The translations under genes were made by a program, and so were the position numbers. The notes beneath the pieces are model-generated. The model saw only the letters and a program-made list of their open reading frames with translations, made no database searches and was not told where the DNA came from. Of a stretch of 64,000 nucleotides of DNA, positions 1 through 64,000 are shown in pieces. Origin of the DNA: Nitrospirota bacterium (GTDB taxonomy: Bacteria; Nitrospirota; Nitrospiria; Nitrospirales; Nitrospiraceae); assembly GCA_004296885.1 (NCBI GenBank), contig SCVN01000016.1:186001-250000 (forward strand), given 5' to 3'. Position 1 is the first letter of the stretch; the number at the start of each line of letters is the position of its first letter.

Positions 1-1008
1 AGACCGGTCACTGCTGAGGAGTTGAAATGCACGGGGGCCATGGCGGTTCTTCTCCGGGACGCCCTCTGTCCCAATCTCGTCCAAACGATCGAGGGGACGC
101 CGGCCTTGGTCCACACGGGGCCATTCGGGAACATTGCCCATGGAAACTCTTCAATCCTGGCCGACCAGTTGGCCTTGCGGACCGCCGAGTATGTGGTGAC
201 CGAAGCGGGCTTCGGGAGCGACCTGGGCGCGGAGAAGTTCTTCAACATCAAATGCCGCACATCCGGCCTGCGTCCCGCTGCGGCGGTGGTCGTGGCCACG
301 CTTCGGGCGTTGAAACTCCACGGAGGCGGAGGGGTCGTGAAAGCGGGAGTGCCGCTGCCCGGGGGACTGACCGGTCCGAACCGGGAGGCCCTGACCAGGG
401 GGCTGGCCAATCTGGAGCAGCATCTGGCCAACGTCCGGACGTTCGGGGTGCCGGCCGTAGTGGCGATCAATGCCTTCAAGGACGATCCGGCCGATGAGTT
501 GCAGTATGTGCGGAACTGGGCCCTCTCGGTCGGCGCGGTGGGCTCGGCCGTCTCTACCCACTTCATGGACGGAGGCCGGGGGGCCATGGAGTTGGCCAAG
601 ACGGTCGAGGCGGCCTGCCAGGCTCCATCCGCCTACCAGCCCTTGTATCAGGACGACGCGCCGATCAAAGAGAAGATCGAGACGGTGGCCAGGCGCATCT
701 ACGGGGCGGCGGCGGTGTCCTACGAGCCGCAGGCCGAGGCCCAGATCGAGCAGGCGGTGCGGCTGGGTTTCGGGGAGTTCCCGGTCTGCATGGCCAAGAC
801 GCCCTTGTCCCTGTCGCACGACGCCCAGTTGAAGGGGCGGCCGACCGGGTTCACCCTGCCGATCAAGGAACTGCGCATCCTGGCCGGGGCCGGGTTCCTG
901 ACGGCGGTCTGTTCGGGAATTCAACTGATGCCGGGCTTGCCGAAACAGCCGGCCGGCGAACGGATGGACCTGGACCCGGAGACGGGGGAGATCGTGGGAT
1001 TATCGTGA
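1..1008 (+). CDS. fhs: Formate--tetrahydrofolate ligase, C-terminal part
   Basis: This is the last 335 codons of a formate-tetrahydrofolate ligase, which makes 10-formyl-THF from formate, THF and ATP for one-carbon metabolism. The frame is open from the first base, so the gene begins upstream of the window; the full-length family is about 550-560 residues. Recognisable family segments are VTAEELK near the left edge, LVQTIEGTPALVHTGPF followed by IAHGNSS, and the C-terminal GFLTAVCSGIQLMPGLPK. The cytoplasmic enzyme is common in organisms using the reductive glycine or Wood-Ljungdahl branches. The gene converges on hflC across a short hairpin-type repeat. Confidence 0.96.
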   Translation, partial: RPVTAEELKCTGAMAVLLRDALCPNLVQTIEGTPALVHTGPFGNIAHGNSSILADQLALRTAEYVVTEAGFGSDLGAEKFFNIKCRTSGLRPAAAVVVATLRALKLHGGGGVVKAGVPLPGGLTGPNREALTRGLANLEQHLANVRTFGVPAVVAINAFKDDPADELQYVRNWALSVGAVGSAVSTHFMDGGRGAMELAKTVEAACQAPSAYQPLYQDDAPIKEKIETVARRIYGAAAVSYEPQAEAQIEQAVRLGFGEFPVCMAKTPLSLSHDAQLKGRPTGFTLPIKELRILAGAGFLTAVCSGIQLMPGLPKQPAGERMDLDPETGEIVGLS

Positions 1009-1009
1009 A

Positions 1010-1088
1010 AAGCGAACGGTAAAAAGTAAAACGGGAACGGCGGAAGCAGAGCCTTGCCTACTTCTCACCGTTCACGTTTCACCCTTCA
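1010..1088. repeat. Hairpin-type dispersed repeat between convergent genes
   Basis: A left arm rich in GTGAA/GAACGG words is followed about 30 bp later by a right arm of TTCACG/TTCACC words, so the transcript could fold back on itself. The same composition and layout recur inside coding sequence near 58.83-58.92 and 59.12-59.20 kb, suggesting a dispersed family. It may serve as a terminator between fhs and hflC, but there is no T-run to prove it. Confidence 0.5.
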
Positions 1089-1092
1089 CGGA

Positions 1093-1953
1093 TCAGCGCT
1101 GCTTCAGGTACTTGAAGAATTCCGAGTCGGGGCTCATGACGATCGTGGAGTTCTCTTTGAAGCTCTTCTTGTAGGCTTCCATCGTGCGGGTGAATTCGAA
1201 GAACTTCGGGTCCTGCCGGTAGGCTGTCGCGTAGAGTTTGAACGCCTTCGCATCCCCCTCGCCGCGCAGCTCTTCCGACGTCTTGTAGGCGCCGGCCAGG
1301 ATGATTTCCCGGTCTTTTTCCGCCTCGGACCGGATCTTCTGCGCCTCCTCGGCCCCCTCGGCCCGATACTGCTTGGCCTGCCGTTCCCGCTCGGCCTGCA
1401 TGCGGGCGAAAACCGCCTTTTCGTTCTGCTCTGGCAGGTCCGCCCGCTTGATCCGCACGTCCTGAATCTCGATCCCGTAGACCGCCGCCTTCTCGTTGGC
1501 CCGCTGCGTCACCAGCGACATCACCTCGGAGCGGGTCTTGGACACGATGTCGGAAAGGTCGTGGCGTCCGACTTCCACCCGCAGCTCGGAATAGATGATG
1601 TCGTCCAACCGGCGCAGAGCCCCGCGCTGGGTCTGGAAGGCCTGGTAGACCTTCAAGGGGTCGGTGATCCGCCACTTGGCGAAGTTGTCGATCAGGATCG
1701 TCTTCTTGTCCTGGGTGATGACTTCCTGGGCGGACGAATCGTAGTCCAGCAGCCGCTTGTCGAAGTAGGTGACCTCCTGGATGAAGGGCACCTTGACCTC
1801 CAGGCCTGGGGTGGTGATGTTCCGCACCGGCTTGCCGAGCTGGACGACGATCGCCGTCTGGGTGATGTCCACGATGAAGACCGGCGAGGCGCCCAGCACG
1901 AACAGCAGGAGGATGACCCCGATCACGCCGACGATCATATTCTGTCTGCTCAT
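1093..1953 (-). CDS. hflC: HflC, FtsH protease modulator (SPFH/prohibitin family)
   Basis: The 286-residue protein has one N-terminal membrane helix (about residues 5-23) and an SPFH (band 7) domain, followed by a charged helical region rich in AEGAEEAQKIRSEAEKD-type repeats. In known systems HflC pairs with HflK around the membrane protease FtsH and moderates turnover of membrane proteins. The ATG overlaps the hflK stop codon by 4 bp, which indicates translational coupling in an hflKC operon. Length and order are those of the canonical pair. Confidence 0.93.
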   Translation of the reverse strand: MSRQNMIVGVIGVILLLFVLGASPVFIVDITQTAIVVQLGKPVRNITTPGLEVKVPFIQEVTYFDKRLLDYDSSAQEVITQDKKTILIDNFAKWRITDPLKVYQAFQTQRGALRRLDDIIYSELRVEVGRHDLSDIVSKTRSEVMSLVTQRANEKAAVYGIEIQDVRIKRADLPEQNEKAVFARMQAERERQAKQYRAEGAEEAQKIRSEAEKDREIILAGAYKTSEELRGEGDAKAFKLYATAYRQDPKFFEFTRTMEAYKKSFKENSTIVMSPDSEFFKYLKQR

Positions 1954-2984
1954 GGCTTCTTCTCTTCCGCCGCCGCTTTGGGCGGCTTGTGGCTCTTGTC
2001 CAGCGGCAGGTAGGGGAGCATCCGGTCCCCCGCCTTCCCGTCGAGAATGATCTTTTCGACCCCCGGCATCACGTCTTCCATCGTTTCGATGTAGATCCGC
2101 TTGCTGATGATGTCCTTAGCCTGCTCGTATTCCTTCAGCGTCTTGGTGAAGCGGTTGGCTTCGCCTTCCGCGCGGGTGATGCGGGCCTGCGCATAGCCCT
2201 TGGCCTGGTTCACGATCTGGGCCGCCTCGCCCTTGGCCTTGGGAATGATGTCGTTGCGGTAGCCCTGGGACTGGTTGATGAGCTTCTCCCGGTCCTCCTT
2301 GGCGCTGGCCACGTCCTTGAACGCGGCCACGACCGCCTCGGGGGGATCGACGTCTTGCAATTGGACGGCGGCGATCTGGACCCCGGCCTGATACTGGTCC
2401 AGGATGCCCTGGAGCAGCGTTTGGGTGTCCTGCTGGATCTGCGCCTTGCCGCTGGTCAGGGCCTCGTCGATCTTGCTCTTGCCGACCACCTCGCGCATGG
2501 CGGCCTCGGCGGCCTTCTGGATCGTCTCTTCGATTTCATCCACCCGGAACAGGTAGTCCTTGGCGTTCTTGATCTTGTACTGGACGATGAACTCCACGCC
2601 CAGGATGTTCTCGTCCCCCGTCAGCATCAGGGCTTCTTTGGGGATCATCTGCTGGCGGCCCTGCCGGTCCGTGCGGAAGCCGATCTCCAGCCGGTGCAGT
2701 TTTTCCACCTTGGGGCGCTCGACTGTCTCGATGAGGGGAATCTTCATGTGCGGGCCCGGGCCTTCGCTCCGGACGATGTCGCCGAAGCGTTTGACGACTC
2801 CTTCTTCGTCCGGGGCCACGATGTAGGTGCCCTGCCAGACCAGGAATACGGCGGCGGCCGCCAGCAGGATGGGGCTGAGGCCCTTGATCGGCAAACCTGG
2901 GCCGAGCTTTTCCTTCGCCTGCCGCAGCAGGTCGTCCACCGGGTCTTGCTTCTTGCCCCAGGGGTCTTTGGGATCCCAGACCAT
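1950..2984 (-). CDS. hflK: HflK, FtsH protease modulator (SPFH/prohibitin family)
   Basis: The 344-residue partner of HflC starts with the HflK-type sequence MVWDPKDPWGKKQDPVDDLL. It then has a membrane segment at about residues 38-57 and the SPFH domain with PDEEGVVKRFG. A long helical tail follows (QSQGYRNDIIPKAKGEA). The start is supported by a GAGGAA ribosome site about 7 bp upstream. It is the promoter-proximal gene of the hflKC operon and probably forms the multimeric HflKC cage at the inner membrane. Confidence 0.93.
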   Translation of the reverse strand: MVWDPKDPWGKKQDPVDDLLRQAKEKLGPGLPIKGLSPILLAAAAVFLVWQGTYIVAPDEEGVVKRFGDIVRSEGPGPHMKIPLIETVERPKVEKLHRLEIGFRTDRQGRQQMIPKEALMLTGDENILGVEFIVQYKIKNAKDYLFRVDEIEETIQKAAEAAMREVVGKSKIDEALTSGKAQIQQDTQTLLQGILDQYQAGVQIAAVQLQDVDPPEAVVAAFKDVASAKEDREKLINQSQGYRNDIIPKAKGEAAQIVNQAKGYAQARITRAEGEANRFTKTLKEYEQAKDIISKRIYIETMEDVMPGVEKIILDGKAGDRMLPYLPLDKSHKPPKAAAEEKKP

Positions 2985-3148
2985 AAATCGTTCCTCGTTG
3001 GACTCAGGGAATCAGGCAGGACGAATCACCATAGCAGACATGCCGAAGCCGGAGCAACAAGCGAATCGTCAGGGGCCGTTCTTGTTCGCGGCGGACCACG
3101 GGCGGTTGTGGGCGTGTCTAGGGCCTGCGCAATTCGGAAGGACGCTTA

Positions 3149-4204
3149 TCATCGCATCAGAACCTTGCCGCGGCCCCAATAGTAATAGAGGGAGATGTTG
3201 GGGTAAAAGGCGTTGACGTTGTTTTGTCCGGCTGCAGTGAAGAGGACTCCGGCCGCTCCCACAAGCGCGCCCCCCTCGTCTTGGAAGAACTTGTACTGGA
3301 GCGACGGTTGGACGCCCACCAGCGAGAAGCTGGTCGGGTTGATGTTGACGGCGTGCCCGTCCAGCCGGTAGGGGACTCCGTGGAGCGTTACGAACTCCAG
3401 GTTGTAGCCGAATCCTTGTTGATCGTTGAGGATGTGCTCGATCACCAGGCGGGTGTTGACGATGTCGCCGGTGTACGTGTTCATTCCGCCCGTGCTACCC
3501 GGGTTGGTATAGGTATAGAAGACGCCGCCGCTGATCCGGAACGGTTCGAGGTTTTTCCGAAACATGGCCCCTTCGGTAAACGAGAGGGCGCCGAACCGGG
3601 TCGCTGGAATCCGTCCCAGCGGGGAGAAGCCGCCAGGAATGCCTCTGGTTCCGGCCCATTGGCTGGAAGGCAGCGCGATCTGGTTGTAGATAGTGATAGA
3701 TGGACGCCATCCGTCCGGATCTTGCACGATCGGGCGGTATTTCACATAGATGGTCGTGTCCCCCAACCCGCTTTCGGAGTCGTAGGTTCGGCTGCCGGAG
3801 CCGGTCGCTTTATTGGATTCCCAGTAAATTCCGGAAAAGGCAACATTGAGTTCCACGTGGTTGCTGATTCCGTAGGCAAAGATGCCGGTAGGGGCCACGG
3901 CCCGCAGGTGGGTGGTCGCATCCTTGGAGCCGCTGGAGAACTGATTGCCGAATTGCTCGTGCCCGATCTGGCCGAAGACAAAGGGCTGGAAGAGAAACTG
4001 CCCCTTGGGCTGGATGTCCACGCCGGAAATCAGGATCGGGCCGTTGGCCATCGGGTTCCAGCTCTTCCGATATTTTTTGATCTCTTCATCCGAGGGCACC
4101 CAGTCGAAAGCCAGGACGGCGGGCACGAGGCAGGCGGTGGCCAGCATGAAAACGCACAAGCCTACGATCCAAGGGTATCCGCTTTCGCCCGACTTCTGTG
4201 GCAT
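3149..4204 (-). CDS. Putative outer-membrane beta-barrel protein
   Basis: The 351-residue protein has a signal peptide of about 32 residues, ending near VLAFDW, followed by alternating hydrophobic/aromatic strands such as GQFLFQPFVFGQIG and HVELNVAFSGIYWESN. It ends in strands and a short basic tail (LYYYWGRGKVLMR). This pattern suggests an outer-membrane barrel or outer-membrane-associated transporter of the kind often labelled 'MetA-pathway of phenol degradation/transporter-like'. I cannot name a substrate. A strong AAGGAGG ribosome site lies 8 bp before the ATG. It stands alone between hflK and the PiT gene. Confidence 0.7.
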   Translation of the reverse strand: MPQKSGESGYPWIVGLCVFMLATACLVPAVLAFDWVPSDEEIKKYRKSWNPMANGPILISGVDIQPKGQFLFQPFVFGQIGHEQFGNQFSSGSKDATTHLRAVAPTGIFAYGISNHVELNVAFSGIYWESNKATGSGSRTYDSESGLGDTTIYVKYRPIVQDPDGWRPSITIYNQIALPSSQWAGTRGIPGGFSPLGRIPATRFGALSFTEGAMFRKNLEPFRISGGVFYTYTNPGSTGGMNTYTGDIVNTRLVIEHILNDQQGFGYNLEFVTLHGVPYRLDGHAVNINPTSFSLVGVQPSLQYKFFQDEGGALVGAAGVLFTAAGQNNVNAFYPNISLYYYWGRGKVLMR

Positions 4205-4267
4205 CGATTCAACCTCCTTCGATTCGGCTTGCTGGCGGGGTGTGCCCCGGTCGTTATCTGGGCGGGG

Positions 4268-5401
4268 CTAGAAGATGGCGGTCAGGATGAGATAGGCCAG
4301 ACCGGCGAGCAGCCCTGCGGCAGGCAGGGTGACGATCCAGGCCAAGACCATGTCGCGGACCGTCGTCCAGCGGACGGCCTGCCGGCCTTTCAGCAAGCCG
4401 ATGCCGATGATCGCCGACCCGCTCACGTGGGTCGTGGAGACGGGCAAGCCCATGGATGCCGACACCAGGACCAGCGATGACGTTGTGACGTTCGCCGAGA
4501 GGCCTTCAGCGTGGTCCATTTTTGTCACCTTCTCGGCCAGAACCTCGGTGACCCGGAGTCCGCCGAGGTAGCTGCCCGCCCCCATCGCCAGCGTCACGGC
4601 GGCGAAAGCCAGGACCTGCATCCGCTGGTTTGGCCAGACGGACGTGGCGCTGCCCAACAGCAACATGGCGACGATCTTGGGCGCGTCGTTCGCGCCGCGC
4701 GCTAACGACGCCAACCCGCTGGACAGCCAGTGGACGCTGTCGAGGCCGATCACGAGTCCGGACAAGCCGGCCCGCTCGCATTGCGAGGGTACTGCGGCGA
4801 TCGGTTGGCCGAAATTTGAGGCTCGGAACAGGATTCTGGTGGCGCCTCGCTCGTCGATGGCCACCAGCGCCCGTTGGGCCGGCATCAGGCACAGGCAGGC
4901 CCCTTCCCATCGCGCGGCCACCCTCCGGATCAATGGATGGAGCAGCACCGACAGGGTGAGCGCCAGCACGGGACTCACTAACAAAGGCAGCGCGATCTTG
5001 CCGATGATGGCTGGCCAAATGAGGCCGGCGGAACCGAAGGCGATGGTTCCCGTGCCGACGATGGCGCCGGTGAGGGCGTGAGTGGTGGAAACGGGCAGGC
5101 CGGTGCGCGAGGCAATCAGGACCCAGGCCATGGCCCCGCTCATCACGGCGAGCGTCGCCGATACCGGAATGGCTAACCCTGGTTGGATCAGACCGGCGCT
5201 GAAGGTCTTGACCATGGCCGTGGCAATCCAGGCGGAGGCCCCGGCGCCGATCACGGTCCAGGCCGTGCCCCAGAAGATGGCGGTCCGGTAGTCGGTGATG
5301 CCGCTTCCAACCAGGGTGGCAATGGCTTTGGAGACATCGTTGGCACCGTTGGCGAAGGCCAAGGCGGCGACGAGCAGGAACGCGAGGAGGGAGGGCTCCA
5401 T
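4268..5401 (-). CDS. PiT-family inorganic phosphate transporter
   Basis: The 377-residue polytopic membrane protein carries the two duplicated PiT signatures, GANDVSKAIATLVGSG near residue 16 and GANDAPKIVAMLLLGSA in the second half, and the repeated GLPVSTTH motif in each half. PiT proteins import phosphate with H+ or Na+ and can admit arsenate. I chose the ATG at 5401 because the homologous sequence begins there; the open frame upstream reads as the reverse shadow of arsS. Position directly behind arsM-arsS suggests co-transcription with arsenic genes, possibly as a phosphate/arsenate-related transporter. Confidence 0.9.
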   Translation of the reverse strand: MEPSLLAFLLVAALAFANGANDVSKAIATLVGSGITDYRTAIFWGTAWTVIGAGASAWIATAMVKTFSAGLIQPGLAIPVSATLAVMSGAMAWVLIASRTGLPVSTTHALTGAIVGTGTIAFGSAGLIWPAIIGKIALPLLVSPVLALTLSVLLHPLIRRVAARWEGACLCLMPAQRALVAIDERGATRILFRASNFGQPIAAVPSQCERAGLSGLVIGLDSVHWLSSGLASLARGANDAPKIVAMLLLGSATSVWPNQRMQVLAFAAVTLAMGAGSYLGGLRVTEVLAEKVTKMDHAEGLSANVTTSSLVLVSASMGLPVSTTHVSGSAIIGIGLLKGRQAVRWTTVRDMVLAWIVTLPAAGLLAGLAYLILTAIF

Positions 5402-5406
5402 TCGGG

Positions 5407-6444
<1,038 letters not shown>

Positions 6445-6464
6445 AAAATTTACCGATGGCACAC

Positions 6465-6493
6465 AGCTCTCAGCCATCAGCTAAAAGCTGAAT
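6465..6493. repeat. AGCT-type hairpin repeat between arsM and arsS
   Basis: The stretch contains repeated cagct/gctga words and a small perfect hairpin, TCAGCT (6477-6482), loop AAA, AGCTGA (6486-6491). It overlaps the upstream alternative start of arsS. Similar 'gccat..cagct' composition occurs near 31.07-31.10 and 56.38-56.43 kb, so it looks like one of several short dispersed repeat families. Confidence 0.45.
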
Positions 6494-6509
6494 GCTGACG
6501 GCCCACGAG

Positions 6510-7697
<1,188 letters not shown>

Positions 7698-7797
7698 AAG
7701 CTCCTCGGTACTCGACAAAGGCATTAAAGATATCTCCATGTATCAGGCGCGGGCGTTTCCCGTCAACCTTCCCCTGTAGATGCGTGTATATGCGCGT

Positions 7798-7840
7798 AGT
7801 GTACGCAAGAGATGCCTCCGATTCTGTAAGCTGGCTCACA
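7798..7840 (-). promoter_or_regulatory. CRP/FNR-type site and -10 for arsM (site 1)
   Basis: The 16-bp dyad TGTAAGCTGGCTCACA is at 7825-7840. On the minus strand the hexamer TACACT (7803-7798) lies exactly 29.5 bp from the dyad centre, the spacing of a class II CRP promoter. The predicted transcript would have a leader of about 95 nt before arsM. A perfect GCGTA-gtg-TACGC palindrome (7794-7806) covers this -10, so a second regulator, perhaps an ArsR-type repressor, could bind there; that last point is speculation. Confidence 0.7.
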
Positions 7841-7930
7841 ATGCCGGGTTGGCAGAACCTTCCGCTCCCTGTGATGATGAGTCGTTCGAAGGGCGGAATT
7901 CTTACAGTCCCGTACGGCTTCTTTTCCCCC

Positions 7931-7962
7931 TTGACTCGGTACCATGGTAGAGGGTGTAGGGT
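7931..7962 (+). promoter_or_regulatory. MerR-type promoter with over-long spacer
   Basis: TTGACT (7931-7936) and TAGGGT (7957-7962) are separated by 20 bp, the stretched spacer typical of promoters that MerR proteins untwist. A perfect palindrome TACCATGGTA (7940-7949) lies in the spacer where MerR would bind. The site is just upstream of merR and points along the merR-merF genes, so autoregulated metal induction is likely. Confidence 0.75.
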
Positions 7963-7983
7963 CCTCAATGAAGAGGTGACGCG

Positions 7984-8454
7984 ATGGCGACGGAGCACAC
8001 GATTGGGCAATTGGCAAAGGTGGTCGGGGTCAATATCCAGACGGTGCGGTACTACGAACGTCTGAAGCTGCTGGCCCCGTCCGCTCGGAAATCATCTGGT
8101 TATCGGCTGTATGGCCCTTCTGAAGTCGCTCGTCTGCGGTTCATCAAGAACGCCCAGGCGCTGGGTTTTACGCTGCAGGAGATCGGCGAACTGCTGAGCC
8201 TGCGGGTCAGGTCCACCGCCCGCTGCGGCGATGTGCAGCGGAAGGCGCAGGCTAAGTTGAAGCAAGTGGAGGCCAAGGTGCGAGACTTGCGGGCTCTGGC
8301 CAAAGCCCTGCGCGTATTGGTTCGGGCCTGCCGGGCTGGCCAGCCTACCGACCGGTGTCCGATTCTACACAGTCTCGAACGGACAAGGAGGCACAACGAT
8401 GGCAAGCCCAACGCGGCTGATCGTTTGAGAGCCGCCGGCATCGGCCAGCCGTAA
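7984..8454 (+). CDS. merR: MerR, mercury-type metal-responsive regulator
   Basis: The 156-residue protein has the MerR winged-helix N-terminus (IGQLAKVVGVNIQTVRYYE, then GYRLYG). A dimerisation helix follows, and the three cysteines that bind Hg(II) in mercury MerR are Cys81 (RCGDV), Cys116 (RACRAG) and Cys125 (DRCPIL). This spacing matches the Cys82/117/126 trio of Tn501-type MerR. It probably activates its own long-spacer promoter at 7931-7962 when Hg(II) or a similar soft metal binds. The C-terminus carries a short basic tail absent from the classical protein. merF follows after 31 bp. Confidence 0.9.
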   Translation: MATEHTIGQLAKVVGVNIQTVRYYERLKLLAPSARKSSGYRLYGPSEVARLRFIKNAQALGFTLQEIGELLSLRVRSTARCGDVQRKAQAKLKQVEAKVRDLRALAKALRVLVRACRAGQPTDRCPILHSLERTRRHNDGKPNAADRLRAAGIGQP

Positions 8455-8485
8455 TGGTGCCGGCGAAAACCAGAAGGAGGAGCCC

Positions 8486-8752
8486 TTGAACGCGAAACGC
8501 CTTGTGGTGTTCGGATTAGCAGGGACAGGCTTGACGGCCATCTGCTGTTTCACGCCGATTCTGGTAGGGCTGCTGGGGTTGGTCGGGCTGGGAGCGGTCA
8601 CCGGCTATCTGGACTATGTGTTGCTCCCTGCCCTGACCGTCTTTCTTGGTCTGGCCCTGTATGGTTTGTCGCGGCGCGATCAGGAGGATGGCTCTCTCTG
8701 CTGTAAAGGCAAAGAACAGGCAAGATTTGGAAGGACTGAACACGATGACTGA
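8486..8752 (+). CDS. merF: MerF-like mercuric ion membrane transporter
   Basis: The 88-residue protein has two membrane helices and two vicinal cysteine pairs, Cys20-Cys21 in AICCFTPIL within the first helix and Cys72-Cys73 (LCCKG) after the second. This is the MerF layout for passing Hg(II) across the inner membrane. The TTG start at 8486 is chosen because AAGGAGG sits 5 bp upstream and no ATG is in range. It overlaps the following AhpD-like gene by 8 bp. No merA, merP or merT gene lies next to it, which is unusual for a mer locus. Confidence 0.87.
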   Translation: MNAKRLVVFGLAGTGLTAICCFTPILVGLLGLVGLGAVTGYLDYVLLPALTVFLGLALYGLSRRDQEDGSLCCKGKEQARFGRTEHDD

Positions 8753-9125
8753 TGAGAGGAAAGAGATACAATCGGATGACGAACAGTTGTTCGCGGAGTT
8801 GCGCCGTCTGAGTCCGAAAGTCACCGGTGGCCTGTTGCGCATGCGGCAGGAAGCCTATCGGGACGGGACGGTTGCGGCGAAATATAAGTTGTTGGCGGCG
8901 ATGGCGATCTCCATCGCCATACGTTGTGAACCCTGCATCCGGGCCTACGTGCGGATGGCGTGCGAGAAAGGCATCACGCAAAACGAGTTGATCGAGTTTC
9001 TCGAAGTGGCCATGACCATGCAAGGCTGTCCCGGCGAAGAGTGGGCCTTGACCGCGTACCAAGCGTATAAGGAATGCGTGAGTGGCACACCGTCGAACGA
9101 GAGGTCTTCGTGCTGCGCGCCGTGA
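8745..9125 (+). CDS. AhpD/carboxymuconolactone decarboxylase-like protein with CxxC
   Basis: The 126-residue helical protein carries the AhpD-type redox pair CEPC at residues 61-64 followed by RAYVRMA, a conserved GCPGEEW segment, and an unusual C-terminal SSCC. AhpD-like proteins act as thiol peroxidases or peroxidase reductants. The ATG at 8745 overlaps the end of merF, so the two are translationally coupled in a merR-merF unit. The extra terminal Cys pair suggests metal or thiol handling rather than carboxymuconolactone decarboxylation, but the substrate is unknown. Confidence 0.8.
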   Translation: MTDERKEIQSDDEQLFAELRRLSPKVTGGLLRMRQEAYRDGTVAAKYKLLAAMAISIAIRCEPCIRAYVRMACEKGITQNELIEFLEVAMTMQGCPGEEWALTAYQAYKECVSGTPSNERSSCCAP

Positions 9126-9151
9126 ATGCCTCTTGAGGACAAATCTGCCGG

Positions 9152-9185
9152 GGCTCAGCCGCTGTCCACACTCGACGGCTGAGCC
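9152..9185. terminator. Bidirectional hairpin between convergent genes
   Basis: A perfect 10-bp stem, GGCTCAGCCG (9152-9161) with CGGCTGAGCC (9176-9185), has a 14-nt loop. It lies between the converging AhpD-like and DsrE-like genes. There is no T-run, so it may be a weak or factor-assisted terminator. Confidence 0.5.
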
Positions 9186-9200
9186 TGCTCGGAAAGGCGG

Positions 9201-9548
9201 CTAGAAGGTGATGACCTGATAGCCAGCGGAGATGAATTTTCTGAGACTTAGGTGTCGGTCGAATAAAGGGATTCCACACAGCGAGATCCTCTCCTGAACT
9301 CCGAAGGCCTGCGCACAAAGGCCACAGACTCCGGTTACGCGATCCCTCACCGCTTCAAAGAGGCCGTTCAGTGTATGGTCGGGCTTGGAGAAATCGACAG
9401 GCCACTTGACCCCGGCTCCGTCAAAGATCAGCCGGACGTCGTCCTTGGCCTCCTTGAACTCTTTCACTGCCTCGAGTGCATTGGCCACGCGCGCGAGATC
9501 CCCCTGCGACTGCGTATCCGCTAACACGAGGATCGCCACTTTCACCAT
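9201..9548 (-). CDS. DsrE-family protein
   Basis: The 115-residue protein starts with the DsrE-type strand KVAILVLADTQSQGDLARVANALEA and has a Rossmann-like alpha/beta pattern, with FDGAG after the second strand. Cysteines occur in VCGLC and SLCG in the C-terminal half, near where sulfur-carrying DsrE/TusD proteins keep their active Cys. Family members relay sulfane sulfur or bind small ligands in the cytoplasm. The start overlaps the end of the upstream small gene, so they form a two-gene operon under CRP-type site 2. Confidence 0.8.
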   Translation of the reverse strand: MVKVAILVLADTQSQGDLARVANALEAVKEFKEAKDDVRLIFDGAGVKWPVDFSKPDHTLNGLFEAVRDRVTGVCGLCAQAFGVQERISLCGIPLFDRHLSLRKFISAGYQVITF

Positions 9549-9754
9549 GGTTGGTCCTCCGTTTGAATGTGGGTGGAAAGCCGCAGGAGCGCCTGTCCGA
9601 GTGTCTCGCCGGGACGCAATTTGGCCAGACGTCGCGTCTCCGGATCACCGATGACGATCCCAGCGGTCTCATCGAGGTCGATGGTGAGCTGTTCGATGGC
9701 CCGGAGCCGCTCCTCCAGGGCCTCGTTGAGCTGGGCGATGTGAAGGCTGGTCAT
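9542..9754 (-). CDS. Small conserved-looking protein upstream of DsrE-like gene
   Basis: The 70-residue soluble protein (MTSLHIAQLNEALEERLRAI at the start) is rich in acidic and Leu residues and is probably an alpha-helical dimer. I do not recognise a family. The ATG at 9754 is preferred because GGAGG lies about 7 bp upstream; 28 further codons are open but lack a site. It overlaps the DsrE-like gene by 7 bp, so both are probably produced together. CRP-type site 2 lies 60-75 bp upstream. Confidence 0.65.
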   Translation of the reverse strand: MTSLHIAQLNEALEERLRAIEQLTIDLDETAGIVIGDPETRRLAKLRPGETLGQALLRLSTHIQTEDQPW

Positions 9755-9785
9755 AAGTGCGCCTCCGAGCCGGTTTCTAGGCAGC

Positions 9786-9829
9786 ACGATACGTGGAGGG
9801 CGACACGACCGTCTGTGGGCTGGCTTACA
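9786..9829 (-). promoter_or_regulatory. CRP/FNR-type site and -10 for the DsrE operon (site 2)
   Basis: TGTGGGCTGGCTTACA (9814-9829) matches the shared dyad with one change in the left half. On the minus strand TATCGT (9791-9786) is a plausible -10, 30.5 bp from the dyad centre, 1 bp off the class II ideal. The transcript would start about 25 bp before the 9754 start codon. Confidence 0.6.
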
Positions 9830-9857
9830 AATGGGCAACGCGATTTCTTTCGATACC

Positions 9858-9900
9858 TGTGAGATGCCTTACAGAAGGGAATCCTGCGAGCACGTATGAT
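9858..9900 (+). promoter_or_regulatory. CRP/FNR-type site and -10 for tautomerase/AhpD operon (site 3)
   Basis: TGTGAGATGCCTTACA is at 9858-9873. TATGAT (9895-9900) lies exactly 29.5 bp from its centre on the plus strand, the class II position. This divergent promoter shares the 190-bp intergenic space with site 2 and would drive the tiny CxxC gene, the tautomerase and the AhpD-like gene. Confidence 0.72.
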
Positions 9901-9944
9901 CGGGTGCAGGATCGGAAAAGCCATTCATTCAAAGGAGGTGCGCC

Positions 9945-10052
9945 ATGACCTGCGAACGATGCAACGGTCTGATGGCGAGCCAGCGGACCTGCGATGTGGG
10001 CGGTTTCCATGCATCCGGAAAGGAGGTGAGACGATGCCACTGGCACAATTGA
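9945..10052 (+). CDS. Tiny CxxC (zinc-ribbon-like) protein
   Basis: A 35-residue frame starts MTCERCNGLM, follows a strong AAAGGAGG ribosome site (7 bp spacing), and contains Cys at 3, 6, 16 and 31. It overlaps the tautomerase start by 19 bp, so its translation could feed the next gene. The MTCERCNGLM opening resembles small CxxC zinc-ribbon proteins common in Nitrospira-type genomes (from memory). It is the first frame after the CRP-type promoter at 9858-9900. It could also be only a leader; proteomics would decide. Confidence 0.5.
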   Translation: MTCERCNGLMASQRTCDVGGFHASGKEVRRCHWHN

Positions 10053-10255
10053 AAGGGCTCAGCGGGTTTTTGAGCGCGGAGCAGAAAGGCGAACTGATTC
10101 GGAAAGTCACGGACGCCATCGTGTCGGTCGAAGGCGAAGGCCTGCGACCGGTGACCTGGGTCATCATCGACGAGATTCCTTCGGGCGAATGGGGCGTGGG
10201 CGGCACACCCGTCACGACCGACGCGCTGAAGAAGATGGCCGCGCAAGGCACGTAA
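10034..10255 (+). CDS. 4-oxalocrotonate tautomerase-family protein
   Basis: The 73-residue protein begins MPLAQLKG, so Pro would become the N-terminal catalytic base after Met removal, as in the 4-OT family. The strand VTWVIIDEIPSGEWGVGG fits the conserved beta strand and Trp/Gly region of the tautomerase fold. AGGAGG lies about 7 bp before the ATG. The physiological substrate is unknown. It is followed after 37 bp by an AhpD-like gene and probably shares its promoter. Confidence 0.82.
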   Translation: MPLAQLKGLSGFLSAEQKGELIRKVTDAIVSVEGEGLRPVTWVIIDEIPSGEWGVGGTPVTTDALKKMAAQGT

Positions 10256-10292
10256 CGGATTTCCATCAACCAAGACGCGAAGGAGGATACCC

Positions 10293-10856
10293 ATGCAGTG
10301 CCAGATTCATACGAAAGAGACGGCTCCCGAGGCGTCGCGCGCGACGCTCGACGCGACGGCGAAGCAATACGGGTTTCTGCCCAATTTGTTCGGAGTGCTC
10401 GCGGAATCGCCGGCGGCGGTGCAGGCCTATGCGGCCATCAACAAGGCCCTTGAGCAGAGCACGCTGTCTCCCGTGGAACAGCAGGTGGTGGCGCTGACGG
10501 TCAGCACCACCAACGACTGCGCCTATTGTGTCGGGGCGCACTCCACGGTGGCGCACATGGTGCACATGCCCCAGGACGTGCTCGCGGCATTGCGCGAGCA
10601 GCGACCGCTACCCGACAAGAAACTCGATGCACTCCGCACCCTGGTGCTGTCGATCATGGATCATCGGGGATGGGTGCCGGAGGGGGACCTCGAGCGCTTT
10701 ACGGCGGCGGGGTACACCGGGCGACATGTTTTGGACGTCATCACGCTCCTTGCGCTCAAGACCTTGAGCAATTATGTGAATCACATCGTCCAGACGCCGC
10801 TTGATCCGCAGTTTGCGTCGCAAGCCTGGAGTGCCAAGGGCGCCTCGGCCGCCTGA
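10293..10856 (+). CDS. Alkylhydroperoxidase AhpD-like protein
   Basis: The 187-residue all-helical protein has the AhpD/CMD active-site motif NDCAYCVGAHS near residues 70-80, with the two redox cysteines and the downstream His. The family supports peroxide reduction through thiol-disulfide chemistry in the cytoplasm. The GAAGGAGG site upstream of the ATG is strong. It is last in the tautomerase operon and is followed by a GC-rich hairpin at 10867-10898, which probably ends the unit. Confidence 0.88.
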   Translation: MQCQIHTKETAPEASRATLDATAKQYGFLPNLFGVLAESPAAVQAYAAINKALEQSTLSPVEQQVVALTVSTTNDCAYCVGAHSTVAHMVHMPQDVLAALREQRPLPDKKLDALRTLVLSIMDHRGWVPEGDLERFTAAGYTGRHVLDVITLLALKTLSNYVNHIVQTPLDPQFASQAWSAKGASAA

Positions 10857-10866
10857 CCATGGGAAA

Positions 10867-10898
10867 ACCGGCTGGGACCGTCGATGGTCCCAGCCGGT
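10867..10898 (+). terminator. Strong hairpin after AhpD-like gene
   Basis: A perfect 13-bp stem, ACCGGCTGGGACC (10867-10879) and its complement (10886-10898), encloses a 6-nt loop. It starts 10 bp past the stop codon. The tract after it is only weakly T-rich. Confidence 0.7.
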
Positions 10899-10940
10899 GG
10901 GTGGCTCCTTTCGGCCGGTTCCGGCCAGTCAATGTAGGAA

Positions 10941-10983
10941 TGTAAGGCAGGTCACAGATTTGTCATTGGAGAACCGGTAGGGT
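10941..10983 (+). promoter_or_regulatory. CRP/FNR-type site and -10 for small Cys-rich genes (site 4)
   Basis: TGTAAGGCAGGTCACA is at 10941-10956, and TAGGGT (10978-10983) lies exactly 29.5 bp from its centre. The next frames are the two small Cys-containing genes at 11010 and 11083; the bufferin operon may be read through from here or have its own promoter. Confidence 0.68.
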
Positions 10984-11009
10984 CAACCATGAGACATGGA
11001 GGAATATAG

Positions 11010-11141
11010 ATGCGTCAATCTCCGTGCTCGACGACCGAGGCTAACAGGGGCCGTTGCGTGCCCCATACCAGGGAGGAAGATCATGTCGATGATGTGTGGG
11101 ATGGAGGGATGCACCCGGAAGCCAGGAATGTGCGGGCATGA
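11010..11141 (+). CDS. Possible 43-residue leader or small protein
   Basis: The frame starts MRQSPCSTTEANRGRC after a good GGAGG site with 7-bp spacing. It ends inside the next small gene in another frame, giving a 59-bp overlap. Transcription from site 4 would begin about 20 bp upstream of its ATG. I see no family. It could be a small protein or a coupling/leader frame controlling the 11083 gene. Confidence 0.35.
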   Translation: MRQSPCSTTEANRGRCVPHTREEDHVDDVWDGGMHPEARNVRA

Positions 11142-11208
11142 AAAACTGATGCTCGTCATGATGGCAATGCTGATGGTCGGCGGCGCGGCCTACTGGCTTC
11201 TGGGGTGA
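11083..11208 (+). CDS. Small Met/Cys-rich single-span membrane peptide
   Basis: The 41-residue peptide has four-sulfur-type sequence MSMMCGMEGC at the start, another CG in GMCGHEK, and a C-terminal membrane helix (LMLVMMAMLMVGGAAYWLL). Met/Cys richness suggests soft-metal binding at the membrane, which fits the mer and bufferin neighbours, but no family is recognised. GGGAGGAAG lies upstream of the ATG. It sits under CRP-type site 4. Confidence 0.6.
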   Translation: MSMMCGMEGCTRKPGMCGHEKLMLVMMAMLMVGGAAYWLLG

Positions 11209-11431
11209 GCGCGCGATGGTCGAGCGGTCCACTCGTGCCGGTCCCGGTCGCACGCGCGTCTCTGACTGAATGCGACCGTGCGGTCCAGCGGTACGCTTAT
11301 GCCATGTAGGGGGATGACGCGCCCCGCATCGCAGAAAGGAGGAATGCCCATGATCGATTCGTGAGTTCCGGTCGCGCAGTCATGTTCGGCGCCAGTGCCA
11401 TCTCGAAGAACGGATCCAAAAGGAGACTCAA

Positions 11432-11767
11432 ATGAACGCCAATACGAAAAAGAACGCGATCGTCCCCTCCGCGCTGTTGGTTGCCTTGAGCCTGGTTGGA
11501 GCCCAGACGGCGGTGGCCGAGCCGCGCATGCCGGAATTGCCCTCCGGGTGGGAAGCATGCGGAGGCGTTGCCAAGGCCGGGATGAACGATTGCGCGGTCA
11601 AGACCAGCCTCCATGCCTGCGTGGGGATGGCCAAGAAGGACGGGGAACCCGATTCCTACGTGTTCTTGCCGAAAGGGTTGTGCGCGAAGATCTCGAACGG
11701 CGCCGTGCTGGCCATCACGAAGCAGGATATGGCCGACATGAAAGCGAAGATGATGAAGAAGATGTAG
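11432..11767 (+). CDS. bufA: Bufferin precursor, DUF2282 family
   Basis: The 111-residue precursor has a signal peptide cleaved near AVA-E at residue 29. The mature part has Cys43, Cys54, Cys63 and Cys84 in the DUF2282 pattern GVAKAGMNDC. The C-terminus is Met/Lys rich. Recent work on Caulobacter bufferins (known from memory) shows DUF2282 precursors modified at Cys by a DUF692 enzyme and exported to bind copper. Gene order here, DUF2282-DUF692-DUF2063-DoxX, is the bufferin operon. AAGGAGA lies 7 bp before the ATG. Confidence 0.85.
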   Translation: MNANTKKNAIVPSALLVALSLVGAQTAVAEPRMPELPSGWEACGGVAKAGMNDCAVKTSLHACVGMAKKDGEPDSYVFLPKGLCAKISNGAVLAITKQDMADMKAKMMKKM

Positions 11768-11781
11768 CGAGGCGCGCCCCG

Positions 11782-12627
11782 ATGTCTTTTCCATTGCAGG
11801 CCCCGATCCCGGCGCAAGCCGGGATCGGGCTGCGGTCGCATCATTATCGCGAAATCCTGGAAGAGCCGCCCCCGGTCGCCTGGATGGAAACCCATCCGGA
11901 GAACTATTTCGGGGACGGGGGCGCCCCTCTTCGGATGCTTGAGCGAATCAGGACCGAGTACCCGCTGAGCTTTCACGGGGTCGGGCTGTCATTAGGCTCC
12001 ACCGATCCGATCGACCGGGCCCATCTCCGCAAACTCAAAACATTGATCGACCGCTTCGAGCCGGCCTTCGTGTCGGAGCATCTTGCCTGGAGTTCCGTGG
12101 GTGGCCGGTTCTTCAACGAGCTCTTGCCGGTCCCCTATACGCCCGAAAGCCTGGAGCACATCTGCTCGCGCGTCGAGGACGTCCAGGACGTACTGCAAAG
12201 GCCCCTGCTGATCGAGAATATCACCCGGTATCTGACGTGGCGGGATTCCACGGTGCCGGAGGGGGAGTTCATGGCCGAGATGGCCCGGGCGACCGGCTGC
12301 GGGATTTTGCTCGATCTGAACAACGCCTATGTCAACGCGATCAACTTTCATCTGGACCTCCATGATTTTCTGAACGCGATTCCGGCCCAGGCCGTCTCGG
12401 AAATCCATCTGGCCGGCTTCGACCGCTTCGGGAGACGGCTGGTCGATACCCATGGCCGCGTGGTGCACCAGAACGTGTGGGATCTGTACCAGTGGACGAT
12501 CGACCGCATCGGCCCGCGCCCGACGCTCATCGAATGGGATACCAATCTTCCGCCGCTGACGGTTCTGGTGGCGCAGGCCAAACAGGCGGAGGCCCTGCTC
12601 GGAGGCTGCCATGCCGCGGCTTCGTGA
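11782..12627 (+). CDS. bufB: DUF692 multinuclear iron oxidase (MNIO), bufferin maturase
   Basis: The 281-residue TIM-barrel-type protein shows the MNIO metal-ligand segments in order: GLRSHHYREIL, METHPENYF, SFHGVGLSLG, SEHLAW, IENI, LDLNNAYVNA, EIHLAGF, VDTHGR and IEWDTNLP. These His, Glu and Asp residues bind the multi-iron centre that modifies precursor cysteines (as in MbnB and BufB). The ATG at 11782 is 15 bp after bufA and is where family similarity begins. It overlaps bufC by 17 bp. Its likely substrate is the DUF2282 peptide encoded immediately upstream. Confidence 0.9.
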   Translation: MSFPLQAPIPAQAGIGLRSHHYREILEEPPPVAWMETHPENYFGDGGAPLRMLERIRTEYPLSFHGVGLSLGSTDPIDRAHLRKLKTLIDRFEPAFVSEHLAWSSVGGRFFNELLPVPYTPESLEHICSRVEDVQDVLQRPLLIENITRYLTWRDSTVPEGEFMAEMARATGCGILLDLNNAYVNAINFHLDLHDFLNAIPAQAVSEIHLAGFDRFGRRLVDTHGRVVHQNVWDLYQWTIDRIGPRPTLIEWDTNLPPLTVLVAQAKQAEALLGGCHAAAS

Positions 12628-13387
12628 GATTCAGCAAGGGTTTTCCGGCGCGATCGTCGAAGGACAACACCGGGCTCTTGCGGAGGCGATTGCGCCGCGA
12701 GGGTCGGCCCTGCGGAGTCTGGCCCTCTACCGCCGCCTGATTCGCGGCAATTATACGCGGGTCCTGCAGGTGACCTATCCGGTCTTGCATCGGTTCGTCG
12801 GTGAACGATATTTCGGAATCCTCGCGCGAGGGTACTTCAAGGCGCATCCCTCGACCAGCGGCGATCTGTTTCCCTACGGGCGCCATCTGCCCGCGTTTCT
12901 GACCGCCTTGCAGGTGGCTCCTCTGTTGGCGGAACTGGCGCGGCTGGAATGGGCCTGCCATGAGGTCCATCAGGCGGCCGATGCCCCCTGGCTGTCCAAG
13001 GATCAGATCCTGGCCATCGCGTCGGCCGATCCGTCGCAAGTGACGGTCCATGTTCATGCGGCTGCGCGCCTGGTGCGCGTCCCCTTTCCGGTGCATCGTG
13101 TCTGGCTGGCGCTGCAACCGGATGCGCCGCCCCACGAAGTCGTTGACCTGCCGCTTCCGGACGAAGAGACCGGTCTGCTGGTGACGCGGGGGGAGGGGAG
13201 GATTTGGGTGACGCCCCTGGACGCGCGTGATTACCTCCTGATCGAGGCCATGGTACAGGGAAAGACCTTGGCCGAAGTTGAACGGGTGGCGATCGAATCT
13301 CAGCCGGAGTTCGATTTCCAACGGTTCTGGCCCACCGTACTGAATCTGCACGTGATCAGCGATTTTTCCGTGAAGGAGACGTTATGA
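12611..13387 (+). CDS. bufC: DUF2063 bufferin maturation partner
   Basis: The 258-residue protein starts with the DUF2063 helical domain (LREIQQGFSGAI, LYRRLIRGNYTRVLQVTYPVL) and then a less conserved second domain. In bufferin and related MNIO clusters this protein presents the precursor to the oxidase. It overlaps bufB at its start and the DoxX gene by 4 bp at its end, so all four genes are tightly coupled. The product is soluble, with no signal peptide. Confidence 0.85.
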   Translation: MPRLREIQQGFSGAIVEGQHRALAEAIAPRGSALRSLALYRRLIRGNYTRVLQVTYPVLHRFVGERYFGILARGYFKAHPSTSGDLFPYGRHLPAFLTALQVAPLLAELARLEWACHEVHQAADAPWLSKDQILAIASADPSQVTVHVHAAARLVRVPFPVHRVWLALQPDAPPHEVVDLPLPDEETGLLVTRGEGRIWVTPLDARDYLLIEAMVQGKTLAEVERVAIESQPEFDFQRFWPTVLNLHVISDFSVKETL

Positions 13388-13893
13388 CGCGTGAGGCCAG
13401 TTTTCTTAGGTGCGTGGTGCCTTCCGCAGTCTCCGCCTATCGGTGGCTTGTCTGGGGGGTGGAGTCGCTGCTGCCGGTGTTCGACCTGACCGTGCGTCTG
13501 TATCTTGCCCACATCTTCTGGACAGGCGGCATGGTCAAAATCTCCAGTTGGATGTCGACGGTGATGCTCTTTACCTTCGTCTACGACGTGCCGCTCCTGC
13601 CCCCCGAACTCGCCGCCTATGCGGCCACCGCCGTCGAGTTGGGCGGATCGTTCCTGCTGGCGATCGGCCTGGCCGGACGGTGGGCGGCCCTGTCGCTCTT
13701 CGGGCTCAATATCGTCGCGTCGATCTCATACGGACAGTTGTCCGAGGCCGCCTTACAGGAGGCGTTCTATTGGGGGCTGTTCTTCCTCTACTTCGTCCTG
13801 CACGGGCCGGGGCCGCTCTCCGCCGACGCCCTGTTGCGGCATCTGATTCAGCGACGGAAGTTGACAGGCAGTGCCGAGGTCAATGTCCTCTGA
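13384..13893 (+). CDS. DoxX-family membrane protein of the bufferin operon
   Basis: The 169-residue protein has about four membrane helices and DoxX-type sequence: LYLAHIFWTGGMVKISSW, then AAYAATAVELGGSFLLAIGL. DoxX proteins often accompany DUF2282-DUF692-DUF2063 sets. Their role is unknown, and could be redox or copper handling at the membrane. The ATG overlaps the bufC stop codon. The gene ends 5 bp before the convergent gene at 13899. Confidence 0.85.
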   Translation: MTREASFLRCVVPSAVSAYRWLVWGVESLLPVFDLTVRLYLAHIFWTGGMVKISSWMSTVMLFTFVYDVPLLPPELAAYAATAVELGGSFLLAIGLAGRWAALSLFGLNIVASISYGQLSEAALQEAFYWGLFFLYFVLHGPGPLSADALLRHLIQRRKLTGSAEVNVL

Positions 13894-13898
13894 CGCGA

Positions 13899-15290
13899 CT
13901 ACTTGGACAGAGAAAAGTCATCTCGCGCATCCTGGGAAACCGTCAGAATGACATGGTTCAACAAGGCGTGACGCTCGTAGGCGAGCAGATAGAGGTGCAG
14001 CGTGGATGGATCGTCTGAGTCCCAGTGCAGCAGGGGGCCGTCCACGCCGACCGCGTGGTGATCGATCCAGCGGTCCTGCGTGTCCAGATGAAACCCATAA
14101 AACGGTCGCTGGAGTGGGGACTCGGCGCGCAAGTCTTCGTATGACTCGAAGAAGCTCGGGTTCCCGATCCCCATAGGGACCTGCCAGCCCCGTTCGTAGT
14201 GATCTGGAGAGGCGGTGGGGAGCGAGCGAAGATCCAGGCCGCCGAAGATCAGGCGGGTTGGCCCCCCCGTGCGGCTGCTCTTGAAGGCCAGCTCGATTTC
14301 GTACAGTGCACGGGGACCAGCCGGCGCTCGCACCTGGCGAAGCGTGGCTCCCGTCAGCTCGGCCAGGTAGTGAAGTTGCGTGTCCCGTGGATGGGCGACG
14401 GAATAGCGGCCAGGCGGAATGAAGCTCGCGAATTGAACCGGCTGGCGGTACCAATCCCGATAGGTGTAGACGGGAGGAGCCAACACGTTCTTTCGCTTGA
14501 GCCGTTGCTCGCTCCTCCAGAGGGGCGCTTCGTTCCATCGTGCGCTGGCGTTCAGCGCCCACTCTCGTTCAACGGTCCGAATCAGACTGAGTCGGATCGG
14601 CGTACCGGCTGGATCGACCCAGTGTTCGAGCGACCACCAATGATCCCAGTAGGACAGACCATTCACGCGTTCGAAGAGGTCCTTGTAAAGACCCAAAGGA
14701 AATGTGAACCAGACATGCTCGTACACCCGCTCCTGTCCCTCCTCGACGGTGAACAGCAGCAGCTCCCACAGTCCGGCATTCAGGCAGTTCCGGGCAAGGT
14801 CCACACGGCTGAACGAACGTTGTTCGAAGCCGTCCCCTCCCTCATGGAGACGGACATGGGGAGAGTCGCGTCGAAAGCTCACCTGCTGACGATTCCACTC
14901 GCGGTCGATCAGCCCCACCTTCATGAGGTCGGAATCCGCCTTGACCCAGGTCGGCACAGCGGCGACGAAGTGTGCCAGCTCCACCTCCGGCAACTCGATG
15001 GTGGTCGCATGGCCGGAGCTTGGCTCAAGGAGCAAGCGAAACCGCGTGTCTCCGAGCCGTTGGATATGCAGTGCTCGGTGAGGATAATTCCCGAAGGCCT
15101 GGCTCCGCTCTTCGGGGTCCTCTGGATACTCGGCGTTGCTGAAAGCCCTGAGCGTGACGGTTTGTTCCGGGGCATTGTCGTAACGAAGTTGAAACCACAC
15201 GACGCCACCGAGTATCGCGGCGATCAGTAGAATCGAGAGGCCCGTGCCAAGGTATCCTCTGAAGCGTACTCGCGCTCTCGATCTTGTCAT
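13899..15290 (-). CDS. Unknown 463-residue protein with N-terminal membrane anchor
   Basis: The protein has one N-terminal hydrophobic helix at about residues 14-33 and then a large, probably extracytoplasmic, Trp/Arg-rich domain (YEHVWFTFPLGLYKDLF, WWSLEHWVDP). I do not recognise a family and see no catalytic motif. It is convergent with the bufferin operon and divergent from the CRP-type regulator across a 91-bp gap. No partner gene on its strand is near. Coding composition is normal, so it looks like a real native gene. Confidence 0.6.
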   Translation of the reverse strand: MTRSRARVRFRGYLGTGLSILLIAAILGGVVWFQLRYDNAPEQTVTLRAFSNAEYPEDPEERSQAFGNYPHRALHIQRLGDTRFRLLLEPSSGHATTIELPEVELAHFVAAVPTWVKADSDLMKVGLIDREWNRQQVSFRRDSPHVRLHEGGDGFEQRSFSRVDLARNCLNAGLWELLLFTVEEGQERVYEHVWFTFPLGLYKDLFERVNGLSYWDHWWSLEHWVDPAGTPIRLSLIRTVEREWALNASARWNEAPLWRSEQRLKRKNVLAPPVYTYRDWYRQPVQFASFIPPGRYSVAHPRDTQLHYLAELTGATLRQVRAPAGPRALYEIELAFKSSRTGGPTRLIFGGLDLRSLPTASPDHYERGWQVPMGIGNPSFFESYEDLRAESPLQRPFYGFHLDTQDRWIDHHAVGVDGPLLHWDSDDPSTLHLYLLAYERHALLNHVILTVSQDARDDFSLSK

Positions 15291-15381
15291 TCTGACTCCG
15301 TGCCGCGATCATGCTCGATGACGTTGCGTTCCGTGTCTTGCGTGCAGTAGGCTACCCCAAACAATTCTCCGGAGCAACGGC

Positions 15382-16083
15382 ATGGCCGAGAACAACCCCT
15401 CATCGAGCAAGCTCTGGTACCTGAAGCATATCCGCCTCTTCTCCGGCCTGAGCCAGGTCGAAATGCAGGAAATGGAACGGATCACCCGGATGGAGGAGGT
15501 CAAGAAACGTCAACCGTTGTATCTCCCGGGCGATCCGAGCAGCAATGTCTACCTGCTCAAGCAAGGACGGGTCAAAATCGCCAATACCGCTCCCAGCGGG
15601 AAAGAAGTCACCTTCGACATCCTGGAACCGGGAGAAGTATTCGGAGAGCTTGACGTCTTGGACGATTCGCCGCGCACGACGACCGCCGAAGCGCTCGATG
15701 ACACGCTGATCTGCGTCATCCGTCGGGAAGACTTCGAGCGCTATCTGAGCCGGCATCCGAACCTCACGGTGCAGTTGACCAAGCTCATCGGTCTCCGGCT
15801 CAGGAAGATCCAAAGTCGAGTGGAGGATTTGGTCTTCCGGGATGTCCCGGCCCGTCTCGCCCATCTCCTGTTCGAATTGAGCAAGACGGACGGGGATTCG
15901 GATGGCTCCGGCATCCGAATCCGGGCCAAGCTCACGCACCAGGAGATGGCGAACCTGATCGGATGCAGCCGCGAGACGGTCAGTGCGACCCTCGGCCTGT
16001 TTCGGGAGGAGGGGCTTATTCGGATGGCTGGCCGGTCCATCACGATCGTCGACGTCCAGCGGCTGTCCCAACGTCTCGCCTAA
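15382..16083 (+). CDS. CRP/FNR-family transcriptional regulator
   Basis: The 233-residue protein has an N-terminal cyclic-nucleotide-binding fold with FGELDVLDDSPRTTTAEAL in the ligand pocket position, a long dimer helix and a C-terminal winged helix. The recognition helix GCSRETVSATL keeps the Arg-Glu-Thr of CRP, which reads TGTGA half-sites. It has no FNR-type Cys cluster, so an Fe-S sensor is unlikely; the ligand is unknown. Five TGTRAG-N4-CTYACA dyads lie within 8 kb, and this protein is the obvious candidate to bind them. No such dyad precedes its own gene. Confidence 0.9.
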   Translation: MAENNPSSSKLWYLKHIRLFSGLSQVEMQEMERITRMEEVKKRQPLYLPGDPSSNVYLLKQGRVKIANTAPSGKEVTFDILEPGEVFGELDVLDDSPRTTTAEALDDTLICVIRREDFERYLSRHPNLTVQLTKLIGLRLRKIQSRVEDLVFRDVPARLAHLLFELSKTDGDSDGSGIRIRAKLTHQEMANLIGCSRETVSATLGLFREEGLIRMAGRSITIVDVQRLSQRLA

Positions 16084-16365
16084 TCAGAGCGGCGAGTGTT
16101 CACTCGACGACGACCCAGGCTCGTGCTGCATCCGGTCACGGAGCAGGCGCACCAGCCACTCTCTTCTGGGTACGCCGACCACCAGCAGGTTCCCGTCCAG
16201 CACAAAAGCCGGGAGCACGACGATCCCCAACGTCCGTGCCCGTTCCCGGTCATCGACCACCCGGACTTGTAGGCCGGGAAATGCCTCTTGGATCTGGTCG
16301 CCCAATCCGAACGCCGACAGTTCGGAGAGGCACCCACGGTGAACGAAGATTTCCAATACCGCCAT
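16084..16365 (-). CDS. Thioredoxin-fold small protein
   Basis: The 93-residue protein reads as a minimal thioredoxin fold: strand VLEIFVHRGCL, helix, strand LQVRVVDD, then VVLPAFVLDGNLLVVG with the cis-Pro of thioredoxins. Only one Cys (residue 11) remains where a CxxC would be, so it may act as a monothiol protein or a glutaredoxin-like adaptor. I chose the ATG at 16365, where the fold begins. It lies 34 bp downstream of CRP-type site 5, and its gene is convergent with the CRP-like regulator. Confidence 0.72.
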   Translation of the reverse strand: MAVLEIFVHRGCLSELSAFGLGDQIQEAFPGLQVRVVDDRERARTLGIVVLPAFVLDGNLLVVGVPRREWLVRLLRDRMQHEPGSSSSEHSPL

Positions 16366-16371
16366 GGTGCG

Positions 16372-16414
16372 ATGATAAGGGAAGGCTCCGGCGAACTCTG
16401 TGAGTTGGCTTACA
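16372..16414 (-). promoter_or_regulatory. CRP/FNR-type site and -10 for thioredoxin-fold gene (site 5)
   Basis: TGTGAGTTGGCTTACA is at 16399-16414, and TATCAT (minus strand, 16377-16372) lies exactly 29.5 bp from its centre. The hexamer is about 7 bp upstream of the start codon, so the transcript would be almost leaderless. Confidence 0.68.
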
Positions 16415-16442
16415 CATGATCTCGTGAAGGTACGGGCGTGTG

Positions 16443-17006
16443 CTAAAACAAGCGGAGCGTGGGTTCCGTGGCGGAGACCTTGGGATAACGGATCAAGCCG
16501 TTGTCTACTCTGGCGAAGGAGGTCAGGCTGTGTTGATTCGCCGGCGCGGACGAAAGAATGTGCCGGACCGTCCGGCCCCGGCTCACCAGCGCATCGGAGA
16601 TGAGAGACCGGTGGCACCGCCAGGGCACGGCCTCGGCGCACATGATGGCAGTCCGTTCCTGCTTGCCATAAGCAAGCAGCTCGTTTAGCGCTCTCCAGAA
16701 TTCATCCGTCTGCATGTAGTCGGCATAGCCGCGGAAGCTGGCATTCCGCCAGCCGTGGTTGCGCGAGTCCGGCGTCGGCTTCCTCCGCCCGCCCAGCTCC
16801 GGCAGGTGGCGGTATGCGATTCCCGCGGCCTTGAGCCCGGCGGCCAGGGACTCGCTGTTGAACTGGGGATTATGGCGGGAATAGGGAGTCGTGCGCACGT
16901 CGATCAGCAGCCGGATGCCATGCGTTTCCAGGAGCGCCACAAACTCCTCGATGGACCTGGTCGAATGGCCGATGGTCCAGAGGGTCTCGTCGCCCTCATT
17001 GGGCAT
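16443..17006 (-). CDS. DUF488 family protein
   Basis: The 187-residue protein has the DUF488 hallmarks: WTIGHSTRSIEEF at the start, LLIDVRTTPYSRHNPQF, LGGRR and the AIMCAEAVPWRCHRSL motif with its conserved Cys residues. The family function is unknown; some members resemble nucleic-acid-processing proteins. The ATG at 17006 overlaps the upstream lipoprotein gene by 11 bp. An earlier ATG at 17024 is possible. It is probably the second gene of an operon with the TPR lipoprotein. Confidence 0.85.
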   Translation of the reverse strand: MPNEGDETLWTIGHSTRSIEEFVALLETHGIRLLIDVRTTPYSRHNPQFNSESLAAGLKAAGIAYRHLPELGGRRKPTPDSRNHGWRNASFRGYADYMQTDEFWRALNELLAYGKQERTAIMCAEAVPWRCHRSLISDALVSRGRTVRHILSSAPANQHSLTSFARVDNGLIRYPKVSATEPTLRLF

Positions 17007-17964
17007 GGCAGGCGGTGCAGGCATGGGCGGAGTTGAACATGATCTCCGGATGCGGCGTCGGATCGGCAGCCTGAAACAGCCTGGCCCGCGGCTCGGCCTG
17101 CGTGAGACGGGCCTCCAGCAGCGACCGATAGGGCCAGGATGCATACGACTTCGATAGCGTCGCGATCGCGTAAATCCGACCGGCGACGGCCGGCTGGCCG
17201 TTCTTCATCAGCATGTCGCCCATGTTCAGGAAGAAGCCCTCGAAGTTGTGGGGCGCGATCCGGCTGTTCCAGCAGACCCGTTTGGGCCCGCTCTGCGTCT
17301 CTTGCGCCAGGTACTTGCGGTAGTCCGGGTTCATCCGGTCGATCCGCTCGCCGGCGCAACGGTCCAGGTTGTCCCACATGTCGTCCAGCCCCTCCCGGAA
17401 CTTGTCGTCGTCCCTCGGCTTGCTGCTCAGCACATAGCCGGCGCTGAAGTCGTTGAACTCGGGGAAGGCCCGGATCGCGTCGTGGAGCATGAAGTAGCCC
17501 TCGCGCGTCAGCCGCTCGTCCCGGTGGATCTGGCCCAGGGCCAGCTTGACGCCGCCCAGCCAACCGGGAATCCGGTCGTCGCCGGGATTCAGTCGGTGGG
17601 CTTCCGTGAAATATTTCTCCGCCAGGATCGCATGGTCGGTGATGCCCGGGGGCACGTCCGCCAGCCTGGTCCGCTCGGCAATCGTCCAGAGGTGGGCATG
17701 GGCCAGGAGCAGGCTGATCTCCGGGTTTCTCGGGTTTTCCAGATAGGCGGCGGTCAGGAGCCGCCGTACCTCCGGCAGGCGGTCATAGTGTCCGCCGTGC
17801 AGGGCTTCCCAGAACAAGTCCTTGGCCTGTTTGGATAGGGAGGTCGGCGCCGGATCCGCCGTTTTCTCCGGCGCAAAGCGGATTGCCAGCGAGTCGCAGC
17901 CGGCCGTGGAGAAAAGCAACCCCAGGACGGCGATCCAGCTGTACCGGCGCAGCATGATGGTCAT
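16996..17964 (-). CDS. TPR-like lipoprotein with C-terminal haem-c motif
   Basis: The 322-residue protein starts with a lipoprotein signal (WIAVLGLLFSTAGC), so it is likely anchored in a membrane facing the periplasm. Helical repeats of TPR type follow, for example AYLENPRNPEISLLLAHAHL and AEKYFTEAHRLNPGD. The protein ends in HACTACHAQ, a single CxxCH haem-c attachment motif at the extreme C-terminus, which is an odd place for it. A related segment, KRVCWNSRIAPHNFEGF, has a lone Cys. It may be an electron-transfer or binding lipoprotein. The start at 17964 is chosen by the signal peptide. Confidence 0.75.
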   Translation of the reverse strand: MTIMLRRYSWIAVLGLLFSTAGCDSLAIRFAPEKTADPAPTSLSKQAKDLFWEALHGGHYDRLPEVRRLLTAAYLENPRNPEISLLLAHAHLWTIAERTRLADVPPGITDHAILAEKYFTEAHRLNPGDDRIPGWLGGVKLALGQIHRDERLTREGYFMLHDAIRAFPEFNDFSAGYVLSSKPRDDDKFREGLDDMWDNLDRCAGERIDRMNPDYRKYLAQETQSGPKRVCWNSRIAPHNFEGFFLNMGDMLMKNGQPAVAGRIYAIATLSKSYASWPYRSLLEARLTQAEPRARLFQAADPTPHPEIMFNSAHACTACHAQ

Positions 17965-17974
17965 GGCAAGTCCC

Positions 17975-18307
17975 TCATGGGCGTGGCCCGCGTCCCGATC
18001 CCTGGCTCCGCATCGCCTGCTCGGCCCAAGCGGTAAGCTGCTCCTGATCCTCGAGGATGTCAACCGGCACTTCATAGTAGCTCGTGAGTTGCTGCTTGGC
18101 ATTGGGCCGGAAGGGTGTCATGCCCCGATCGCGGTAGGCCTGCCGGGCCGCCTCGTCCGTTTTGAAGTAGAGCCGGCCCTTGTGGATGATCCCGAAGAAC
18201 ACCTCGTCCCGGTAGAGCCCGTAGCCGCCGAACATGGAACGGCAGGTCACAGCGGTGAGCCCGTCCAGCTGATCCAGCACGAAGTCTTTGAACGAGTCAT
18301 GCTTCAT
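17975..18307 (-). CDS. TfoX N-terminal domain protein
   Basis: The 110-residue protein matches the TfoX/Sxy N-terminal domain: FKDFVLDQLDGL, then SMFGGYGLYRDEVFFGII and GRLYFKTD. The domain takes part in competence control in gamma-proteobacteria, but stand-alone copies are widespread and of unknown role. The start is the ATG at 18307, where the domain begins. It ends 11 bp before the TPR lipoprotein gene and probably shares a transcript with it. Confidence 0.85.
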   Translation of the reverse strand: MKHDSFKDFVLDQLDGLTAVTCRSMFGGYGLYRDEVFFGIIHKGRLYFKTDEAARQAYRDRGMTPFRPNAKQQLTSYYEVPVDILEDQEQLTAWAEQAMRSQGSGRGPRP

Positions 18308-18448
18308 GGCTTCATGGGCCGTCCGTGAGGGACGAATTTTGTCAAAGTGGACGTTCATTGCGCAAGCCGATGCGAGAATCCATGAGGGGTAACTCTCGAG
18401 ACCGCCCGTGGCTATTAAGTCCCCTACATCTCCAGACCTTGCCGCCGG

Positions 18449-18477
18449 TTGACCATGCTTCTTGCATAGTGCATAAG
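18449..18477 (+). promoter_or_regulatory. Possible sigma70-like promoter for the kinase gene
   Basis: TTGACC (18449-18454) and CATAAG (18472-18477) are separated by 17 bp. The -10 is weak, so this is a low-confidence prediction in the 272-bp gap between the divergent TfoX and kinase genes. Confidence 0.3.
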
Positions 18478-18579
18478 ACGAATGATGATCTGGGAGGCAA
18501 TCTCGACGTTGGGCAGTAGGTTCGATTGCATGCAAGGCTGGGCCTGGAAGGAAAGTAACGGCATCCCGGGGGTTGGGGC

Positions 18580-19860
18580 ATGAATCAATCGGAACCCTCG
18601 CGCACGCTTCGCCTCCCGACGGACGAAGCTCCCGTGGGCGCCCAGGCGGACCCCCAGGCATCGGTCCGCGCACTGCCGGCCGGCACGACCCTGCACGAGT
18701 ACCGCATCCTCTCGGTGCTGGGAAGCGGGGGGTTCGGCATGACCTACCTGGCCCAGGACCTCAACCTGGACTGCAAGGTCGCGATCAAAGAATTTTTCCC
18801 GCCCAGCCTCGTGACGCGCACCCGCGATCAGGCCGTGCATCCCCAGGCCAGCGCGTGGTGCGGCCCCTTCCGGACCGGGCTGAAGCAGTTTATGGCCGAG
18901 GCGCGGACGCTGGCTTCGTTCCGGCACCCGAACATCGTGCGCGTCCGCCGCTTCTTCGAAACCAACGGTACGGCCTACATGGTCATGGAGTATGAAGAGG
19001 GCGAATCGCTCTTCCGGTGGGTAACGGGGCGGGGTTGTCCCGATCGTCGCACGGTCCTGGAGATTGTCATGCAGTTGCTGAACGGGCTGGAAGCCGTGCA
19101 TGCCGCCGGGTTTCTGCATCTGGACATGAAGCCGTCGAATATCGTCATCCGACCGGACGGCAGTTCGGTCCTCCTGGATTTCGGCGCGGCGCGGCGCCTC
19201 ACGACCGACGGGGGCCGGCTGATCACGACGATTCTGACCCCTGGCTATGCGCCGTACGAACAGTACCACGATGAGGGCCGGCTGGGCCCCTGGAACGACC
19301 TCTATTCCCTCGGCGCGGTCATGTACTACATGGTCACCGGCCGGAAGCCGGTCGACGCGCCGGCGCGCATCACGACCGACCCGCTGCTGCCGGCCACGGC
19401 AGCAGCCAATCTCAAGGAGTACGGGGCGGGGTTGCTCACGGCGATCGATTGGGCGCTCGACCCGGACGATCAGCGGCGCCCCCAACACGTGGCCGAATTC
19501 CGCAACGCCCTGCTTGACGACGATCCCAGCCTGACGGGCGGCTTCGCCGCGCCGGCCCGCGCCCCCTTCGACCAGGCCCCGCCGGGGACCCTGGAGGCGC
19601 CGTTGGCCCGGCACGTGGGCCAGCAGGCCAAGGGGGTGATGTCCGGTGCGGCGCGTACCGCGCCACACCTCGGTGAGCGGTGCCGAACGCCGGAGCGAAC
19701 GGCGCCGGAGAGGGAATCGCAACGGACCTTCCGACTGACCACGCTGCGTCTGCGGATGAAGGCGGCGGGGGAGAAGCCCGGCAGCCGTCCGGCGGTCTGG
19801 CCGCCGCCCTACCAAGTCGAACCGTCGTCCGGCAAAGGGCCCCTGAAGGACCGGGCTTAG
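18580..19860 (+). CDS. Hanks-type Ser/Thr protein kinase
   Basis: The 426-residue cytoplasmic kinase has a Gly loop GSGGFG near residues 48-53, the ATP-binding Lys in VAIKEFFP, the catalytic loop HLDMKPSN (HLD instead of the usual HRD) and DFGAAR of the Mg-binding loop. The APE-like segment is PGYAPYEQ. The kinase domain ends near residue 310, and the tail is Pro/Arg-rich without a membrane helix. The HLD variant keeps the catalytic Asp. It is bounded by divergent TfoX and a convergent membrane protein, so no substrate is suggested by context. Confidence 0.9.
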   Translation: MNQSEPSRTLRLPTDEAPVGAQADPQASVRALPAGTTLHEYRILSVLGSGGFGMTYLAQDLNLDCKVAIKEFFPPSLVTRTRDQAVHPQASAWCGPFRTGLKQFMAEARTLASFRHPNIVRVRRFFETNGTAYMVMEYEEGESLFRWVTGRGCPDRRTVLEIVMQLLNGLEAVHAAGFLHLDMKPSNIVIRPDGSSVLLDFGAARRLTTDGGRLITTILTPGYAPYEQYHDEGRLGPWNDLYSLGAVMYYMVTGRKPVDAPARITTDPLLPATAAANLKEYGAGLLTAIDWALDPDDQRRPQHVAEFRNALLDDDPSLTGGFAAPARAPFDQAPPGTLEAPLARHVGQQAKGVMSGAARTAPHLGERCRTPERTAPERESQRTFRLTTLRLRMKAAGEKPGSRPAVWPPPYQVEPSSGKGPLKDRA

Positions 19861-19868
19861 GAGAAGCC

Positions 19869-20459
19869 TCAGCCAGGCCCCGCTTTCAACGACCCCGCGA
19901 CCTTGGCGATCACCAGCCCGGCCAAGCCCCAACCGATGAGCAGATCGGCGAACTCGACGAGCGTGAAGCTCGTCGAAAACGTCCACCAAATCCAGGAGGG
20001 GACGTGGGCGACCACGCCGGCGGTCAGCGCCATGACGACGACGAAGCCGACCCGGCGCCAATAGCTCACGTGTGCGGTCTGGAGCAGCAGCCAGGTCGCG
20101 AGTGCGGCAGCCAGGATGTCGCTCAGCACGTTGAGCAGCAGCGCCTGGCCCATGTCGCGCGTGCCGCCAAGGCTCACGGAGGCGAACAGGAACGGCCCGC
20201 TCATCATGCGCGCCTTGGCCCCCTCCTCGGCGGCTTGTTGTTGCGCCGCCGTCATGCCGGGCTCATGCTTGTGCGGATTCGGCAGGATATACATGCCTGA
20301 GCGGCTCGCATTGGCCGTGAGCGCCTGCGCGACGACCGCTTCGTCGGTGAACTTCTCCAACATCATGCCGTGCCAGGGGAGAGCCATATAAGAAATCGCG
20401 CCCCACACGAAGAGCGCGAGCCCGCCGAACAGCCCGCCGAGGATGAGAGGTTTCCGCAT
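19869..20459 (-). CDS. Uncharacterised membrane protein
   Basis: The 196-residue protein has an N-terminal membrane helix (LILGGLFGGLALFVWGAISY), a soluble loop of about 70 residues with NPHKHEPGM, and three further hydrophobic segments in the C-terminal half. It probably spans the membrane four times. The ATG at 20459 has GAGGAGGG 8 bp upstream, better than the TTG at 20465. I do not recognise a named family. It is probably last in a three-gene run with the MoaD-like and BNR proteins. Confidence 0.6.
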   Translation of the reverse strand: MRKPLILGGLFGGLALFVWGAISYMALPWHGMMLEKFTDEAVVAQALTANASRSGMYILPNPHKHEPGMTAAQQQAAEEGAKARMMSGPFLFASVSLGGTRDMGQALLLNVLSDILAAALATWLLLQTAHVSYWRRVGFVVVMALTAGVVAHVPSWIWWTFSTSFTLVEFADLLIGWGLAGLVIAKVAGSLKAGPG

Positions 20460-20490
20460 GCGCAAGCCCTCCTCTACAGAACGGTGTCCG

Positions 20491-20751
20491 TTATCCGCCG
20501 CTCAACGCGCAGACGATATGGATCTGATCGTCGGGCTCGAGTTCCGTCTCCAGTGCATGGACCTGCGTCTCGTTCACGAAGATCCGGATGTGCGGTCTGA
20601 TCTGGTCCTGTTCGGTGACGATGCGGAAGCGCAGGCCTGGATGGCACCGCTCCAGCGCCGCCAGGACCTCGGCCAGGGTCCGGCCTTCGGCCTCCACCTG
20701 GCTCTTCTGCCCCGTATAGGAACGCAGCGCGCTGGGGATGTGAACGGTCAC
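20491..20751 (-). CDS. MoaD/ThiS-family ubiquitin-like sulfur carrier
   Basis: The 86-residue beta-grasp protein ends in SGG, giving the C-terminal Gly-Gly that is adenylated and thiocarboxylated in MoaD/ThiS proteins. The sequence VTVHIPSALRSYTGQ opens the fold. The GTG at 20751 is proposed because the BNR gene ends at 20754 and no ATG is present in the gap. The carrier could serve molybdopterin, thiamine or another sulfur pathway; no partner enzyme is nearby. It sits directly after the BNR-repeat gene. Confidence 0.78.
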   Translation of the reverse strand: MTVHIPSALRSYTGQKSQVEAEGRTLAEVLAALERCHPGLRFRIVTEQDQIRPHIRIFVNETQVHALETELEPDDQIHIVCALSGG

Positions 20752-20753
20752 GA

Positions 20754-21917
20754 TCAGAGCTCCGCCGCTTCCACGGAGTAGATTTCCGGCAGATGCCGGG
20801 CCAGGCAAGTCCAGCTCGATCCGCCGTTGCGGCTCGCCCAGACCTCGCCGCTGGTCGTGCCGAAGTAGAGGCCGACCGGTTCGTGCGCGTCGGCCGTCAT
20901 GGCCTGGCGCTTCACGGTCCACCAGGCCTGCGCCTTCGGAAAGCCCCGGCTCAGCCGCGCCCAGGTCTTTCCGGCATTGCGCGTTTTGTAAACCGCGGGT
21001 TTGCCGCCCGGGCTCACGCGCGGCCACACGCCTGTGCCGTCCATCGGGAATACCCAGGCGGTATCCGGATCGCGCGGATGCAGCACCATGGGAAACCCGA
21101 CATCGCCGATGCGTGCCGGCATGTTCTTTCCGATGCGCACCCACTGGTTCGACGGCCGGTCGAGCCGGTAGATGCCGCAGTGATTCTGCTGGTACAACCG
21201 GTCCGGATGGCTCGGACAGAGCCGGACGCAATGGGGGTCGTGGAAGGCGACATTGACCGGGTCGAACCCCTCGACCACGTCGAGGCCTTGCACGAGGGTC
21301 GTCCAGGCGTTGCCGCCGTCCACCGATTCGTGCACTCCGCCGCCGGACATGGCGAAGTAGAGGTGGGCGGGATCGCGCGGGTCGACGAGGATCGAGTGCA
21401 GTTTGGGCCCGTCCGGCGTGCCGTCCTGCACGCTGCCCATCCAGGCCCGGTACTGAGGATCGTCGTTGATGTAGGAGAAGGGCGCCCACGTGGCGCCTCC
21501 GTCCTCGGAGCGGAAGAGGCCCTGCGGCGAGGTCCCCGCATACCAGGCGCCCGGCTCGCTCGCGTGCCCCGGCGTGAGCCAGAACACGTGATCCACCACC
21601 CGGCCGTTCTGCCCTTCCGGCACTTTCGGAAAGGCCGGCGGGGTTTTCGCTTCCGTCCAGGTTCTGCCCGTATCGGTCGAGCGAAAGATCGTCGGTCCCA
21701 GGTGGCCCGTACGCGCGGCCATCAGCATCGTCCGCCGGTCGCGCGGATCGAGCACGAGGTGATGCACGATCTGGCCGAGGAACAGCGGGTGCGACAGTTT
21801 CCAGGTTCGACGGGAACGGTCGCCGCGCAGAAAGAAGGCGCCCTTGCGGGTGCCGATGAGAAGTCCGACCGCACCGGCGGCGCGCTGCCGCTGTGCGGGT
21901 GTCACCGATCGTGCCAT
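20754..21917 (-). CDS. BNR/Asp-box beta-propeller protein
   Basis: The 387-residue protein contains several Asp-box repeats (STDTGRTW, SEDGGATW, SVDGGNAWTT, TRNAGKTW and SRNGGSSW), as in sialidase-type propellers. It has no signal peptide, so it is probably cytoplasmic. The repeats alone do not imply hydrolase activity. GGAGGGAG lies upstream of the ATG. It precedes the MoaD-like gene by 2 bp; similar pairings are annotated as exo-alpha-sialidase-like in other genomes (from memory). Confidence 0.8.
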   Translation of the reverse strand: MARSVTPAQRQRAAGAVGLLIGTRKGAFFLRGDRSRRTWKLSHPLFLGQIVHHLVLDPRDRRTMLMAARTGHLGPTIFRSTDTGRTWTEAKTPPAFPKVPEGQNGRVVDHVFWLTPGHASEPGAWYAGTSPQGLFRSEDGGATWAPFSYINDDPQYRAWMGSVQDGTPDGPKLHSILVDPRDPAHLYFAMSGGGVHESVDGGNAWTTLVQGLDVVEGFDPVNVAFHDPHCVRLCPSHPDRLYQQNHCGIYRLDRPSNQWVRIGKNMPARIGDVGFPMVLHPRDPDTAWVFPMDGTGVWPRVSPGGKPAVYKTRNAGKTWARLSRGFPKAQAWWTVKRQAMTADAHEPVGLYFGTTSGEVWASRNGGSSWTCLARHLPEIYSVEAAEL

Positions 21918-21960
21918 GATTCTTCTCCCTCCTGATGGCTACTTGATAGTCTGCGATTCG

Positions 21961-22332
21961 TCATTTGCACATCGCATAGAAGAATTCCTCCTTGACGATC
22001 TTCCCGTCCCGCACCTGGTACAGCCCCGTTTCCGACATCGTCATGCGCTGGCCCGTCTGCTTGGGCGTCACCTCGTAGGTGAAGTGGACGATGAACCGGT
22101 CGCCGTTGACGAACGGCCCGCCGGCCTCGGCCTTGTGGATCTGGTGATTGTCCACCCACCAGCGGTTCTTCCCCTTGACCGCGTCGAGGCCTTTCTGCAC
22201 TTTCCCGACCTGGGGATGGTCGAGGGCCTCCACGCTTTCGATGGCGGGGCTGTAGAATTTCTCGATGGCCTCCATGTTCTTGCCCTGCCGGCACAGGGCC
22301 ACCAGTTCGTTCCCGATTTCCTGAGCCGTCAC
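21961..22332 (-). CDS. SnoaL-like (NTF2-fold) protein
   Basis: The 123-residue protein has the NTF2-fold pattern: helices with MEAIEKFYSP, then AGGPFVNGDRFIVHFTYEV and a final strand GKIVKEEFFYAM. Such proteins include SnoaL-type cyclases and many stand-alone proteins of unknown ligand. The GTG start at 22332 has GAGGAGGG 6 bp upstream. It is cytoplasmic and lies upstream of the BNR gene and downstream of a DUF1579 gene on the same strand. Confidence 0.78.
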   Translation of the reverse strand: MTAQEIGNELVALCRQGKNMEAIEKFYSPAIESVEALDHPQVGKVQKGLDAVKGKNRWWVDNHQIHKAEAGGPFVNGDRFIVHFTYEVTPKQTGQRMTMSETGLYQVRDGKIVKEEFFYAMCK

Positions 22333-22386
22333 GATGAAGCCCTCCTCGAAGCGGCGGTGTAGGGAAACATGCCCGTGGGCGCCGCA

Positions 22387-22983
22387 TCACTTCCGTACAT
22401 AGGTGATCTCCAGCATTTTCGATTCCTTGCCGCCGTGGTGCGCTCCGTACATGTCGAACCTCTGGGTATTGTTGTCGAGGATGGCCCAGACCGCGCGATG
22501 CGACATCCGGCCGCCACCCGGTTCAGGGTGCGAGCCCTTCAGCGTGATGGTCTTGCCGTCGGCGCTGGCCGTGCCTTCCATCATGAAAATCCCCGTGCCC
22601 ATCGTATCGATCCAGGCCGTGACATATTTCTTGGTCATGTTGTCGTAGGCGTCGATGCCGATGCCCGAGAAGGGTTGTCCCATCATCTGGCCGTGGTATT
22701 CCTGGTAGAGAAAGCGTCCCTCCAGCAGCATCTTCATCTCCGCCGTGCCGGCCGATTCCGTCGGGGGCTTGCCTGGTTCCATCCACTCTTTGGTGCTCGT
22801 TGCCCAACTGCCGGCCAGGCCGGCGAACAGCTTGTGCGGCTCGCCGGGCATGGCCAGTTTCTTCCACAGTTCCATCATCGCCTGTTGGTCTATCGGCTTC
22901 TCCGCCTTCTTGCCCTTGGCCAAGACCGGCGACACGGTCAGCATGAGGCACAATGTGGTAATGGCGAGCTGTATGACACGCAT
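22387..22983 (-). CDS. DUF1579-family exported protein
   Basis: The 198-residue protein has a signal peptide (about residues 1-22, ending VLAKG) and the DUF1579 core with AGSWATSTKEWMEPG, GRFLYQEYHGQMMGQPFSGIG and DNMTKKYVTAWIDTMGTG. The function of this family is unknown; the fold is lipocalin-like in related proteins. GGAGGGGACC lies directly upstream of the ATG. It is likely the first gene of a short same-strand run with the SnoaL-like gene. Confidence 0.82.
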   Translation of the reverse strand: MRVIQLAITTLCLMLTVSPVLAKGKKAEKPIDQQAMMELWKKLAMPGEPHKLFAGLAGSWATSTKEWMEPGKPPTESAGTAEMKMLLEGRFLYQEYHGQMMGQPFSGIGIDAYDNMTKKYVTAWIDTMGTGIFMMEGTASADGKTITLKGSHPEPGGGRMSHRAVWAILDNNTQRFDMYGAHHGGKESKMLEITYVRK

Positions 22984-23079
22984 GGTCCCCTCCTTGTAGT
23001 CAGTTACGGTTGACTAGCCCCAGTCGGATTTTGCCCGATAGCCGCACTGTGTATCCCGGAATCGATAGGCCAGGCCGAC

Positions 23080-23556
23080 CTATGCTCGCTCATACGCTTG
23101 TTGCAGGCGCGCCACGTCGAGTTTCTTCATGTTCAGGACGGACTTGATGACTCGATTGGTCTTCTCCGGATCTTTGTCCTGCAACATCTGGCTCAACACT
23201 GTCGGGACGATCTGCCACGATACCCCAAATTTGTCTTTGATCCAGCCGCATTCGACGATCTGCCCACCCTCGGACAGCTTCTCCCAAAACCAGTCGATTT
23301 CTTCCTGTGTCTCGCAGTTCACCACGAACGAGACGGCCTCGGTGAATCTGAATTCCGGCCCGCCGTTCAAAGCGACGAAGGCCTGCCCATCGAGCTGAAA
23401 TGGAACGGTCATAACCGTTCCCTTCGGTTTTGGCCCGTCGTCCCCATAACGAGTGACGGGCCCGATCGTCGAATTGTTAAAAATCGAGGCATAAAACTTC
23501 GCCGCCTCTTCGGCTTGATGGTCGAACCATAAGAACGGGGTGATTCTTTGCATCAT
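23080..23556 (-). CDS. VOC-family PhnB-like protein
   Basis: The 158-residue protein matches the '3-demethylubiquinone-9 3-methyltransferase-like' VOC group: ITPFLWFDHQAEEAAKFYASIF at the start, then NGGPEFRFTEAVSFVVNCETQEEIDWFW and CGWIKDKFGVSWQIVP. VOC folds bind a metal through His/Glu, but true enzymatic activity is not shown for this subgroup. The ATG at 23556 is followed at once by a second ATG; GAGAGGGG is upstream. It lies downstream of, and parallel to, the TetR gene, so they may be one unit. Confidence 0.88.
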   Translation of the reverse strand: MMQRITPFLWFDHQAEEAAKFYASIFNNSTIGPVTRYGDDGPKPKGTVMTVPFQLDGQAFVALNGGPEFRFTEAVSFVVNCETQEEIDWFWEKLSEGGQIVECGWIKDKFGVSWQIVPTVLSQMLQDKDPEKTNRVIKSVLNMKKLDVARLQQAYERA

Positions 23557-23759
23557 GGTATGCCCCTCTCGTTTCACCGGCGGCAAGTCGCCGCGAGGTC
23601 CAGCCCCTTCGCGAGCCAGTTCCGCAATTGCGCGGCGGTCCTGCGTTGCCGCGCAGGACGCGGCGGAGCCAGGGAGCATGATTGTGCGCGGTCATGCGTG
23701 CCCTCCTCCGATTGGTATGTGGACCGATCGTTCCAGAATGAGCCAAAAAAAGAGCGTCC

Positions 23760-24341
23760 TCAGTCCAACACCGACAGCCCGGTTCGCACCGTGTCGCGCA
23801 ACGCGTCGGCCGGGGTGCCGGCTTTCAACATGACGATCACGCCTTGCATCATGGTGGTCAGGAACCGGGCCAGCGACCGCGGGTCTTTGCCGCTCCGCAG
23901 CTCGCCCTGTGCCTTGGCACGCGTCAACGTCTTGAAAAACGTCTCTTCGAGGTCGCCCATGGCTTTGGCGGTCCGGTTGCCGATCTCCTGCTCGCGCGGC
24001 CCCAACTCCATCACGGTGTTGGCGATCAAGCAGCCTTTCCTTTCGGGATAGGACAGGCCGAGTTCCAGCATCATCTGAATGAAGGTGCGAATCGTCTCCA
24101 GAGCGGAGCCCGGGTGGTTGAGCATGGAGAGCCGGCTGGCAACCGTCCCGTGACAGTAGCGATCCATGCAGGCCAGAAACAGTTTCTGCTTCCCGCCGAA
24201 CGTATCGTAGAGGCTCCCGCGGTTGATGCCCATGGCCGTCGTGAGGTCCTCGATCGAGGTCGCCTCATAGCCCCGACGCCAGAATACTTCCGTCGCTCTA
24301 TCGAGGGCTTGATCGGGGTCAAATTCTTTTGGTCTGGCCAT
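23760..24341 (-). CDS. TetR-family transcriptional regulator
   Basis: The 193-residue protein has the TetR N-terminal helix-turn-helix: ALDRATEVFWRRGYEATSI, then DLTTAMGINRGSLYDTFGGK. A C-terminal ligand domain follows (MELGPREQEIGNRT). It resembles the AcrR/NemR-type subgroup that often controls a VOC or efflux gene, and the VOC gene lies directly downstream. An AT-rich 88-bp gap separates it from the toxin gene; I see no clear palindromic operator there. Confidence 0.87.
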   Translation of the reverse strand: MARPKEFDPDQALDRATEVFWRRGYEATSIEDLTTAMGINRGSLYDTFGGKQKLFLACMDRYCHGTVASRLSMLNHPGSALETIRTFIQMMLELGLSYPERKGCLIANTVMELGPREQEIGNRTAKAMGDLEETFFKTLTRAKAQGELRSGKDPRSLARFLTTMMQGVIVMLKAGTPADALRDTVRTGLSVLD

Positions 24342-24429
24342 TGCAATTTCAGTGCGGCGAACTGAATATCATATATTGGAATGGTCGGTCAAGAATGTAA
24401 ATTGGTGGTCGCTCGATATGCGCGTCCGG

Positions 24430-24804
24430 CTAGGATTCCTGCCAGAACCGGCGAAAGTCGAAGGACAGTTGGCGGTGGTGCTTGATGGAGAGGAACGCGA
24501 GGCTCCTGCCTCGGACGAGGTAGAGGACGAGGTGGTCGTCTACGACAAACTCGCGAAGCGCCTCGCCAGGCTGGAAGCGATGGCGTAATTGCTTCACAAG
24601 GGCTTTGGCTTCGGCGGATCGCACCGGGTGGGCGAGGAAGGCCCGGCCGGACAAGGGGAACCGGCACAGGGTCGGGACAATGTCGTCGAACAGGCGATCC
24701 AAGAGTCGCTCGAAGGCAGCAGTCCCCTCCGGGCCAAGAAACGTCTGCGCGACGGTGAGGTTGGTGGAGAAGTTTTCGGTGAAGATCGGCCGTTTACCGG
24801 CCAT
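24430..24804 (-). CDS. RelE/ParE-superfamily toxin
   Basis: The 124-residue basic protein has RelE/ParE-type features: a helical N-terminus (FSTNLTVAQTFLG), LRHRFQPGEALREFVVDDHLVLYLVRGRSLAFLSIKHHRQLSFDF with alternating strands, and a C-terminal Arg/Phe. This family cleaves mRNA or blocks gyrase. It starts 11 bp inside the antitoxin gene. It is a typical type II module with the upstream Phd-like gene; the exact target is not predictable. Confidence 0.8.
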   Translation of the reverse strand: MAGKRPIFTENFSTNLTVAQTFLGPEGTAAFERLLDRLFDDIVPTLCRFPLSGRAFLAHPVRSAEAKALVKQLRHRFQPGEALREFVVDDHLVLYLVRGRSLAFLSIKHHRQLSFDFRRFWQES

Positions 24805-25075
24805 GTCGGGATTTCAATTGAGCCAGCGTCAAGGTCTTGCCGGCTTTCAGATCGTCGAGGCTCTGCAGGGCCTCTTCCAGGAGCGTCAGGTGAATATGCT
24901 CCCGTTCCAAGCGGTGGTAGTGGTCAAGCCTCTTGGCGTCGATCAGCGCCACGCAACTCTCGCCGTTCTTGGTGATGATTTTCTCATGGCCTTCGGACGT
25001 CACCTCATCGCACAGTTCGGTGAGGGTGGCGCGGGCTTTGGAGAGGGGCACGATGTCTTTGGATGAAATGGCCAT
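24794..25075 (-). CDS. Phd/YefM-family antitoxin
   Basis: The 93-residue protein has a Phd-type N-terminal DNA-binding region, MAISSKDIVPLSKARATLTE, and a C-terminal region that would wrap the toxin (LDDLKAGKTLTLAQLKS). It precedes and overlaps the RelE-type toxin gene. The ATG at 25075 fits the family; a longer frame upstream runs through the promoter. Its operator is probably the palindrome in the spacer of the promoter at 25095-25123. Confidence 0.85.
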   Translation of the reverse strand: MAISSKDIVPLSKARATLTELCDEVTSEGHEKIITKNGESCVALIDAKRLDHYHRLEREHIHLTLLEEALQSLDDLKAGKTLTLAQLKSRHGR

Positions 25076-25094
25076 GGGCGCCTCCGTGGCAAGG

Positions 25095-25123
25095 AGTATA
25101 AATTTTGTACAAAATCCTGTCAA
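25095..25123 (-). promoter_or_regulatory. Promoter with palindrome in the spacer (TA operator)
   Basis: On the minus strand TTGACA (25123-25118) and TATACT (25100-25095) are separated by 17 bp, close to consensus. The perfect 14-bp palindrome ATTTTGTACAAAAT (25102-25115) fills the spacer, where bound antitoxin would block RNA polymerase. Confidence 0.85.
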
Positions 25124-25145
25124 CTCTGGTTCGTGGCAAGGAAGC

Positions 25146-25201
25146 TGACGAACGGTGCGTGCCCTCGGCTGGTTGACACCCTTCCCTGCAAGACGTAGCC
25201 T
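25146..25201 (+). promoter_or_regulatory. Promoter-bearing repeat, copy 1
   Basis: TTGACA (25173-25178) and TAGCCT (25196-25201) are 17 bp apart. The flank CCCTCGGCTGGTTGACAC (25162-25179) recurs at 26732-26749 with GTAGCCT at the same distance. The upstream part of this repeat (25146-25168) recurs with two differences at 26419-26441. It should drive the zinc-ribbon-type gene at 25252. Confidence 0.65.
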
Positions 25202-25251
25202 GCTTCAGATGCTATTCCCGGTCTCGATCCACGAGCGACAGGAGGTGGGAC

Positions 25252-25611
25252 ATGGGCCCGACCAAGGCGATCGTGAAAGAGCACGCGCTCTATGAGGCGG
25301 TGGGGGGCAAGCTGATCAAGGCCGGGTTTGCGGGCCGGCAAGCCATCGAGGATTATGCGAACCATCATTATCTCGCGTTGCCGGTGACGGACAAGCAGGG
25401 CCGGCCGTGGCTGCTCGACGGAAAGCCGGTCTATTGTCTCCATGGCTCGCAATACGAGACCGTGGACAACCGCAAAGTCCACCTCGCCCGGTGCCCGGAT
25501 TGCGGCGGCATGGGGATCAGGTCGGATGAAATGGCGGTGGAATCGGATGTCATCCGCTGCACGGTCTGCGGGCATGAGTTCGATGCCCGGCTCGAGATGA
25601 TGGAAACGTGA
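25252..25611 (+). CDS. Unknown protein with C-terminal zinc ribbon
   Basis: The 119-residue protein has a mostly helical N-terminal half (IVKEHALYEAVGGKLIKAGF) and a C-terminal pair CPDC and CTVC, together a four-Cys zinc site. I do not recognise a named family. CAGGAGGTGGG lies upstream of the ATG, and a near-consensus promoter precedes it. It stands between two toxin-antitoxin pairs but has no sign of toxin or antitoxin features. Confidence 0.65.
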   Translation: MGPTKAIVKEHALYEAVGGKLIKAGFAGRQAIEDYANHHYLALPVTDKQGRPWLLDGKPVYCLHGSQYETVDNRKVHLARCPDCGGMGIRSDEMAVESDVIRCTVCGHEFDARLEMMET

Positions 25612-25813
25612 GGGGGGGCGGGGAGGCCTGGTGGTCCCTTTCGCTCGCAGAGGCCGCACGATTAGAGAATGTGCTCCCTCGATGCGCGCGGTTAGGGACC
25701 TACCAGTCCACCCCTTGAAGAGAGAAACGAGCAAGCTTGGAAGGAGCATTGAAAAACGGTGCTCGCTCCATGCATGGGCCGCCGGGGTGCAGGGAGCTTC
25801 CCGTCCAAAAGAA

Positions 25814-25836
25814 AACGGGCTATACTATATCCCGTT
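25814..25836. promoter_or_regulatory. Dyad operator over the TA promoter -10
   Basis: A 23-bp dyad with arms starting AACGGG and ending CCCGTT, one mismatch inside, covers the -10-like TATACT at 25821-25826. It lies 38 bp upstream of the small antitoxin gene and probably binds it for autoregulation. Confidence 0.6.
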
Positions 25837-25873
25837 GAGAGCAGGCGGGCATAGCGGTCCGAGGAGGGTGCCG

Positions 25874-26071
25874 ATGGGACAGCCGAAGACAGAAGCACTG
25901 GAGCTGATTCGCAAGCTGCCTGACAATGTGACGACCGATGCCATCATGGAAGAGCTGTACTTCAAGCAGCAGGTGGACAAAGGATTGCAGGATGTGGCGG
26001 AGGGGCGAGTCCTGACCCACCAAGAGCTGAAAGAAAGACTCGCTCGATGGCGGAAGTCCGCTGGTCGCTGA
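25874..26071 (+). CDS. Small antitoxin
   Basis: The 65-residue helical protein (EALELIRKLPDNVTTDAIMEEL, then QELKERLARW) is encoded immediately before and overlapping a RelE/ParE-type toxin by 25 bp. Size, charge and position fit an antitoxin of the Phd/RelB-like type with an EL/KE-rich tail. GAGGAGGGTG lies 5 bp before the ATG. The operator at 25814-25836 is consistent with self-repression. Confidence 0.78.
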   Translation: MGQPKTEALELIRKLPDNVTTDAIMEELYFKQQVDKGLQDVAEGRVLTHQELKERLARWRKSAGR

Positions 26072-26364
26072 CCGCCGGTCACGACCTCCAACAGATCGAA
26101 GATTTCATCGCCCGCGATTCCGTTCTCCATGCCGTCAATTTCATTGATCGGCTGATCAAATCCACAGAAAAATTGCAACAATCCCCGCAGGTCGGACGGG
26201 TCGTACCGGAGTTCGAGCGTCCGGATATCCGTGAAGTGCTTTTCAAGGGATACCGGCTCGTCTATCTGCTCAAGGATGAAGCCATAATAGTGCTCCGTGT
26301 GGTGCATGGCGCACGAAACCTCGCTGCGCTGGCTGAGCGTGAGCCGTGGGTGATTGAGGAATGA
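26047..26364 (+). CDS. RelE/ParE-family toxin
   Basis: The 105-residue basic protein shows the classic ParE/RelE pattern: VRWSLTAGHDLQQIEDFIARDS, an internal helix with RLIKSTEKLQQSPQVGRVVPEF, then VLFKGYRLVYLLKDEAIIVLRVVHGAR with the conserved Arg and final strand. Family members inhibit gyrase or cleave ribosome-bound mRNA. It overlaps its antitoxin gene by 25 bp, so the two are translationally coupled. Confidence 0.88.
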   Translation: MAEVRWSLTAGHDLQQIEDFIARDSVLHAVNFIDRLIKSTEKLQQSPQVGRVVPEFERPDIREVLFKGYRLVYLLKDEAIIVLRVVHGARNLAALAEREPWVIEE

Positions 26365-26686
26365 ACAAGAATGTCCTCGGAGGCCGCCCTGTGCTCGCAG
26401 AACCGGAGAGGGCGCGGATGACGAACGGTACGTGCGCTCGGTGGCGGCGTGATGCGTTGGTATCAGGCTGCTGCGTCGAATCCCTCTCTTGGCCGCTCGC
26501 CTGACCGGATAAGCAGAACGGCTCGCGGCACTCTCACGGCTTCCGACAGGCAGGTTCCGCCACACCGCGCACCTCGGCCCGCATCCGTTCCATCCGCGTA
26601 AAAAAAGAGAGGGTGGCGGGAACGCGTCGCTCATGGACCCGTTCCCGCTCGGAGATACCAGCCACGGCTAAAAAGAGGAGCGACGA

Positions 26687-26721
26687 GGCCAGGCCGCTCA
26701 CAAGCCTGGCCCCTTGTTTTT
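26687..26721 (+). terminator. Rho-independent terminator before the AT-rich insert
   Basis: GGCCAGGC (26687-26694) pairs with GCCTGGCC (26704-26711) around a 9-nt loop and is followed by a T-run at 26717-26721. It separates the toxin-antitoxin side from the insert. Confidence 0.8.
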
Positions 26722-26731
26722 GGCTTGCCTA

Positions 26732-26771
26732 CCCTCGGCTGGTTGACACAATTGCATAGAAAAAGTAGCCT
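26732..26771 (+). promoter_or_regulatory. Promoter of the HTH-array genes (repeat copy 3)
   Basis: TTGACA (26743-26748) and TAGCCT (26766-26771) are separated by 17 bp; the flank CCCTCGGCTGGTTGACAC is identical to that at 25162-25179. The transcript would start about 13 bp before the first small HTH gene at 26791. Confidence 0.7.
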
Positions 26772-26790
26772 TTCTCATCTTGGTACGCGC

Positions 26791-27030
26791 ATGAAACCAA
26801 CTACCGAAGACTTGATTCTTGGAAAACTGAATGGACTTCTCCGTCTGATCGCAGTTTTTGCTACCAAAGGTTTAAGGCAGCGTGAACAAATAGCACTCTT
26901 GAGCCAGGCTGGATTTCAGCCTAAAGACATTTCCGAATTATTAGGGACTAGTAGCAACACAGTTAGGGTTGAGCTTGTAGCCATAAGAAAAGCAAAGGCG
27001 GTCAAGAAAGCCAATAAAACAAAACAATAA
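26791..27030 (+). CDS. Small HTH protein, array member A
   Basis: The 79-residue protein has an N-terminal helix and a helix-turn-helix of sigma-region-4 type, ALLSQAGFQPKDISELLG then SSNTVRVELVAIRKAK, ending in a Lys-rich tail. The same layout, with divergent sequence, recurs in the next four genes, so this is the first member of a paralogous array. The ATG lies just after the promoter at 26732-26771. Function is unknown; short DNA-binding proteins of this kind could regulate neighbours or act as parts of a complex. Confidence 0.75.
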   Translation: MKPTTEDLILGKLNGLLRLIAVFATKGLRQREQIALLSQAGFQPKDISELLGTSSNTVRVELVAIRKAKAVKKANKTKQ

Positions 27031-27054
27031 GGCAGGAGCAAGGCAGAAGCGGTC

Positions 27055-27234
27055 ATGGCAAACAAGAAAAATGAGAAAGACAAGAACGAAGTAGCAGAAC
27101 TGCTCAGAGATCTTTTGATCGTCGAACTTGCAAAAACTGGTGCGCCTCAGGCAGAGATCCGAAAAGTAATCGGAGTGAGTATTAATCGAGTAAATGGAAT
27201 AGCCAAGTTTTTCACGAAAAAGAAAGATGCATGA
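27055..27234 (+). CDS. Small HTH protein, array member B
   Basis: The 59-residue protein begins MANKKNEKDKNEVAELLRDL and has the same turn motif, TGAPQAEIRKVIG then VSINRVNGIAKFFTKKK. It starts 24 bp after gene A and ends 29 bp before gene C, so one transcript is likely. A GCAGAAGCGG tract precedes the ATG without a strong ribosome site. It is a shortened paralogue of A, D and E, keeping the glycine-plus-EI turn and the basic tail. Confidence 0.65.
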   Translation: MANKKNEKDKNEVAELLRDLLIVELAKTGAPQAEIRKVIGVSINRVNGIAKFFTKKKDA

Positions 27235-27263
27235 TCAAGATATAGGGTAGAACGGAGGACAAT

Positions 27264-27437
27264 ATGGCAGAGCAGCCAGATCAAGACTTGGAAGCAATTA
27301 AGCGGCTCCTCATTCTACTTTTGCTAAAGCTGGGGGCGACATCTGAAGAAATTGCATTAGCCTTAGATATGCATGCTGGTGCCGTTCGAAAAATAATCCC
27401 GGCCACCAAGATCAAAAAAATAGACTTGGGAAGGTAG
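27264..27437 (+). CDS. Small HTH protein, array member C
   Basis: The 57-residue protein has LLILLLLKLGATSEEIALALD then MHAGAVRKIIPATKIKK, the same turn spacing as the other members. AACGGAGG lies 6 bp upstream. It is the most hydrophobic of the five in its first helix. A 161-bp gap separates it from member D; that gap holds a minus-strand frame (27363-27563) which I do not consider a gene. Confidence 0.62.
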   Translation: MAEQPDQDLEAIKRLLILLLLKLGATSEEIALALDMHAGAVRKIIPATKIKKIDLGR

Positions 27438-27598
27438 GCGAAGGTTGATACCTATTGCTGCGTTAGGCTCAAGGTCGAGTCTTAACGACGAGATATCATA
27501 TACTGCAACGCCTTCGCCGAAGTTTGCTCCAATCCGCGCCCATTCTAAATTCTGCCCCAACACAATTCCTGCAGACTATTGTATGGAAAGGATAACTC

Positions 27599-27814
27599 AT
27601 GGCTAAAAAAGACAAAGCCGAAGAACATGGCCTTCCAAGTCTCGCCTTAGTGTTTGGATACATCGCCGTTAAAGAACTTCAGACTCTTCCTGATCGCATC
27701 AGAGTTCTTAGTCGTCTGGGCTATGGGAATGCAGAGATTGCCGCGATTTGTGATACGACATCAGGAACCGTTAGTACAGTGAAATCTGATCTCAAAAAGA
27801 AAAGCAAACGCTGA
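27599..27814 (+). CDS. Small HTH protein, array member D
   Basis: The 71-residue protein contains RIRVLSRLGYGNAEIAAICD then TTSGTVSTVKSDLKKKSKR, a clean HTH with a basic tail. It is closest in sequence to member E. It starts at ATG 27599 after GGAAAGGA, and ends 13 bp before E. The D-E pair looks like a recent duplication within the array. Confidence 0.72.
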   Translation: MAKKDKAEEHGLPSLALVFGYIAVKELQTLPDRIRVLSRLGYGNAEIAAICDTTSGTVSTVKSDLKKKSKR

Positions 27815-27827
27815 GGAGGGTGTGATG

Positions 27828-28049
27828 ATGGATGATAACAAAGATGCTGACGCAGCTATTCGATTGATGTTGGGTTACCTTTGTATCGCCAAGGAGTCGG
27901 AAGCAAGTTTGAGTAGAAAGGTTCAAATCCTTGATCGGTTTAACTTTCGAGATGCTGAAATCGCAATAATATGTGACAGCGCAGTACAGGCTGTAAGAAA
28001 TGCGCGGCATATGCTGAAGAAGAAGCCTTATGGCAAGAAAAAGAAATAA
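27828..28049 (+). CDS. Small HTH protein, array member E
   Basis: The 73-residue protein has KVQILDRFNFRDAEIAIICD then SAVQAVRNARHMLKKK, matching member D almost position by position. GAGGAGGG lies 7 bp upstream of the ATG at 27828; an ATG at 27825 and GTG at 27822 are also in frame. It overlaps the HEPN-like gene by 20 bp, so the array is translationally coupled to it. Confidence 0.72.
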   Translation: MDDNKDADAAIRLMLGYLCIAKESEASLSRKVQILDRFNFRDAEIAIICDSAVQAVRNARHMLKKKPYGKKKK

Positions 28050-28539
28050 TATCCGTAGAATCGTCAAGGTTCCTAGAGAGTATCTTGAGGCCGTCGAATT
28101 TGGCAATGTGCTGTTCCCGTCACTTTTTCAGTTTGAAAATGGCTTGAGACTCGCAGTGAATAAATTTCTCATCACTTGTTATGGAGCAGACTGGTGGAAT
28201 CTGTCGCTTAAAGTACGGTTACCTGGAATTTATAAGTATGCAGAGGATCAAGAGACGAGACGGTACTCTATGCCGTGGATTGGTGCATCAGCCAAAGTTC
28301 AAATACTAAGGATTCATCTTATAACGCTTGGGCAATTGGAGGAGATCGTTAAGGCATACAAGTCTGATTGTATTCCGCAATTATTCCCAACCATAGAGTT
28401 CTTTCTGGGCCATATGGAAGTAATTAAAAAAGTACGCAATTTATATTCTCACATGTTTCCTTGTATTACTCGTGAAGATTGCCGAACGGCAAAGCGGGAG
28501 ATCGCCACGCTCGCATTACACATCAACACGAAACTTTAG
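28030..28539 (+). CDS. HEPN-like protein
   Basis: The 169-residue protein is mostly helical and ends with a region holding RNLYSHMF, an R-N-x3-H arrangement matching the R-x4-6-H ribonuclease motif of HEPN domains. The segment ITLGQLEEIVKAY and IEFFLGHMEVIKKV fits the preceding HEPN helices. Many HEPN proteins act as RNases in toxin-antitoxin and defence systems. The gene overlaps array member E and is AT-rich. I cannot tell whether the N-terminal part binds nucleic acid. Confidence 0.6.
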   Translation: MARKRNNIRRIVKVPREYLEAVEFGNVLFPSLFQFENGLRLAVNKFLITCYGADWWNLSLKVRLPGIYKYAEDQETRRYSMPWIGASAKVQILRIHLITLGQLEEIVKAYKSDCIPQLFPTIEFFLGHMEVIKKVRNLYSHMFPCITREDCRTAKREIATLALHINTKL

Positions 28540-28618
28540 AAACAGCTACCCAAGACCAAAAACTGCGAAGGTGTGAGTCGGGGGATTCCCGTGACGGTTA
28601 ATAGCAGGGGATAGCCTT

Positions 28619-29509
28619 GTGACGATCAACGTTGCAGATATACGCGCCAACCTAAACGAAAACATTCTTCACGCAGCAACTATAATTGGAAAGTCTAAAG
28701 ACCGCCGGAAGGTATTTGAGGCCATCTATCGAGGCAAGAAAGAGGTTAAGACCGTTGATGATATTTGCATGGTGACGGGCCTCAAGAGGATGAGAGTTCT
28801 TCAGGAAGGAGGTACGCTTCACGCCAATCAAATTGTTGAAAAGATAAAGCAAGACGATAGGACTGCATATAGGAAGGTGCAAATATATACGGCTCACAAG
28901 AACAAAATATTGGCAATCCTTGACAACCCAAGCAAGGCATCTCGGTATCCGACCAAGCAATCTCCACGCACGTCATCCACTACATACAAAATAGAGGTTC
29001 CCGGGAGGAAGCCTAAGGTTACCCCAATTACAGTTGATGACGTTGACTCATTTAGTGGCGTCCGAAAAGTTAAAGGCAATGACGAAGCCCTGCGACTTGG
29101 AAACATGGCAGAAAGTAAGATAAAAGCCGCATTGAAAAGCATTCTTGGCGAGACACATGATTTCAACGATTGGGGTGGTGAAAAAAACGATCTATACACC
29201 AATAAACTTAAATACAAAGGAAAGCGTAGAACGGCAGCGTTCGCTTTAAAGGGCCGAGGAACGCAAGGCACCCTCACACCGAGCAAGATGGGGAAAAATG
29301 GTGACCAAATAGGACGTTTAGTTGGAAGCGCTGCGCAAGTCTTCTTTGTCGTGTATCACGGGAAAATTGATGAGAGTATTACATCACAACTGGAAGCATA
29401 TGCTCTAGGTAAAGCTATAGGAGGCACGCCCATTTATTTCGGCACCATTGATGGCGATGATCTAAATAGGCTCCACCAGGCGTATAGAGTTCATTTTAAT
29501 GGGAGATAG
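28619..29509 (+). CDS. Possible nuclease or restriction-like protein of the insert
   Basis: The 296-residue protein has a basic N-terminal half with KDRRKVFEAIYRGKK and a C-terminal domain containing GGEKNDLYT, AFALKGRGTQG and TPSKMGKNGDQIGRLVG. The acidic residue, the strand-x-Lys segment and the KMGKNGDQI motif are reminiscent of a PD-(D/E)xK-type nuclease, but the usual E-x-K is A-L-K, so the assignment is tentative. The GTG start at 28619 has a weak GGGG upstream. It follows the HEPN-like gene and ends the AT-rich insert. Confidence 0.5.
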   Translation: MTINVADIRANLNENILHAATIIGKSKDRRKVFEAIYRGKKEVKTVDDICMVTGLKRMRVLQEGGTLHANQIVEKIKQDDRTAYRKVQIYTAHKNKILAILDNPSKASRYPTKQSPRTSSTTYKIEVPGRKPKVTPITVDDVDSFSGVRKVKGNDEALRLGNMAESKIKAALKSILGETHDFNDWGGEKNDLYTNKLKYKGKRRTAAFALKGRGTQGTLTPSKMGKNGDQIGRLVGSAAQVFFVVYHGKIDESITSQLEAYALGKAIGGTPIYFGTIDGDDLNRLHQAYRVHFNGR

Positions 29510-29701
29510 TAAGGTATCAGGAACCGTTTTGAAGCCACGCACGCGTTGAGCCTGCCAAGAAGCTGACCGCTACATTTTCCTCTCACTAGGCATCAATCAT
29601 CTTCGATGTGCCGTTGAATAGTGATGCCGGTGTCAAATGATACATGGACAATCCGCGTCCATGGTTCTAGTATGAATCAAATCACTCACCAAGGAGACGC
29701 G

Positions 29702-29824
29702 ATGAAAACCTACAAATACCAAGTGCCCAAAAAGCCCAAGCTCAAGCAAAGCGCCAGGCAAGAGAAGCGCGCACAACGCAAACCCACCACACCGCTCGTC
29801 AAGGTGGACGCGACCAAGGGTTGA
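29702..29824 (+). CDS. Small basic protein
   Basis: The 40-residue peptide MKTYKYQVPKKPKLKQSARQ is very Lys/Arg-rich, suggesting nucleic acid binding. AAGGAGA lies 7 bp upstream. A 13-bp word ATCATCTTCGATG occurs on both sides (29597-29609 and 29857-29869 approximately), as if the unit had moved as a cassette. No family is recognised. The terminator at 29909-29952 probably ends it. Confidence 0.5.
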   Translation: MKTYKYQVPKKPKLKQSARQEKRAQRKPTTPLVKVDATKG

Positions 29825-29908
29825 GTGGCGGGAGTCTCTTCTGAGCTTCACGCGTCGATCATCTTCGATGCGGCACAACTAGCGGCCCATCACACGTGGC
29901 GAAGCGTT

Positions 29909-29952
29909 AAAGGCGACAGGCCTATGAGCGGCCTGTCGCCTTTCTAGTTTTT
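29909..29952 (+). terminator. Strong rho-independent terminator
   Basis: A 14-bp stem (29909-29922 with 29930-29943) has a 7-nt loop and is followed by a TTCTAGTTTTT tract. It closes the small basic gene and insert region. Confidence 0.88.
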
Positions 29953-30200
29953 ATAAGCTTGGATCAATAGTACCCACAGGAGGCATGTGGGCGGCGAGCG
30001 ACGTTCGCCGGAGCGGCGGTGCCCTCACCCGGCATCCGGCGAAGGAAAGCTGGAACTGACCAAAGCACCGTGCTCGTCAGAGCACGGCTGCGGGAATTCC
30101 AGAAGGCTCCACGCCGGACTGCCGTGGAAGAGGTGCCGCGAGAGGCGCGGAAGCGAGAGGCCTCGTGCCTCCGTCCTTCTCTTCGTCAGCCGCCGGCTTT
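29953..30200. other. Structured non-coding stretch
   Basis: Together with the terminator this makes 376 bp without a gene. It contains several hairpins: CGGCGA/TCGCCG near 30.00 kb, and CCGTGCTC-GTCA-GAGCACGG (30068-30087) enclosed by CTGGAA/TTCCAG (about 30050 and 30097). The nested stems could belong to a structured RNA or the remnant of an element. I see no promoter or open frame I would trust. Confidence 0.4.
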
Positions 30201-30617
30201 CTACGGTTTGCGCTTGAGATGCTGGAGGAATGCGTTGACGGAGACGATCTCGACCGATTTGATGCGGCGCAGGCTCAGGAGATCGTCGTCCCCGCTGACG
30301 AGCCAGCGCACCCCGGCGGTCGTTGCGCAGGCGATGAACTTGGCATCGTCCTGGTCCCGCAGCTTGGGAACGGCGGCGGGGAGCGCGGTGACGGTTTCGA
30401 TGAAGGGCAGGAGCTCTTCTTCGACCAAGCCTCGGATCTCGGCTGGTGTCAGCTCGAACTTCGGGTAGGCCAGCACGCGAAGGTATTCGTCGAAGATCGG
30501 ACCGGAGACGACCGGCCGGAGTCGGCCGGATTGCCAGGCTGAGACGAGTTGCGACGGGGGGCCGGAGAAGAGCAGCGCGGAGATGACGACGTTCGTGTCG
30601 AGGACGGCTCGGATCAC
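30201..30617 (-). CDS. PIN-domain toxin
   Basis: The 138-residue protein starts MIRAVLDTNVVISALLF, with the first PIN Asp. The second and third acidic positions are in KLRDQDDAKFIACA and VSGDDDLL. VapC-type PIN proteins are Mg-dependent RNases. It is directly downstream of and overlapping (4 bp) an AbrB-type antitoxin gene, forming a type II module. Confidence 0.9.
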   Translation of the reverse strand: MIRAVLDTNVVISALLFSGPPSQLVSAWQSGRLRPVVSGPIFDEYLRVLAYPKFELTPAEIRGLVEEELLPFIETVTALPAAVPKLRDQDDAKFIACATTAGVRWLVSGDDDLLSLRRIKSVEIVSVNAFLQHLKRKP

Positions 30618-30862
30618 CGGCGGCGTCCTCGGCGTCCTCTCGCCCAGACGATGGCGCGCTCCACGTCTTTCGTCTCGATGCCGAGCGCTTTCATTTTCTT
30701 CCGCACGGTGGCCAGCCGAGAGCCGGGCTCCGTCACGGTGACCGGCCTGAGAATGAGCACCCCGCCCTCGGTCGTCACATCGAAGTAGTCGGTCTCGGGA
30801 ATCTCCAGCAGCGCCTTTTTGGGCAACGTGACTTGATTCTTCGACGTCTTTTTCGCCAGCAT
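30614..30862 (-). CDS. AbrB/SpoVT-type antitoxin
   Basis: The 82-residue protein has the swapped-hairpin DNA-binding sequence KTSKNQVTLPKKALLEIPETDYFDVTTEGG, then a C-terminal helix rich in Arg/Lys that should bind the PIN toxin. The operator at 30877-30897 is a perfect inverted repeat 15 bp upstream. The ATG at 30862 fits the start of the DNA-binding domain; a longer frame upstream is not needed. Confidence 0.86.
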   Translation of the reverse strand: MLAKKTSKNQVTLPKKALLEIPETDYFDVTTEGGVLILRPVTVTEPGSRLATVRKKMKALGIETKDVERAIVWARGRRGRRR

Positions 30863-30876
30863 GGTCACCTCACAAT

Positions 30877-30897
30877 GAAGTAAGGATACCTTACTTC
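30877..30897. promoter_or_regulatory. Operator of the AbrB/PIN module
   Basis: GAAGTAAGG (30877-30885) and its exact complement (30889-30897) lie 3 bp apart, a perfect 9-bp inverted repeat. A minus-strand promoter TTGCCA-18-TATCCT overlaps it, so the antitoxin should repress its own gene. Confidence 0.75.
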
Positions 30898-31106
30898 CAG
30901 GAATCTTGGCAAGGCGGAGAGAGTAGGCGTGCGCGATGGTCGTCGGTCGCGAGGCGCGGGAGGGGCGCTTGCAGTGAACCGTGTTCAGTGGTCGGTTCCG
31001 GAAACTGGGCACGGTCAACCGACCGCCGATCACTTGTTGCGCGTCACGATCTCCGCTCTTCCATCTGGGCCATACGCCATTAGCTATCAGCCATACGCTC
31101 TTACCT

Positions 31107-31991
31107 TTATAGGTCGTCTTCTTTCAGGCAGCGCCCCAGTTTCTGTTGTTCGGCGAAGTAGTAGGCATAGTGCATGGCCGCGAGGTTCGCCACCCGTTCC
31201 TCCGCCTCCTCACGACTGTCCGTATAGATGATCTGGATGCCGTAGCGCGCCGTGATGGCGTCCAGGAAATCCATCAAGCCGTTTTTCTGATATTGGCCCA
31301 GCAGCCCCCCGGATTTGTTGTGCTGGAGCGTCCCTTCGATCACCAGAAACCGGTGCGGGTAGGAGCGGAGCGGGTTGAGTTCCGCCAGAAACCGCCCGCG
31401 ATTGCCGGAGGGGTTCGAGAAGGCCGTCATGACTTCTTCGACCCGCTTGCGCAAGACGCAAAAGATGTCCGGGGCTTCCTCGATGATATAGTCGCCCGCC
31501 GGGATGGTTTGCCTGGTGGTGCCGGCGATCCGGCTGAACCCTTCGAACGTGTAGGGGAGGTTCTCCTTGGGGTCCACGAGCAGGTTGCAGGCCGGCACCA
31601 TGACGACGGGGTGCCCTTCCCGGGAGAGGGTCACGGCCGCCTGGGGCCCGCGGGGGCCGCTGCGGGATCGTTGGGCCGGCTGGGGACGGGGCGGCGGGGT
31701 CGTGTGTGCGGATGTGTGTTGGGCCGGGCGCGGGGGCGGCGCGGCGGAAGGGGCCGGCGGCGCGGTGGCATCGTAGCGGGCGCGCGACGCCGGGTCGCTG
31801 AGGGTTTGATAGGCCTGGTTGATCAGTTGGGTGCGGGTTTCCGCCTTCTTGTGCAGGGCCGGCGAATGGCTGAAGCGGTCCGGATGCCAGACCTGGATCT
31901 GTTCATGCCAGGCTTTTTTGATGTCCGCGTCCGTGGCGGTCCGCGCGATCTCGAGCACCGAGTAATAGTTGATCTGCCGTTCTTCCTTCAT
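31107..31991 (-). CDS. J-domain protein with unknown C-terminal domain
   Basis: The 294-residue protein has an N-terminal DnaJ domain (NYYSVLEIARTATDADIKKAW) with the HPD motif in QVWHPDRF. A Pro-rich linker follows, then a domain of about 180 residues containing AGDYIIEEAPDIFCVLRKRVEEV and LGQYQKNGLMDFLDAI. The J domain should stimulate a DnaK partner; the C-terminal domain is unrecognised. I chose the ATG at 31991 where the domain begins. It sits next to a membrane protein of unknown role. Confidence 0.82.
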   Translation of the reverse strand: MKEERQINYYSVLEIARTATDADIKKAWHEQIQVWHPDRFSHSPALHKKAETRTQLINQAYQTLSDPASRARYDATAPPAPSAAPPPRPAQHTSAHTTPPPRPQPAQRSRSGPRGPQAAVTLSREGHPVVMVPACNLLVDPKENLPYTFEGFSRIAGTTRQTIPAGDYIIEEAPDIFCVLRKRVEEVMTAFSNPSGNRGRFLAELNPLRSYPHRFLVIEGTLQHNKSGGLLGQYQKNGLMDFLDAITARYGIQIIYTDSREEAEERVANLAAMHYAYYFAEQQKLGRCLKEDDL

Positions 31992-32098
31992 CGGTCTCTC
32001 CCGTTCCAGTCCGGTGAGTGTAGCCGAGGAGAGGGGGCGAGCGCCAGACCGGACCGGCCGGTGCCGGACAGTCAAGTGCGTCGCTCGGTCATGCCGGT

Positions 32099-33046
32099 TT
32101 AGCCGATGTGAACCGGTTCGATGGTGAGGTCGAGCGACTCTGCCAGGGCCTTTGCTTCTTCCGGCGCCGCCTCGATTGCAAACCGCTCCCTTCGGATCTC
32201 GTGGCCGCTTCCGTTGCGATAGACCAGTTCGTCCGTCTCGAGATCGTATTCCGGAATCTCGGGGTTCTTCCATCGCTGCACGAAATAGTGGGCATAGAGG
32301 GTGTAGAGACCGTGGTCCTTGCGGTTGTGCCGCAGGACGTACTCCGGCATGGTTTGCACGTCCAGATCGGCATGGTAATGCTGGAGCCAGAGGTAATCCC
32401 CGAGAATCACCATTTTGATCAACGGGGGGTCCGAATAGAGCTTGAGTTTGACGGCCTTCCCCATGGCGTTCAGCCGCTTGAGCAGCGCGATGCTCTGCCG
32501 GACTTCTTCCCGAAAGGCGGGCAGCGTGTACCCGGGATGGGCGATGGCCTGCATGCGCCGGCTGGCTTCCCGGCTGTAGGGGTTCACCAGCATGATCTTT
32601 GCGCCGAGGCACTTGTCGAGGACCGACGACAGGTCGCCCACCTGGTCCACGAAGGTGCTGTAGCCGCTGGACCCCATCACCATGATGGTGCGGCCCGTGC
32701 CCTGTTCTTCCTTGAGCGTCTTGATGTGCTTGTGGGCCGCGCGCGTGCGCGTGGGGAAAAAGGAAACGAGGCCGGCTCCGGCCGCCGCCGAGGCGAGGGC
32801 CCGGTCCCGGATGCTGCGATGGATGTAGTTGAGGCCGACGATCAGCACGACCGCCGCCGTCATTTCCACGGCGATGAGCGAGAACTTGTCATGCTCCACG
32901 CGAGACCAGAACGACAGGAACTGTTTGGCCCCCGCCGGGAGTAAGAGCGCAATGCCTGCGCTCAGGGCGACGATGGCGATGTGATAGAGACTCCCCGCGG
33001 CGTCGCGGAGGAGGGTTCGGACCGATGACCAGGATTCTTGAAACAA
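32099..33046 (-). CDS. Membrane protein with a cytoplasmic PLD-like domain
   Basis: The 315-residue protein has two N-terminal membrane helices (SLYHIAIVALSAGIALLLPAG and LIAVEMTAAVVLIVGLNYI). The soluble C-terminal domain of about 220 residues includes ILGDYLWLQHYH, somewhat like PLD-type folds, but I see no HKD motif. Its role is unknown. It lies about 100 bp upstream of the J-domain gene on the same strand. Confidence 0.6.
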   Translation of the reverse strand: MFQESWSSVRTLLRDAAGSLYHIAIVALSAGIALLLPAGAKQFLSFWSRVEHDKFSLIAVEMTAAVVLIVGLNYIHRSIRDRALASAAAGAGLVSFFPTRTRAAHKHIKTLKEEQGTGRTIMVMGSSGYSTFVDQVGDLSSVLDKCLGAKIMLVNPYSREASRRMQAIAHPGYTLPAFREEVRQSIALLKRLNAMGKAVKLKLYSDPPLIKMVILGDYLWLQHYHADLDVQTMPEYVLRHNRKDHGLYTLYAHYFVQRWKNPEIPEYDLETDELVYRNGSGHEIRRERFAIEAAPEEAKALAESLDLTIEPVHIG

Positions 33047-33359
33047 CGATGCACCTCTTGAGAGTTGTACGGAACGATTCCTACGGCTGTGTTGGGTTGC
33101 AATGCGAGTGAAAAACGGTGGCGCTTTCGGCGCCGACTCGGCGGTGCGTGCTACGACAGCTGGGAATAAAAAATCGCGTCAGACTTCCTGGTTTCCGGGA
33201 GACTGCCGCCCCCGAGCACAAGAGGTCTTACGCGATCGAGATGCACTGTACCACGAATGGGCCCGTGACGCAATGAGGCGGAACCGGCATGGGTTTCTCG
33301 CCGGTGACTGGACAGGGGGCAGGGACACCGGGTAAGTCATAGGCCCGGGAGGAGCCATC
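33047..33359. other. Gene-free gap of 313 bp
   Basis: The stretch between the divergent membrane protein and aldo/keto reductase genes has a small GGCGC/GCGCC hairpin near 33.12 kb and otherwise no feature I can support. GGGAGGAG before the reductase start lies at its right end. Confidence 0.4.
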
Positions 33360-34199
33360 ATGTCCGTGACTGCCTATAACCAGGTGACGATGCCGTCGTT
33401 CATGTATGGGACGGCGTGGAAAAAAGAGGCGACGGCGCAGCTTGTCCAGCAGGCCGTGGCGGCCGGCTTCCGGGCCATCGACACGGCCAATCAGCTGATC
33501 CATTACCAGGAAGCGCTGGTGGGGGAGGCTCTGCTGGCGCTCGCGCAGCAGGGGATCGCGCGGGAGACTCTGTTTCTCCAAACCAAGTTTACGCCGGTCA
33601 ACGGCCAGGACCACCGCACCCCCTATGATGCCAAGGCCGACCTCACCACGCAGGTTCGCCAGTCCTTCGCCAGCTCGTTGGCCCATCTGCACACGGACTA
33701 TGTGGACTCCTATGTCCTCCACGGGCCCTATTCCCGCTATGGCTTGGGGGAGGCGGATCGAGAGGTGTGGGAAGCCATGGAAGGGCTCTATCAATCGGGC
33801 AAAGCCAAAATGATCGGCATCAGCAACGTCACGGCCGACCAGCTGACGCAGCTCTGCGCGCAGGCGACGGTGAAGCCCATGGTGGTGCAAAACCGCTGCT
33901 ATGCCGCGTTTGGGTGGGACCAGGAGGTGCGGGAGATTTGCCTGGCCCAGGGCATCATCTATCAAGGCTTTTCCCTGTTGACCGCCAATCGGGAAGTCCT
34001 GGTCGAGCCGGACGTGCGGGCCATTGCCCGGCGGTTGGGAACCGGAGTCGCGCAAGTTATCTTCCGGTTTGCCATGCAGATCGGGATGCTTCCCTTGACC
34101 GGCACCACGAACCTCCAGCACATGGCCGAAGACCTCCGGGTCGAACAGCTCACCCTCACGCCGGAAGACGTCCGGTTGATCGAAACGATCGGGATGTAG
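33360..34199 (+). CDS. Aldo/keto reductase
   Basis: The 279-residue protein is an AKR-fold NADPH-dependent oxidoreductase. It has FRAIDTANQLIHYQEALVGEAL with Asp and the catalytic Tyr, FLQTKF with the catalytic Lys and SYVLHGP with the catalytic His. LIGISNVTADQL and TGTTNLQHM fit the C-terminal cofactor region. The substrate (a sugar, aldehyde or ketone) is not determined. GGGAGGAGCC precedes the ATG. No operon partner lies on the same strand. Confidence 0.92.
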   Translation: MSVTAYNQVTMPSFMYGTAWKKEATAQLVQQAVAAGFRAIDTANQLIHYQEALVGEALLALAQQGIARETLFLQTKFTPVNGQDHRTPYDAKADLTTQVRQSFASSLAHLHTDYVDSYVLHGPYSRYGLGEADREVWEAMEGLYQSGKAKMIGISNVTADQLTQLCAQATVKPMVVQNRCYAAFGWDQEVREICLAQGIIYQGFSLLTANREVLVEPDVRAIARRLGTGVAQVIFRFAMQIGMLPLTGTTNLQHMAEDLRVEQLTLTPEDVRLIETIGM

Positions 34200-34214
34200 C
34201 GTGAACCCTTCGCT

Positions 34215-34520
34215 TTAGGTGGGCATTTCCCAGGCGGACGAGGAGGGGTGTTCGCTGATCAGCCGCTCATGCTCGGCGAGGTCGTAGGGCTCGATCGTCA
34301 GCTCGGCCCGGTCCATCGGCTCCGCACAGGCGGGCGAGCAGAGAAAGTCGACGAGCGCCTGCGCCTTCCCTTCCGTCGCAAACCGGCACAAGCCATACTC
34401 GGGCATCCCGGACGCAGGGTGCCAGAACGCCAGCTCGATCGCGCTCCCCTGGTAAATCCCTAGGGTGCGGTGCCTGATCTGAAACCCGCCCGGCAGATGG
34501 GACGAGCGTTCAAGCGACAT
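34215..34520 (-). CDS. Unknown small protein
   Basis: The 101-residue protein (LGIYQGSAIELAFWHPASG, then YGLCRFATEGKAQALVDFLCSP) has two nearby Cys residues in LCSPACAE. I do not recognise a family. It is convergent with the aldo/keto reductase, with a 15-bp gap. Codon composition looks native. Confidence 0.55.
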   Translation of the reverse strand: MSLERSSHLPGGFQIRHRTLGIYQGSAIELAFWHPASGMPEYGLCRFATEGKAQALVDFLCSPACAEPMDRAELTIEPYDLAEHERLISEHPSSSAWEMPT

Positions 34521-34669
34521 GGGAAACCTTGAGTGCCGTCATGGTGCTCGTATGATAGCGGAGCTGCCTCACCGGACACAAACCATGAAGATTGCAGTGG
34601 GTCGCCGTGGCTGCGCGTTGCTTTCTCACGCCTACTGGCATAGAATTCCGCAGGCCTACAGGATGCGTT

Positions 34670-34891
34670 ATGGCTGCGCAGAAACAACCTCTCATCACCT
34701 CCACCCCTGACGTTCTGGGCGGCACGCCGGTCTTTCGTGGAACACGGGTGCCCGTGCAGACCCTCATCGAATATTTGGAGGGAGGCCAGACGATCGACGA
34801 CTTCCTCGAAGGGTTTCCGACTGTCACCCGTGAGCAAGTGATTGCCTTCCTTGAAGAAGCCAAGGCCCGCATGGTGGCCGTCGCTTCGTGA
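34670..34891 (+). CDS. DUF433 antitoxin
   Basis: The 73-residue protein matches DUF433: DVLGGTPVFRGTRVPVQTLIEYLEGG, then DDFLEGFPTVTREQVIAFLEEA. DUF433 proteins are antitoxins paired with PIN-like DUF5615 toxins. It overlaps the toxin gene by 4 bp (GTGA). The ATG at 34670 marks the start of the conserved domain. Confidence 0.9.
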   Translation: MAAQKQPLITSTPDVLGGTPVFRGTRVPVQTLIEYLEGGQTIDDFLEGFPTVTREQVIAFLEEAKARMVAVAS

Positions 34892-35208
34892 GAGTGCTCC
34901 TCGACGAATGCATCGACCGTCGCCTGGCCAAGGATATTGAGGGCCATGACGTGGTCACCGTGCCGCAAGCCGGCTGGGCCGGTATCAAGAATGGGGACCT
35001 GCTCAGACTCGCGCAAGAACGGTTTGATGTCTTCATCACCGCCGATCGCAACCTTTCGTTCCAACAACACCTGCCGCACTTCACGATCGCTGTCATCGTA
35101 CTTGAGGCACCGACCAATCGATTGAAAGACCTGCGCCCCTTGCTGCCTCAACTTCAACAGATGCTGTCACTGGCTCCCAAGGGAGAAGTGCGCCGGGTGC
35201 GCCAGTAG
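34888..35208 (+). CDS. DUF5615 PIN-like toxin
   Basis: The 106-residue protein starts VRVLLDECIDRRLAKDI with the first acidic pair, and continues with DVFITADRNLSFQQ, where the second acidic residues fit a PIN-like RNase. It starts with GTG overlapping the DUF433 antitoxin stop. The pair is a type II module, the fourth in this accessory zone. Confidence 0.88.
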   Translation: MRVLLDECIDRRLAKDIEGHDVVTVPQAGWAGIKNGDLLRLAQERFDVFITADRNLSFQQHLPHFTIAVIVLEAPTNRLKDLRPLLPQLQQMLSLAPKGEVRRVRQ

Positions 35209-35218
35209 AGGCGTTTTC

Positions 35219-36493
35219 TTGAAGATTGCCATTATCGGCGGAGGACCGGCAGGGCTCATGGCCGCGGAAACGGCCGGTGCCGCCGGGGCGCACGTTGATC
35301 TCTACGATGCCATGGCCTCGGTCGGTCGCAAGTTCCTGCTGGCCGGCAAGGGCGGGCTGAACCTTACCCATTCCGAACCGATTGAGCCGTTTCTGGCTCG
35401 CTATGGCGCGCGTCGCGCGCAGATCGCTCCGCTGCTGGCTTCGTTCGGTCCGGAGGAACTGCGCGCCTGGGCTGAGGGGCTTGGCGTCGAGACTTTCGTG
35501 GGCACCTCCGGACGTGTGTTCCCCACCGACCTCAAGGCCGCGCCTCTGTTGCGCGCCTGGCTGCGCCGGTTGCGCCAGGCCGGCGTGCGGTTCCACGTGC
35601 GTCACCGCTGGTGCGGCTGGGATGAAGACGGCGCCCTGCGCTTTGCCACGCCACAGGGCCCTCATAGGGTCAAGGCCGATGCGGTGATCCTGGCGCTGGG
35701 CGGCGGCAGTTGGCCCAAGCTCGGTTCCGACGGTGCCTGGGCGCCGTTGCTCGCCGGGCGCGGGGTCTCCATTGCGCCGCTGCAACCGGCAAACTGCGGC
35801 TTCGACGTGGGGCAAGCCGGCCAAGTTGGAACAATCGGCCAAGTCGGAACAATCGGATGGACCGACCACTTTCGCGCGAAGTTCGCCGGGCATCCGGTGA
35901 AGTCGGTGGCCGTCGTCGTGACGGACACGGAGGGAATCGAGCGACGGCAGCAGGGCGAGTTCGTGATCACGGAGACAGGCATCGAGGGCGGCGTCGTCTA
36001 TGCCCTCTCCGCAAGCTTGCGCGACGCAATTCAGGCCAAGGGCTGGGCGGCGATCCGCCTCGATCTGACGCCCGACCGGGACTTGCCGCGCCTCATCGCA
36101 GACCTGTCGCAGCCGCGCGGCAAACGTTCGATGGCCAAACAGCTCCAGAGCCGGGCTGGAATGACCGGCGTGAAGGCTGGGCTTCTCCGTGAAGTGGCGC
36201 CGAAACAGGATTTTGCGGACCCGGCTCGTCTGGCTGCTTCCATCAAAGCGCTGCCGCTGCGGCTCGTCGCACCTCGTCCGCTGGAGGAAGCCATCAGCAC
36301 GGCCGGCGGCGTGGCCTTCGAGGCGCTGGATGAACGGCTGATGATCCGTGATCTGCCAGGGGTCTTCTGCGCGGGGGAGATGCTGGATTGGGAGGCGCCG
36401 ACCGGCGGCTATCTCCTCACCGCCTGTTTTGCCAGCGGGAGGGTGGCCGGCGCCGGGGCATCGGCCTGGCTCAGCTCTTCCCGCAAGACGTGA
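35219..36493 (+). CDS. BaiN/YhiN-family FAD flavoprotein
   Basis: The 424-residue protein starts with the FAD-binding sequence IAIIGGGPAGLMAAETAGAAG and has the family motifs FLLAGKGGLNLTHSEP and a C-terminal FCAGEMLDWEAPTGGYLL. The family, also annotated TIGR03862, comprises NAD(P)/FAD-dependent oxidoreductases of unknown substrate. An in-frame tandem duplication near residue 200 gives QVGTIGQVGTIG. The TTG start has no clear ribosome site. It follows the DUF433/DUF5615 pair. Confidence 0.85.
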   Translation: MKIAIIGGGPAGLMAAETAGAAGAHVDLYDAMASVGRKFLLAGKGGLNLTHSEPIEPFLARYGARRAQIAPLLASFGPEELRAWAEGLGVETFVGTSGRVFPTDLKAAPLLRAWLRRLRQAGVRFHVRHRWCGWDEDGALRFATPQGPHRVKADAVILALGGGSWPKLGSDGAWAPLLAGRGVSIAPLQPANCGFDVGQAGQVGTIGQVGTIGWTDHFRAKFAGHPVKSVAVVVTDTEGIERRQQGEFVITETGIEGGVVYALSASLRDAIQAKGWAAIRLDLTPDRDLPRLIADLSQPRGKRSMAKQLQSRAGMTGVKAGLLREVAPKQDFADPARLAASIKALPLRLVAPRPLEEAISTAGGVAFEALDERLMIRDLPGVFCAGEMLDWEAPTGGYLLTACFASGRVAGAGASAWLSSSRKT

Positions 36494-36537
36494 CAAGGCT
36501 CTGGATTTTTTCCGTGAATCATGTCCATGATGGCCCC

Positions 36538-37620
36538 ATGAACCAGCGGAACTTCTTCACCATCGGATTCTTCGCTGTCCTGCTCGTCCTGCTCTGGCAG
36601 ATTGCGCTGATGTTCCGGCCGTTCCTGCTGCCGACCGTCTGGGCGATCATCCTGGCGCATCTGATGTTTCCGCTGCACGGCCGGCTGACGACCCTCTGCA
36701 AGGGGCGCGTCGCTGTGTCGGCCTCCCTGCTGACCGTCGGCATCATGCTCCTGGTGGTGGTGCCGCTCGTCGCGATGGGGATTCTGCTGGTCCATGAAGT
36801 CCAGGCGGCGCAGACGACGATCACCGCCTGGATCCAATCGGGCGGCGTCCAGCGGTTGCCGGAACAGCTGGCCACGCTGCCGTTGATGGGGGAGCGGGCG
36901 CAGGAATGGGTCGGGTGGTTCGTCGTGGCGCAGGGCAACCTGGACGAGCTCCTCCTGGGCAGCGCCAAAGCTCTCAAGCAGTTTCTCGTGGATGAGTTCA
37001 CCGGCGTCGTTACGAACGTCTTCCTGCTCGGCGTCAATTTCCTCGTCATGATCCTGGTGCTGTTCTTCCTGTTCAAGGACGGGGCGAAACTGTTCGAGGC
37101 CTTCTACCGGATGGTGCCGCTCGACCGGTCGCACAAGACGCGGATTTTTTCCCGGCTGGATAGGACCCTGAGAGCGGTCGTCAAGGGCATCCTGGTCGCG
37201 GCGGTCGCCCAGGGCTTCGCCGCGGGGCTGGCCTATGCGGTGCTCGGGGTCCCGTTCCCGATGTTCCTGACCGCGCTAACGATGGTGCTCGCGCCTCTGC
37301 CGGTCGGCGGCACGGCGCTGATCTGGGTGCCGGTCGTTTTCTATCTCTGGTGGGTGGGACCCCTGTGGAAGGCCCTGGTCATGCTGGCCTGGGGCGTGGG
37401 CATCGTGACCACGGTGGACACGGTGCTGAAACCCTGGCTGATCGGGCAGGGCGCCCAGATTCCGGTCCTCTTCATGTTCTTCAGCATCGTGGGCGGGCTG
37501 ACCGTCTACGGCATCGTCGGGTTGTTCCTCGGGCCGATCATCGTGGGGCTCTTGCACACGGCCATCCACATCTACCGCGAAGAGTATGGCGAAGGGGCGT
37601 CCCCATCCGCAGGAACCTAG
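36538..37620 (+). CDS. AI-2E family transporter-type membrane protein
   Basis: The 360-residue protein has seven to eight membrane helices and the AI-2E/PerM pattern: FFTIGFFAVLLVLLWQIAL at the start, a central amphipathic region, then FVTNVFLLG-like and GLFLGPIIVGLL at the end. Members are proposed exporters or Na+/H+-type antiporters, and AI-2 transport is not demonstrated for most. The ATG at 36538 is the first Met preceding helix 1. No partner is obvious. Confidence 0.85.
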   Translation: MNQRNFFTIGFFAVLLVLLWQIALMFRPFLLPTVWAIILAHLMFPLHGRLTTLCKGRVAVSASLLTVGIMLLVVVPLVAMGILLVHEVQAAQTTITAWIQSGGVQRLPEQLATLPLMGERAQEWVGWFVVAQGNLDELLLGSAKALKQFLVDEFTGVVTNVFLLGVNFLVMILVLFFLFKDGAKLFEAFYRMVPLDRSHKTRIFSRLDRTLRAVVKGILVAAVAQGFAAGLAYAVLGVPFPMFLTALTMVLAPLPVGGTALIWVPVVFYLWWVGPLWKALVMLAWGVGIVTTVDTVLKPWLIGQGAQIPVLFMFFSIVGGLTVYGIVGLFLGPIIVGLLHTAIHIYREEYGEGASPSAGT

Positions 37621-37630
37621 CTCCGCTCCT

Positions 37631-38125
37631 ATGAAGCCGGTCGTGCAAGCAGAGCGAACGGGCTGTGGAATCGCCGCGGTGGCGACCCTCGCAGGGGTGA
37701 GCTACCGGCAGGCCAGGCAAGCGGCGCATCGACTTGGTATCTCCGCCGACGATCCGCGCCTCTGGTCCGAAACCGATCACGTCCGCCGGCTTCTGAAGCA
37801 GTATGGTCTCAACGCCGCCGGCAAGGAAACGCCCTTCCTGTCCTGGGACACTCTGCCGGACCTGGCCCTGCTCGCCGTCAAGTGGCATCGGGCCGGCGGG
37901 CGGGCCTTCTGGCATTGGGTGGTCTTCCGGCGGGGGCCTCAAGGTCCGGTGGTGCTCGATCCCAAGCGCGCGCTCCGCACGCACGTCCGCACCGACTTCG
38001 GCCGCATCAAGCCCAAGTGGTTCATTGCCGTCACCGCCCTGATGCGCTCGCGCGCCGGCGGGACGCCTGCGCCGATTGCACCGGCGGCCGACCGAGGCCG
38101 GCGGACTTTTTCAACATGCTGCTAG
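37631..38125 (+). CDS. C39-like cysteine peptidase-type protein
   Basis: The 164-residue protein has TGCGIAAVATLAGVSY with a catalytic-type Cys12, HWVVFRR with the His and VVLDPKRAL with the Asp, in the order used by C39 peptidases and related bacteriocin-processing domains. It has no membrane part. The family member here is stand-alone. The ATG at 37631 is where similarity begins. It converges by 4 bp on the next gene. Confidence 0.72.
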   Translation: MKPVVQAERTGCGIAAVATLAGVSYRQARQAAHRLGISADDPRLWSETDHVRRLLKQYGLNAAGKETPFLSWDTLPDLALLAVKWHRAGGRAFWHWVVFRRGPQGPVVLDPKRALRTHVRTDFGRIKPKWFIAVTALMRSRAGGTPAPIAPAADRGRRTFSTCC

Positions 38126-38511
38126 GCCTTTGCCGCGCCCTGCCACAGCATGTCGTACCCCAGTTCCTTGGTTTCGGAACACATGGAGGCCAGGGCGGCG
38201 AACTTGCGGTTGAAGATTTCGTCGGCATGGGACGTTTCATGCGCCTCGAACGACTGCCAGTAGGTCACGATCGCATAATGGTCGTCGGCGGTCTTGGCGG
38301 TGCTCAGGGAGCCTTGGTCGGAGACGAAGCCGGAGAACTTGAACACCTGCCCGGCGAGAAAGCCCCCGTTGTTCCCCCCGTAGGTTTCCTTGACGACCAT
38401 GCACATTTCCCCGACGGCCATCTCCACCTGCTCGAAGGTGACGCCGGGTTTGAGCTTGACCGTGTTGAACAGCATTTTGGCTCCGAAGGGGATGGTGATT
38501 GGACCGAACAT
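38122..38511 (-). CDS. Unknown protein, possible dimeric alpha/beta-barrel fold
   Basis: The 129-residue protein (FGAKMLFNTVKLKPGVTFEQV, then DDHYAIVTYWQSFEAHETSHAD) has the alternating strands and a 'YWQSFEAHETSH' segment reminiscent of antibiotic-biosynthesis-monooxygenase-like folds. I cannot name it. GAGGCAGCC precedes the ATG. It converges with the C39-like gene. Confidence 0.6.
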   Translation of the reverse strand: MFGPITIPFGAKMLFNTVKLKPGVTFEQVEMAVGEMCMVVKETYGGNNGGFLAGQVFKFSGFVSDQGSLSTAKTADDHYAIVTYWQSFEAHETSHADEIFNRKFAALASMCSETKELGYDMLWQGAAKA

Positions 38512-38549
38512 GGCTGCCTCCTCGCGAACAACAGTCGCTGTGACGATCG

Positions 38550-39419
38550 CTACAAGTATACCGTCTGATACTCCCGCCGGGCCAGCGTCTTGGCCTGCAG
38601 GTCCCAGTCGATCACGAACATCGCCGAGCGGTCCGACGACAACGACAGCAGCCGTTGCCCGTCCTTGACCACGACCGTTTCGGCCTTGGTGAAGTCGAGC
38701 GTCCGGTCCGGCCCGGTCCGATTGCAGACGAGGAGCGGGAGCCCGGTGTCGCTGGTGCAGCGTTCCCATTCGCCGCTCGGGCCATGGTGGCCAGGCGCCC
38801 AGGCGGCGGCCGACACTAAGAGCTCGGCCCCTTGCGCCTGAAGGCTCTTGCAAATCTCCGGCCCATACGCGTCGGCACAGATCAGCATGCCGATACGGTT
38901 GAACGGCCGGACCGGGACGGCGGCGGCCTGCCTGCCCGGGGTGGACCAGGCTTCCGATCCCACGCGCAGGGTGCGAATTTTTCGATGTCGGCCGACGATC
39001 GTCCCGTCCGCGTCGATGACGAACAGGCTGTTGTGCAGGTTGCCGGATTCACGGTCCCGTTCCGGGTGGGACAGAAACAACGTCACGCGCAGGCGGGCGG
39101 CCAGCCGGCACATGTCGGCCATCCAGGGGTCCGGCTGCGGCAGAATCCAGTCCGTGCCGAGCCGGTCGGCGAAGGTGTAGCCGGTGAGACAGAGTTCGGG
39201 CGTGATGATCCAGGTCGCGCCTTGTTCCGCCGCGCGGGCAACCGCCGTTTCGAGGAGCCGGCGATTGTGCGCCAGGTCGCCGGGCAGCGGGGCGAGGTGC
39301 AGGAAGGCTATACGCAAGGTCCGCCCCGGAGCCGGCTCTGCCGGTGCGCGTGACGCCAGCACGGCGGAGGCGGCGAGGCCCAGGCCGGCGTGGAGCGCCT
39401 GTCGCCGCGTAAGCGCCAT
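38550..39419 (-). CDS. Carbon-nitrogen hydrolase (nitrilase superfamily), Tat-exported
   Basis: The 289-residue protein has a twin-arginine-type leader (TRRQALHAGLGLAASAVLAS) and the nitrilase triad: Glu in TPELCLTG, Lys in HRKIRT and Cys in LICADAYG. Nitrilase-family enzymes hydrolyse amides or nitriles; substrate is unknown. The start at 39419 is the ATG before the RR motif. It lies near an FKBP-type isomerase on the same strand. Confidence 0.87.
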   Translation of the reverse strand: MALTRRQALHAGLGLAASAVLASRAPAEPAPGRTLRIAFLHLAPLPGDLAHNRRLLETAVARAAEQGATWIITPELCLTGYTFADRLGTDWILPQPDPWMADMCRLAARLRVTLFLSHPERDRESGNLHNSLFVIDADGTIVGRHRKIRTLRVGSEAWSTPGRQAAAVPVRPFNRIGMLICADAYGPEICKSLQAQGAELLVSAAAWAPGHHGPSGEWERCTSDTGLPLLVCNRTGPDRTLDFTKAETVVVKDGQRLLSLSSDRSAMFVIDWDLQAKTLARREYQTVYL

Positions 39420-39455
39420 AGCCTCGTCATCTCTCACGGACCATCGTCCGGCCCG

Positions 39456-40160
39456 TCATGGCTTGACGATATCGAGCAGCTCGATCTCGAAGACGAGCGT
39501 CGCGCCCGGCTTGATCTGCGGCGGCGCGCCGCGGTCCCCGTAGGCCAAGTCGGACGGACAGACGAGCCGGCTCTTGCCGCCCACCTTCATCTTCGGCACC
39601 GCCTGCGTCCAGCAGGGGATCACGTTGGCCAGCGGGAACGTCACCGGCTCCTGCCGCTGCACGGAGCTGTCGAACACGGTGCCGTCAATGAGCGTGCCGT
39701 GGTAGTGGACCTTGACCGCATCCGACGCTTTGGGCGAGGCGCCGGTGCCCGCCTTGATCGTCTTGAGCACGTAACCGGTGTCGCCCTTCGTCGCGCCCGG
39801 CTCCGCCGCCGCTTTGGCGAGAAACGCGGCGCCGGCCTTCTTCTCGCCTTCCGCCCCCTTCGCCATCCGCGCTTGCTCTGCCGCCATCCGCGCTTGTCGG
39901 ATTTGTTGGATCTTGGGGCCGTAGGTCTGGAGATCCACCTTGGGTTGCCGCTTGAGCACGCCGTCCGTCAGCCCGGCCCTGACGAACTCGAACTCGGCTT
40001 CGGTCAGCGCGAACCCGCTCACGTTCTGGCTGATGGCCAGGCCCAAGGCGTAGAGGGTTTTCTGCTCGTCGGTGGCGGGGTCGGCGGCGCCGGCCGAGGC
40101 CACCGACGTCCCGAGGCAGAGCAGGGTCAAGAGCCACATCGTCATCGTGCGCATGGTCAT
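39456..40160 (-). CDS. Periplasmic FKBP-type peptidyl-prolyl isomerase
   Basis: The 234-residue protein has a signal peptide (ends near ASAGAA), a helical N-terminal dimerisation region with QNVSGFALTEAEFEFVRAG, and a C-terminal FKBP domain: VKVHYHGTLIDGTVFDSS, VIPCWTQAVPKMKVGGKS and LVFEIELLDI. FKBP domains catalyse prolyl isomerisation and assist periplasmic folding. ATGs at 40160 and 40154 are both possible; the second has better spacing to the GAAAGG site. Confidence 0.9.
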   Translation of the reverse strand: MTMRTMTMWLLTLLCLGTSVASAGAADPATDEQKTLYALGLAISQNVSGFALTEAEFEFVRAGLTDGVLKRQPKVDLQTYGPKIQQIRQARMAAEQARMAKGAEGEKKAGAAFLAKAAAEPGATKGDTGYVLKTIKAGTGASPKASDAVKVHYHGTLIDGTVFDSSVQRQEPVTFPLANVIPCWTQAVPKMKVGGKSRLVCPSDLAYGDRGAPPQIKPGATLVFEIELLDIVKP

Positions 40161-40238
40161 CCTTTCGTAGCGTGAACATAAACGTGCGAAGGTATCGGGG
40201 AAAATTTATCACAATTGCCGGCCGACAAGGAATGAATC

Positions 40239-41186
40239 TTACGACGCCAAGTGCGCGCGGTCGTGCGGGGCGCGAAGGTTCTGGTCCGGTCCGATGGGGA
40301 CGATGCGGGTGGGGTTGATGTCGTCGTGGGTGACGTAGTAATGGCGCTTGATGTGATCGAAGTTGACCGTGTCCGCGATCCCGTCGGCTTGATACAGGTC
40401 TTTGAGGTAGCCGAAGAGGTTGGGATAGTCCAGGATCCGCCGGACGTTGCACTTGAAGTGTCCGTGGTAGACGGCGTCGAATCGGACGAGGGTGACGAAG
40501 AGGCGCCAGTCCGTCTCGACGAATTGCGGGCCGAACAGGTACCGCCGGTCACGGAGGCGCGCCTCCAACCGGTCCAGCGCGTCGAAGAGGCGCCGCGCCG
40601 CCTGCTCGTAGACTGATTGCGACGTGGCAAATCCCGCGCGATAGACCCCGTCGTTCACGTGCTCGTAGAGGAAGGCGTTCAGCTCGTCGATGTCGTTCCG
40701 CAAGGCCTCCGGGTACAGGTCCAGCCGGCTGTCGGTGAACCGGTCGAAGGCTTTGTTGAACATGCGCATGAGGTCGTCGTCCGAGTTGCTGACGATGCGT
40801 TTGGTGTCGGTATCCCAGAGCACGGGCACGGTGACGCGTCCTGTGTACTGCGGATCGGTCGCCCGGTAGGCCTCGCTCAGGAATTGGAATCCGTTGACGG
40901 GGTCGGTCGAATGGCCCGGGCCTTTGCGGAAAGCCCAGCCCCGGTCGTCGCGGATCGGGTCCACCACGGTCATCCCGATCACCCCTTCCAGCCGCTTGAG
41001 CTTCCGCACGATGATCGTGCGGTGGGCCCAGGGACAGGCCCAGGATACGTAGAGATGGTAGCGGCCTGTCTCGGCGGGGAAGCCGGACGAACCGTCTTCC
41101 GTGACCCAGCCGCGGAGGGCGTCCGCCTGGCGCTTGAACGCCCCCTCGTGGGTTTGTTCGTCCGGGAATTGTGCCTTGCCGGTCAT
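40239..41186 (-). CDS. Glutathionyl-hydroquinone reductase-type GST
   Basis: The 315-residue protein has the Xi-class (GHR) motif YVSWACPWAHRT, with the active Cys, near residue 50, and the C-terminal GST domain with IDELNAFLYEHVNDGVYRAGF. Such enzymes reduce glutathionyl-hydroquinones. The ATG overlaps the stop codon of the upstream uup gene by 4 bp, so the two form an operon. The first 30 residues include FPDEQTHEGAFKRQ, which is typical of this class. Confidence 0.92.
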   Translation of the reverse strand: MTGKAQFPDEQTHEGAFKRQADALRGWVTEDGSSGFPAETGRYHLYVSWACPWAHRTIIVRKLKRLEGVIGMTVVDPIRDDRGWAFRKGPGHSTDPVNGFQFLSEAYRATDPQYTGRVTVPVLWDTDTKRIVSNSDDDLMRMFNKAFDRFTDSRLDLYPEALRNDIDELNAFLYEHVNDGVYRAGFATSQSVYEQAARRLFDALDRLEARLRDRRYLFGPQFVETDWRLFVTLVRFDAVYHGHFKCNVRRILDYPNLFGYLKDLYQADGIADTVNFDHIKRHYYVTHDDINPTRIVPIGPDQNLRAPHDRAHLAS

Positions 41187-43045
41187 GCCTGGGCGCTCCC
41201 GACGGATTGGCCCCGCTTGTCTTCCAGCTCCGCCCAGCGGGCATAGAGCCGTTCCACGGTCGCGCGGGCTTCGTCCAGCGCGGCGCACCGGGAATGGAGC
41301 GCGGCCGCGTCGGAGGCGACCGCCGGATCCTCCACCGCCGACTGGCAGGCGGCGAGGGCGTCCTCCGCCCGGAGAATGGCCTGTTCCATCTTGCTCCATT
41401 CCTGTTGCTCGCGATATGAGAGCCCTTTTCGTTTCGGCGCGGCCGTCGCCGCGTCGGCTCCGGCTTGACCCTCTTTCGTGTCGCGCGCATGGCGCGGCGG
41501 CTCCGATGCCGGGGCGGCGCCGGCCTTCCGCGTCTGGGCCGCTTCCCATTGCGCATAGTCGGCGAACCATTCGACGCGGCCGGTTCCGTCCAGCGCCAGG
41601 AGCCGGGTGGAGACGCGGTCCAGGAGCCAGCGATCGTGCGTCACGAGGACGAGCGCGCCGGGAAACTCCAGCAGACTCTCTTCCAGCACGTCGAGCGTGG
41701 GAATGTCCAGGTCGTTCGTGGGCTCGTCGAGGATGAGCAGGTCCGCCGGCCGGAGCATGAGCCGCGCGATCAGCAGCCGCGCCTGTTCGCCGCCGGACAG
41801 CCGGGAGACCGGCAGGTCCAATTGCTCCGGTCGAAACAGAAATCGCTTGGCCCAGGAGACCAGATGCACCGACCGGTCCCGATAGACCACGGCGTCGCCC
41901 GACGGGGCCAGCGCCCGCCGGAGCGTGGCGGTCTGGTCCAGCGAGTCGCGGTGCTGTTCGAAGGAGACGACCCGGAGCCCTTCCGCCCGGACGATGGTGC
42001 CTGCGTCCGGCTCCAGCGTGCCGGCCAGGAGCCGCAGGAGCGTGGTCTTGCCGCTGCCGTTGGGGCCCAGCAGGCCGAGGCGCTGGCCTGGGCCCAACAG
42101 CAGGTCCAGATCCCGCACGATCGGCCGGCCGCCCAGCGATTTGCCGAGCCGGTGCGCGACCACCAACTGTTTGGACTTGCGGCCGGACGAGACGAAGTCG
42201 ATCCCGGCCTGGGCCTGCGCCGCCCGGGCCTGGGCCCGGCCCAGCTCGTCGATCAACTGTCCGGCCGACTCCACCCGGGCCTTCGCCTTGGTCGTGCGGG
42301 CTTTCGGTCCGCGGCGCAGCCACTCCACTTCGCGCCGGACGCGGTTGGCCAGCGATGCCTGCGCGTCGGCTTGGGCCAGGAGCCGGGCGTCCCGCTGTTC
42401 CAGGAAGTCGCTGTACCGCCCCTTGGCTTCGAAGACGCCCTCGGGGTAGCAGCGGTTCAGTTCCAACATACGCGAGACCACGGATTCCAGAAAGCGGCGG
42501 TCGTGGCTCACCACGAGAAAGGCGCGCGCCTGGGCCTTCAGCAGATCTTCCAGCCAGAGGATGCCTTCGACGTCCAAATGATTCGTCGGTTCGTCCATCA
42601 ACAGGACGTCCGGTTCCGACAGCAGCGCCCGCACGATGGCGAGGCGTTTCTTCCATCCTCCGGAGAGCGTGGCGACGGGCTGGTCGGCGTCGGGGAACGA
42701 CCCGATGCTCAAGGCCTTGGCGACCCGGCCGGCCTGCTCGTGGGGATCGAGCCCCTCCGCGTCCAGCGCCTGCGCGAGCACCTCCTCGACCGTCACGCCT
42801 TCGGGGAACGCCGGGTCCTGCGGCACGTAGCCCACGCGCAGTTGCCGGCGCATGGACCGCGTGCCGCGGTCCGGGTCTTCGAGTCCCGCGAGAATCTTGA
42901 GCAGGGTGGATTTGCCGGAGCCGTTGGGCCCGACCAGGCCCACGTGATCGCCTTCGAACAAGGCCAGGGACAGGTCGTCGAACAGGGGCTTTACCCCGTA
43001 GGTCTTGCTGATGGACTCGCAACTCAACAGAATCGTCGGCGCCAT
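41183..43045 (-). CDS. uup: ABC-F ATPase, Uup-like
   Basis: The 620-residue protein has two ABC ATPase domains: Walker A GPNGSGKST in the first and GPNGSGKTT in the second, with signature segments LSGGWKKR and LSGGEQAR. A C-terminal coiled-coil follows. ABC-F proteins act on ribosomes or, for Uup, on DNA-structure precision. No transmembrane part is present. The ATG at 43045 begins the first domain. It overlaps the downstream GHR gene. Confidence 0.92.
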   Translation of the reverse strand: MAPTILLSCESISKTYGVKPLFDDLSLALFEGDHVGLVGPNGSGKSTLLKILAGLEDPDRGTRSMRRQLRVGYVPQDPAFPEGVTVEEVLAQALDAEGLDPHEQAGRVAKALSIGSFPDADQPVATLSGGWKKRLAIVRALLSEPDVLLMDEPTNHLDVEGILWLEDLLKAQARAFLVVSHDRRFLESVVSRMLELNRCYPEGVFEAKGRYSDFLEQRDARLLAQADAQASLANRVRREVEWLRRGPKARTTKAKARVESAGQLIDELGRAQARAAQAQAGIDFVSSGRKSKQLVVAHRLGKSLGGRPIVRDLDLLLGPGQRLGLLGPNGSGKTTLLRLLAGTLEPDAGTIVRAEGLRVVSFEQHRDSLDQTATLRRALAPSGDAVVYRDRSVHLVSWAKRFLFRPEQLDLPVSRLSGGEQARLLIARLMLRPADLLILDEPTNDLDIPTLDVLEESLLEFPGALVLVTHDRWLLDRVSTRLLALDGTGRVEWFADYAQWEAAQTRKAGAAPASEPPRHARDTKEGQAGADAATAAPKRKGLSYREQQEWSKMEQAILRAEDALAACQSAVEDPAVASDAAALHSRCAALDEARATVERLYARWAELEDKRGQSVGSAQA

Positions 43046-43159
43046 GGTTCCTCTTTCTTCAACCGCTGGCTGCAAGATCGCACAAATCAGCGAACCAGGT
43101 CCAGCCGTGGCCGGCGCTCGTGGCCGATCGGGGGGAGCCTCGGACCGGATCGGCGCCGA

Positions 43160-44503
43160 TTACCTGCGTCGCCCCAGCCAGTAGAAGGGGATTCCGGCGA
43201 GGAGGGTGCCCGCGGCCCAGGCCGCTTCCATCGGCCGTTGCAGGAGGCCGTAGCCCAGGATGATCAGGGCGGCCAGGATGAAGAAGCCGGGAAGGAACGG
43301 ATAGCAGGGCACGCGATAGGGGCGGGGCAGGTCTGGCTGTCGGCGGCGCAGGACGAAGACGCAGCTGACGGCGAGGGCGCTGAAGCCGATCAGCACGAAT
43401 CCGCTGTAGATCACCAACTGCTCGAACGTGCCCGACAGGATCAGGAGCGTGGCCCAGAGGCTCTGTAGGATGATGGCCTGGCCCGGCGCCTGGCCCTTGC
43501 CCCATCGTTCGGCAAACCACGAGGGCAGGGCGCCGTCCTTCGCCATGGCATAGTAGACGCGGGGTCCGGCCCAGACCATCGCGCTGACCGCGGCGGCGAT
43601 GGAGACGCACAGCGTGACGGTCACGAATCGGGCGGCCGGCGGGCCGAACAGCGCCGCCGCGGCCTTCTCCGCCACGGGGAGGAGCGGGGCCTGGGCCAGG
43701 AGGCGCACCGGCAGCGCATAGAGGTAGGCGAGGTTCAAGAGGAGGTAGACGCATCCGATGAACAGGGTCCCCCAAAGCATGGCCCGGGGGAGGGCCCGGC
43801 CCGGATCGGCAATTTCCCCGGCGATGTATCCGGCCGCGTTCCAGCCCGAATAGGCGAAGAGCACGAACATCAACGAGGCGACGATCGTGCCGGGGCTCGG
43901 CCCCGGCGTCGCGCCCGGTTCGGTCACGTGGTCCCAACTGCCCTGGCCGACCGAGAAGGCCCCGACTACGAGCAGCGCGATCGCTCCGACCTTCGCCAGG
44001 GTGAGCAGCCGCTGCACCACTCCTCCCGCTCCGACTCCGGCCAGATGCACGCCCGTCAGCAGCCAGAGCAGCGCGAGGGCCAGGACGGTGCCGGCGCCTC
44101 CGGCTTCCCCGGTCTGCGAAAAGAGCTGCCAGGCATAGGCGGCAAAGCTCATGGCGCCCGCCGCAATCGCCGCGCTGAACCCGACCGTGAAGGAGGCCCA
44201 GCCGCTGAGAAAGGCGGGAAACGGCCCGTAGGCTTCGCGGAGGTAGACGTATTCGCCCCCGGAGCGGGGCAGGGCGGCGCCGAGCTCGCTGTAGGAGAGG
44301 GAGCCGGCCAGGGTCAGGAGGGCGCCGAAGAGCCAGAGCAGCAGGATCAAGGCCGGATCGCCCAGGTCGCGGGCCATGAAGCCGGTGGTCGTGAAGATGC
44401 CGCTGCCGACGACGTTGCTGACGAGCACGCAGGCGGCGGTGAAGCCGCTGACGCGGCGGGTGGCGGCGGGATCACCCAGGGCCGTTTGGCGGAGTGAGCT
44501 CAT
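43160..44503 (-). CDS. APC-family amino acid permease
   Basis: The 447-residue protein has about twelve membrane helices and the APC pattern: NVVGSGIFTTTGFMARD at the first helix and SYSELGAALPRSGGEYVYLREA. It exchanges or imports amino acids; the substrate is unknown. The ATG at 44503 begins the conserved region. It lies 20 bp downstream of the SoxC-partner cytochrome gene on the same strand. Confidence 0.92.
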   Translation of the reverse strand: MSSLRQTALGDPAATRRVSGFTAACVLVSNVVGSGIFTTTGFMARDLGDPALILLLWLFGALLTLAGSLSYSELGAALPRSGGEYVYLREAYGPFPAFLSGWASFTVGFSAAIAAGAMSFAAYAWQLFSQTGEAGGAGTVLALALLWLLTGVHLAGVGAGGVVQRLLTLAKVGAIALLVVGAFSVGQGSWDHVTEPGATPGPSPGTIVASLMFVLFAYSGWNAAGYIAGEIADPGRALPRAMLWGTLFIGCVYLLLNLAYLYALPVRLLAQAPLLPVAEKAAAALFGPPAARFVTVTLCVSIAAAVSAMVWAGPRVYYAMAKDGALPSWFAERWGKGQAPGQAIILQSLWATLLILSGTFEQLVIYSGFVLIGFSALAVSCVFVLRRRQPDLPRPYRVPCYPFLPGFFILAALIILGYGLLQRPMEAAWAAGTLLAGIPFYWLGRRR

Positions 44504-44522
44504 AGGTGGTGGGGGAGCGCCG

Positions 44523-45083
44523 TTACCGGTTCGGCACGTCCGGCCTGGGGTCCGGCACGAAGCCGTCGCGGTTGGGCATGCGGACGTTCGGCAGGGTCTG
44601 CGCATCCATCACGGCATCGGCCTTGATGATGCCGTTCTGGGCCAGAATCCAGGCGGCGACCGCATAGACTTCGTCCGACGTGAGCGACTGCGGCGCGGTG
44701 AACGGCATGGCGCGGCGGATATAGTCGTAGAGCGTGGTGGCGTAGGGCCAGTAGCTCCCGACGGTTTTCACCGGGTTCTTCGTTGCGAGCATCCCCTGCC
44801 CTCCCACGAGTCGGGGCGCGGGCCCTTCCGTTCCGGTCACGCCATGGCAGGAGGCGCACTTGGTGGAAAACACGCGGGCGCCCTCCTGCGCCGTACCCTT
44901 CCCAGCCGGCAAGCCCTCTCCGGCCGGGGAGACGTCGTGGTCCCAGGCGCGCATCTCCGCCTCGGTCGCCTGGCGTCCCAAGCCGAGGGGCTCTCGTCCT
45001 TCTCCGGGCACGTTCGCCGCCCCCGCGAGCGCGCCCGCGAACAACAGCCCGGTCCAGAAGCCCGCCGTCGTTCGTTTACACAT
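44523..45083 (-). CDS. Sulfite dehydrogenase cytochrome c subunit (SorB/SoxD-like)
   Basis: The 186-residue protein has a signal peptide (FWTGLLFAGALAGA) and a single CxxCH haem motif in KCASCHG, with axial-ligand-type Met in LSDEVYAV-region context (MPFTAP). It starts 8 bp inside the upstream SoxC-like gene, a coupled pair. It should accept electrons from the molybdenum subunit in the periplasm and pass them to the respiratory chain. Confidence 0.85.
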   Translation of the reverse strand: MCKRTTAGFWTGLLFAGALAGAANVPGEGREPLGLGRQATEAEMRAWDHDVSPAGEGLPAGKGTAQEGARVFSTKCASCHGVTGTEGPAPRLVGGQGMLATKNPVKTVGSYWPYATTLYDYIRRAMPFTAPQSLTSDEVYAVAAWILAQNGIIKADAVMDAQTLPNVRMPNRDGFVPDPRPDVPNR

Positions 45084-46362
45084 GAACGTTCCGAACCGCC
45101 CCATCCATGGTCACGAGCCAGGTCTGGATGGCGTTGTAATGGTAGGAGGAGTTGATGCCCCGGACCGCCACGAGGGCCTGACGGGTCGGTTGCGCGTACC
45201 CGGTCTCGTCCGTGCAGCGGGACTGGAGCATCGCCTCCTGGCCGTCCCATCGCCAGGGGAACCGGAACGCCGTGGCGCATTTGGGGAGGACCGGATCCTC
45301 GAGCTGCGCCTGGTGCCACGTGTGTCCTCCGTCGGTGCTGACGTCCGCCCGCGTGATGCGGCCGCGGCCGCTCCAGGCGAGTCCGCGGATCTCCACGAAT
45401 CCGGCCCGGACCTGCTGCCCGCCGGACGGACTGGTGATGACGGACTTGGCGTCCATGTCGAAAGTGAATTGCCTGGCGGTCCCGTCCGGCATCAAGTCCG
45501 TGTAATGGGAGGTTTCGTCCCGCGTCATGAAGGGGGCCTGGCCCAGCTTGAGCCGGCGCAGCCATTTGATGTTGGCGTTGCCCTCCCATCCGGGGAGCAG
45601 GAGCCGGAGGGGATAGCCCTGCTCCGGGCGCAGGGCCTCGCCGTTCTGGGCGTAACAAATGAGGGCTTCTTCCAGGGCCCGGGCGAGGGGAATCGAGCGG
45701 GCCATGAGGGCCGCATCGCTGCCTTCCGCCAGCATCCAGGTCGCCTCCGGCTTGGCGCCGACCTCGCGGAGCAGGAGGGCCAGCGGCACGCCGGTCCATT
45801 CGCTGGTGCTGAACAGTCCGTGAGTCTCCTGCACGGTCCGTCCGGCCGGCGTGTGCCATTCGCCTCCGGAGTTGCCGGAACATTCGATGAAGGCCAGCCG
45901 GGAGCGGGCAGGGAACCGTTTGATTTCCTCGAGCGTGAAGGTCATGGGCTGCTCGACCAGTCCGTGGACGAGGAGACGATGGCGGGCCGGTTCGATGACC
46001 GGCACCCCGTTGTGGTGCCGCTCGAAGTGCAGGGCCGACGGCGTGACGATGCCGTGCAGCGCCTGCAGCGGGGTGAGGGAGCTGGTTGCGCCGGCCAGGC
46101 GCGTGGTCCGTTCGAAGGTGGACCGCTGCCCGTAGGGCGTTGGTTGCCGTCCGGGGATGCGGGCCGGGTCCTCCAGGCCGGGCGAGGAAAGCGGGGCGGC
46201 GTTCAGCGAGGACAGAACCGCCTGTGCGGCGGTCAACCCGGCCAATGAGGCGGCCCCCGTCAGGATCGCGCGACGGCTCAGGGCAGCCGGTGGGGCGTCG
46301 GAAGGTCCGGTGGCGGAATCGTCAGGGGGCTGATCCGCTCGGGCTTGCTCGTCATGTGCCAT
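45076..46362 (-). CDS. SoxC/SorA-like sulfite dehydrogenase molybdenum subunit
   Basis: The 428-residue protein has a Tat-type leader (LSRRAILTGAASLAGLTAAQ) and the sulfite-oxidase domain with the Mo-ligand Cys in FIECSGNSGGEW, then GVPLALLLREVG and the C-terminal dimerisation domain (GLAWSGRGRI, DGGHTWHQ). It oxidises sulfite to sulfate in the periplasm with a molybdopterin cofactor. The cytochrome gene downstream overlaps it. No complete sox cluster is present, so it is a stand-alone sulfite dehydrogenase. Confidence 0.9.
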   Translation of the reverse strand: MAHDEQARADQPPDDSATGPSDAPPAALSRRAILTGAASLAGLTAAQAVLSSLNAAPLSSPGLEDPARIPGRQPTPYGQRSTFERTTRLAGATSSLTPLQALHGIVTPSALHFERHHNGVPVIEPARHRLLVHGLVEQPMTFTLEEIKRFPARSRLAFIECSGNSGGEWHTPAGRTVQETHGLFSTSEWTGVPLALLLREVGAKPEATWMLAEGSDAALMARSIPLARALEEALICYAQNGEALRPEQGYPLRLLLPGWEGNANIKWLRRLKLGQAPFMTRDETSHYTDLMPDGTARQFTFDMDAKSVITSPSGGQQVRAGFVEIRGLAWSGRGRITRADVSTDGGHTWHQAQLEDPVLPKCATAFRFPWRWDGQEAMLQSRCTDETGYAQPTRQALVAVRGINSSYHYNAIQTWLVTMDGAVRNVHV

Positions 46363-46497
46363 GGGCTACCTCCGGGTCGGCCTGCCATGTAGTAAGATGG
46401 GGCGAGCATACCATAACCACCGGCCGGCCGGACCGGTCGCGGGCCTCAAGTTTTTCCTCTAGCCGGCCGAAAAGTCAGGTGAAATGGATGTGAGCCT

Positions 46498-46920
46498 ATG
46501 ATTGCTCGGGAGCTACGCGTGGCGAGAATTCTGGTCATTGACGACGAGGCGGCGATCCGTGGCATGCTCCGGGACATGCTGGAAAGCGAAGGCCACCTGG
46601 TCGTCGAGGCGTCCGACGGGGCTGTGGCCATGAAACAGTGGCGGGAGCACCAAGACCAACCCTTCGACCTGATCATCACCGATATTCTCATGCCGGAAAA
46701 AGACGGGCTGGAGGTGATCCGGGAGATCCGCCGCCTGTCGCCCAAGACGAAAATCATCGCCATCTCCGGCGGCAGCCCGCAAGTGCATATTCGGTTCTTG
46801 GACATTGCCAATCACTTGGGGGCCTATCGGGCCATCGAAAAGCCCTTCGCCTTGCATACCTTGCTCGATGCCGTCAACGGCGCGCTGGGTGCGGGCCCTC
46901 TTTCGGAAGCGGCCTCCTGA
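46498..46920 (+). CDS. Single-domain response regulator
   Basis: The 140-residue protein is a CheY-type receiver: acidic pair IDDE near residue 16, phospho-acceptor Asp62 in LIITDILMP and the conserved Lys114 in AIEKPF. No output domain follows. It could shuttle phosphate to a partner or act by protein interaction. The ATG at 46498 is chosen; a GTG at 46519 would begin closer to the domain. Confidence 0.9.
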   Translation: MIARELRVARILVIDDEAAIRGMLRDMLESEGHLVVEASDGAVAMKQWREHQDQPFDLIITDILMPEKDGLEVIREIRRLSPKTKIIAISGGSPQVHIRFLDIANHLGAYRAIEKPFALHTLLDAVNGALGAGPLSEAAS

Positions 46921-47128
46921 TCGCGTCGTTGTTCGCAGCCCCATCTCGTTCCCCACGGCACCGTCGTTCGACGTATCCTCGTACGCCATCGCCCCGCAGG
47001 GCCGCCGCCGCAGCGGACCGTGATGCGGTGACGCTGTTCCCAACGCGCGACAAAGCAGCGGTCCGTATTCCGTTCTCGGTTCCGAACGGTGAGAGCGGAT
47101 GGCTGACGACCGATCGCTCTTGCTGGTG

Positions 47129-47494
47129 CTAGTCGCAGCCGATGCGCCGGCCGGATCGGATGAGGTCGTTCGCGTCCGCAATGAAGATGAGCCGGCAGCT
47201 CACATTGCCGCCGTACATGGGGAGCAGGTTGTATTCGTCGGCTTGTCCGGGCATGCGGTCAATGGTGAAATCCCAGCCCATTTCTTCCATGCCGTCAGCG
47301 GACGTGTGGGGGTGGAGGTTGGGCGGGCCCAACTCGTAATAGAGGTCCTTCTTGTTTTTGCCGATCCAGCGGTTGATCACGTCGTCCCAGGTCTGGTAGA
47401 AGCCGGTGACGCCCGGCTGCATCGTGTTGGTGCAGCCGCTCGGGAGAATGAGCACGGAGATCAACAGCAGGGACAGGGCAAACAAGCGGGTCAT
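47129..47494 (-). CDS. Lipoprotein of unknown function
   Basis: The 121-residue protein has a signal with lipobox ILPSGC. Its mature part contains GQADEYNLLPMYGGNVSCRL and ends RIGCD, giving two more Cys. GGAGGG lies 6 bp before the ATG. No family is recognised. It follows the membrane gene at 47505 on the same strand. Confidence 0.72.
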   Translation of the reverse strand: MTRLFALSLLLISVLILPSGCTNTMQPGVTGFYQTWDDVINRWIGKNKKDLYYELGPPNLHPHTSADGMEEMGWDFTIDRMPGQADEYNLLPMYGGNVSCRLIFIADANDLIRSGRRIGCD

Positions 47495-47504
47495 GGGTGC
47501 CCTC

Positions 47505-47804
47505 CTAGTCGTTGCAAGGTTCGAGGACGGAGGCGCGGGACGATTCTTGTCGGGGGGCGGAGCTTGCCGGGACGGTTGCGGCCCGGTTTTCCACGAGAGC
47601 CCGCAGGCGGGCCGAGTTTCTGGCGAATCCGACCAACAGAAAGGTTGAAGACAGCAGGAAGGTCAGGCGCGCGGACGTCAGATCCGCCCAGAGCGCGGTC
47701 AGGGTCTCCAGCACGAGCCGGTCCGCGCAGGCCGACCCGATGGCGACGGGCAACGCCAGGCCCATGCTCCACTGCCAGAACTTGTCTGCGTTCCACTGTC
47801 CCAT
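47505..47804 (-). CDS. Small membrane protein
   Basis: The 99-residue protein has two hydrophobic segments (FWQWSMGLALPVAIGSACADR and LTFLLSSTFLLVGFARN) and a Ser/Ala-rich soluble tail. The ATG at 47804 precedes the first helix. It is encoded upstream of the lipoprotein gene. I do not recognise it. Confidence 0.55.
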   Translation of the reverse strand: MGQWNADKFWQWSMGLALPVAIGSACADRLVLETLTALWADLTSARLTFLLSSTFLLVGFARNSARLRALVENRAATVPASSAPRQESSRASVLEPCND

Positions 47805-47982
47805 GCCATTCCTCGGCGGCGATCCAGACAAACGGCGGCGACTCTAGCAGAAGCAGGCCACCCTGTCACGCGGATTTTATCGACGTGCCGGTCGCTTCCG
47901 GTGGGTCGGTTGACTTCGTGCGCGACTCTTGTACCATGCGCACAGGCCGGTGACGGTGGCACAAGAACAAGAAGGAGCGTGC

Positions 47983-48351
47983 ATGCAGTCTCGGCGGGAA
48001 GGTATCCGTGTCCGGAAGCTGGTCCGGCATGTCGGCTCGGGTATGTTGCTCGCGATCGGCCTGACTTCCTGCGCCTGGTTCCAACCACAGCCGTACGAAG
48101 AGACCTACCAAGTCACCCGCCTGACCGTCGTCTTGATGGACGAAGCCAGCCTGCAAGCCAAGTGGAAGGAACTGTCCGGACGGCCCTCCGTGAAGTTCAT
48201 CCCGCAAGGGGCGGAGGGCGCGGTGGCTGTCCAAACGGTCAAGGGATTTTTCGATTACGACACGAAGACCATCTACTGTCCCAAGTTGAACTTCGAAGTC
48301 TGCGGCCACGAATTGTTCCATGCCATCCTCGGGGAGTTCCATCCGGAATAG
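47983..48351 (+). CDS. Lipoprotein with HExxH motif
   Basis: The 122-residue protein has a lipobox AIGLTSC and an HELFH motif in FEVCGHELFHAILGE near its end, a zinc-protease-type signature at an unusual C-terminal position. The rest (YEETYQVTRLTVVLMDEASL) is unrecognised. AAGAAGGAG precedes the ATG. Function could be metal binding or peptidase-like; the small size argues against a classic protease. Confidence 0.68.
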   Translation: MQSRREGIRVRKLVRHVGSGMLLAIGLTSCAWFQPQPYEETYQVTRLTVVLMDEASLQAKWKELSGRPSVKFIPQGAEGAVAVQTVKGFFDYDTKTIYCPKLNFEVCGHELFHAILGEFHPE

Positions 48352-48450
48352 GCGATAGAATGGTTGGGCGAGCGGCCTGGCGGATGATTGCGTTTCGCGC
48401 CGGGGGTGCGATATGCTCAATCTGCTTTTGCAACAGGGGGCCGGATAATC

Positions 48451-48690
48451 ATGATCAGCACGGATGTGTTGACGAGTTACATTCGCAAGGCGATGCCGGA
48501 TGCCTCGGTGACGGTGACGGACCGCACCGGCACGATGGACCATCTGATGGTCCGGGTGGTCTCGGATTCGTTCAAGGGGAAGAACCTGCTGGATCGGCAT
48601 CGAATGATCTACCAGTCGCTGGACGAGCCGATGAAGGACGGGCGCATTCATGCGCTCGAACTGAAAGCCGAAACCCCCGAAGGATCGTAA
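48451..48690 (+). CDS. bolA: BolA-family protein
   Basis: The 79-residue protein has the BolA fold pattern with VTVTDRTGTMDHLMVRVVSDSFKG and HRMIYQSLDEPMKDGRIHALEL. BolA proteins bind monothiol glutaredoxins with a shared [2Fe-2S] cluster. A monothiol glutaredoxin gene follows after 59 bp, which supports that partnership. The conserved His near the C-terminus of the fold is present. Confidence 0.93.
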   Translation: MISTDVLTSYIRKAMPDASVTVTDRTGTMDHLMVRVVSDSFKGKNLLDRHRMIYQSLDEPMKDGRIHALELKAETPEGS

Positions 48691-48749
48691 AACGTGAACA
48701 GTGGATGGTGAGCAGCGAAGGACGAAACAACCTGGCCGGAGGTGATACG

Positions 48750-49073
48750 ATGGGTAATCCGATAGACGACGAGATTCAGGCGGAGATCAAGCAGCACAAG
48801 ATTCTGATCTACGGCAAGGGCACCAAGCAGCAGCCCATGTGCGGGTTCACGCGGGAGACCATGCAGTTCTTCGACAAGTATGGCTATCCCTATGAAGTCA
48901 TCGACATGCTTTCGAACCCGGCCAAGCGGGAGGCGCTTACGAAGATGACGAACTGGCCGACCCTGCCCAAGGTCTTCATCAACGGCCAGTTCTACGGAGA
49001 CACCGACATCCTGGACCCAATGGCCGCCAAGGGTGAGGTCGAGCCGCTGCTGAAGCAGGCGTTCGGCAAGTAG
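48750..49073 (+). CDS. grxD: Monothiol glutaredoxin (Grx4-type)
   Basis: The 107-residue protein has the monothiol motif MCGFT near residue 30 (CGFS-type), then WPTLPKVFINGQFYGDTDIL with the cis-Pro and GSH-binding Gly-Asp. Such proteins carry [2Fe-2S] clusters with BolA. GGAGGTGAT precedes the ATG. Its C-terminal 14 codons are duplicated in degenerate form at 49699-49740. Confidence 0.93.
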   Translation: MGNPIDDEIQAEIKQHKILIYGKGTKQQPMCGFTRETMQFFDKYGYPYEVIDMLSNPAKREALTKMTNWPTLPKVFINGQFYGDTDILDPMAAKGEVEPLLKQAFGK

Positions 49074-49393
49074 ATCGGTTTTTGTAGCGCAGCGAGGGCG
49101 ACTGTCATGCTCTTGTGCTCAACGAACCCGCACTTCCGAAAGTGCGAGCCACGGGGAAAAGGCGCGTCTTGTGCGCCTGGGGTGGGCGGGTGAAAAGTTG
49201 CGCGCAGTGAGAGCACGACAGCCGCCCTCGTCATTTTCGGGGGCGCAGCGGCTCTGGGGTGAGAGAGGTTCCGGGGCCGTGAGTAGCGTTGACAAGTCGG
49301 CGAAATCGGTCGAGAATCGCGTCGTAATTTGCAGTCTGCGTGAGCGGACTACGTCGGTGGGCGTACTCACTGGTTGGGCAGATAGGGGGCACC
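49074..49393. other. Gene-free 320-bp stretch with possible promoter
   Basis: I see no gene. TTGACA (49289-49294) and GAGAAT (49312-49317) are 17 bp apart and could drive the GDCCxxC-like gene. The left part is GC-rich and otherwise unremarkable. Confidence 0.35.
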
Positions 49394-49612
49394 GTGAGTG
49401 CCGTGACCAAATCGGTTCTTACGTGTCCGTCATGCGGTTACCAGGCAACTGAGTCCATGCCCGAGGACGCATGCGTCCTTTTTTATCCCTGCCCTTCTTG
49501 TAAGACGGTGTTGAGGTCTAAACCGGGGACGTGCTGCGTGTTCTGCTCTTATGGCTCAGCGCCTTGCCCTCCGGTGCAGCGTGGGATTGCCGGTGAATCG
49601 TCAACTGTCTAA
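49394..49612 (+). CDS. GDCCxxC-type small Cys-rich protein
   Basis: The 72-residue protein has LTCPSCG, YPCPSCK and then GTCCVFCSYGSAPCPP, matching the GDCCxxC family except for Thr in place of the Asp. The eight or more Cys residues should bind zinc or soft metals. The GTG at 49394 follows GGGGG; a second GTG is at 49403. Its family is often seen with mercury resistance genes. It lies between the glutaredoxin gene and a glutaredoxin remnant. Confidence 0.75.
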   Translation: MSAVTKSVLTCPSCGYQATESMPEDACVLFYPCPSCKTVLRSKPGTCCVFCSYGSAPCPPVQRGIAGESSTV

Positions 49613-49698
49613 CTCGAGGGTGGACCCGTTCGGCTTCGGTCGAGACCACCGCGATGGGGGTTCGGATTAGAGAGATGTTGAGTGTTGAGCGTTCGAGG

Positions 49699-49740
49699 AT
49701 GGGCGAGGTCGAACCGCTACTTAAAGCGGCCTTCGGGAAG
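49699..49740 (+). pseudogene. Degenerate C-terminal copy of glutaredoxin
   Basis: The frame reads MGEVEPLLKAAFGK, matching KGEVEPLLKQAFGK at the end of the glutaredoxin 630 bp upstream. About 31 of 40 bases agree, so it is an old, partial duplicate. The stop is lost and the frame runs on for some codons. It marks a duplication or an insertion of the GDCCxxC region next to a second copy. Confidence 0.7.
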
Positions 49741-49868
49741 TCGTTAGCGGTTACTCTTCTTCTCTGTCTCCACCCAAGGAGTGGTTGAGCGAGCCCAACT
49801 GCGGCCGTCGAGCGAGCACCTTCCGAGCGTGCGCGCTTCGGGAGCACAGGGCTTGCTCAGCCACGACC

Positions 49869-50615
49869 CTATATTCCCCATCCCCCCGACACGTGGATGT
49901 TCGTCCCGTTCACGTAGCGGGCCTCGTCGGAAAGCAAAAACCGCACAGCCGCGACCGTGTCCTTCACCTCGCCGACGTAGCCGGCGGGGATGCGTTTGAC
50001 CACGCCGGCCAGTTCGCCCGGCGGGGCGCTGCCCGAGTCAATGAACCCCGGCGAGACGGCGTTGACGGTGATGCCGTGCGGGGCGAGCAGCTTGGCCAGG
50101 GTCTTGGTCAAGATGAGCACGCCGGCTTTGGCGATGTAATGGGCGGTGACGTCCGGCTGGGCGACCATCTGGTCGGCGTTGGCCATGCTGAAGGTGACGA
50201 TCCGGCCGGACTTGCGGGCTTTCATGCCGGGCGCGGCCGCCTGGCTCAGATAAAAGATCGGGTGCAGGTTGTGGTCGAACATTTCCATCCAGCCCGCGGG
50301 CGTTTCCTCCATCAAGTTCACTCGGTGGTAGGGGCCGGCGCAGTGGATCAACGCGTCTATTTGGCCCCAGGCCTGCTCCACCTGTTGGACTAACGCCTGG
50401 CACGCCTTGGGATCGGAAACGTCACAGCGGATGGCGAGAGGCGTGCCGCCCCGATCCGTGACGGCCGCAGCCGTGTCGTGGGCCTCCCGTTCGCTGGCCC
50501 TGTAGCAAATCGCGACCTTCCAATGTTGGGCGGCCAGGTCGAGTGCGATGGCGCGTCCGATGCCCTTGGCTCCGCCGGTGATCAAGGCCACTCGACTCTG
50601 TGAGAATTGATTCAT
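49869..50615 (-). CDS. Short-chain dehydrogenase/reductase
   Basis: The 248-residue protein has the cofactor motif GGAKGIGRA near residue 15, the HCAGPYH segment in place of NNAG, a catalytic Ser in FSMANAD and the YIAK active-site Tyr-Lys pair. It ends with YVNGTNIHVSGGWG, as in FabG-like proteins. The substrate is unknown. A short dispersed repeat lies between it and the downstream glycosyltransferase genes. Confidence 0.92.
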   Translation of the reverse strand: MNQFSQSRVALITGGAKGIGRAIALDLAAQHWKVAICYRASEREAHDTAAAVTDRGGTPLAIRCDVSDPKACQALVQQVEQAWGQIDALIHCAGPYHRVNLMEETPAGWMEMFDHNLHPIFYLSQAAAPGMKARKSGRIVTFSMANADQMVAQPDVTAHYIAKAGVLILTKTLAKLLAPHGITVNAVSPGFIDSGSAPPGELAGVVKRIPAGYVGEVKDTVAAVRFLLSDEARYVNGTNIHVSGGWGI

Positions 50616-50677
50616 CGGTTCATATCCTCATTTTTCATTGAATTAATCGATGATCAAATCGTCAATGAGTCAATCGC

Positions 50678-51424
50678 TCAATCCAACGTCGCGTCGCGCG
50701 ACTTAAGCCGGTCTGCCAGTGCCTGCAAGACGCCGGCAGTGCGGGGAGAAAAGGTCTTGGGCGCCGATTTGGCCTCGCCGATCAGCACCTGCAGGTCCTC
50801 CAGACGGTCCAGGTCCCGATAGGGGGGCAGCAGGGCTGTTGTGAGTCCCAAGCTCTCGGCCTTTTTCCTTGTCAGGGCCGCGACCTGATCGGTGGACCAG
50901 GGTATGTCGGTGAACAAGTCCGGCGCAGGCCGTTGCAGCCCGATCAAATAATAGCCTCCGTCCAGGGCAGGTCCCAAGACCAAGTCATGGTCCTTGAGCG
51001 AGCGAAAGGCCGCTCCGAAGGTCGAACCGGGGAGTGTCGGCACGTCCGTTCCCACGATGACCACTTGCTGGTAGCCCCGGTCGAACAGCTCCTGAAATGC
51101 CCGGTGCATGCGGGCGCCCAGATCCTCGCCGACTTGATCCAGCAGGAGGAGCCCTTGCCGGTCCTCCAATACTTTAAAAAACACGTGCTCGCGTGAGGGG
51201 GAGCAGGCGAAGCAGCAATCGTACTGAACCGACTTGGCCGCAGCACGGGCCCGCTCGACCACGTCCAGCACCAGGCTGCCCTGGAGCGTGGCGGCTTCAT
51301 CCGGCGTGAGCGGGGGACAGAGGCGGGTCTTGACCTGGCCGGGAATCGGCGCCTTGCCGAAGATGACCAGGGCCGCCTTGGAACGTTGAGCGGAAGAGTC
51401 TTTTTTAGGTGGTGCCAGGCCCAT
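50678..51424 (-). CDS. Arsenosugar-type glycosyltransferase (TIGR04282, DUF2064)
   Basis: The 248-residue protein starts ALVIFGKAPIPGQVKTRL, the family's nucleotide-sugar-binding start. It has VIVGTDVPTLPGSTF and GPALDGGYYLIGLQRP, typical of the TIGR04282 family that is linked by gene context to arsenosugar synthesis. It is the second gene of a two-gene run with the GT2-type enzyme upstream. Its distance from arsM-arsS (44 kb) is unusual. Confidence 0.88.
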   Translation of the reverse strand: MGLAPPKKDSSAQRSKAALVIFGKAPIPGQVKTRLCPPLTPDEAATLQGSLVLDVVERARAAAKSVQYDCCFACSPSREHVFFKVLEDRQGLLLLDQVGEDLGARMHRAFQELFDRGYQQVVIVGTDVPTLPGSTFGAAFRSLKDHDLVLGPALDGGYYLIGLQRPAPDLFTDIPWSTDQVAALTRKKAESLGLTTALLPPYRDLDRLEDLQVLIGEAKSAPKTFSPRTAGVLQALADRLKSRDATLD

Positions 51425-51441
51425 CGTTCATCGCTCCGTGT

Positions 51442-52140
51442 TCATCGTGCATCACGGTACATGCGGGTGAGTCGATTCGGACTAACGCCGATCCAGTACA
51501 GGAACCGGAGCAGCCACATGAGCAGGATGGTGCGGATCGGGCCGTTGGTTTCCCAGCGCCGAAACGACGTGACCACCTGGGCGCGGAGGCAGGCGACGGG
51601 CCCCATCCGGTTCAAGCGGCGGGTGAGGTCTATGTCCTCCATCAACGGGATGGAGGCGTAGCCTCCCATCCGTTCGAAGACCTTGCGCCGCACGAAGATG
51701 GCCTGGTCGCCGGTGGCGATGCCGCTGAGACGAGAGCGCCAGTTGATCATGCACGCGATCAGCCGGCTGAGGGGGCGGTCCCGATCGAAGCGCAGATCGA
51801 AGCGCCCGCCGACACACTCCGGCTCTTGCAGGGCTCCGACGATGGCTTGCTTGGCGTGGTCCGGCAATCGGGTGTCGGCGTGGAGAAACAAGAGAACGTC
51901 TCCGCGGCTGGCCGCAGCGCCGACGTTCATTTGCAGGGCTCGGCCCGGCCGGCCGGTGAGCAGGGTGAGGGGGGCATCGGGAACGGCGGCGCGGGCGGAG
52001 GCCACGATCTCGCAGGTTCGATCCCGGCTGCCCCCGTCCACCACCAGCACTTCGTCGAAATCCAAGGCGAGGGTTCGGGTGAGTGTCTGCGGCAGGGCCT
52101 GTTCTTCGTTCAGGGTCGGGATGACGACGCTCACCGTCAT
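51442..52140 (-). CDS. Arsenosugar-type glycosyltransferase (TIGR04283, GT2)
   Basis: The 232-residue GT2-fold protein has SVVIPTLNEEQALPQTL, the DxD-type LVVDGGSRDRT, FLHADTRLP and a C-terminal helix typical of the TIGR04283 family. It is found with TIGR04282 and arsM/arsS in other genomes. It ends 18 bp before the TIGR04282 gene and is immediately followed upstream by a small membrane-protein gene. Confidence 0.9.
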   Translation of the reverse strand: MTVSVVIPTLNEEQALPQTLTRTLALDFDEVLVVDGGSRDRTCEIVASARAAVPDAPLTLLTGRPGRALQMNVGAAASRGDVLLFLHADTRLPDHAKQAIVGALQEPECVGGRFDLRFDRDRPLSRLIACMINWRSRLSGIATGDQAIFVRRKVFERMGGYASIPLMEDIDLTRRLNRMGPVACLRAQVVTSFRRWETNGPIRTILLMWLLRFLYWIGVSPNRLTRMYRDAR

Positions 52141-52571
52141 TACGTCTTGTCGGGCGTGGCGGTCTTGAACATGAAGTAGCCGACCATCAGGATCGTGCCC
52201 CAGAAAATCAGTTGCTTGTGCCAGAACAGCACTTCTCCGTAGCTGAGGAACGCCAGCGCCATGGTGACGGAGAGGGTGATGACGGTGTACCGCACGGTGG
52301 GGTTGGCGACCGTGGCATGGGCCCAGATCGCCAGGCCGGCAAAGTACAGGAGGACCGGGACCACGCCGGCGATTTCGAACCCGCCGCTGATCGACAGCAG
52401 GACGTTCAGGAAGCCGACGAAGATCATCGCCGTGCCGACCATCATCTGGGCGATGTTGAACTGACGGTCTTCCTGCGAGTCCTGGTCCCGGCCTCGCTCC
52501 CCGGTCGGACGGGGCGCGGCGGAGGGGGCGGAAGGTCCGGTCTCTGGCTGGTCTGGTTCGGTCGGCGACAT
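52140..52571 (-). CDS. Small four-helix membrane protein
   Basis: The 143-residue protein has a Pro/Glu-rich N-terminus and four hydrophobic segments (FNIAQMMVGTAMIFVGFLNV, VVPVLLYFAGLAIWA, YTVITLSVTMALAF, FWGTILMVGYFMF). A GTG at 52577 overlaps the dcd stop codon and could be the start; the ATG at 52571 follows at once. Its stop overlaps the GT2 gene, so it is coupled to it. I do not recognise a family. Confidence 0.6.
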   Translation of the reverse strand: MSPTEPDQPETGPSAPSAAPRPTGERGRDQDSQEDRQFNIAQMMVGTAMIFVGFLNVLLSISGGFEIAGVVPVLLYFAGLAIWAHATVANPTVRYTVITLSVTMALAFLSYGEVLFWHKQLIFWGTILMVGYFMFKTATPDKT

Positions 52572-52573
52572 GG

Positions 52574-53824
52574 TCACGCTTTAAAATGTTTGCTCAACGT
52601 GAGGCCTTGCCGTTGGTAGGAGGAGCCCAAGGCCGCTCCGTACACCTGTGTGGGGAGTTCCTGCATGGATTCATATACAACCTTGAAGAAGGTTTGTCCA
52701 TCGTAGATCTGGAAGGGGACGTCATGCGGCCGCACTTCCAGCACCACCTGGGTCCCCTGCAGCTCGCCGCGCCCGTAGCCGAATCCCGGATCGAAGAAGC
52801 CGGCGTAGTGGGTGCGCAGTTCGCCGCAGGCCGCTTCGTAGGCCACCATCTCGGCCGCATAGCCGGGCGGCACGCGGATGCGCTCCTTCGACGCAAGGAT
52901 GTAAAACTCCTCCGGTTCCAGTAAGAGGCTGTCGTTGCGATGGCGGCGGAGCGGCTCCCAGAAATCCAGGGCCGCATAGTGGCCGACTTTGGAGAGATCG
53001 ATCACGTGGCTGTTCTTCTTCGCCCGGTAGCCGATGATCGCCTCGGAGCCCAGGGTCTTGAGGTCCGGGTCCTGGCCCCGCAGGTCCACCCGCAGGAAGA
53101 GGCCCCGGTCGGTGCGGATCTCGCGCGTGCCCAGGGGCTTCGTGTCCGACACATTGTGGTAGAGCAGGGGCTCGCTCCGGTGCAGCGCGAGGAGGCCCTG
53201 GTCCGACAGTGTCGCGGGGCCCTGGATGAGCCGGAGCTGGTTCAAGGACAGGCCGGTACGGACTTTGATGGCGAAGGAACGGGGCACGATCTCCAGGTAC
53301 ATCGGGCCCTGGTAGCCGGGGCGGATTTCGTCGAAGCCGGTGTTCAGGTCCGTGATGACGCGCGTGAAGACGTCCAAGCGTCCGGTCGTGCTCTTGGGGT
53401 TGGCCCTGGCCCGGAGCTGCTTGGGGAGGTTGAGGCTTTCCAGCAGCGGCACCAGATAGACGTGGCCCTTCTCGAGGATGGCTCCGTCCCGCAAGTCCAT
53501 CTCATACATCACGAGGTCGGACTGGTAGAAGTCCAGGACCTCCTGCCCCCAGGACTGCACCGACCCCTGCCGCAGGCTCAGGCGGCTTTGGATGTCCGTC
53601 CGCTCCGGGAGGAAGCTGCTGAGCAGCCGGTAGGCTTTCCGTCCGAGGCGCAAATCCAGGCTGGCCGGCTGGATCTGCCGTTCCTGGATGGGCACCTCCG
53701 CGCGGATGGCCTGCTGTGCGATGAGCTGCTTGAGCCGCTGGTAGGGCAGGATGCCGTGCCGTCGCGGCGCCGAACGGGTCGGCCGTGAGGCCGCCCGGCC
53801 TTGGTGTCTGGGTGGCTTGGTCAT
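52574..53824 (-). CDS. dcd: dCTP deaminase (2'-deoxycytidine 5'-triphosphate deaminase type)
   Basis: The 416-residue protein resembles the long dCTP-deaminase family found in proteobacteria and others (IQPASLDLRLGRKAYRLLSSFLP, ARANPKSTTGRLDVFTRVITD, HYAGFFDPGFGYG). It converts dCTP to dUTP. The long C-terminal half repeats the fold. It overlaps the KamA-type gene start/stop by 4 bp, an unusual coupling of nucleotide and radical SAM genes. Confidence 0.85.
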   Translation of the reverse strand: MTKPPRHQGRAASRPTRSAPRRHGILPYQRLKQLIAQQAIRAEVPIQERQIQPASLDLRLGRKAYRLLSSFLPERTDIQSRLSLRQGSVQSWGQEVLDFYQSDLVMYEMDLRDGAILEKGHVYLVPLLESLNLPKQLRARANPKSTTGRLDVFTRVITDLNTGFDEIRPGYQGPMYLEIVPRSFAIKVRTGLSLNQLRLIQGPATLSDQGLLALHRSEPLLYHNVSDTKPLGTREIRTDRGLFLRVDLRGQDPDLKTLGSEAIIGYRAKKNSHVIDLSKVGHYAALDFWEPLRRHRNDSLLLEPEEFYILASKERIRVPPGYAAEMVAYEAACGELRTHYAGFFDPGFGYGRGELQGTQVVLEVRPHDVPFQIYDGQTFFKVVYESMQELPTQVYGAALGSSYQRQGLTLSKHFKA

Positions 53825-54969
53825 GCGTCCTCGAAGGCTCCGTCGCTGCAGCCGCTCATGGCCGGATGAGCGCCGAGCATGGGCAGTTCCCGCCTGCCCT
53901 GAGCCAGGTCGAAGGGTCCGTGGCCGTTGGCCGGTTGGGGATAGTGGAACGTCTTGTTCTCGTAATTTTTCAACACGGCGCCCTCGTCATCCAGGTGCAC
54001 CAGATAATCCGGCGGGAGAATCGGAATCTTGCCGCCGCCGCCCGGCGCGTCAATGACGAAGTGCGGGACGGCCATGCCGCTGGTGTGGCCTTGCAGCGCA
54101 CGGATGATCTGCATGCCGGTCTCCACCGTCGTCCGGAAGTGATTCGTGCCCTTGGTCAGGTCCGCCTGATAGAGGTAGTAGGGCTTTACGCGGGCCAGCA
54201 GCAGTTGATGCACCAGGCGCTTCATGACGTCCGGATCGTCGTTCACGCCCTTCAGTAGGACGGTCTGCGCGCCCAGCGGCACGCCGGCGTCCGCCAGCCG
54301 CCCGCAGGCGGCCTTGACTTCGGGGGTCAGCTCGTCCGGATGGTTGAAGTGCAGGTTCATGTAGATCGGATGGTACTTCTTGACGATCTCGCAGAACCGC
54401 GGCGTGATGCGCTGGGGCAAGGTGCCGGGCACGCGGGAGCCGAGCCGGATCAACTCCAGATGGGGAATGCTCCGCAAGGCTTTCAAAATGCGCGCCAGCA
54501 AATGGTCGGGCAGCAGCAGCGGGTCGCCGCCGGACAGGATCACGTCGCGCACCTCGTGGTGGGCGCGCAGGTACTCGATCGCGCGGTCCAGTTCGCCCTT
54601 CTTGAGGAAGCCGGGCTTGCCGACCAGGCGCTTGCGGGTGCAGAAGCGGCAGTAGATGGGGCACTGGTTGGTGACCATGAGCAGGACCCGGTCCGGGTAC
54701 CGGTGCACCAGGTGCGGCACGGGGCTCATCAGGTCTTCTTCGAGCGGATCGTCCGGCGCCTCGAAGTCGGCCATCTCGGCCGGGTCCGGGACCACCTGTT
54801 TCCAGATGGCATCCCCTTTGGCCTTGATCGTGGCCAGGACCGTGGGGGTAATGCGCATCGGGTAGTCGCCGACGACGGCCTCGATCTCCTTGGGATCGAC
54901 GCCCAAATGATCGGCCAAGTCCTTCGGTTTGACGATGCTGCCCGCGAGTATTTGTCGCCATTCCTCCAT
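53821..54969 (-). CDS. KamA-family radical SAM aminomutase
   Basis: The 382-residue protein has the CxxxCxxC cluster in TNQCPIYCRFCTRKR and family segments such as VRDVILSGGDPLLLPD and PYYLYQADLTKGTNHF. KamA-type enzymes use SAM and PLP to move amino groups (lysine 2,3-aminomutase). The C-terminal tail contains GPFDLAQGRRE, encoded by a CCTGAGCCAGGTCGAAGGG-type repeat, as if a dispersed repeat had extended the protein. It is upstream of and overlaps dcd. Confidence 0.88.
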   Translation of the reverse strand: MEEWRQILAGSIVKPKDLADHLGVDPKEIEAVVGDYPMRITPTVLATIKAKGDAIWKQVVPDPAEMADFEAPDDPLEEDLMSPVPHLVHRYPDRVLLMVTNQCPIYCRFCTRKRLVGKPGFLKKGELDRAIEYLRAHHEVRDVILSGGDPLLLPDHLLARILKALRSIPHLELIRLGSRVPGTLPQRITPRFCEIVKKYHPIYMNLHFNHPDELTPEVKAACGRLADAGVPLGAQTVLLKGVNDDPDVMKRLVHQLLLARVKPYYLYQADLTKGTNHFRTTVETGMQIIRALQGHTSGMAVPHFVIDAPGGGGKIPILPPDYLVHLDDEGAVLKNYENKTFHYPQPANGHGPFDLAQGRRELPMLGAHPAMSGCSDGAFEDA

Positions 54970-55057
54970 CAGAAGATCCGTCCCTCCTCTATAGGCCCTA
55001 TAAGCCGGCGCCGCCCGGATGGGAATCCGTCATGCCTCGTCCGGCGGTCCGCGCCCG

Positions 55058-55300
55058 TCATTGATTCACCGTATAGCGGGTTTCCAAGTGCGCCAGGATG
55101 TCCCTGGTGTCCGTCAGGACCTTGTCCCCGTCCTTCAGCACCGGTACGTAATATTGTCCGGATATCTCGAACACCTGCGTCCGCATGGGGCGGGCGTCGG
55201 GGACCACGACGCCCTCATACTCCAACTCCAGGTCCGCCAGCTTGTCGCGGACGAGCTCGCATTCCGGGCACCAAGCGACGTGATAGAGGGTTAAAGCCAT
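55058..55300 (-). CDS. Glutaredoxin/GST N-domain protein
   Basis: The 80-residue thioredoxin-fold protein has VAWCPECELVRDKLAD with a CPEC motif and VPVLKDGDKVLTDTRDILAHL, the cis-Pro and glutathione-binding pattern. It lacks a C-terminal GST domain. Cytoplasmic thiol transfer is likely. Confidence 0.85.
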   Translation of the reverse strand: MALTLYHVAWCPECELVRDKLADLELEYEGVVVPDARPMRTQVFEISGQYYVPVLKDGDKVLTDTRDILAHLETRYTVNQ

Positions 55301-55359
55301 GTGTTACAAGTCGTTAAAGTTGCAAAGTCTGAAAGTCGCAAGTTCCGGAGTCATCACGT

Positions 55360-56988
55360 TTAGACTTTCCGACTTTCAAACTTTTCGGCTGCTGTATCGA
55401 CTGCGCAGGGCACCATGATGGCGTCCTTCATGCCGTGGATCAATTTCTTTTCCGGCGTGCAGATGGTGGCCAGGATGCCGGCCAGTTCAACCCGGTCGCC
55501 GGCCACGAAGTAGTAGGGCGAGAGCCGGGCACGGCCGGCCATGGGCACCACGTCGTCCGTCCGCGCATCGTAATAGGCCGACTCGAACTGCCGGCCTTTA
55601 TGAAACTCCTGCAGGATGTAGGGGGTGGCGGGGAAAGAGGCCAGGGCCTTGTCCAACGCCCCAGCCCATTCCGACTGGGGTAAATCGTGGCCCACGGACA
55701 CGCCCCGGCTGCCCCAGGCCAGTTCCGAAAACCCCGAGGGCTTGACCACATAGTGACGGTCCTTCTGCGTGGCCCCCGCCAAATCGCGCCAATCGGCGAC
55801 GGCCCGGCCGCCGACCCGGAGGTCGGGGATGATCGCCGAAGGGGGCAGGGGGCTCGGGTCCAGGACCCAGGTGCGCGGCAGGACTCTCGTCAGGATCGGA
55901 TAGGACTCGTCGCCGAGTTCCCGTTTCCAAAACGAGGCCAGGATCGGATGATGAAACAGCGCGAAGGCCAACTTTTCTTCCAGCGCCGGTTTGAAGGGCG
56001 GCGTGACCAGCACCCGATCCTTCTTGGCACTGTACATCACCAGCTCGGCCTTGGGGACGTTCTTGAGGTCGAAGAGCTCGAAGAACCGATAAACCAGCGC
56101 CACCGGACGATCCCGCCCCTCGATGGTCGCAAAGAGCGCCTCTTCGGTGAAGCGCAGGTCGCGTGGTTCCAGGCAATAGGCATCGAGCCCTTGCTCCCGG
56201 AGCCGGGCCGCCATCCAGGCCATTTCGGGCCGGTAATCCCTGGCTTCCTCGGACACGACGATGCCCACGCAGCCGACCCGGTCGCCGATCTGTGCCCGCA
56301 ACATCCGGGCGAAGCCCTGCACCATCCCGTCGGCGCCTCCGAGGATCTTGAACGGGGGGGAGACAATCGCTGATGGTTGATGAGCAGCGTCCGTGTGGCC
56401 ATCCGCCATCGGCCATCCGCCATACGCTCTTCCCAATGCCGCGGTCAGGCCGATTCCGCCCGGCACCGAGTCCAGCTCCGTGATGACCATGCCTCCGTCC
56501 GTGGGCATGATGTCCGGACGGATGACGGTGGGCGTCAGGTCGCGGAACCGTTTCATCCGGCTGTAGGTGAGGAGGGACTCGGGTTTGCCCTGATCCAGAT
56601 AGCCGGCCACCCAACCCGGTTGAGCGCCGCGCAGGCTCTCCTGGTACAAGCGGTTCAGAGCCCGGTAAAAGGCCAGCAAGTGCCGGCCGAGCGACTGGAG
56701 AAACGCCGCCTCGTGGGGAGGCAGCAGCAAGGGGCCCGGCGCAATGCGCCATCTGGTGGCGACGGCCTGATCGGCGGGCGGCTGGGCGTCGGGCCCGACC
56801 GGACCGGTCTTGAGGTCATCCGACCCGTCGTAGAGGCCATCCCGGACCAGCGCATCACGGACGATCGAACAGCGGTGGAGCAGGTCCTGGCCGGTCGGGT
56901 GCGACAGATGGGGTGCGAGTGCCAACGATCCTCCGCTCTGGCTGCCTGTGGCGCTAGACGGACGGGAAAAGTCGCGTGATCGTAACAT
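55360..56988 (-). CDS. Conserved ATP-grasp-like protein of unknown function
   Basis: The 542-residue protein has PLYQESL-like helices, VITELDSVPGGIGLT with acidic and Gly residues, VVKPSGFSELAWGSRGVSVG and ILQEFHKGRQFES, which resemble the ATP-grasp nucleotide-binding strands. No substrate is indicated. An in-frame insert near residue 200 (GGWPMADGHTDAAHQPS) is encoded by a gccatccgccat-type repeat. Its last codons lie in another repeat. It lies alone upstream of the GST-type gene. Confidence 0.68.
   Translation of the reverse strand: MLRSRDFSRPSSATGSQSGGSLALAPHLSHPTGQDLLHRCSIVRDALVRDGLYDGSDDLKTGPVGPDAQPPADQAVATRWRIAPGPLLLPPHEAAFLQSLGRHLLAFYRALNRLYQESLRGAQPGWVAGYLDQGKPESLLTYSRMKRFRDLTPTVIRPDIMPTDGGMVITELDSVPGGIGLTAALGRAYGGWPMADGHTDAAHQPSAIVSPPFKILGGADGMVQGFARMLRAQIGDRVGCVGIVVSEEARDYRPEMAWMAARLREQGLDAYCLEPRDLRFTEEALFATIEGRDRPVALVYRFFELFDLKNVPKAELVMYSAKKDRVLVTPPFKPALEEKLAFALFHHPILASFWKRELGDESYPILTRVLPRTWVLDPSPLPPSAIIPDLRVGGRAVADWRDLAGATQKDRHYVVKPSGFSELAWGSRGVSVGHDLPQSEWAGALDKALASFPATPYILQEFHKGRQFESAYYDARTDDVVPMAGRARLSPYYFVAGDRVELAGILATICTPEKKLIHGMKDAIMVPCAVDTAAEKFESRKV
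56378..56426. repeat. gccat-type repeat inside a coding gene
   Basis: Several 'gccatccgccat' words end in GCCATACGCTCTTCCC, sharing 15 of 16 bases with an intergenic copy at about 31.09 kb. It adds about 16 codons to the ATP-grasp-like gene without breaking the frame. Confidence 0.5.
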
Positions 56989-57083
56989 GGCCCCTTGGAC
57001 CTGTACAAGAGCCGGTCGCAAGCCCCGTCCTACGCATCCGGCTGTATCGGCAAGGGTGGCAAGGCGTCTGCAAGGGAGGGTGA

Positions 57084-58088
57084 TTAAGGCAACCGGGGCG
57101 GAGCGCCCGGTGGGGAGGTCGCCATGCCGGAGCCATGCACCTTCACGCGGTTCTTGCCTGCGGCCTTGGCGGCATAGAGGGCCCGGTCCGCCGCTTCGAT
57201 CAGGTCTCCCGCGGTGGCGCCGTGTTCCGGAAGGCAGGCGATGCCGATGCTGCAGGACACAGCCACGCGCAGCGCCGCGAGATTCTGTTCCTCCGGTTGC
57301 GTGGTCAGCGCGGCGACTCGCTGGCGGAGTTGTTCGGCGAGGGTCAGAGCCCCGTCCAACGAGGTATCGGGCAGAATCACGGCGAACTCCTCGCCTCCGT
57401 AGCGGGCGGGCAGGTCGCTCGTGCGGCCGATCGGGCGGGTGCCGGCGGAGGGGAGCTGATTGTTGAGCAGCCGGCCGATGCCCCGCAGGACTTGGTCGCC
57501 GATGCCATGTCCGTGCGAATCGTTGATCGTCTTGAAATTGTCCAGGTCCAGGAACAGGAGCGACAAGGGATGGTTGGTGCGCAGGGCCTGGGCCACCATG
57601 CGCGCCAAGGAGTCCCGAAAGTATGAGTGATTGTAGAGCCCGGTGAGGCCGTCCCGGATGGACAGTTCCCGGAGTTGCAGGACGTTCTGCTCGAGTTGCT
57701 GGTTGAGCAACTCGATGCGGGTGAGCTGCCGTTTGGTGTCGGTGATGTCGAGGATGGTTTCGACGATATGGACGCGGCCGTCATGGGTTTCCGCCTTGGA
57801 CCATTGGACGAGCAGGTATTCATCGTTGGGGAGCGGCACTTCGCTGGCGGTGATCCGGCCCGTTTGCATGGCTTCGGGCATTTTGCAGAACGCGCAGGGA
57901 GCGGGGCAGTTGGCGATTTTCTCGTGACACGTTTGAACGGAGATGTCGCCGAACTTCGCGAGGGAGGTTTGATTCTGGAATTGGACCCTGTACGAGGCCG
58001 GGTCGATCACGGTGACGATCACCGGCTGGGAGTTGAGCAGTACCTGCGGATCGTATTGCGGGCGGATCGGGCTCGGTGGATCGGTCAT
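57084..58088 (-). CDS. PAS-GGDEF diguanylate cyclase
   Basis: The 334-residue protein has a PAS-like N-terminal domain with Cys54, Cys61, Cys65 and Cys68 (CHEKIANCPAPCAFC), a coiled linker, then a GGDEF domain with the active motif RYGGEEF. It should make cyclic di-GMP. The four-Cys cluster could bind a metal or an Fe-S centre and sense redox. No membrane helix is present. The ATG at 58088 begins the PAS region. Confidence 0.9.
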   Translation of the reverse strand: MTDPPSPIRPQYDPQVLLNSQPVIVTVIDPASYRVQFQNQTSLAKFGDISVQTCHEKIANCPAPCAFCKMPEAMQTGRITASEVPLPNDEYLLVQWSKAETHDGRVHIVETILDITDTKRQLTRIELLNQQLEQNVLQLRELSIRDGLTGLYNHSYFRDSLARMVAQALRTNHPLSLLFLDLDNFKTINDSHGHGIGDQVLRGIGRLLNNQLPSAGTRPIGRTSDLPARYGGEEFAVILPDTSLDGALTLAEQLRQRVAALTTQPEEQNLAALRVAVSCSIGIACLPEHGATAGDLIEAADRALYAAKAAGKNRVKVHGSGMATSPPGAPPRLP

Positions 58089-58261
58089 GGTGCCTCCTCG
58101 CCTCGGAACCCCACGGAGATTGAGTATCCAAAGAACGACTCGTAGAGTCAAGTGCGTGGCGGAATAATGAACCGGTGCCGGACTATGCTTCCTGGCAGTG
58201 GGAATCCCGCAATGAGCTGTTTCTTGCCCCTCCATCCTTCTGGGCGTATCATGGATTGGCT

Positions 58262-59893
58262 ATGGAAACGGAGCGCGGGGCCGAGCGCCTCACCTTGATC
58301 CCGATCACCCAACTCCCTCAGTGTGTGCCCAGCCGGGCCTGTTTCAGTTGCGACGTCTGCTGCCGATTTCCCGAACCGGACAGTTTTCTCCGCCCCTACT
58401 TCACTGCAGCCGAGATTCAGGCGGCCGTGGCGCATGGCGTGGACCGAGCCCGGTTTCCCGATCCGTCCGGCTCGCAAATCGCGCTGGTGCCGAACGAATC
58501 GGGCGAGGGCTATCTTTGTCCGGCGTTCGATCCGGCCACGGCGCACTGCCGGATCTACGAAGCCCGGCCCTTGGATTGCCGGATCTATCCGCTGGCGCTG
58601 ATGTGGTCCGCGGATCGGCGTGAGGCGGTCTTAGGGTGGGATACGAAATGTCCTTTTCTGCGCGACTCTTCCCAGGGCCTCGAAGCCCATGCGGACCGGG
58701 TCGCGGTCCTGATTGAACAGGAAGACATGCTGGAGACCCTCGTCCGGAATCCCCGGCTGATCGGCCGTTTTCAGGATGATGTGGTGGTCCTGCGATCGTT
58801 GCCGGAGCTGACCAAGCGGCTGGCAGATCGTGAGGCGTCAGGCGTGAGGCGCGAGGGGAACATTGCGTTTGGCGATCCGCATCCCCGTACGTCTCACCCC
58901 TCACCCCTCACGCTTCACCCGCTGACGCTTGACGACCGTCCTCGATTCGAGGCGGCCCTGGCCTTGGTGGAAACGCCCTTGGCCCATTACGCCTTTGCGC
59001 CCCACTATATCTGGCGGAACGTGTTCGCCTATTCCTGGGCCGAGGTCGAAGCCCACGTCTGTCTCTTCGCCGAATATGCGGACGGTCTCTTCATGCCGCT
59101 CCCGCCGTTCCCCCTGAGCCGTGAAGCGTTAAACGTAAGACGTGAGGGGGAGGAGGGGTTTCGCCTTACGCCTGACGCCTCACGCCTGACGAACGCTCTT
59201 GAGCAGGTCTTCGCCTTCATGCAACAGCGGAATCGCGGTTCGGCCGTCACGCGCATCGAAAATGTCCCCGAAGCACTCCGGCCGCTGTTCGAATCCATGG
59301 GCTATGTCCTCAAGCCCAAAGACCCGGACTACCTCTACCGGACGGCGGACTTGGTGGAGCTGGCCGGGGACCGGTACAAGTCGCAAAGGGCGGCGTACAA
59401 TCAGTTCGTCCGGACCCAGACGTTCAGCTACGAGCCGTACCGGGACGAAGATCGGGAGGACTGCCTGGCTCTGTACCGCATCTGGATGGCCCAGCAGGAG
59501 GCCCGCAGCCGGGACGACGTGAATCGCGCAGCTCGGTGGATGCTGCAGGATGCGGCCTCGGCCCATGCCGAGGCCTTGGCCCATCATCAGGCGCTCGGTC
59601 TGATCGGCAGGGTGGTCCGCATGGGGGGGACGATCCGGGCCTATACCTTCGGTTATGCCAGGACCGCTGCGGTTTTTTGCTGCTTGCTGGAGGTCGCCGA
59701 CCGATCCGTCCCCGGCCTGGCTCAGTTCATCTTCCGCGAGCTGTGCCGGGAGGCGGCGGCGCTCGGGTATGGCTCCGTCAACACCATGGACGATTCAGGT
59801 TTGCCGGGCCTGGCGCGGTCGAAACGGGCTTATCATCCGATCGGCCTGATCCTCAGCTATGTGGCGAGCGCGCCTCAGGAGGAGCGCCTGTGA
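58262..59893 (+). CDS. YkgJ-type Cys-cluster domain fused to an acetyltransferase-like domain
   Basis: The 543-residue protein has an N-terminal YkgJ-type domain: CVPSRACFSCDVCC (Cys 21, 27, 30, 33, 34) then YLCPAF, AHCRIYEARPLDC and TKCPF. The C-terminal part is a DUF2156/GNAT-like domain (YNQFVRTQTFSYEPYRDEDREDCLALYRIWM). Two hairpin-type repeats were inserted in frame between or within domains (58829-58922 and 59119-59195). It overlaps the next gene by 4 bp. Confidence 0.78.
   Translation: METERGAERLTLIPITQLPQCVPSRACFSCDVCCRFPEPDSFLRPYFTAAEIQAAVAHGVDRARFPDPSGSQIALVPNESGEGYLCPAFDPATAHCRIYEARPLDCRIYPLALMWSADRREAVLGWDTKCPFLRDSSQGLEAHADRVAVLIEQEDMLETLVRNPRLIGRFQDDVVVLRSLPELTKRLADREASGVRREGNIAFGDPHPRTSHPSPLTLHPLTLDDRPRFEAALALVETPLAHYAFAPHYIWRNVFAYSWAEVEAHVCLFAEYADGLFMPLPPFPLSREALNVRREGEEGFRLTPDASRLTNALEQVFAFMQQRNRGSAVTRIENVPEALRPLFESMGYVLKPKDPDYLYRTADLVELAGDRYKSQRAAYNQFVRTQTFSYEPYRDEDREDCLALYRIWMAQQEARSRDDVNRAARWMLQDAASAHAEALAHHQALGLIGRVVRMGGTIRAYTFGYARTAAVFCCLLEVADRSVPGLAQFIFRELCREAAALGYGSVNTMDDSGLPGLARSKRAYHPIGLILSYVASAPQEERL
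58829..58922. repeat. In-frame hairpin repeat within the fusion gene (copy 1)
   Basis: A left arm of GTGAGGCGTCAGGCGTGAGG words is matched about 30 bp later by a right arm of CCTCACCCCTCAC words. It is similar in layout to the repeat at 1010-1088, and it codes for REASGVRREG and PSPLTLHPL-type tracts in the protein. Confidence 0.55.
59119..59195. repeat. In-frame hairpin repeat within the fusion gene (copy 2)
   Basis: A second copy of the same layout (GTGAAGCGTTAAACG...TTACGCCTGACGCCTCACG) adds codons near residue 290-310 without shifting the frame. Confidence 0.55.
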
Positions 59894-62800
59894 TCGCTTC
59901 CCCGCATAGTCGCCGGCCCTATGGCTATCTGACGGTCTTGATCCTGGCGCTGACCGCCGTGACCGTGGCGATCGGCTTGGTCGGACTCTACTACGTCGAG
60001 CAGCGCCTCGTGGAGATTGCGGGGGAGAATCTGTCGTTCGCTGCGGCCCAAACGGCGCAGAACTTGGATCGCCTGCTGCTCGAGCGGCGGGGGGATGTCC
60101 AGATGATGGCGCGGGCCTTTCCCAAGCAACTCCGTAATCTCGGGTTCCTCACGGAGTATCTCGTCTGGATGCGGACCCACTATCCGGTCTATCTGTGGCT
60201 GGGGGTGACTGATGCGGAAGGCCGGATCATCGCCTCGTCCGATGCCAGCTCGGTCGGGTGGGACTATGGCAGCAGCGACTGGTTTCAGGCCGTGCGCCGG
60301 GATCGCATCGTGCATGTGGGGGACGTGGAGCCCTACGAATCAGCCGGCGGCGCGGACTCGGTGGCGTTTACGGCGCCCATCATCGATGCAGAGGGGGAGT
60401 TCCTCGGAACCGTGTCGACCAGGATCGGCGTGCCGGCGATTGAGGACGTGGTGACCAAGACGGTGCGGGTGTTCGAACAACAGGAAGGATTCATCGGGGC
60501 GATCGAATATCAGTTTCTGGCGGATAACGGAGCGGTGTTCATCGATTCGGACCTTGCGCACAAGGGGCTCGTCAATCTCAAGCAGATCGGGCTGCCCTCC
60601 GCGCTGCTGAGCGAACGGGATCTGCTCGGCTATGTGGAAGAGCTGCACTTGCGGCGGCATGTGTCGGTCGTGACCGGCTATGCCCGGATTGTTCCGAGTG
60701 AGCGGGGGGGGATCTTGCCTTGGACGGTGTTGTTGCGCGTGGATCGCAGCAACATCGTGGCTCCGATTCAGACCATGCTGTTGCGGTTGGGTTTGACCGG
60801 AGCGTTCGTGATGGTGCCGTTGCTGGGGCTGCTGCTCTGGAGCGCCGGCCGCTTGCGGCGCGAATGGGCTCAAGCGGAACTGGAGAGCGTCCGTGCCAGG
60901 GCGGCGGAGGGAGCGCTGCGCGAGAGCGAGACCAAGACCCGCGTGATCATTGAGACTGCGCTGGATGCCGTGGTGGTGATGGACAGCGACGGACGGATCA
61001 CGGAATGGAATGCCCAAGCCGAGGCGATCTTCGGCTGGTCCCGCAGGGAGGCGGTCGGGCTGATGCTGGCCGAGACGATCATCCCGCCGGCCTATCGAGA
61101 GGCCCACGAACGGGGATTGCGGCGCTTTCTTGCCACCGGTCAAGGGCCCCTGCTGAACCGGCGGGTCGAAATCACCGCCTGCCGTCGGGACGGCCGCGAA
61201 TTTCCGGTGGAGTTGACCATTACGCCGGCACGGCAGGGGGACATTCACACGTTCAGCGCGTTCGTGCGGGATATCACCCAGCGCCAGGAAAGCGAGAAAC
61301 GCCAGACGACGCAGTTGGCTGTGACCGTGGCACTGAGCGAAGCGAGAACGCTCGACGAAGCGGCCCCCAAGCTCTTGCAGGCGGTGTGCGAAACGGTCGG
61401 ATGGGAAGTGGGGGTGATTTGGCGCGTGGATCGGGCCGCCTCGCTGTTACGGTGCGACTGCATATGGCATGTCTCGTCGGAGGGCATCGAAGCGTTTGCC
61501 GCGCTCAGTCGAGACACGACCTTTCCGAAGGGGCTTGGGCTGCCAGGGCGCGTCTGGGCGACGGGACAATCGGTCTGGATCGCGGATGTCCTGCAGGACG
61601 CCAACTTTCCCCGGGCAGTCGGTGCGGCCCAAGTCGGCCTGCATGGCGCCATCGGGTTTCCGATCATCCTTGGCGGAGAGCTGCTCGGCGTGCTGGAGTT
61701 TTTCAGCCGCCAGGTTCGCCAGCCGGACGATGACTTGCAGCGGATGATGGCAGAAATCGGCATCAAAGTCGGCCAATTCATCGAGCGGGGACTTCTGGAA
61801 GAACAACTGCGCCAGTCGCAGAAGATGGATGCCATCGGACGGTTGGCCGGCGGGATCGCCCACGACTTTAACAATCTCCTCACCGTGATCAACGGCTACA
61901 GCCAGCTCTTGGTGAACCAACTGGATGCGACCGATGAGCGGCGGAACAAGGCGGTAGAGATCAAGAGGGCCGGGGATCGGGCGGCGGCGCTGACCAGGCA
62001 ATTGCTGGCGTTCAGCCGCAAACAGGTGCTGGCCGCCAGAGTGCTGGACCTGAACGAACTGATGGCCGGGATGAACGGGATGCTGCGGCGCGTGATCGGC
62101 GAGGACATCGATCTGGTCACGGTGTCGGGGGCGTCGCTGGGCTCGATCAAGGCCGACCCGGGGCAGATCGAGCAGGTGATCTTGAATCTCGCCGTCAATG
62201 CGCGGGACGCGATGCCCCAAGGCGGCCGTTTGACCATTGAGACGGCCAATGTGGACGTCGATGCCGCGCTCCTCGGCCAATCCAGCTACGTGCAGCCGGG
62301 GTCCTATGTGCTGTTGGCGGTGAGAGACACAGGCTGCGGGATGGATCCGCACACCCAGGCCAATATGTTCGAGCCGTTCTTTACCACCAAGGAACGGGGA
62401 AAGGGCACGGGACTGGGGCTGGCCACCGTGTACGGAATCGTCAAACAAAGCGGCGGGCATATCCTTGTTTCCAGCGAAGTCGGGCTCGGGACGACCGTGA
62501 AGGTGTACCTCCCGAGGGTGTATCAGGCCGTGGCGGCGGCGGAGTCTGTCTCGGCCGCCGACCGTCCCGTCAATGGGTCCGAAACAGTCTTGCTGGTCGA
62601 GGATGAAGAGTCGATTCGCAAACTGCTCGGGCGGGAACTGCGCGACAGGGGCTACCAGGTGCTGGAGGCGGGGGAGGGCCAGGAGGCCGTGGAACTGTGC
62701 CGGCGGCACGAGGGAGCCATTCATCTGCTGCTGACCGACGTCGTGATGCCGCGGATCAGCGGCCGCGAGTTGGCTGAACGGCTGGCGTCTATGCGGCCGG

Positions 62801-62949
62801 ATATGCGCGTCCTCTACATGTCCGGCTACACCGATGACACGGTCGTCCGTCACGGCGTGCAGGAATCGGCCACGGCCTTTGTCCAGAAGCCATTTACGTC
62901 CATCCAGCTGCTGCGGAAGGTGCGTGACGTGCTGGATGTCCATCGGTAG
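59890..62949 (+). CDS. Hybrid histidine kinase (sensor-PAS-GAF-HisKA-HATPase-REC)
   Basis: The 1019-residue protein has an N-terminal helix near residues 15-37, a large extracytoplasmic sensor, a second helix near 300, PAS and GAF domains, and a histidine kinase core with phospho-acceptor His658 in GGIAHDFNNLL. HATPase boxes follow (NLAVNARDAM, GTGLGLATVYGIV). A C-terminal receiver has Asp950 in LLLTDVVMP. GTG start overlaps the upstream stop by 4 bp, so the acetyltransferase-like and kinase genes are coupled. Confidence 0.9.
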   Translation: MIASPHSRRPYGYLTVLILALTAVTVAIGLVGLYYVEQRLVEIAGENLSFAAAQTAQNLDRLLLERRGDVQMMARAFPKQLRNLGFLTEYLVWMRTHYPVYLWLGVTDAEGRIIASSDASSVGWDYGSSDWFQAVRRDRIVHVGDVEPYESAGGADSVAFTAPIIDAEGEFLGTVSTRIGVPAIEDVVTKTVRVFEQQEGFIGAIEYQFLADNGAVFIDSDLAHKGLVNLKQIGLPSALLSERDLLGYVEELHLRRHVSVVTGYARIVPSERGGILPWTVLLRVDRSNIVAPIQTMLLRLGLTGAFVMVPLLGLLLWSAGRLRREWAQAELESVRARAAEGALRESETKTRVIIETALDAVVVMDSDGRITEWNAQAEAIFGWSRREAVGLMLAETIIPPAYREAHERGLRRFLATGQGPLLNRRVEITACRRDGREFPVELTITPARQGDIHTFSAFVRDITQRQESEKRQTTQLAVTVALSEARTLDEAAPKLLQAVCETVGWEVGVIWRVDRAASLLRCDCIWHVSSEGIEAFAALSRDTTFPKGLGLPGRVWATGQSVWIADVLQDANFPRAVGAAQVGLHGAIGFPIILGGELLGVLEFFSRQVRQPDDDLQRMMAEIGIKVGQFIERGLLEEQLRQSQKMDAIGRLAGGIAHDFNNLLTVINGYSQLLVNQLDATDERRNKAVEIKRAGDRAAALTRQLLAFSRKQVLAARVLDLNELMAGMNGMLRRVIGEDIDLVTVSGASLGSIKADPGQIEQVILNLAVNARDAMPQGGRLTIETANVDVDAALLGQSSYVQPGSYVLLAVRDTGCGMDPHTQANMFEPFFTTKERGKGTGLGLATVYGIVKQSGGHILVSSEVGLGTTVKVYLPRVYQAVAAAESVSAADRPVNGSETVLLVEDEESIRKLLGRELRDRGYQVLEAGEGQEAVELCRRHEGAIHLLLTDVVMPRISGRELAERLASMRPDMRVLYMSGYTDDTVVRHGVQESATAFVQKPFTSIQLLRKVRDVLDVHR

Positions 62950-63046
62950 CGTCCCGCCGGTCGCGTCCGGCTTCGGCTGGCCGCGCGCGACTTGATCTTG
63001 AGCCGGTTTTCGGTTATTGGTGAACGGCAGAGGACATGAGGAATTC

Positions 63047-63880
63047 GTGAGCCGACAGGAATCACAGACGAAGGGCCAGGAGCTGGAGATCGACCGCTAT
63101 CGCGTCCAGCAGGAGCCCTTCTACGCGGAAGTTGGGGGCGAGGTCGGCCTCTTCACGATCGCCGCCCAGACCCGCATGCCGGTCATGCTCAAGGGGCCCA
63201 CCGGCTGCGGCAAGACGCGGTTCGTCCAACACATGGCCTACCGGCTGAAGCGGCCGCTGATCACCGTCGCCTGCCACGAAGACCTGACCGCGTCCGACCT
63301 GGTGGGGCGGTATCTGCTGAAAGGCGACGAGACCGTCTGGGTGGACGGGCCGCTCACGCTCGGCGTGAAACACGGGGCCATCGTCTACCTGGACGAAATC
63401 GTGGAGGCGCGCAAGGATACCACCGTCATCATCCATCCGCTGAGCGACGATCGGCGCATCCTCCCGCTCGAGAAGAAAGGGCAGATGGTCCGGGCCGTGG
63501 ACGACTTCCTGCTCGTGATCTCCTACAATCCCGGCTACCAGAGCGTCCTCAAGGATTTGAAGCAGAGCACCAAACAGCGGTTCATGGCGATCGAATTCAC
63601 GTACCCGCCGCGCGAGATCGAGGCGCGGGTGATCGAACAGGAAGCCGGTGTGACGGCGGAGCAGGCCCAGCGGCTGGTCACATTGGGCGAAAAAGTGCGC
63701 AACCTGCGCAACCATGGCCTGGAAGAAGGGGTCAGCACCAGGCTGCTGATCTATGCGGGCCAACTGATCCGGCAGGGCGTGGCCCCGGCCCGCGCCTGCG
63801 AAGCGGCCGTGACCAAGCCGATCACCGACGATCCGGACATGCAGCGGAGCATCGCCGAACTGGTCAAAGCTATTTTCTAG
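63047..63880 (+). CDS. CbbQ/NirQ/NorQ-type AAA+ ATPase
   Basis: The 277-residue protein has Walker A GPTGCGKT (residues 50-57), Walker [11 protein letters not shown] near residues 115-125 and family sequences such as [15 protein letters not shown] and [15 protein letters not shown]. The family activates Rubisco (CbbQ) or nitric oxide reductase maturation (NorQ), usually with a VWA-domain partner, which probably lies past the window. The GTG at 63047 has GAGGAATTC upstream; an earlier GTG is at 63017. Confidence 0.9.
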
Positions 63881-63901
63881 TTATTTGTCGAGGAGACCCC
63901 T

Positions 63902-64000
63902 ATGCACAGCATCGCCCGCGCACTCGTGATCGGAGCCCTCTTCGTGACCGTCACCGGCTGCGGCAGCCTCATGCATCCGCGCGCCGGGGAGTTTCTGGAC
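63902..64000 (+). CDS. Lipoprotein, truncated by the window end
   Basis: The first 33 codons, MHSIARALVIGALFVTVTGC, show a signal peptide and lipobox VTGC. GAGGAGACCCC lies upstream of the ATG. Nothing can be said about the rest. Confidence 0.7.
   Translation, partial: MHSIARALVIGALFVTVTGCGSLMHPRAGEFLD

Follow-up and report, generated by a model that had tools for sequence, protein, structure and literature searches.

A CRP/FNR-family regulator and probable activator of metal- and thiol-defence genes in the Nitrospira family

The CRP of M. tuberculosis (Rv3676) and the GlxR protein of C. glutamicum are cAMP-binding, global regulators. Nitrospira are major nitrifiers that are hard to manipulate genetically and, to our knowledge, few of their regulons have been defined. 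In class II CRP promoters, the centre of the binding site is located at -41.5 (PMC5957442), and E. coli CRP at such promoters shares with the locus described here the TGTGA-type half-sites, the R-E recognition residues and the -41.5 centre (PMC5957442). Among the known bufferin biosynthetic gene clusters, the described Buf1 clusters can include sigma/anti-sigma genes (PMC12452194). NnrR/FNR regulators have been reported in a Nitrospira MAG, where they were inferred with NnrR matrices for the N-oxide response; they belong to the same CRP/FNR family, and the accessible part of that report makes no mention of the motif and targets analyzed here (PMC8510549). A literature search on the TGTRAG-N4-CTYACA motif and on bufferins under CRP control returned nothing; the type of switch, class II activation by a CRP/FNR protein, is well known, but the circuit itself appears to be undescribed.

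In the window, that is, the entire 64,000-nucleotide stretch of DNA analyzed here, from a nitrite-oxidising-type bacterium of the phylum Nitrospirota, the initial annotation had placed five dyads that match TGTRAG-N4-CTYACA, starting at 7825, 9814, 9858, 10941 and 16399. All five are present at these positions, but two of them, rather than the single deviant originally counted, depart from it, by one mismatch each (TGTGGG... at 9814 and ...GTCACA at 10941). Operator 1 (TGTGAGCCAGCTTACA, minus strand, 7825-7840) is a putative class II site for the gene of an arsM-type arsenite methyltransferase (6510-7739, minus strand; Pfam/NCBIfam matches, below the NCBIfam cut-off for PRK11873), which is accompanied by arsS, encoding an arsenosugar biosynthesis radical SAM protein (5407-6477, minus strand; TIGR04167, above the cut-off). 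Operator 2 (9814-9829, minus strand, one mismatch) is predicted to drive, leftwards, the DsrE operon, in which the first gene encodes a small protein of 70 aa without a Pfam match (9542-9754, minus strand) and another encodes a DsrE/DsrF-like protein identified by Pfam search (9201-9548, minus strand). Operator 3 (9858-9873, plus strand) is predicted to drive an operon, also on the plus strand, for a 35-aa CxxC peptide (9945-10052), which is a short form of the 70-aa Cys-rich protein of the relatives (cluster c14), a tautomerase (10034-10255; Pfam search) and an AhpD/CMD peroxidase-related protein (10293-10856; Pfam/NCBIfam searches). Operator 4 (10941-10956, plus strand, one mismatch) is the predicted site for a Cys-rich peptide and the bufferin operon, and operator 5 (16399-16414, minus strand) for the gene of a thioredoxin-fold protein (16084-16365, minus strand). 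The -10 hexamers are those originally given, and in four of the five cases the hexamer starts exactly 29.5 bp away from the centre of the dyad, namely, TACACT for operator 1 (7798-7803, read from 7803 to 7798 on the minus strand), TATGAT for operator 3 (9895-9900, plus strand), TAGGGT for operator 4 (10978-10983, plus strand) and TATCAT for operator 5 (16372-16377, read from 16377 to 16372 on the minus strand); for operator 2, the distance to TATCGT (9786-9791, read from 9791 to 9786 on the minus strand) is 30.5 bp. Because TANNNT occurs at 0.28% of the window positions, the probability of at least four of five hexamers at exactly 29.5 bp is about 3e-10. The promoters display class II geometry, in which a site centred at -41.5 lies 29.5 bp ahead of the -10 element.

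The 41-aa Cys-rich peptide (MSMMCGMEGCTRKPGMCGHEK; 11083-11208, plus strand) contains a transmembrane stretch and is conserved in 8 relative genomes, where it adjoins bufferin operons; a relative's copy has no Pfam match. The bufferin operon behind the fourth site (11432-13893), which had been overlooked, comprises the complete four-gene core of the clusters for these copper-binding RiPPs, all on the plus strand: the bufferin-1 precursor (DUF2282; 11432-11767), the MNIO bufferin maturase BufB (11782-12627; NF050167, 368 bits against a cut-off of 310), the MNIO partner protein (DUF2063; 12611-13387) and a DoxX protein (13384-13893), the first, third and fourth identified by domain searches. In contrast to the described Buf1 clusters, a CRP/FNR-type site precedes this operon; assignment of the bufferin genes to the regulon assumes readthrough from 10941 over a 223-bp gap. 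The adjacent 463-aa protein (13899-15290) has no Pfam, NCBIfam or significant PDB match.

The candidate regulator (15382-16083, plus strand), assigned to the CRP/FNR family by profile matches and fold, combines cNMP_binding and HTH_Crp_2 domains (Pfam PF00027, PF13545 and PF00325, all above the cut-offs), that is, an N-terminal cNMP-binding beta-barrel and a C-terminal HTH_Crp domain in a fold that matches CRP. As originally proposed, this gene lies in the cluster and its product keeps the CRP recognition residues R-E-T, within a SRETVS helix. R197 and E198, the equivalents of R180/E181, are invariant in 43/43 orthologue sequences, in agreement with an R-E-x-x recognition helix that reads TGTGA; the logo motif, from loci picked near the regulator gene, is TGTRA. 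The FNR-type N-terminal Cys cluster for [4Fe-4S] is absent, the only Cys residues of the protein being 111 and 195. Of the cAMP contacts of CRP, namely, G71, E72, R82, S83, R123, T127 and S128, the first two and R123 are invariant in the 43 sequences and R82 is present in 42, whereas T127 is replaced by I and S128 by Q; by alignment, the predicted phosphate contacts are retained and the adenine contacts are lost. Compared with E. coli CRP, which is global, the regulator would serve a dedicated local regulon and differs also by a G184 to S replacement and by the loss of the AR2 residues; of the AR3 residues, only E58 is conserved. M. tuberculosis CRP and GlxR are the closest solved structures both by sequence (about 30% identity, E about 1e-39) and by fold; they share the GEL...PRT phosphate cassette and match with Z of 26-27 (Z 27 over 225 residues for the AlphaFold model against M. 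tuberculosis CRP), but the regulator has an Ile at the position of their cAMP-contacting C-helix Thr.

It is very probable that the 15382-16083 product is a homodimeric CRP/FNR activator that switches on five promoters by the class II mechanism in response to a metal(loid)/thiol signal, with a leaderless mRNA for the thioredoxin-fold gene. The regulator, apparently specific to the Nitrospira family, would bind TGTRAG-N4-CTYACA centred at -41.5, such that the downstream half-site (CACAGA) would overlap the -35 position, and would activate a sigma70-type RNA polymerase at arsM-arsS, DsrE, CxxC peptide/tautomerase/AhpD, Cys-rich peptide/bufferin and thioredoxin-fold genes. The signal would most likely arise as a product of thiol/redox stress or of stress from thiophilic metal(loid)s, and may reach the regulator as a nucleotide-like ligand distinct from cAMP. 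The sites, their spacing and clustering, their co-occurrence with the regulator and the ATG position are read directly from sequence; binding, activation, transcription starts and the signal are predicted from them. The "thiol/metal stress" label of the initial annotation fits the gene content (arsM/arsS, bufferin, thioredoxin-fold, DsrE and AhpD) and derives from gene annotation.

It is improbable that the dimer instead represses from the -41.5 sites by blocking the -35 region, with relief by the ligand. A site over the -35 region could block RNA polymerase, and in most relatives the regulator gene itself has an upstream site, mostly without a -10 element at 29.5 bp, which fits autorepression or another promoter class; in the window genome, no site is found within 600 bp upstream of this gene, and direct autoregulation was dropped for that reason. 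However, TTGACA is absent and the degenerate -35 element retains only G-33 and A-32, which suggests activator dependence; the G at -33 is 99% conserved whereas the mirror position is C in 48%, indicating that this base is promoter-specific rather than operator-specific. Furthermore, a spacing of exactly 29.5 bp is what characterizes class II activation (-41.5, PMC5957442), whereas repression tolerates many positions.

Judging by the genomes compared, the same predicted circuit is recurrent in dozens of Nitrospira-family relatives; Nitrospira moscoviensis has three copies. Across 175 family genomes, the full promoter pattern is matched 145 times and the reversed control only twice, and the pattern is present in 37/41 genomes with the regulator compared with 12/134 in which none was detected (odds ratio 94; as the genomes are kin, P values overstate independence). 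Several of these 12 genomes are fragmented or incomplete, but incompleteness does not account for G156 and G151 (99% complete). Exact dyads number 3.98 per genome with the regulator and 0.37 without (controls, 0.61/0.43). The arsM upstream site with its -10 element, at a distance equivalent to that of operator 1, is found in 8/10 testable loci of regulator-containing genomes and 1/15 of the others; the outward-facing pair of operators 2 and 3 recurs in 12 other loci with a spacing of 42-54 bp; and, of the 31 genomes with close bufferin MNIO homologues, 29 have the regulator. This co-occurrence and the promoter profile back the original proposals of a single regulon with class II geometry and of the local CRP/FNR gene as its likely regulator. 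We consider it very unlikely that the sites belong to either of two further full-length CRP/FNR proteins encoded in the genome (C23:296807-297529 and C18:3427-4146), the local gene being a bystander: both paralogues are present and CRP/FNR proteins can share motifs, but both have V-E-T in place of R-E-T, the TGTGA-reading Arg being absent, and they are found in many site-free genomes and do not track the promoters among genomes without the regulator (P 0.76 and 0.25), so that they were rejected as site-binding regulators.

With two mismatches permitted, the five dyads in the window, against 3.1 expected, are unremarkable. A scan of the 3.26 Mb genome with the consensus pattern places all 3 exact sites, and 5 of the 9 that have no more than one mismatch, inside the 8.6-kb cluster (Poisson P about 1e-12), compared with 5 matches genome-wide for the reversed control pattern. 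In 60 loci of relatives, the -10 offset profile peaks at 29.5 bp (55/180 orientations), with a shoulder at 30.5 bp and about 0-3 at most other offsets. There is next to no chance that the dyads are a dispersed palindromic (REP-like) repeat or random matches: such 16-bp dyads are common when two mismatches are allowed and, in some genomes, sites with at most one mismatch equal the control in number, but the offset profile refutes this reading, the -10 position being fixed, and the sites occur only in clusters upstream of recurrent operons and correlate with one gene.

More tentatively, and with considerable doubt, the activator could be a lineage-specific CRP/FNR regulator with a non-cAMP ligand, responsive to thiophilic metal(loid)/thiol stress, of a patchily inherited defence cluster of arsenosugar enzymes, bufferin and disulfide/thioredoxin proteins, with site, -10 element and start codon in fixed spacing and key genes leaderless. 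If the regulon is confirmed, starts and targets would be predictable from promoter position alone in dozens of uncultured relatives, and bufferin and arsenosugar-type genes would be tied to a single CRP/FNR switch. The motif, the regulator and the listed targets of this regulon can be put to the test as they stand.

In the thioredoxin-fold gene of the window, the ATG lies exactly on the predicted +1, as it does in 18/19 operons of this type, the remaining one being off by 1; this position implies a leaderless mRNA, in which transcription would begin at the A of the ATG, and would allow leaderless translation to be tested cleanly in Nitrospirota. This predicted start had been overlooked in the initial annotation. 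In the VTT (TVP38-like) operon, a +1 ATG is conserved in 19/21 cases; an N-terminal extension of the VTT protein from this codon was rejected because, in several genomes, the ATG is followed by an early stop or is in a frame other than that of the protein, and a Shine-Dalgarno-like stretch stands ahead of an internal ATG.

The five 16-bp dyads of the window (7825-7840, 9814-9829, 9858-9873, 10941-10956 and 16399-16414; sites 1-5) and their -10 hexamers were located at the coordinates assigned in the initial annotation. The dyads follow the consensus TGTRAG-N4-CTYACA, with single mismatches in two of them (9814 and 10941) rather than in one as originally counted. When up to two mismatches are allowed, the window contains 5 dyads versus 3.1 expected, which is unremarkable by count alone. 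In the whole 3.26 Mb genome, all 3 exact sites and 5 of the 9 sites with at most one mismatch fall inside the cluster (Poisson probability ~1e-12). Given that TANNNT occurs at ~0.28% of window positions, the start of four of the five -10 hexamers exactly 29.5 bp from the dyad centre has a probability of ~3e-10. Because the exact sites are confined to the cluster and both probabilities are low, the scenario of many equally good sites elsewhere, which would speak against a regulon, does not hold.

The genes downstream of the sites were identified with Pfam and NCBIfam. Site 1 precedes an arsM-type methyltransferase gene and ArsS (TIGR04167, 446 bits), site 2 DsrE, and site 3 a tautomerase and an AhpD/CMD protein. 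Separated by 44 bp and facing away from each other, sites 2 and 3 would drive two divergent operons; outward pairs 42-54 bp apart recur in 12 other loci. Site 4 is followed by a Cys-rich 41-aa peptide and then by the complete four-gene bufferin core, namely the DUF2282 precursor, the MNIO maturase (NF050167 at 368 bits, cut-off 310), DUF2063 and DoxX, and we infer that transcription from this site reads through to the bufferin genes. The gene downstream of site 5 encodes a thioredoxin-fold protein (weak TIGR00411 match). The 41-aa membrane peptide (11083-11208; MSMMCxMxGCTxKxGMCGHEK plus a TM segment) has conserved counterparts beside the bufferin operons of eight other genomes; a Pfam search with a relative's copy retrieved no family, and it is possibly an accessory metal-binding peptide. 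A 35-aa CxxC peptide (9945-10052) is a shortened form of a 70-aa Cys-rich protein of relatives and is possibly decayed in this genome. The merR-merF-CMD operon (7984-9125) lacks a CRP-type site, though it sits within the cluster region; a MerR-like promoter of this operon (ttgact, long spacer, taggg) lies at 7930-7970, between the regulon operons.

The single regulon with class II geometry proposed initially is supported by data from relatives. In 60 stretches fetched around regulator genes and site-bearing contigs, the -10 offset was scored without assuming a value. Among 180 orientations of exact sites, TANNNT starts at 29.5 bp in 55 and at 30.5 bp in 8, the remaining offsets yielding 0-3 each with one local exception (8 at 55.5); one-mismatch sites show 50 and 17, respectively. 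The resulting profile is AA-C-TGTRAG-CYGS-CTCACAGA-N19-TANNRT-G, and the 43-bp promoter pattern has 145 matches in 175 family genomes versus 2 for the control. In the textbook class II layout, a dimer bound to a site centred at -41.5 contacts RNA polymerase (PMC5957442), and the regulator dimer would do the same here. Repression from the -41.5 sites is retained as a rival; activation is favoured because there is no real -35 element, the spacing is fixed and the same layout is widely used. The G at -33 is conserved at 99%, far above its mirror base on the opposite dyad arm (48%), and therefore the downstream arm merges with a vestigial -35 element (nnGAnn).

The distribution of the sites points to the local CRP/FNR gene (15382-16083, + strand) as the regulator, as first suggested. 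Its orthologues with >70% identity come from records labelled Nitrospira or Nitrospira-related MAGs, by which the window is assigned to the Nitrospira family. A match at E <= 1e-35 is present in 41 of the 175 genomes; exact dyads number 3.98 per genome with the regulator and 0.37 without it (reversed controls, 0.61 and 0.43), and the 43-bp pattern occurs in 37/41 and 12/134 genomes, respectively, with kinship among genomes causing co-occurrence P values to overstate independence. The association covers many genera and is patchy inside them. Since arsM is near-universal (152/175), the same target can be compared: among loci with a locatable arsM start region, the site and its -10, ~190-216 bp ahead of a fixed arsM motif, are found in 8 of 10 loci with the regulator versus 1 of 15 without it, and at least one of the two site-less loci with the regulator belongs to a genome (G038) with two arsM copies, the other of which has the site. 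Occurrence of the bufferin MNIO likewise goes with the regulator: of the 31 genomes encoding this maturase, 29 also have the regulator. The chromosome of N. moscoviensis NSP M-1 (G058) carries three regulator copies, the third 59% identical; all three, and 8/8 exact sites, lie within ~112 kb (3.91-4.02 Mb), suggesting an accessory island.

The two other full-length CRP/FNR proteins of the window genome are poor candidates: both have V-E-T at the recognition helix, where the window protein shares R-E-T with CRP, and the promoter distribution among genomes lacking the regulator follows that of neither (P 0.76 and 0.25). An FNR-type Fe-S sensor is ruled out by the presence of only two Cys, with no N-terminal cluster. 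Across 43 orthologues, R, E and S (G184 position) are invariant. Compared with E. coli CRP, the orthologues all retain the cAMP contacts G71, E72 and R123, and 42/43 have R82, whereas T127 is replaced by Ile and S128 by Gln in at least 40 of 43. Thus, the phosphate cassette is retained and the adenine contacts are lost, a pattern suggesting either a nucleotide-like ligand distinct from cAMP or no ligand at all. M. tuberculosis CRP is the nearest structural match to the AlphaFold model (pLDDT 86.6), with Z 27.0 over 225 residues at 2.5 Å. The adjoining 463-aa protein (13899-15290, - strand) has no Pfam or NCBIfam match and no significant PDB match.

The regulon is well supported and very probably real; a metal/thiol function is a reasonable and somewhat likely reading of the gene content. 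The regulon is new, its type already known: the open-licence literature searched holds no account of it or of CRP/FNR control of bufferins. The available text of a Nitrospira MAG CRP/FNR study, which used NnrR matrices, does not describe the motif (PMC8510549), and that of a bufferin cluster survey reports sigma/anti-sigma genes accompanying Buf1 clusters and does not mention Nitrospirota (PMC12452194).

Unlike in the window genome, the regulator gene of many relatives is preceded by a site, at a distance of ~105-230 bp (rarely 450). Because these sites mostly lack a 29.5-bp -10 towards the gene, they suggest a putative autoregulation of another type; part of them are class II sites of a divergent operon.

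When ATG offsets of 3-13 nt after the -10 were examined over 138 de-duplicated promoters, an ATG lay exactly 6 nt after it in 45, with every other offset accounting for at most 5. An ATG at the predicted +1 is found in 0/11 arsM, 0/23 bufferin, 19/21 VTT and 18/19 thioredoxin-fold operons, the remaining one of the latter being off by one base. The VTT-pyridine nucleotide-disulfide oxidoreductase-DUF3047 operon ranks among the major regulon members of relatives (L130, L134, L101 and other loci) and is not among the targets in the window; its +1 ATG is conserved and its reading frame is not. The thioredoxin-fold protein opens directly with its first beta strand (MARLDILVHGGC...), so the +1 ATG must be its start codon; in the window gene (16084-16365), the distance from dyad centre to this ATG is 41.5 bp, and the mRNA would be leaderless if +1 is as predicted.
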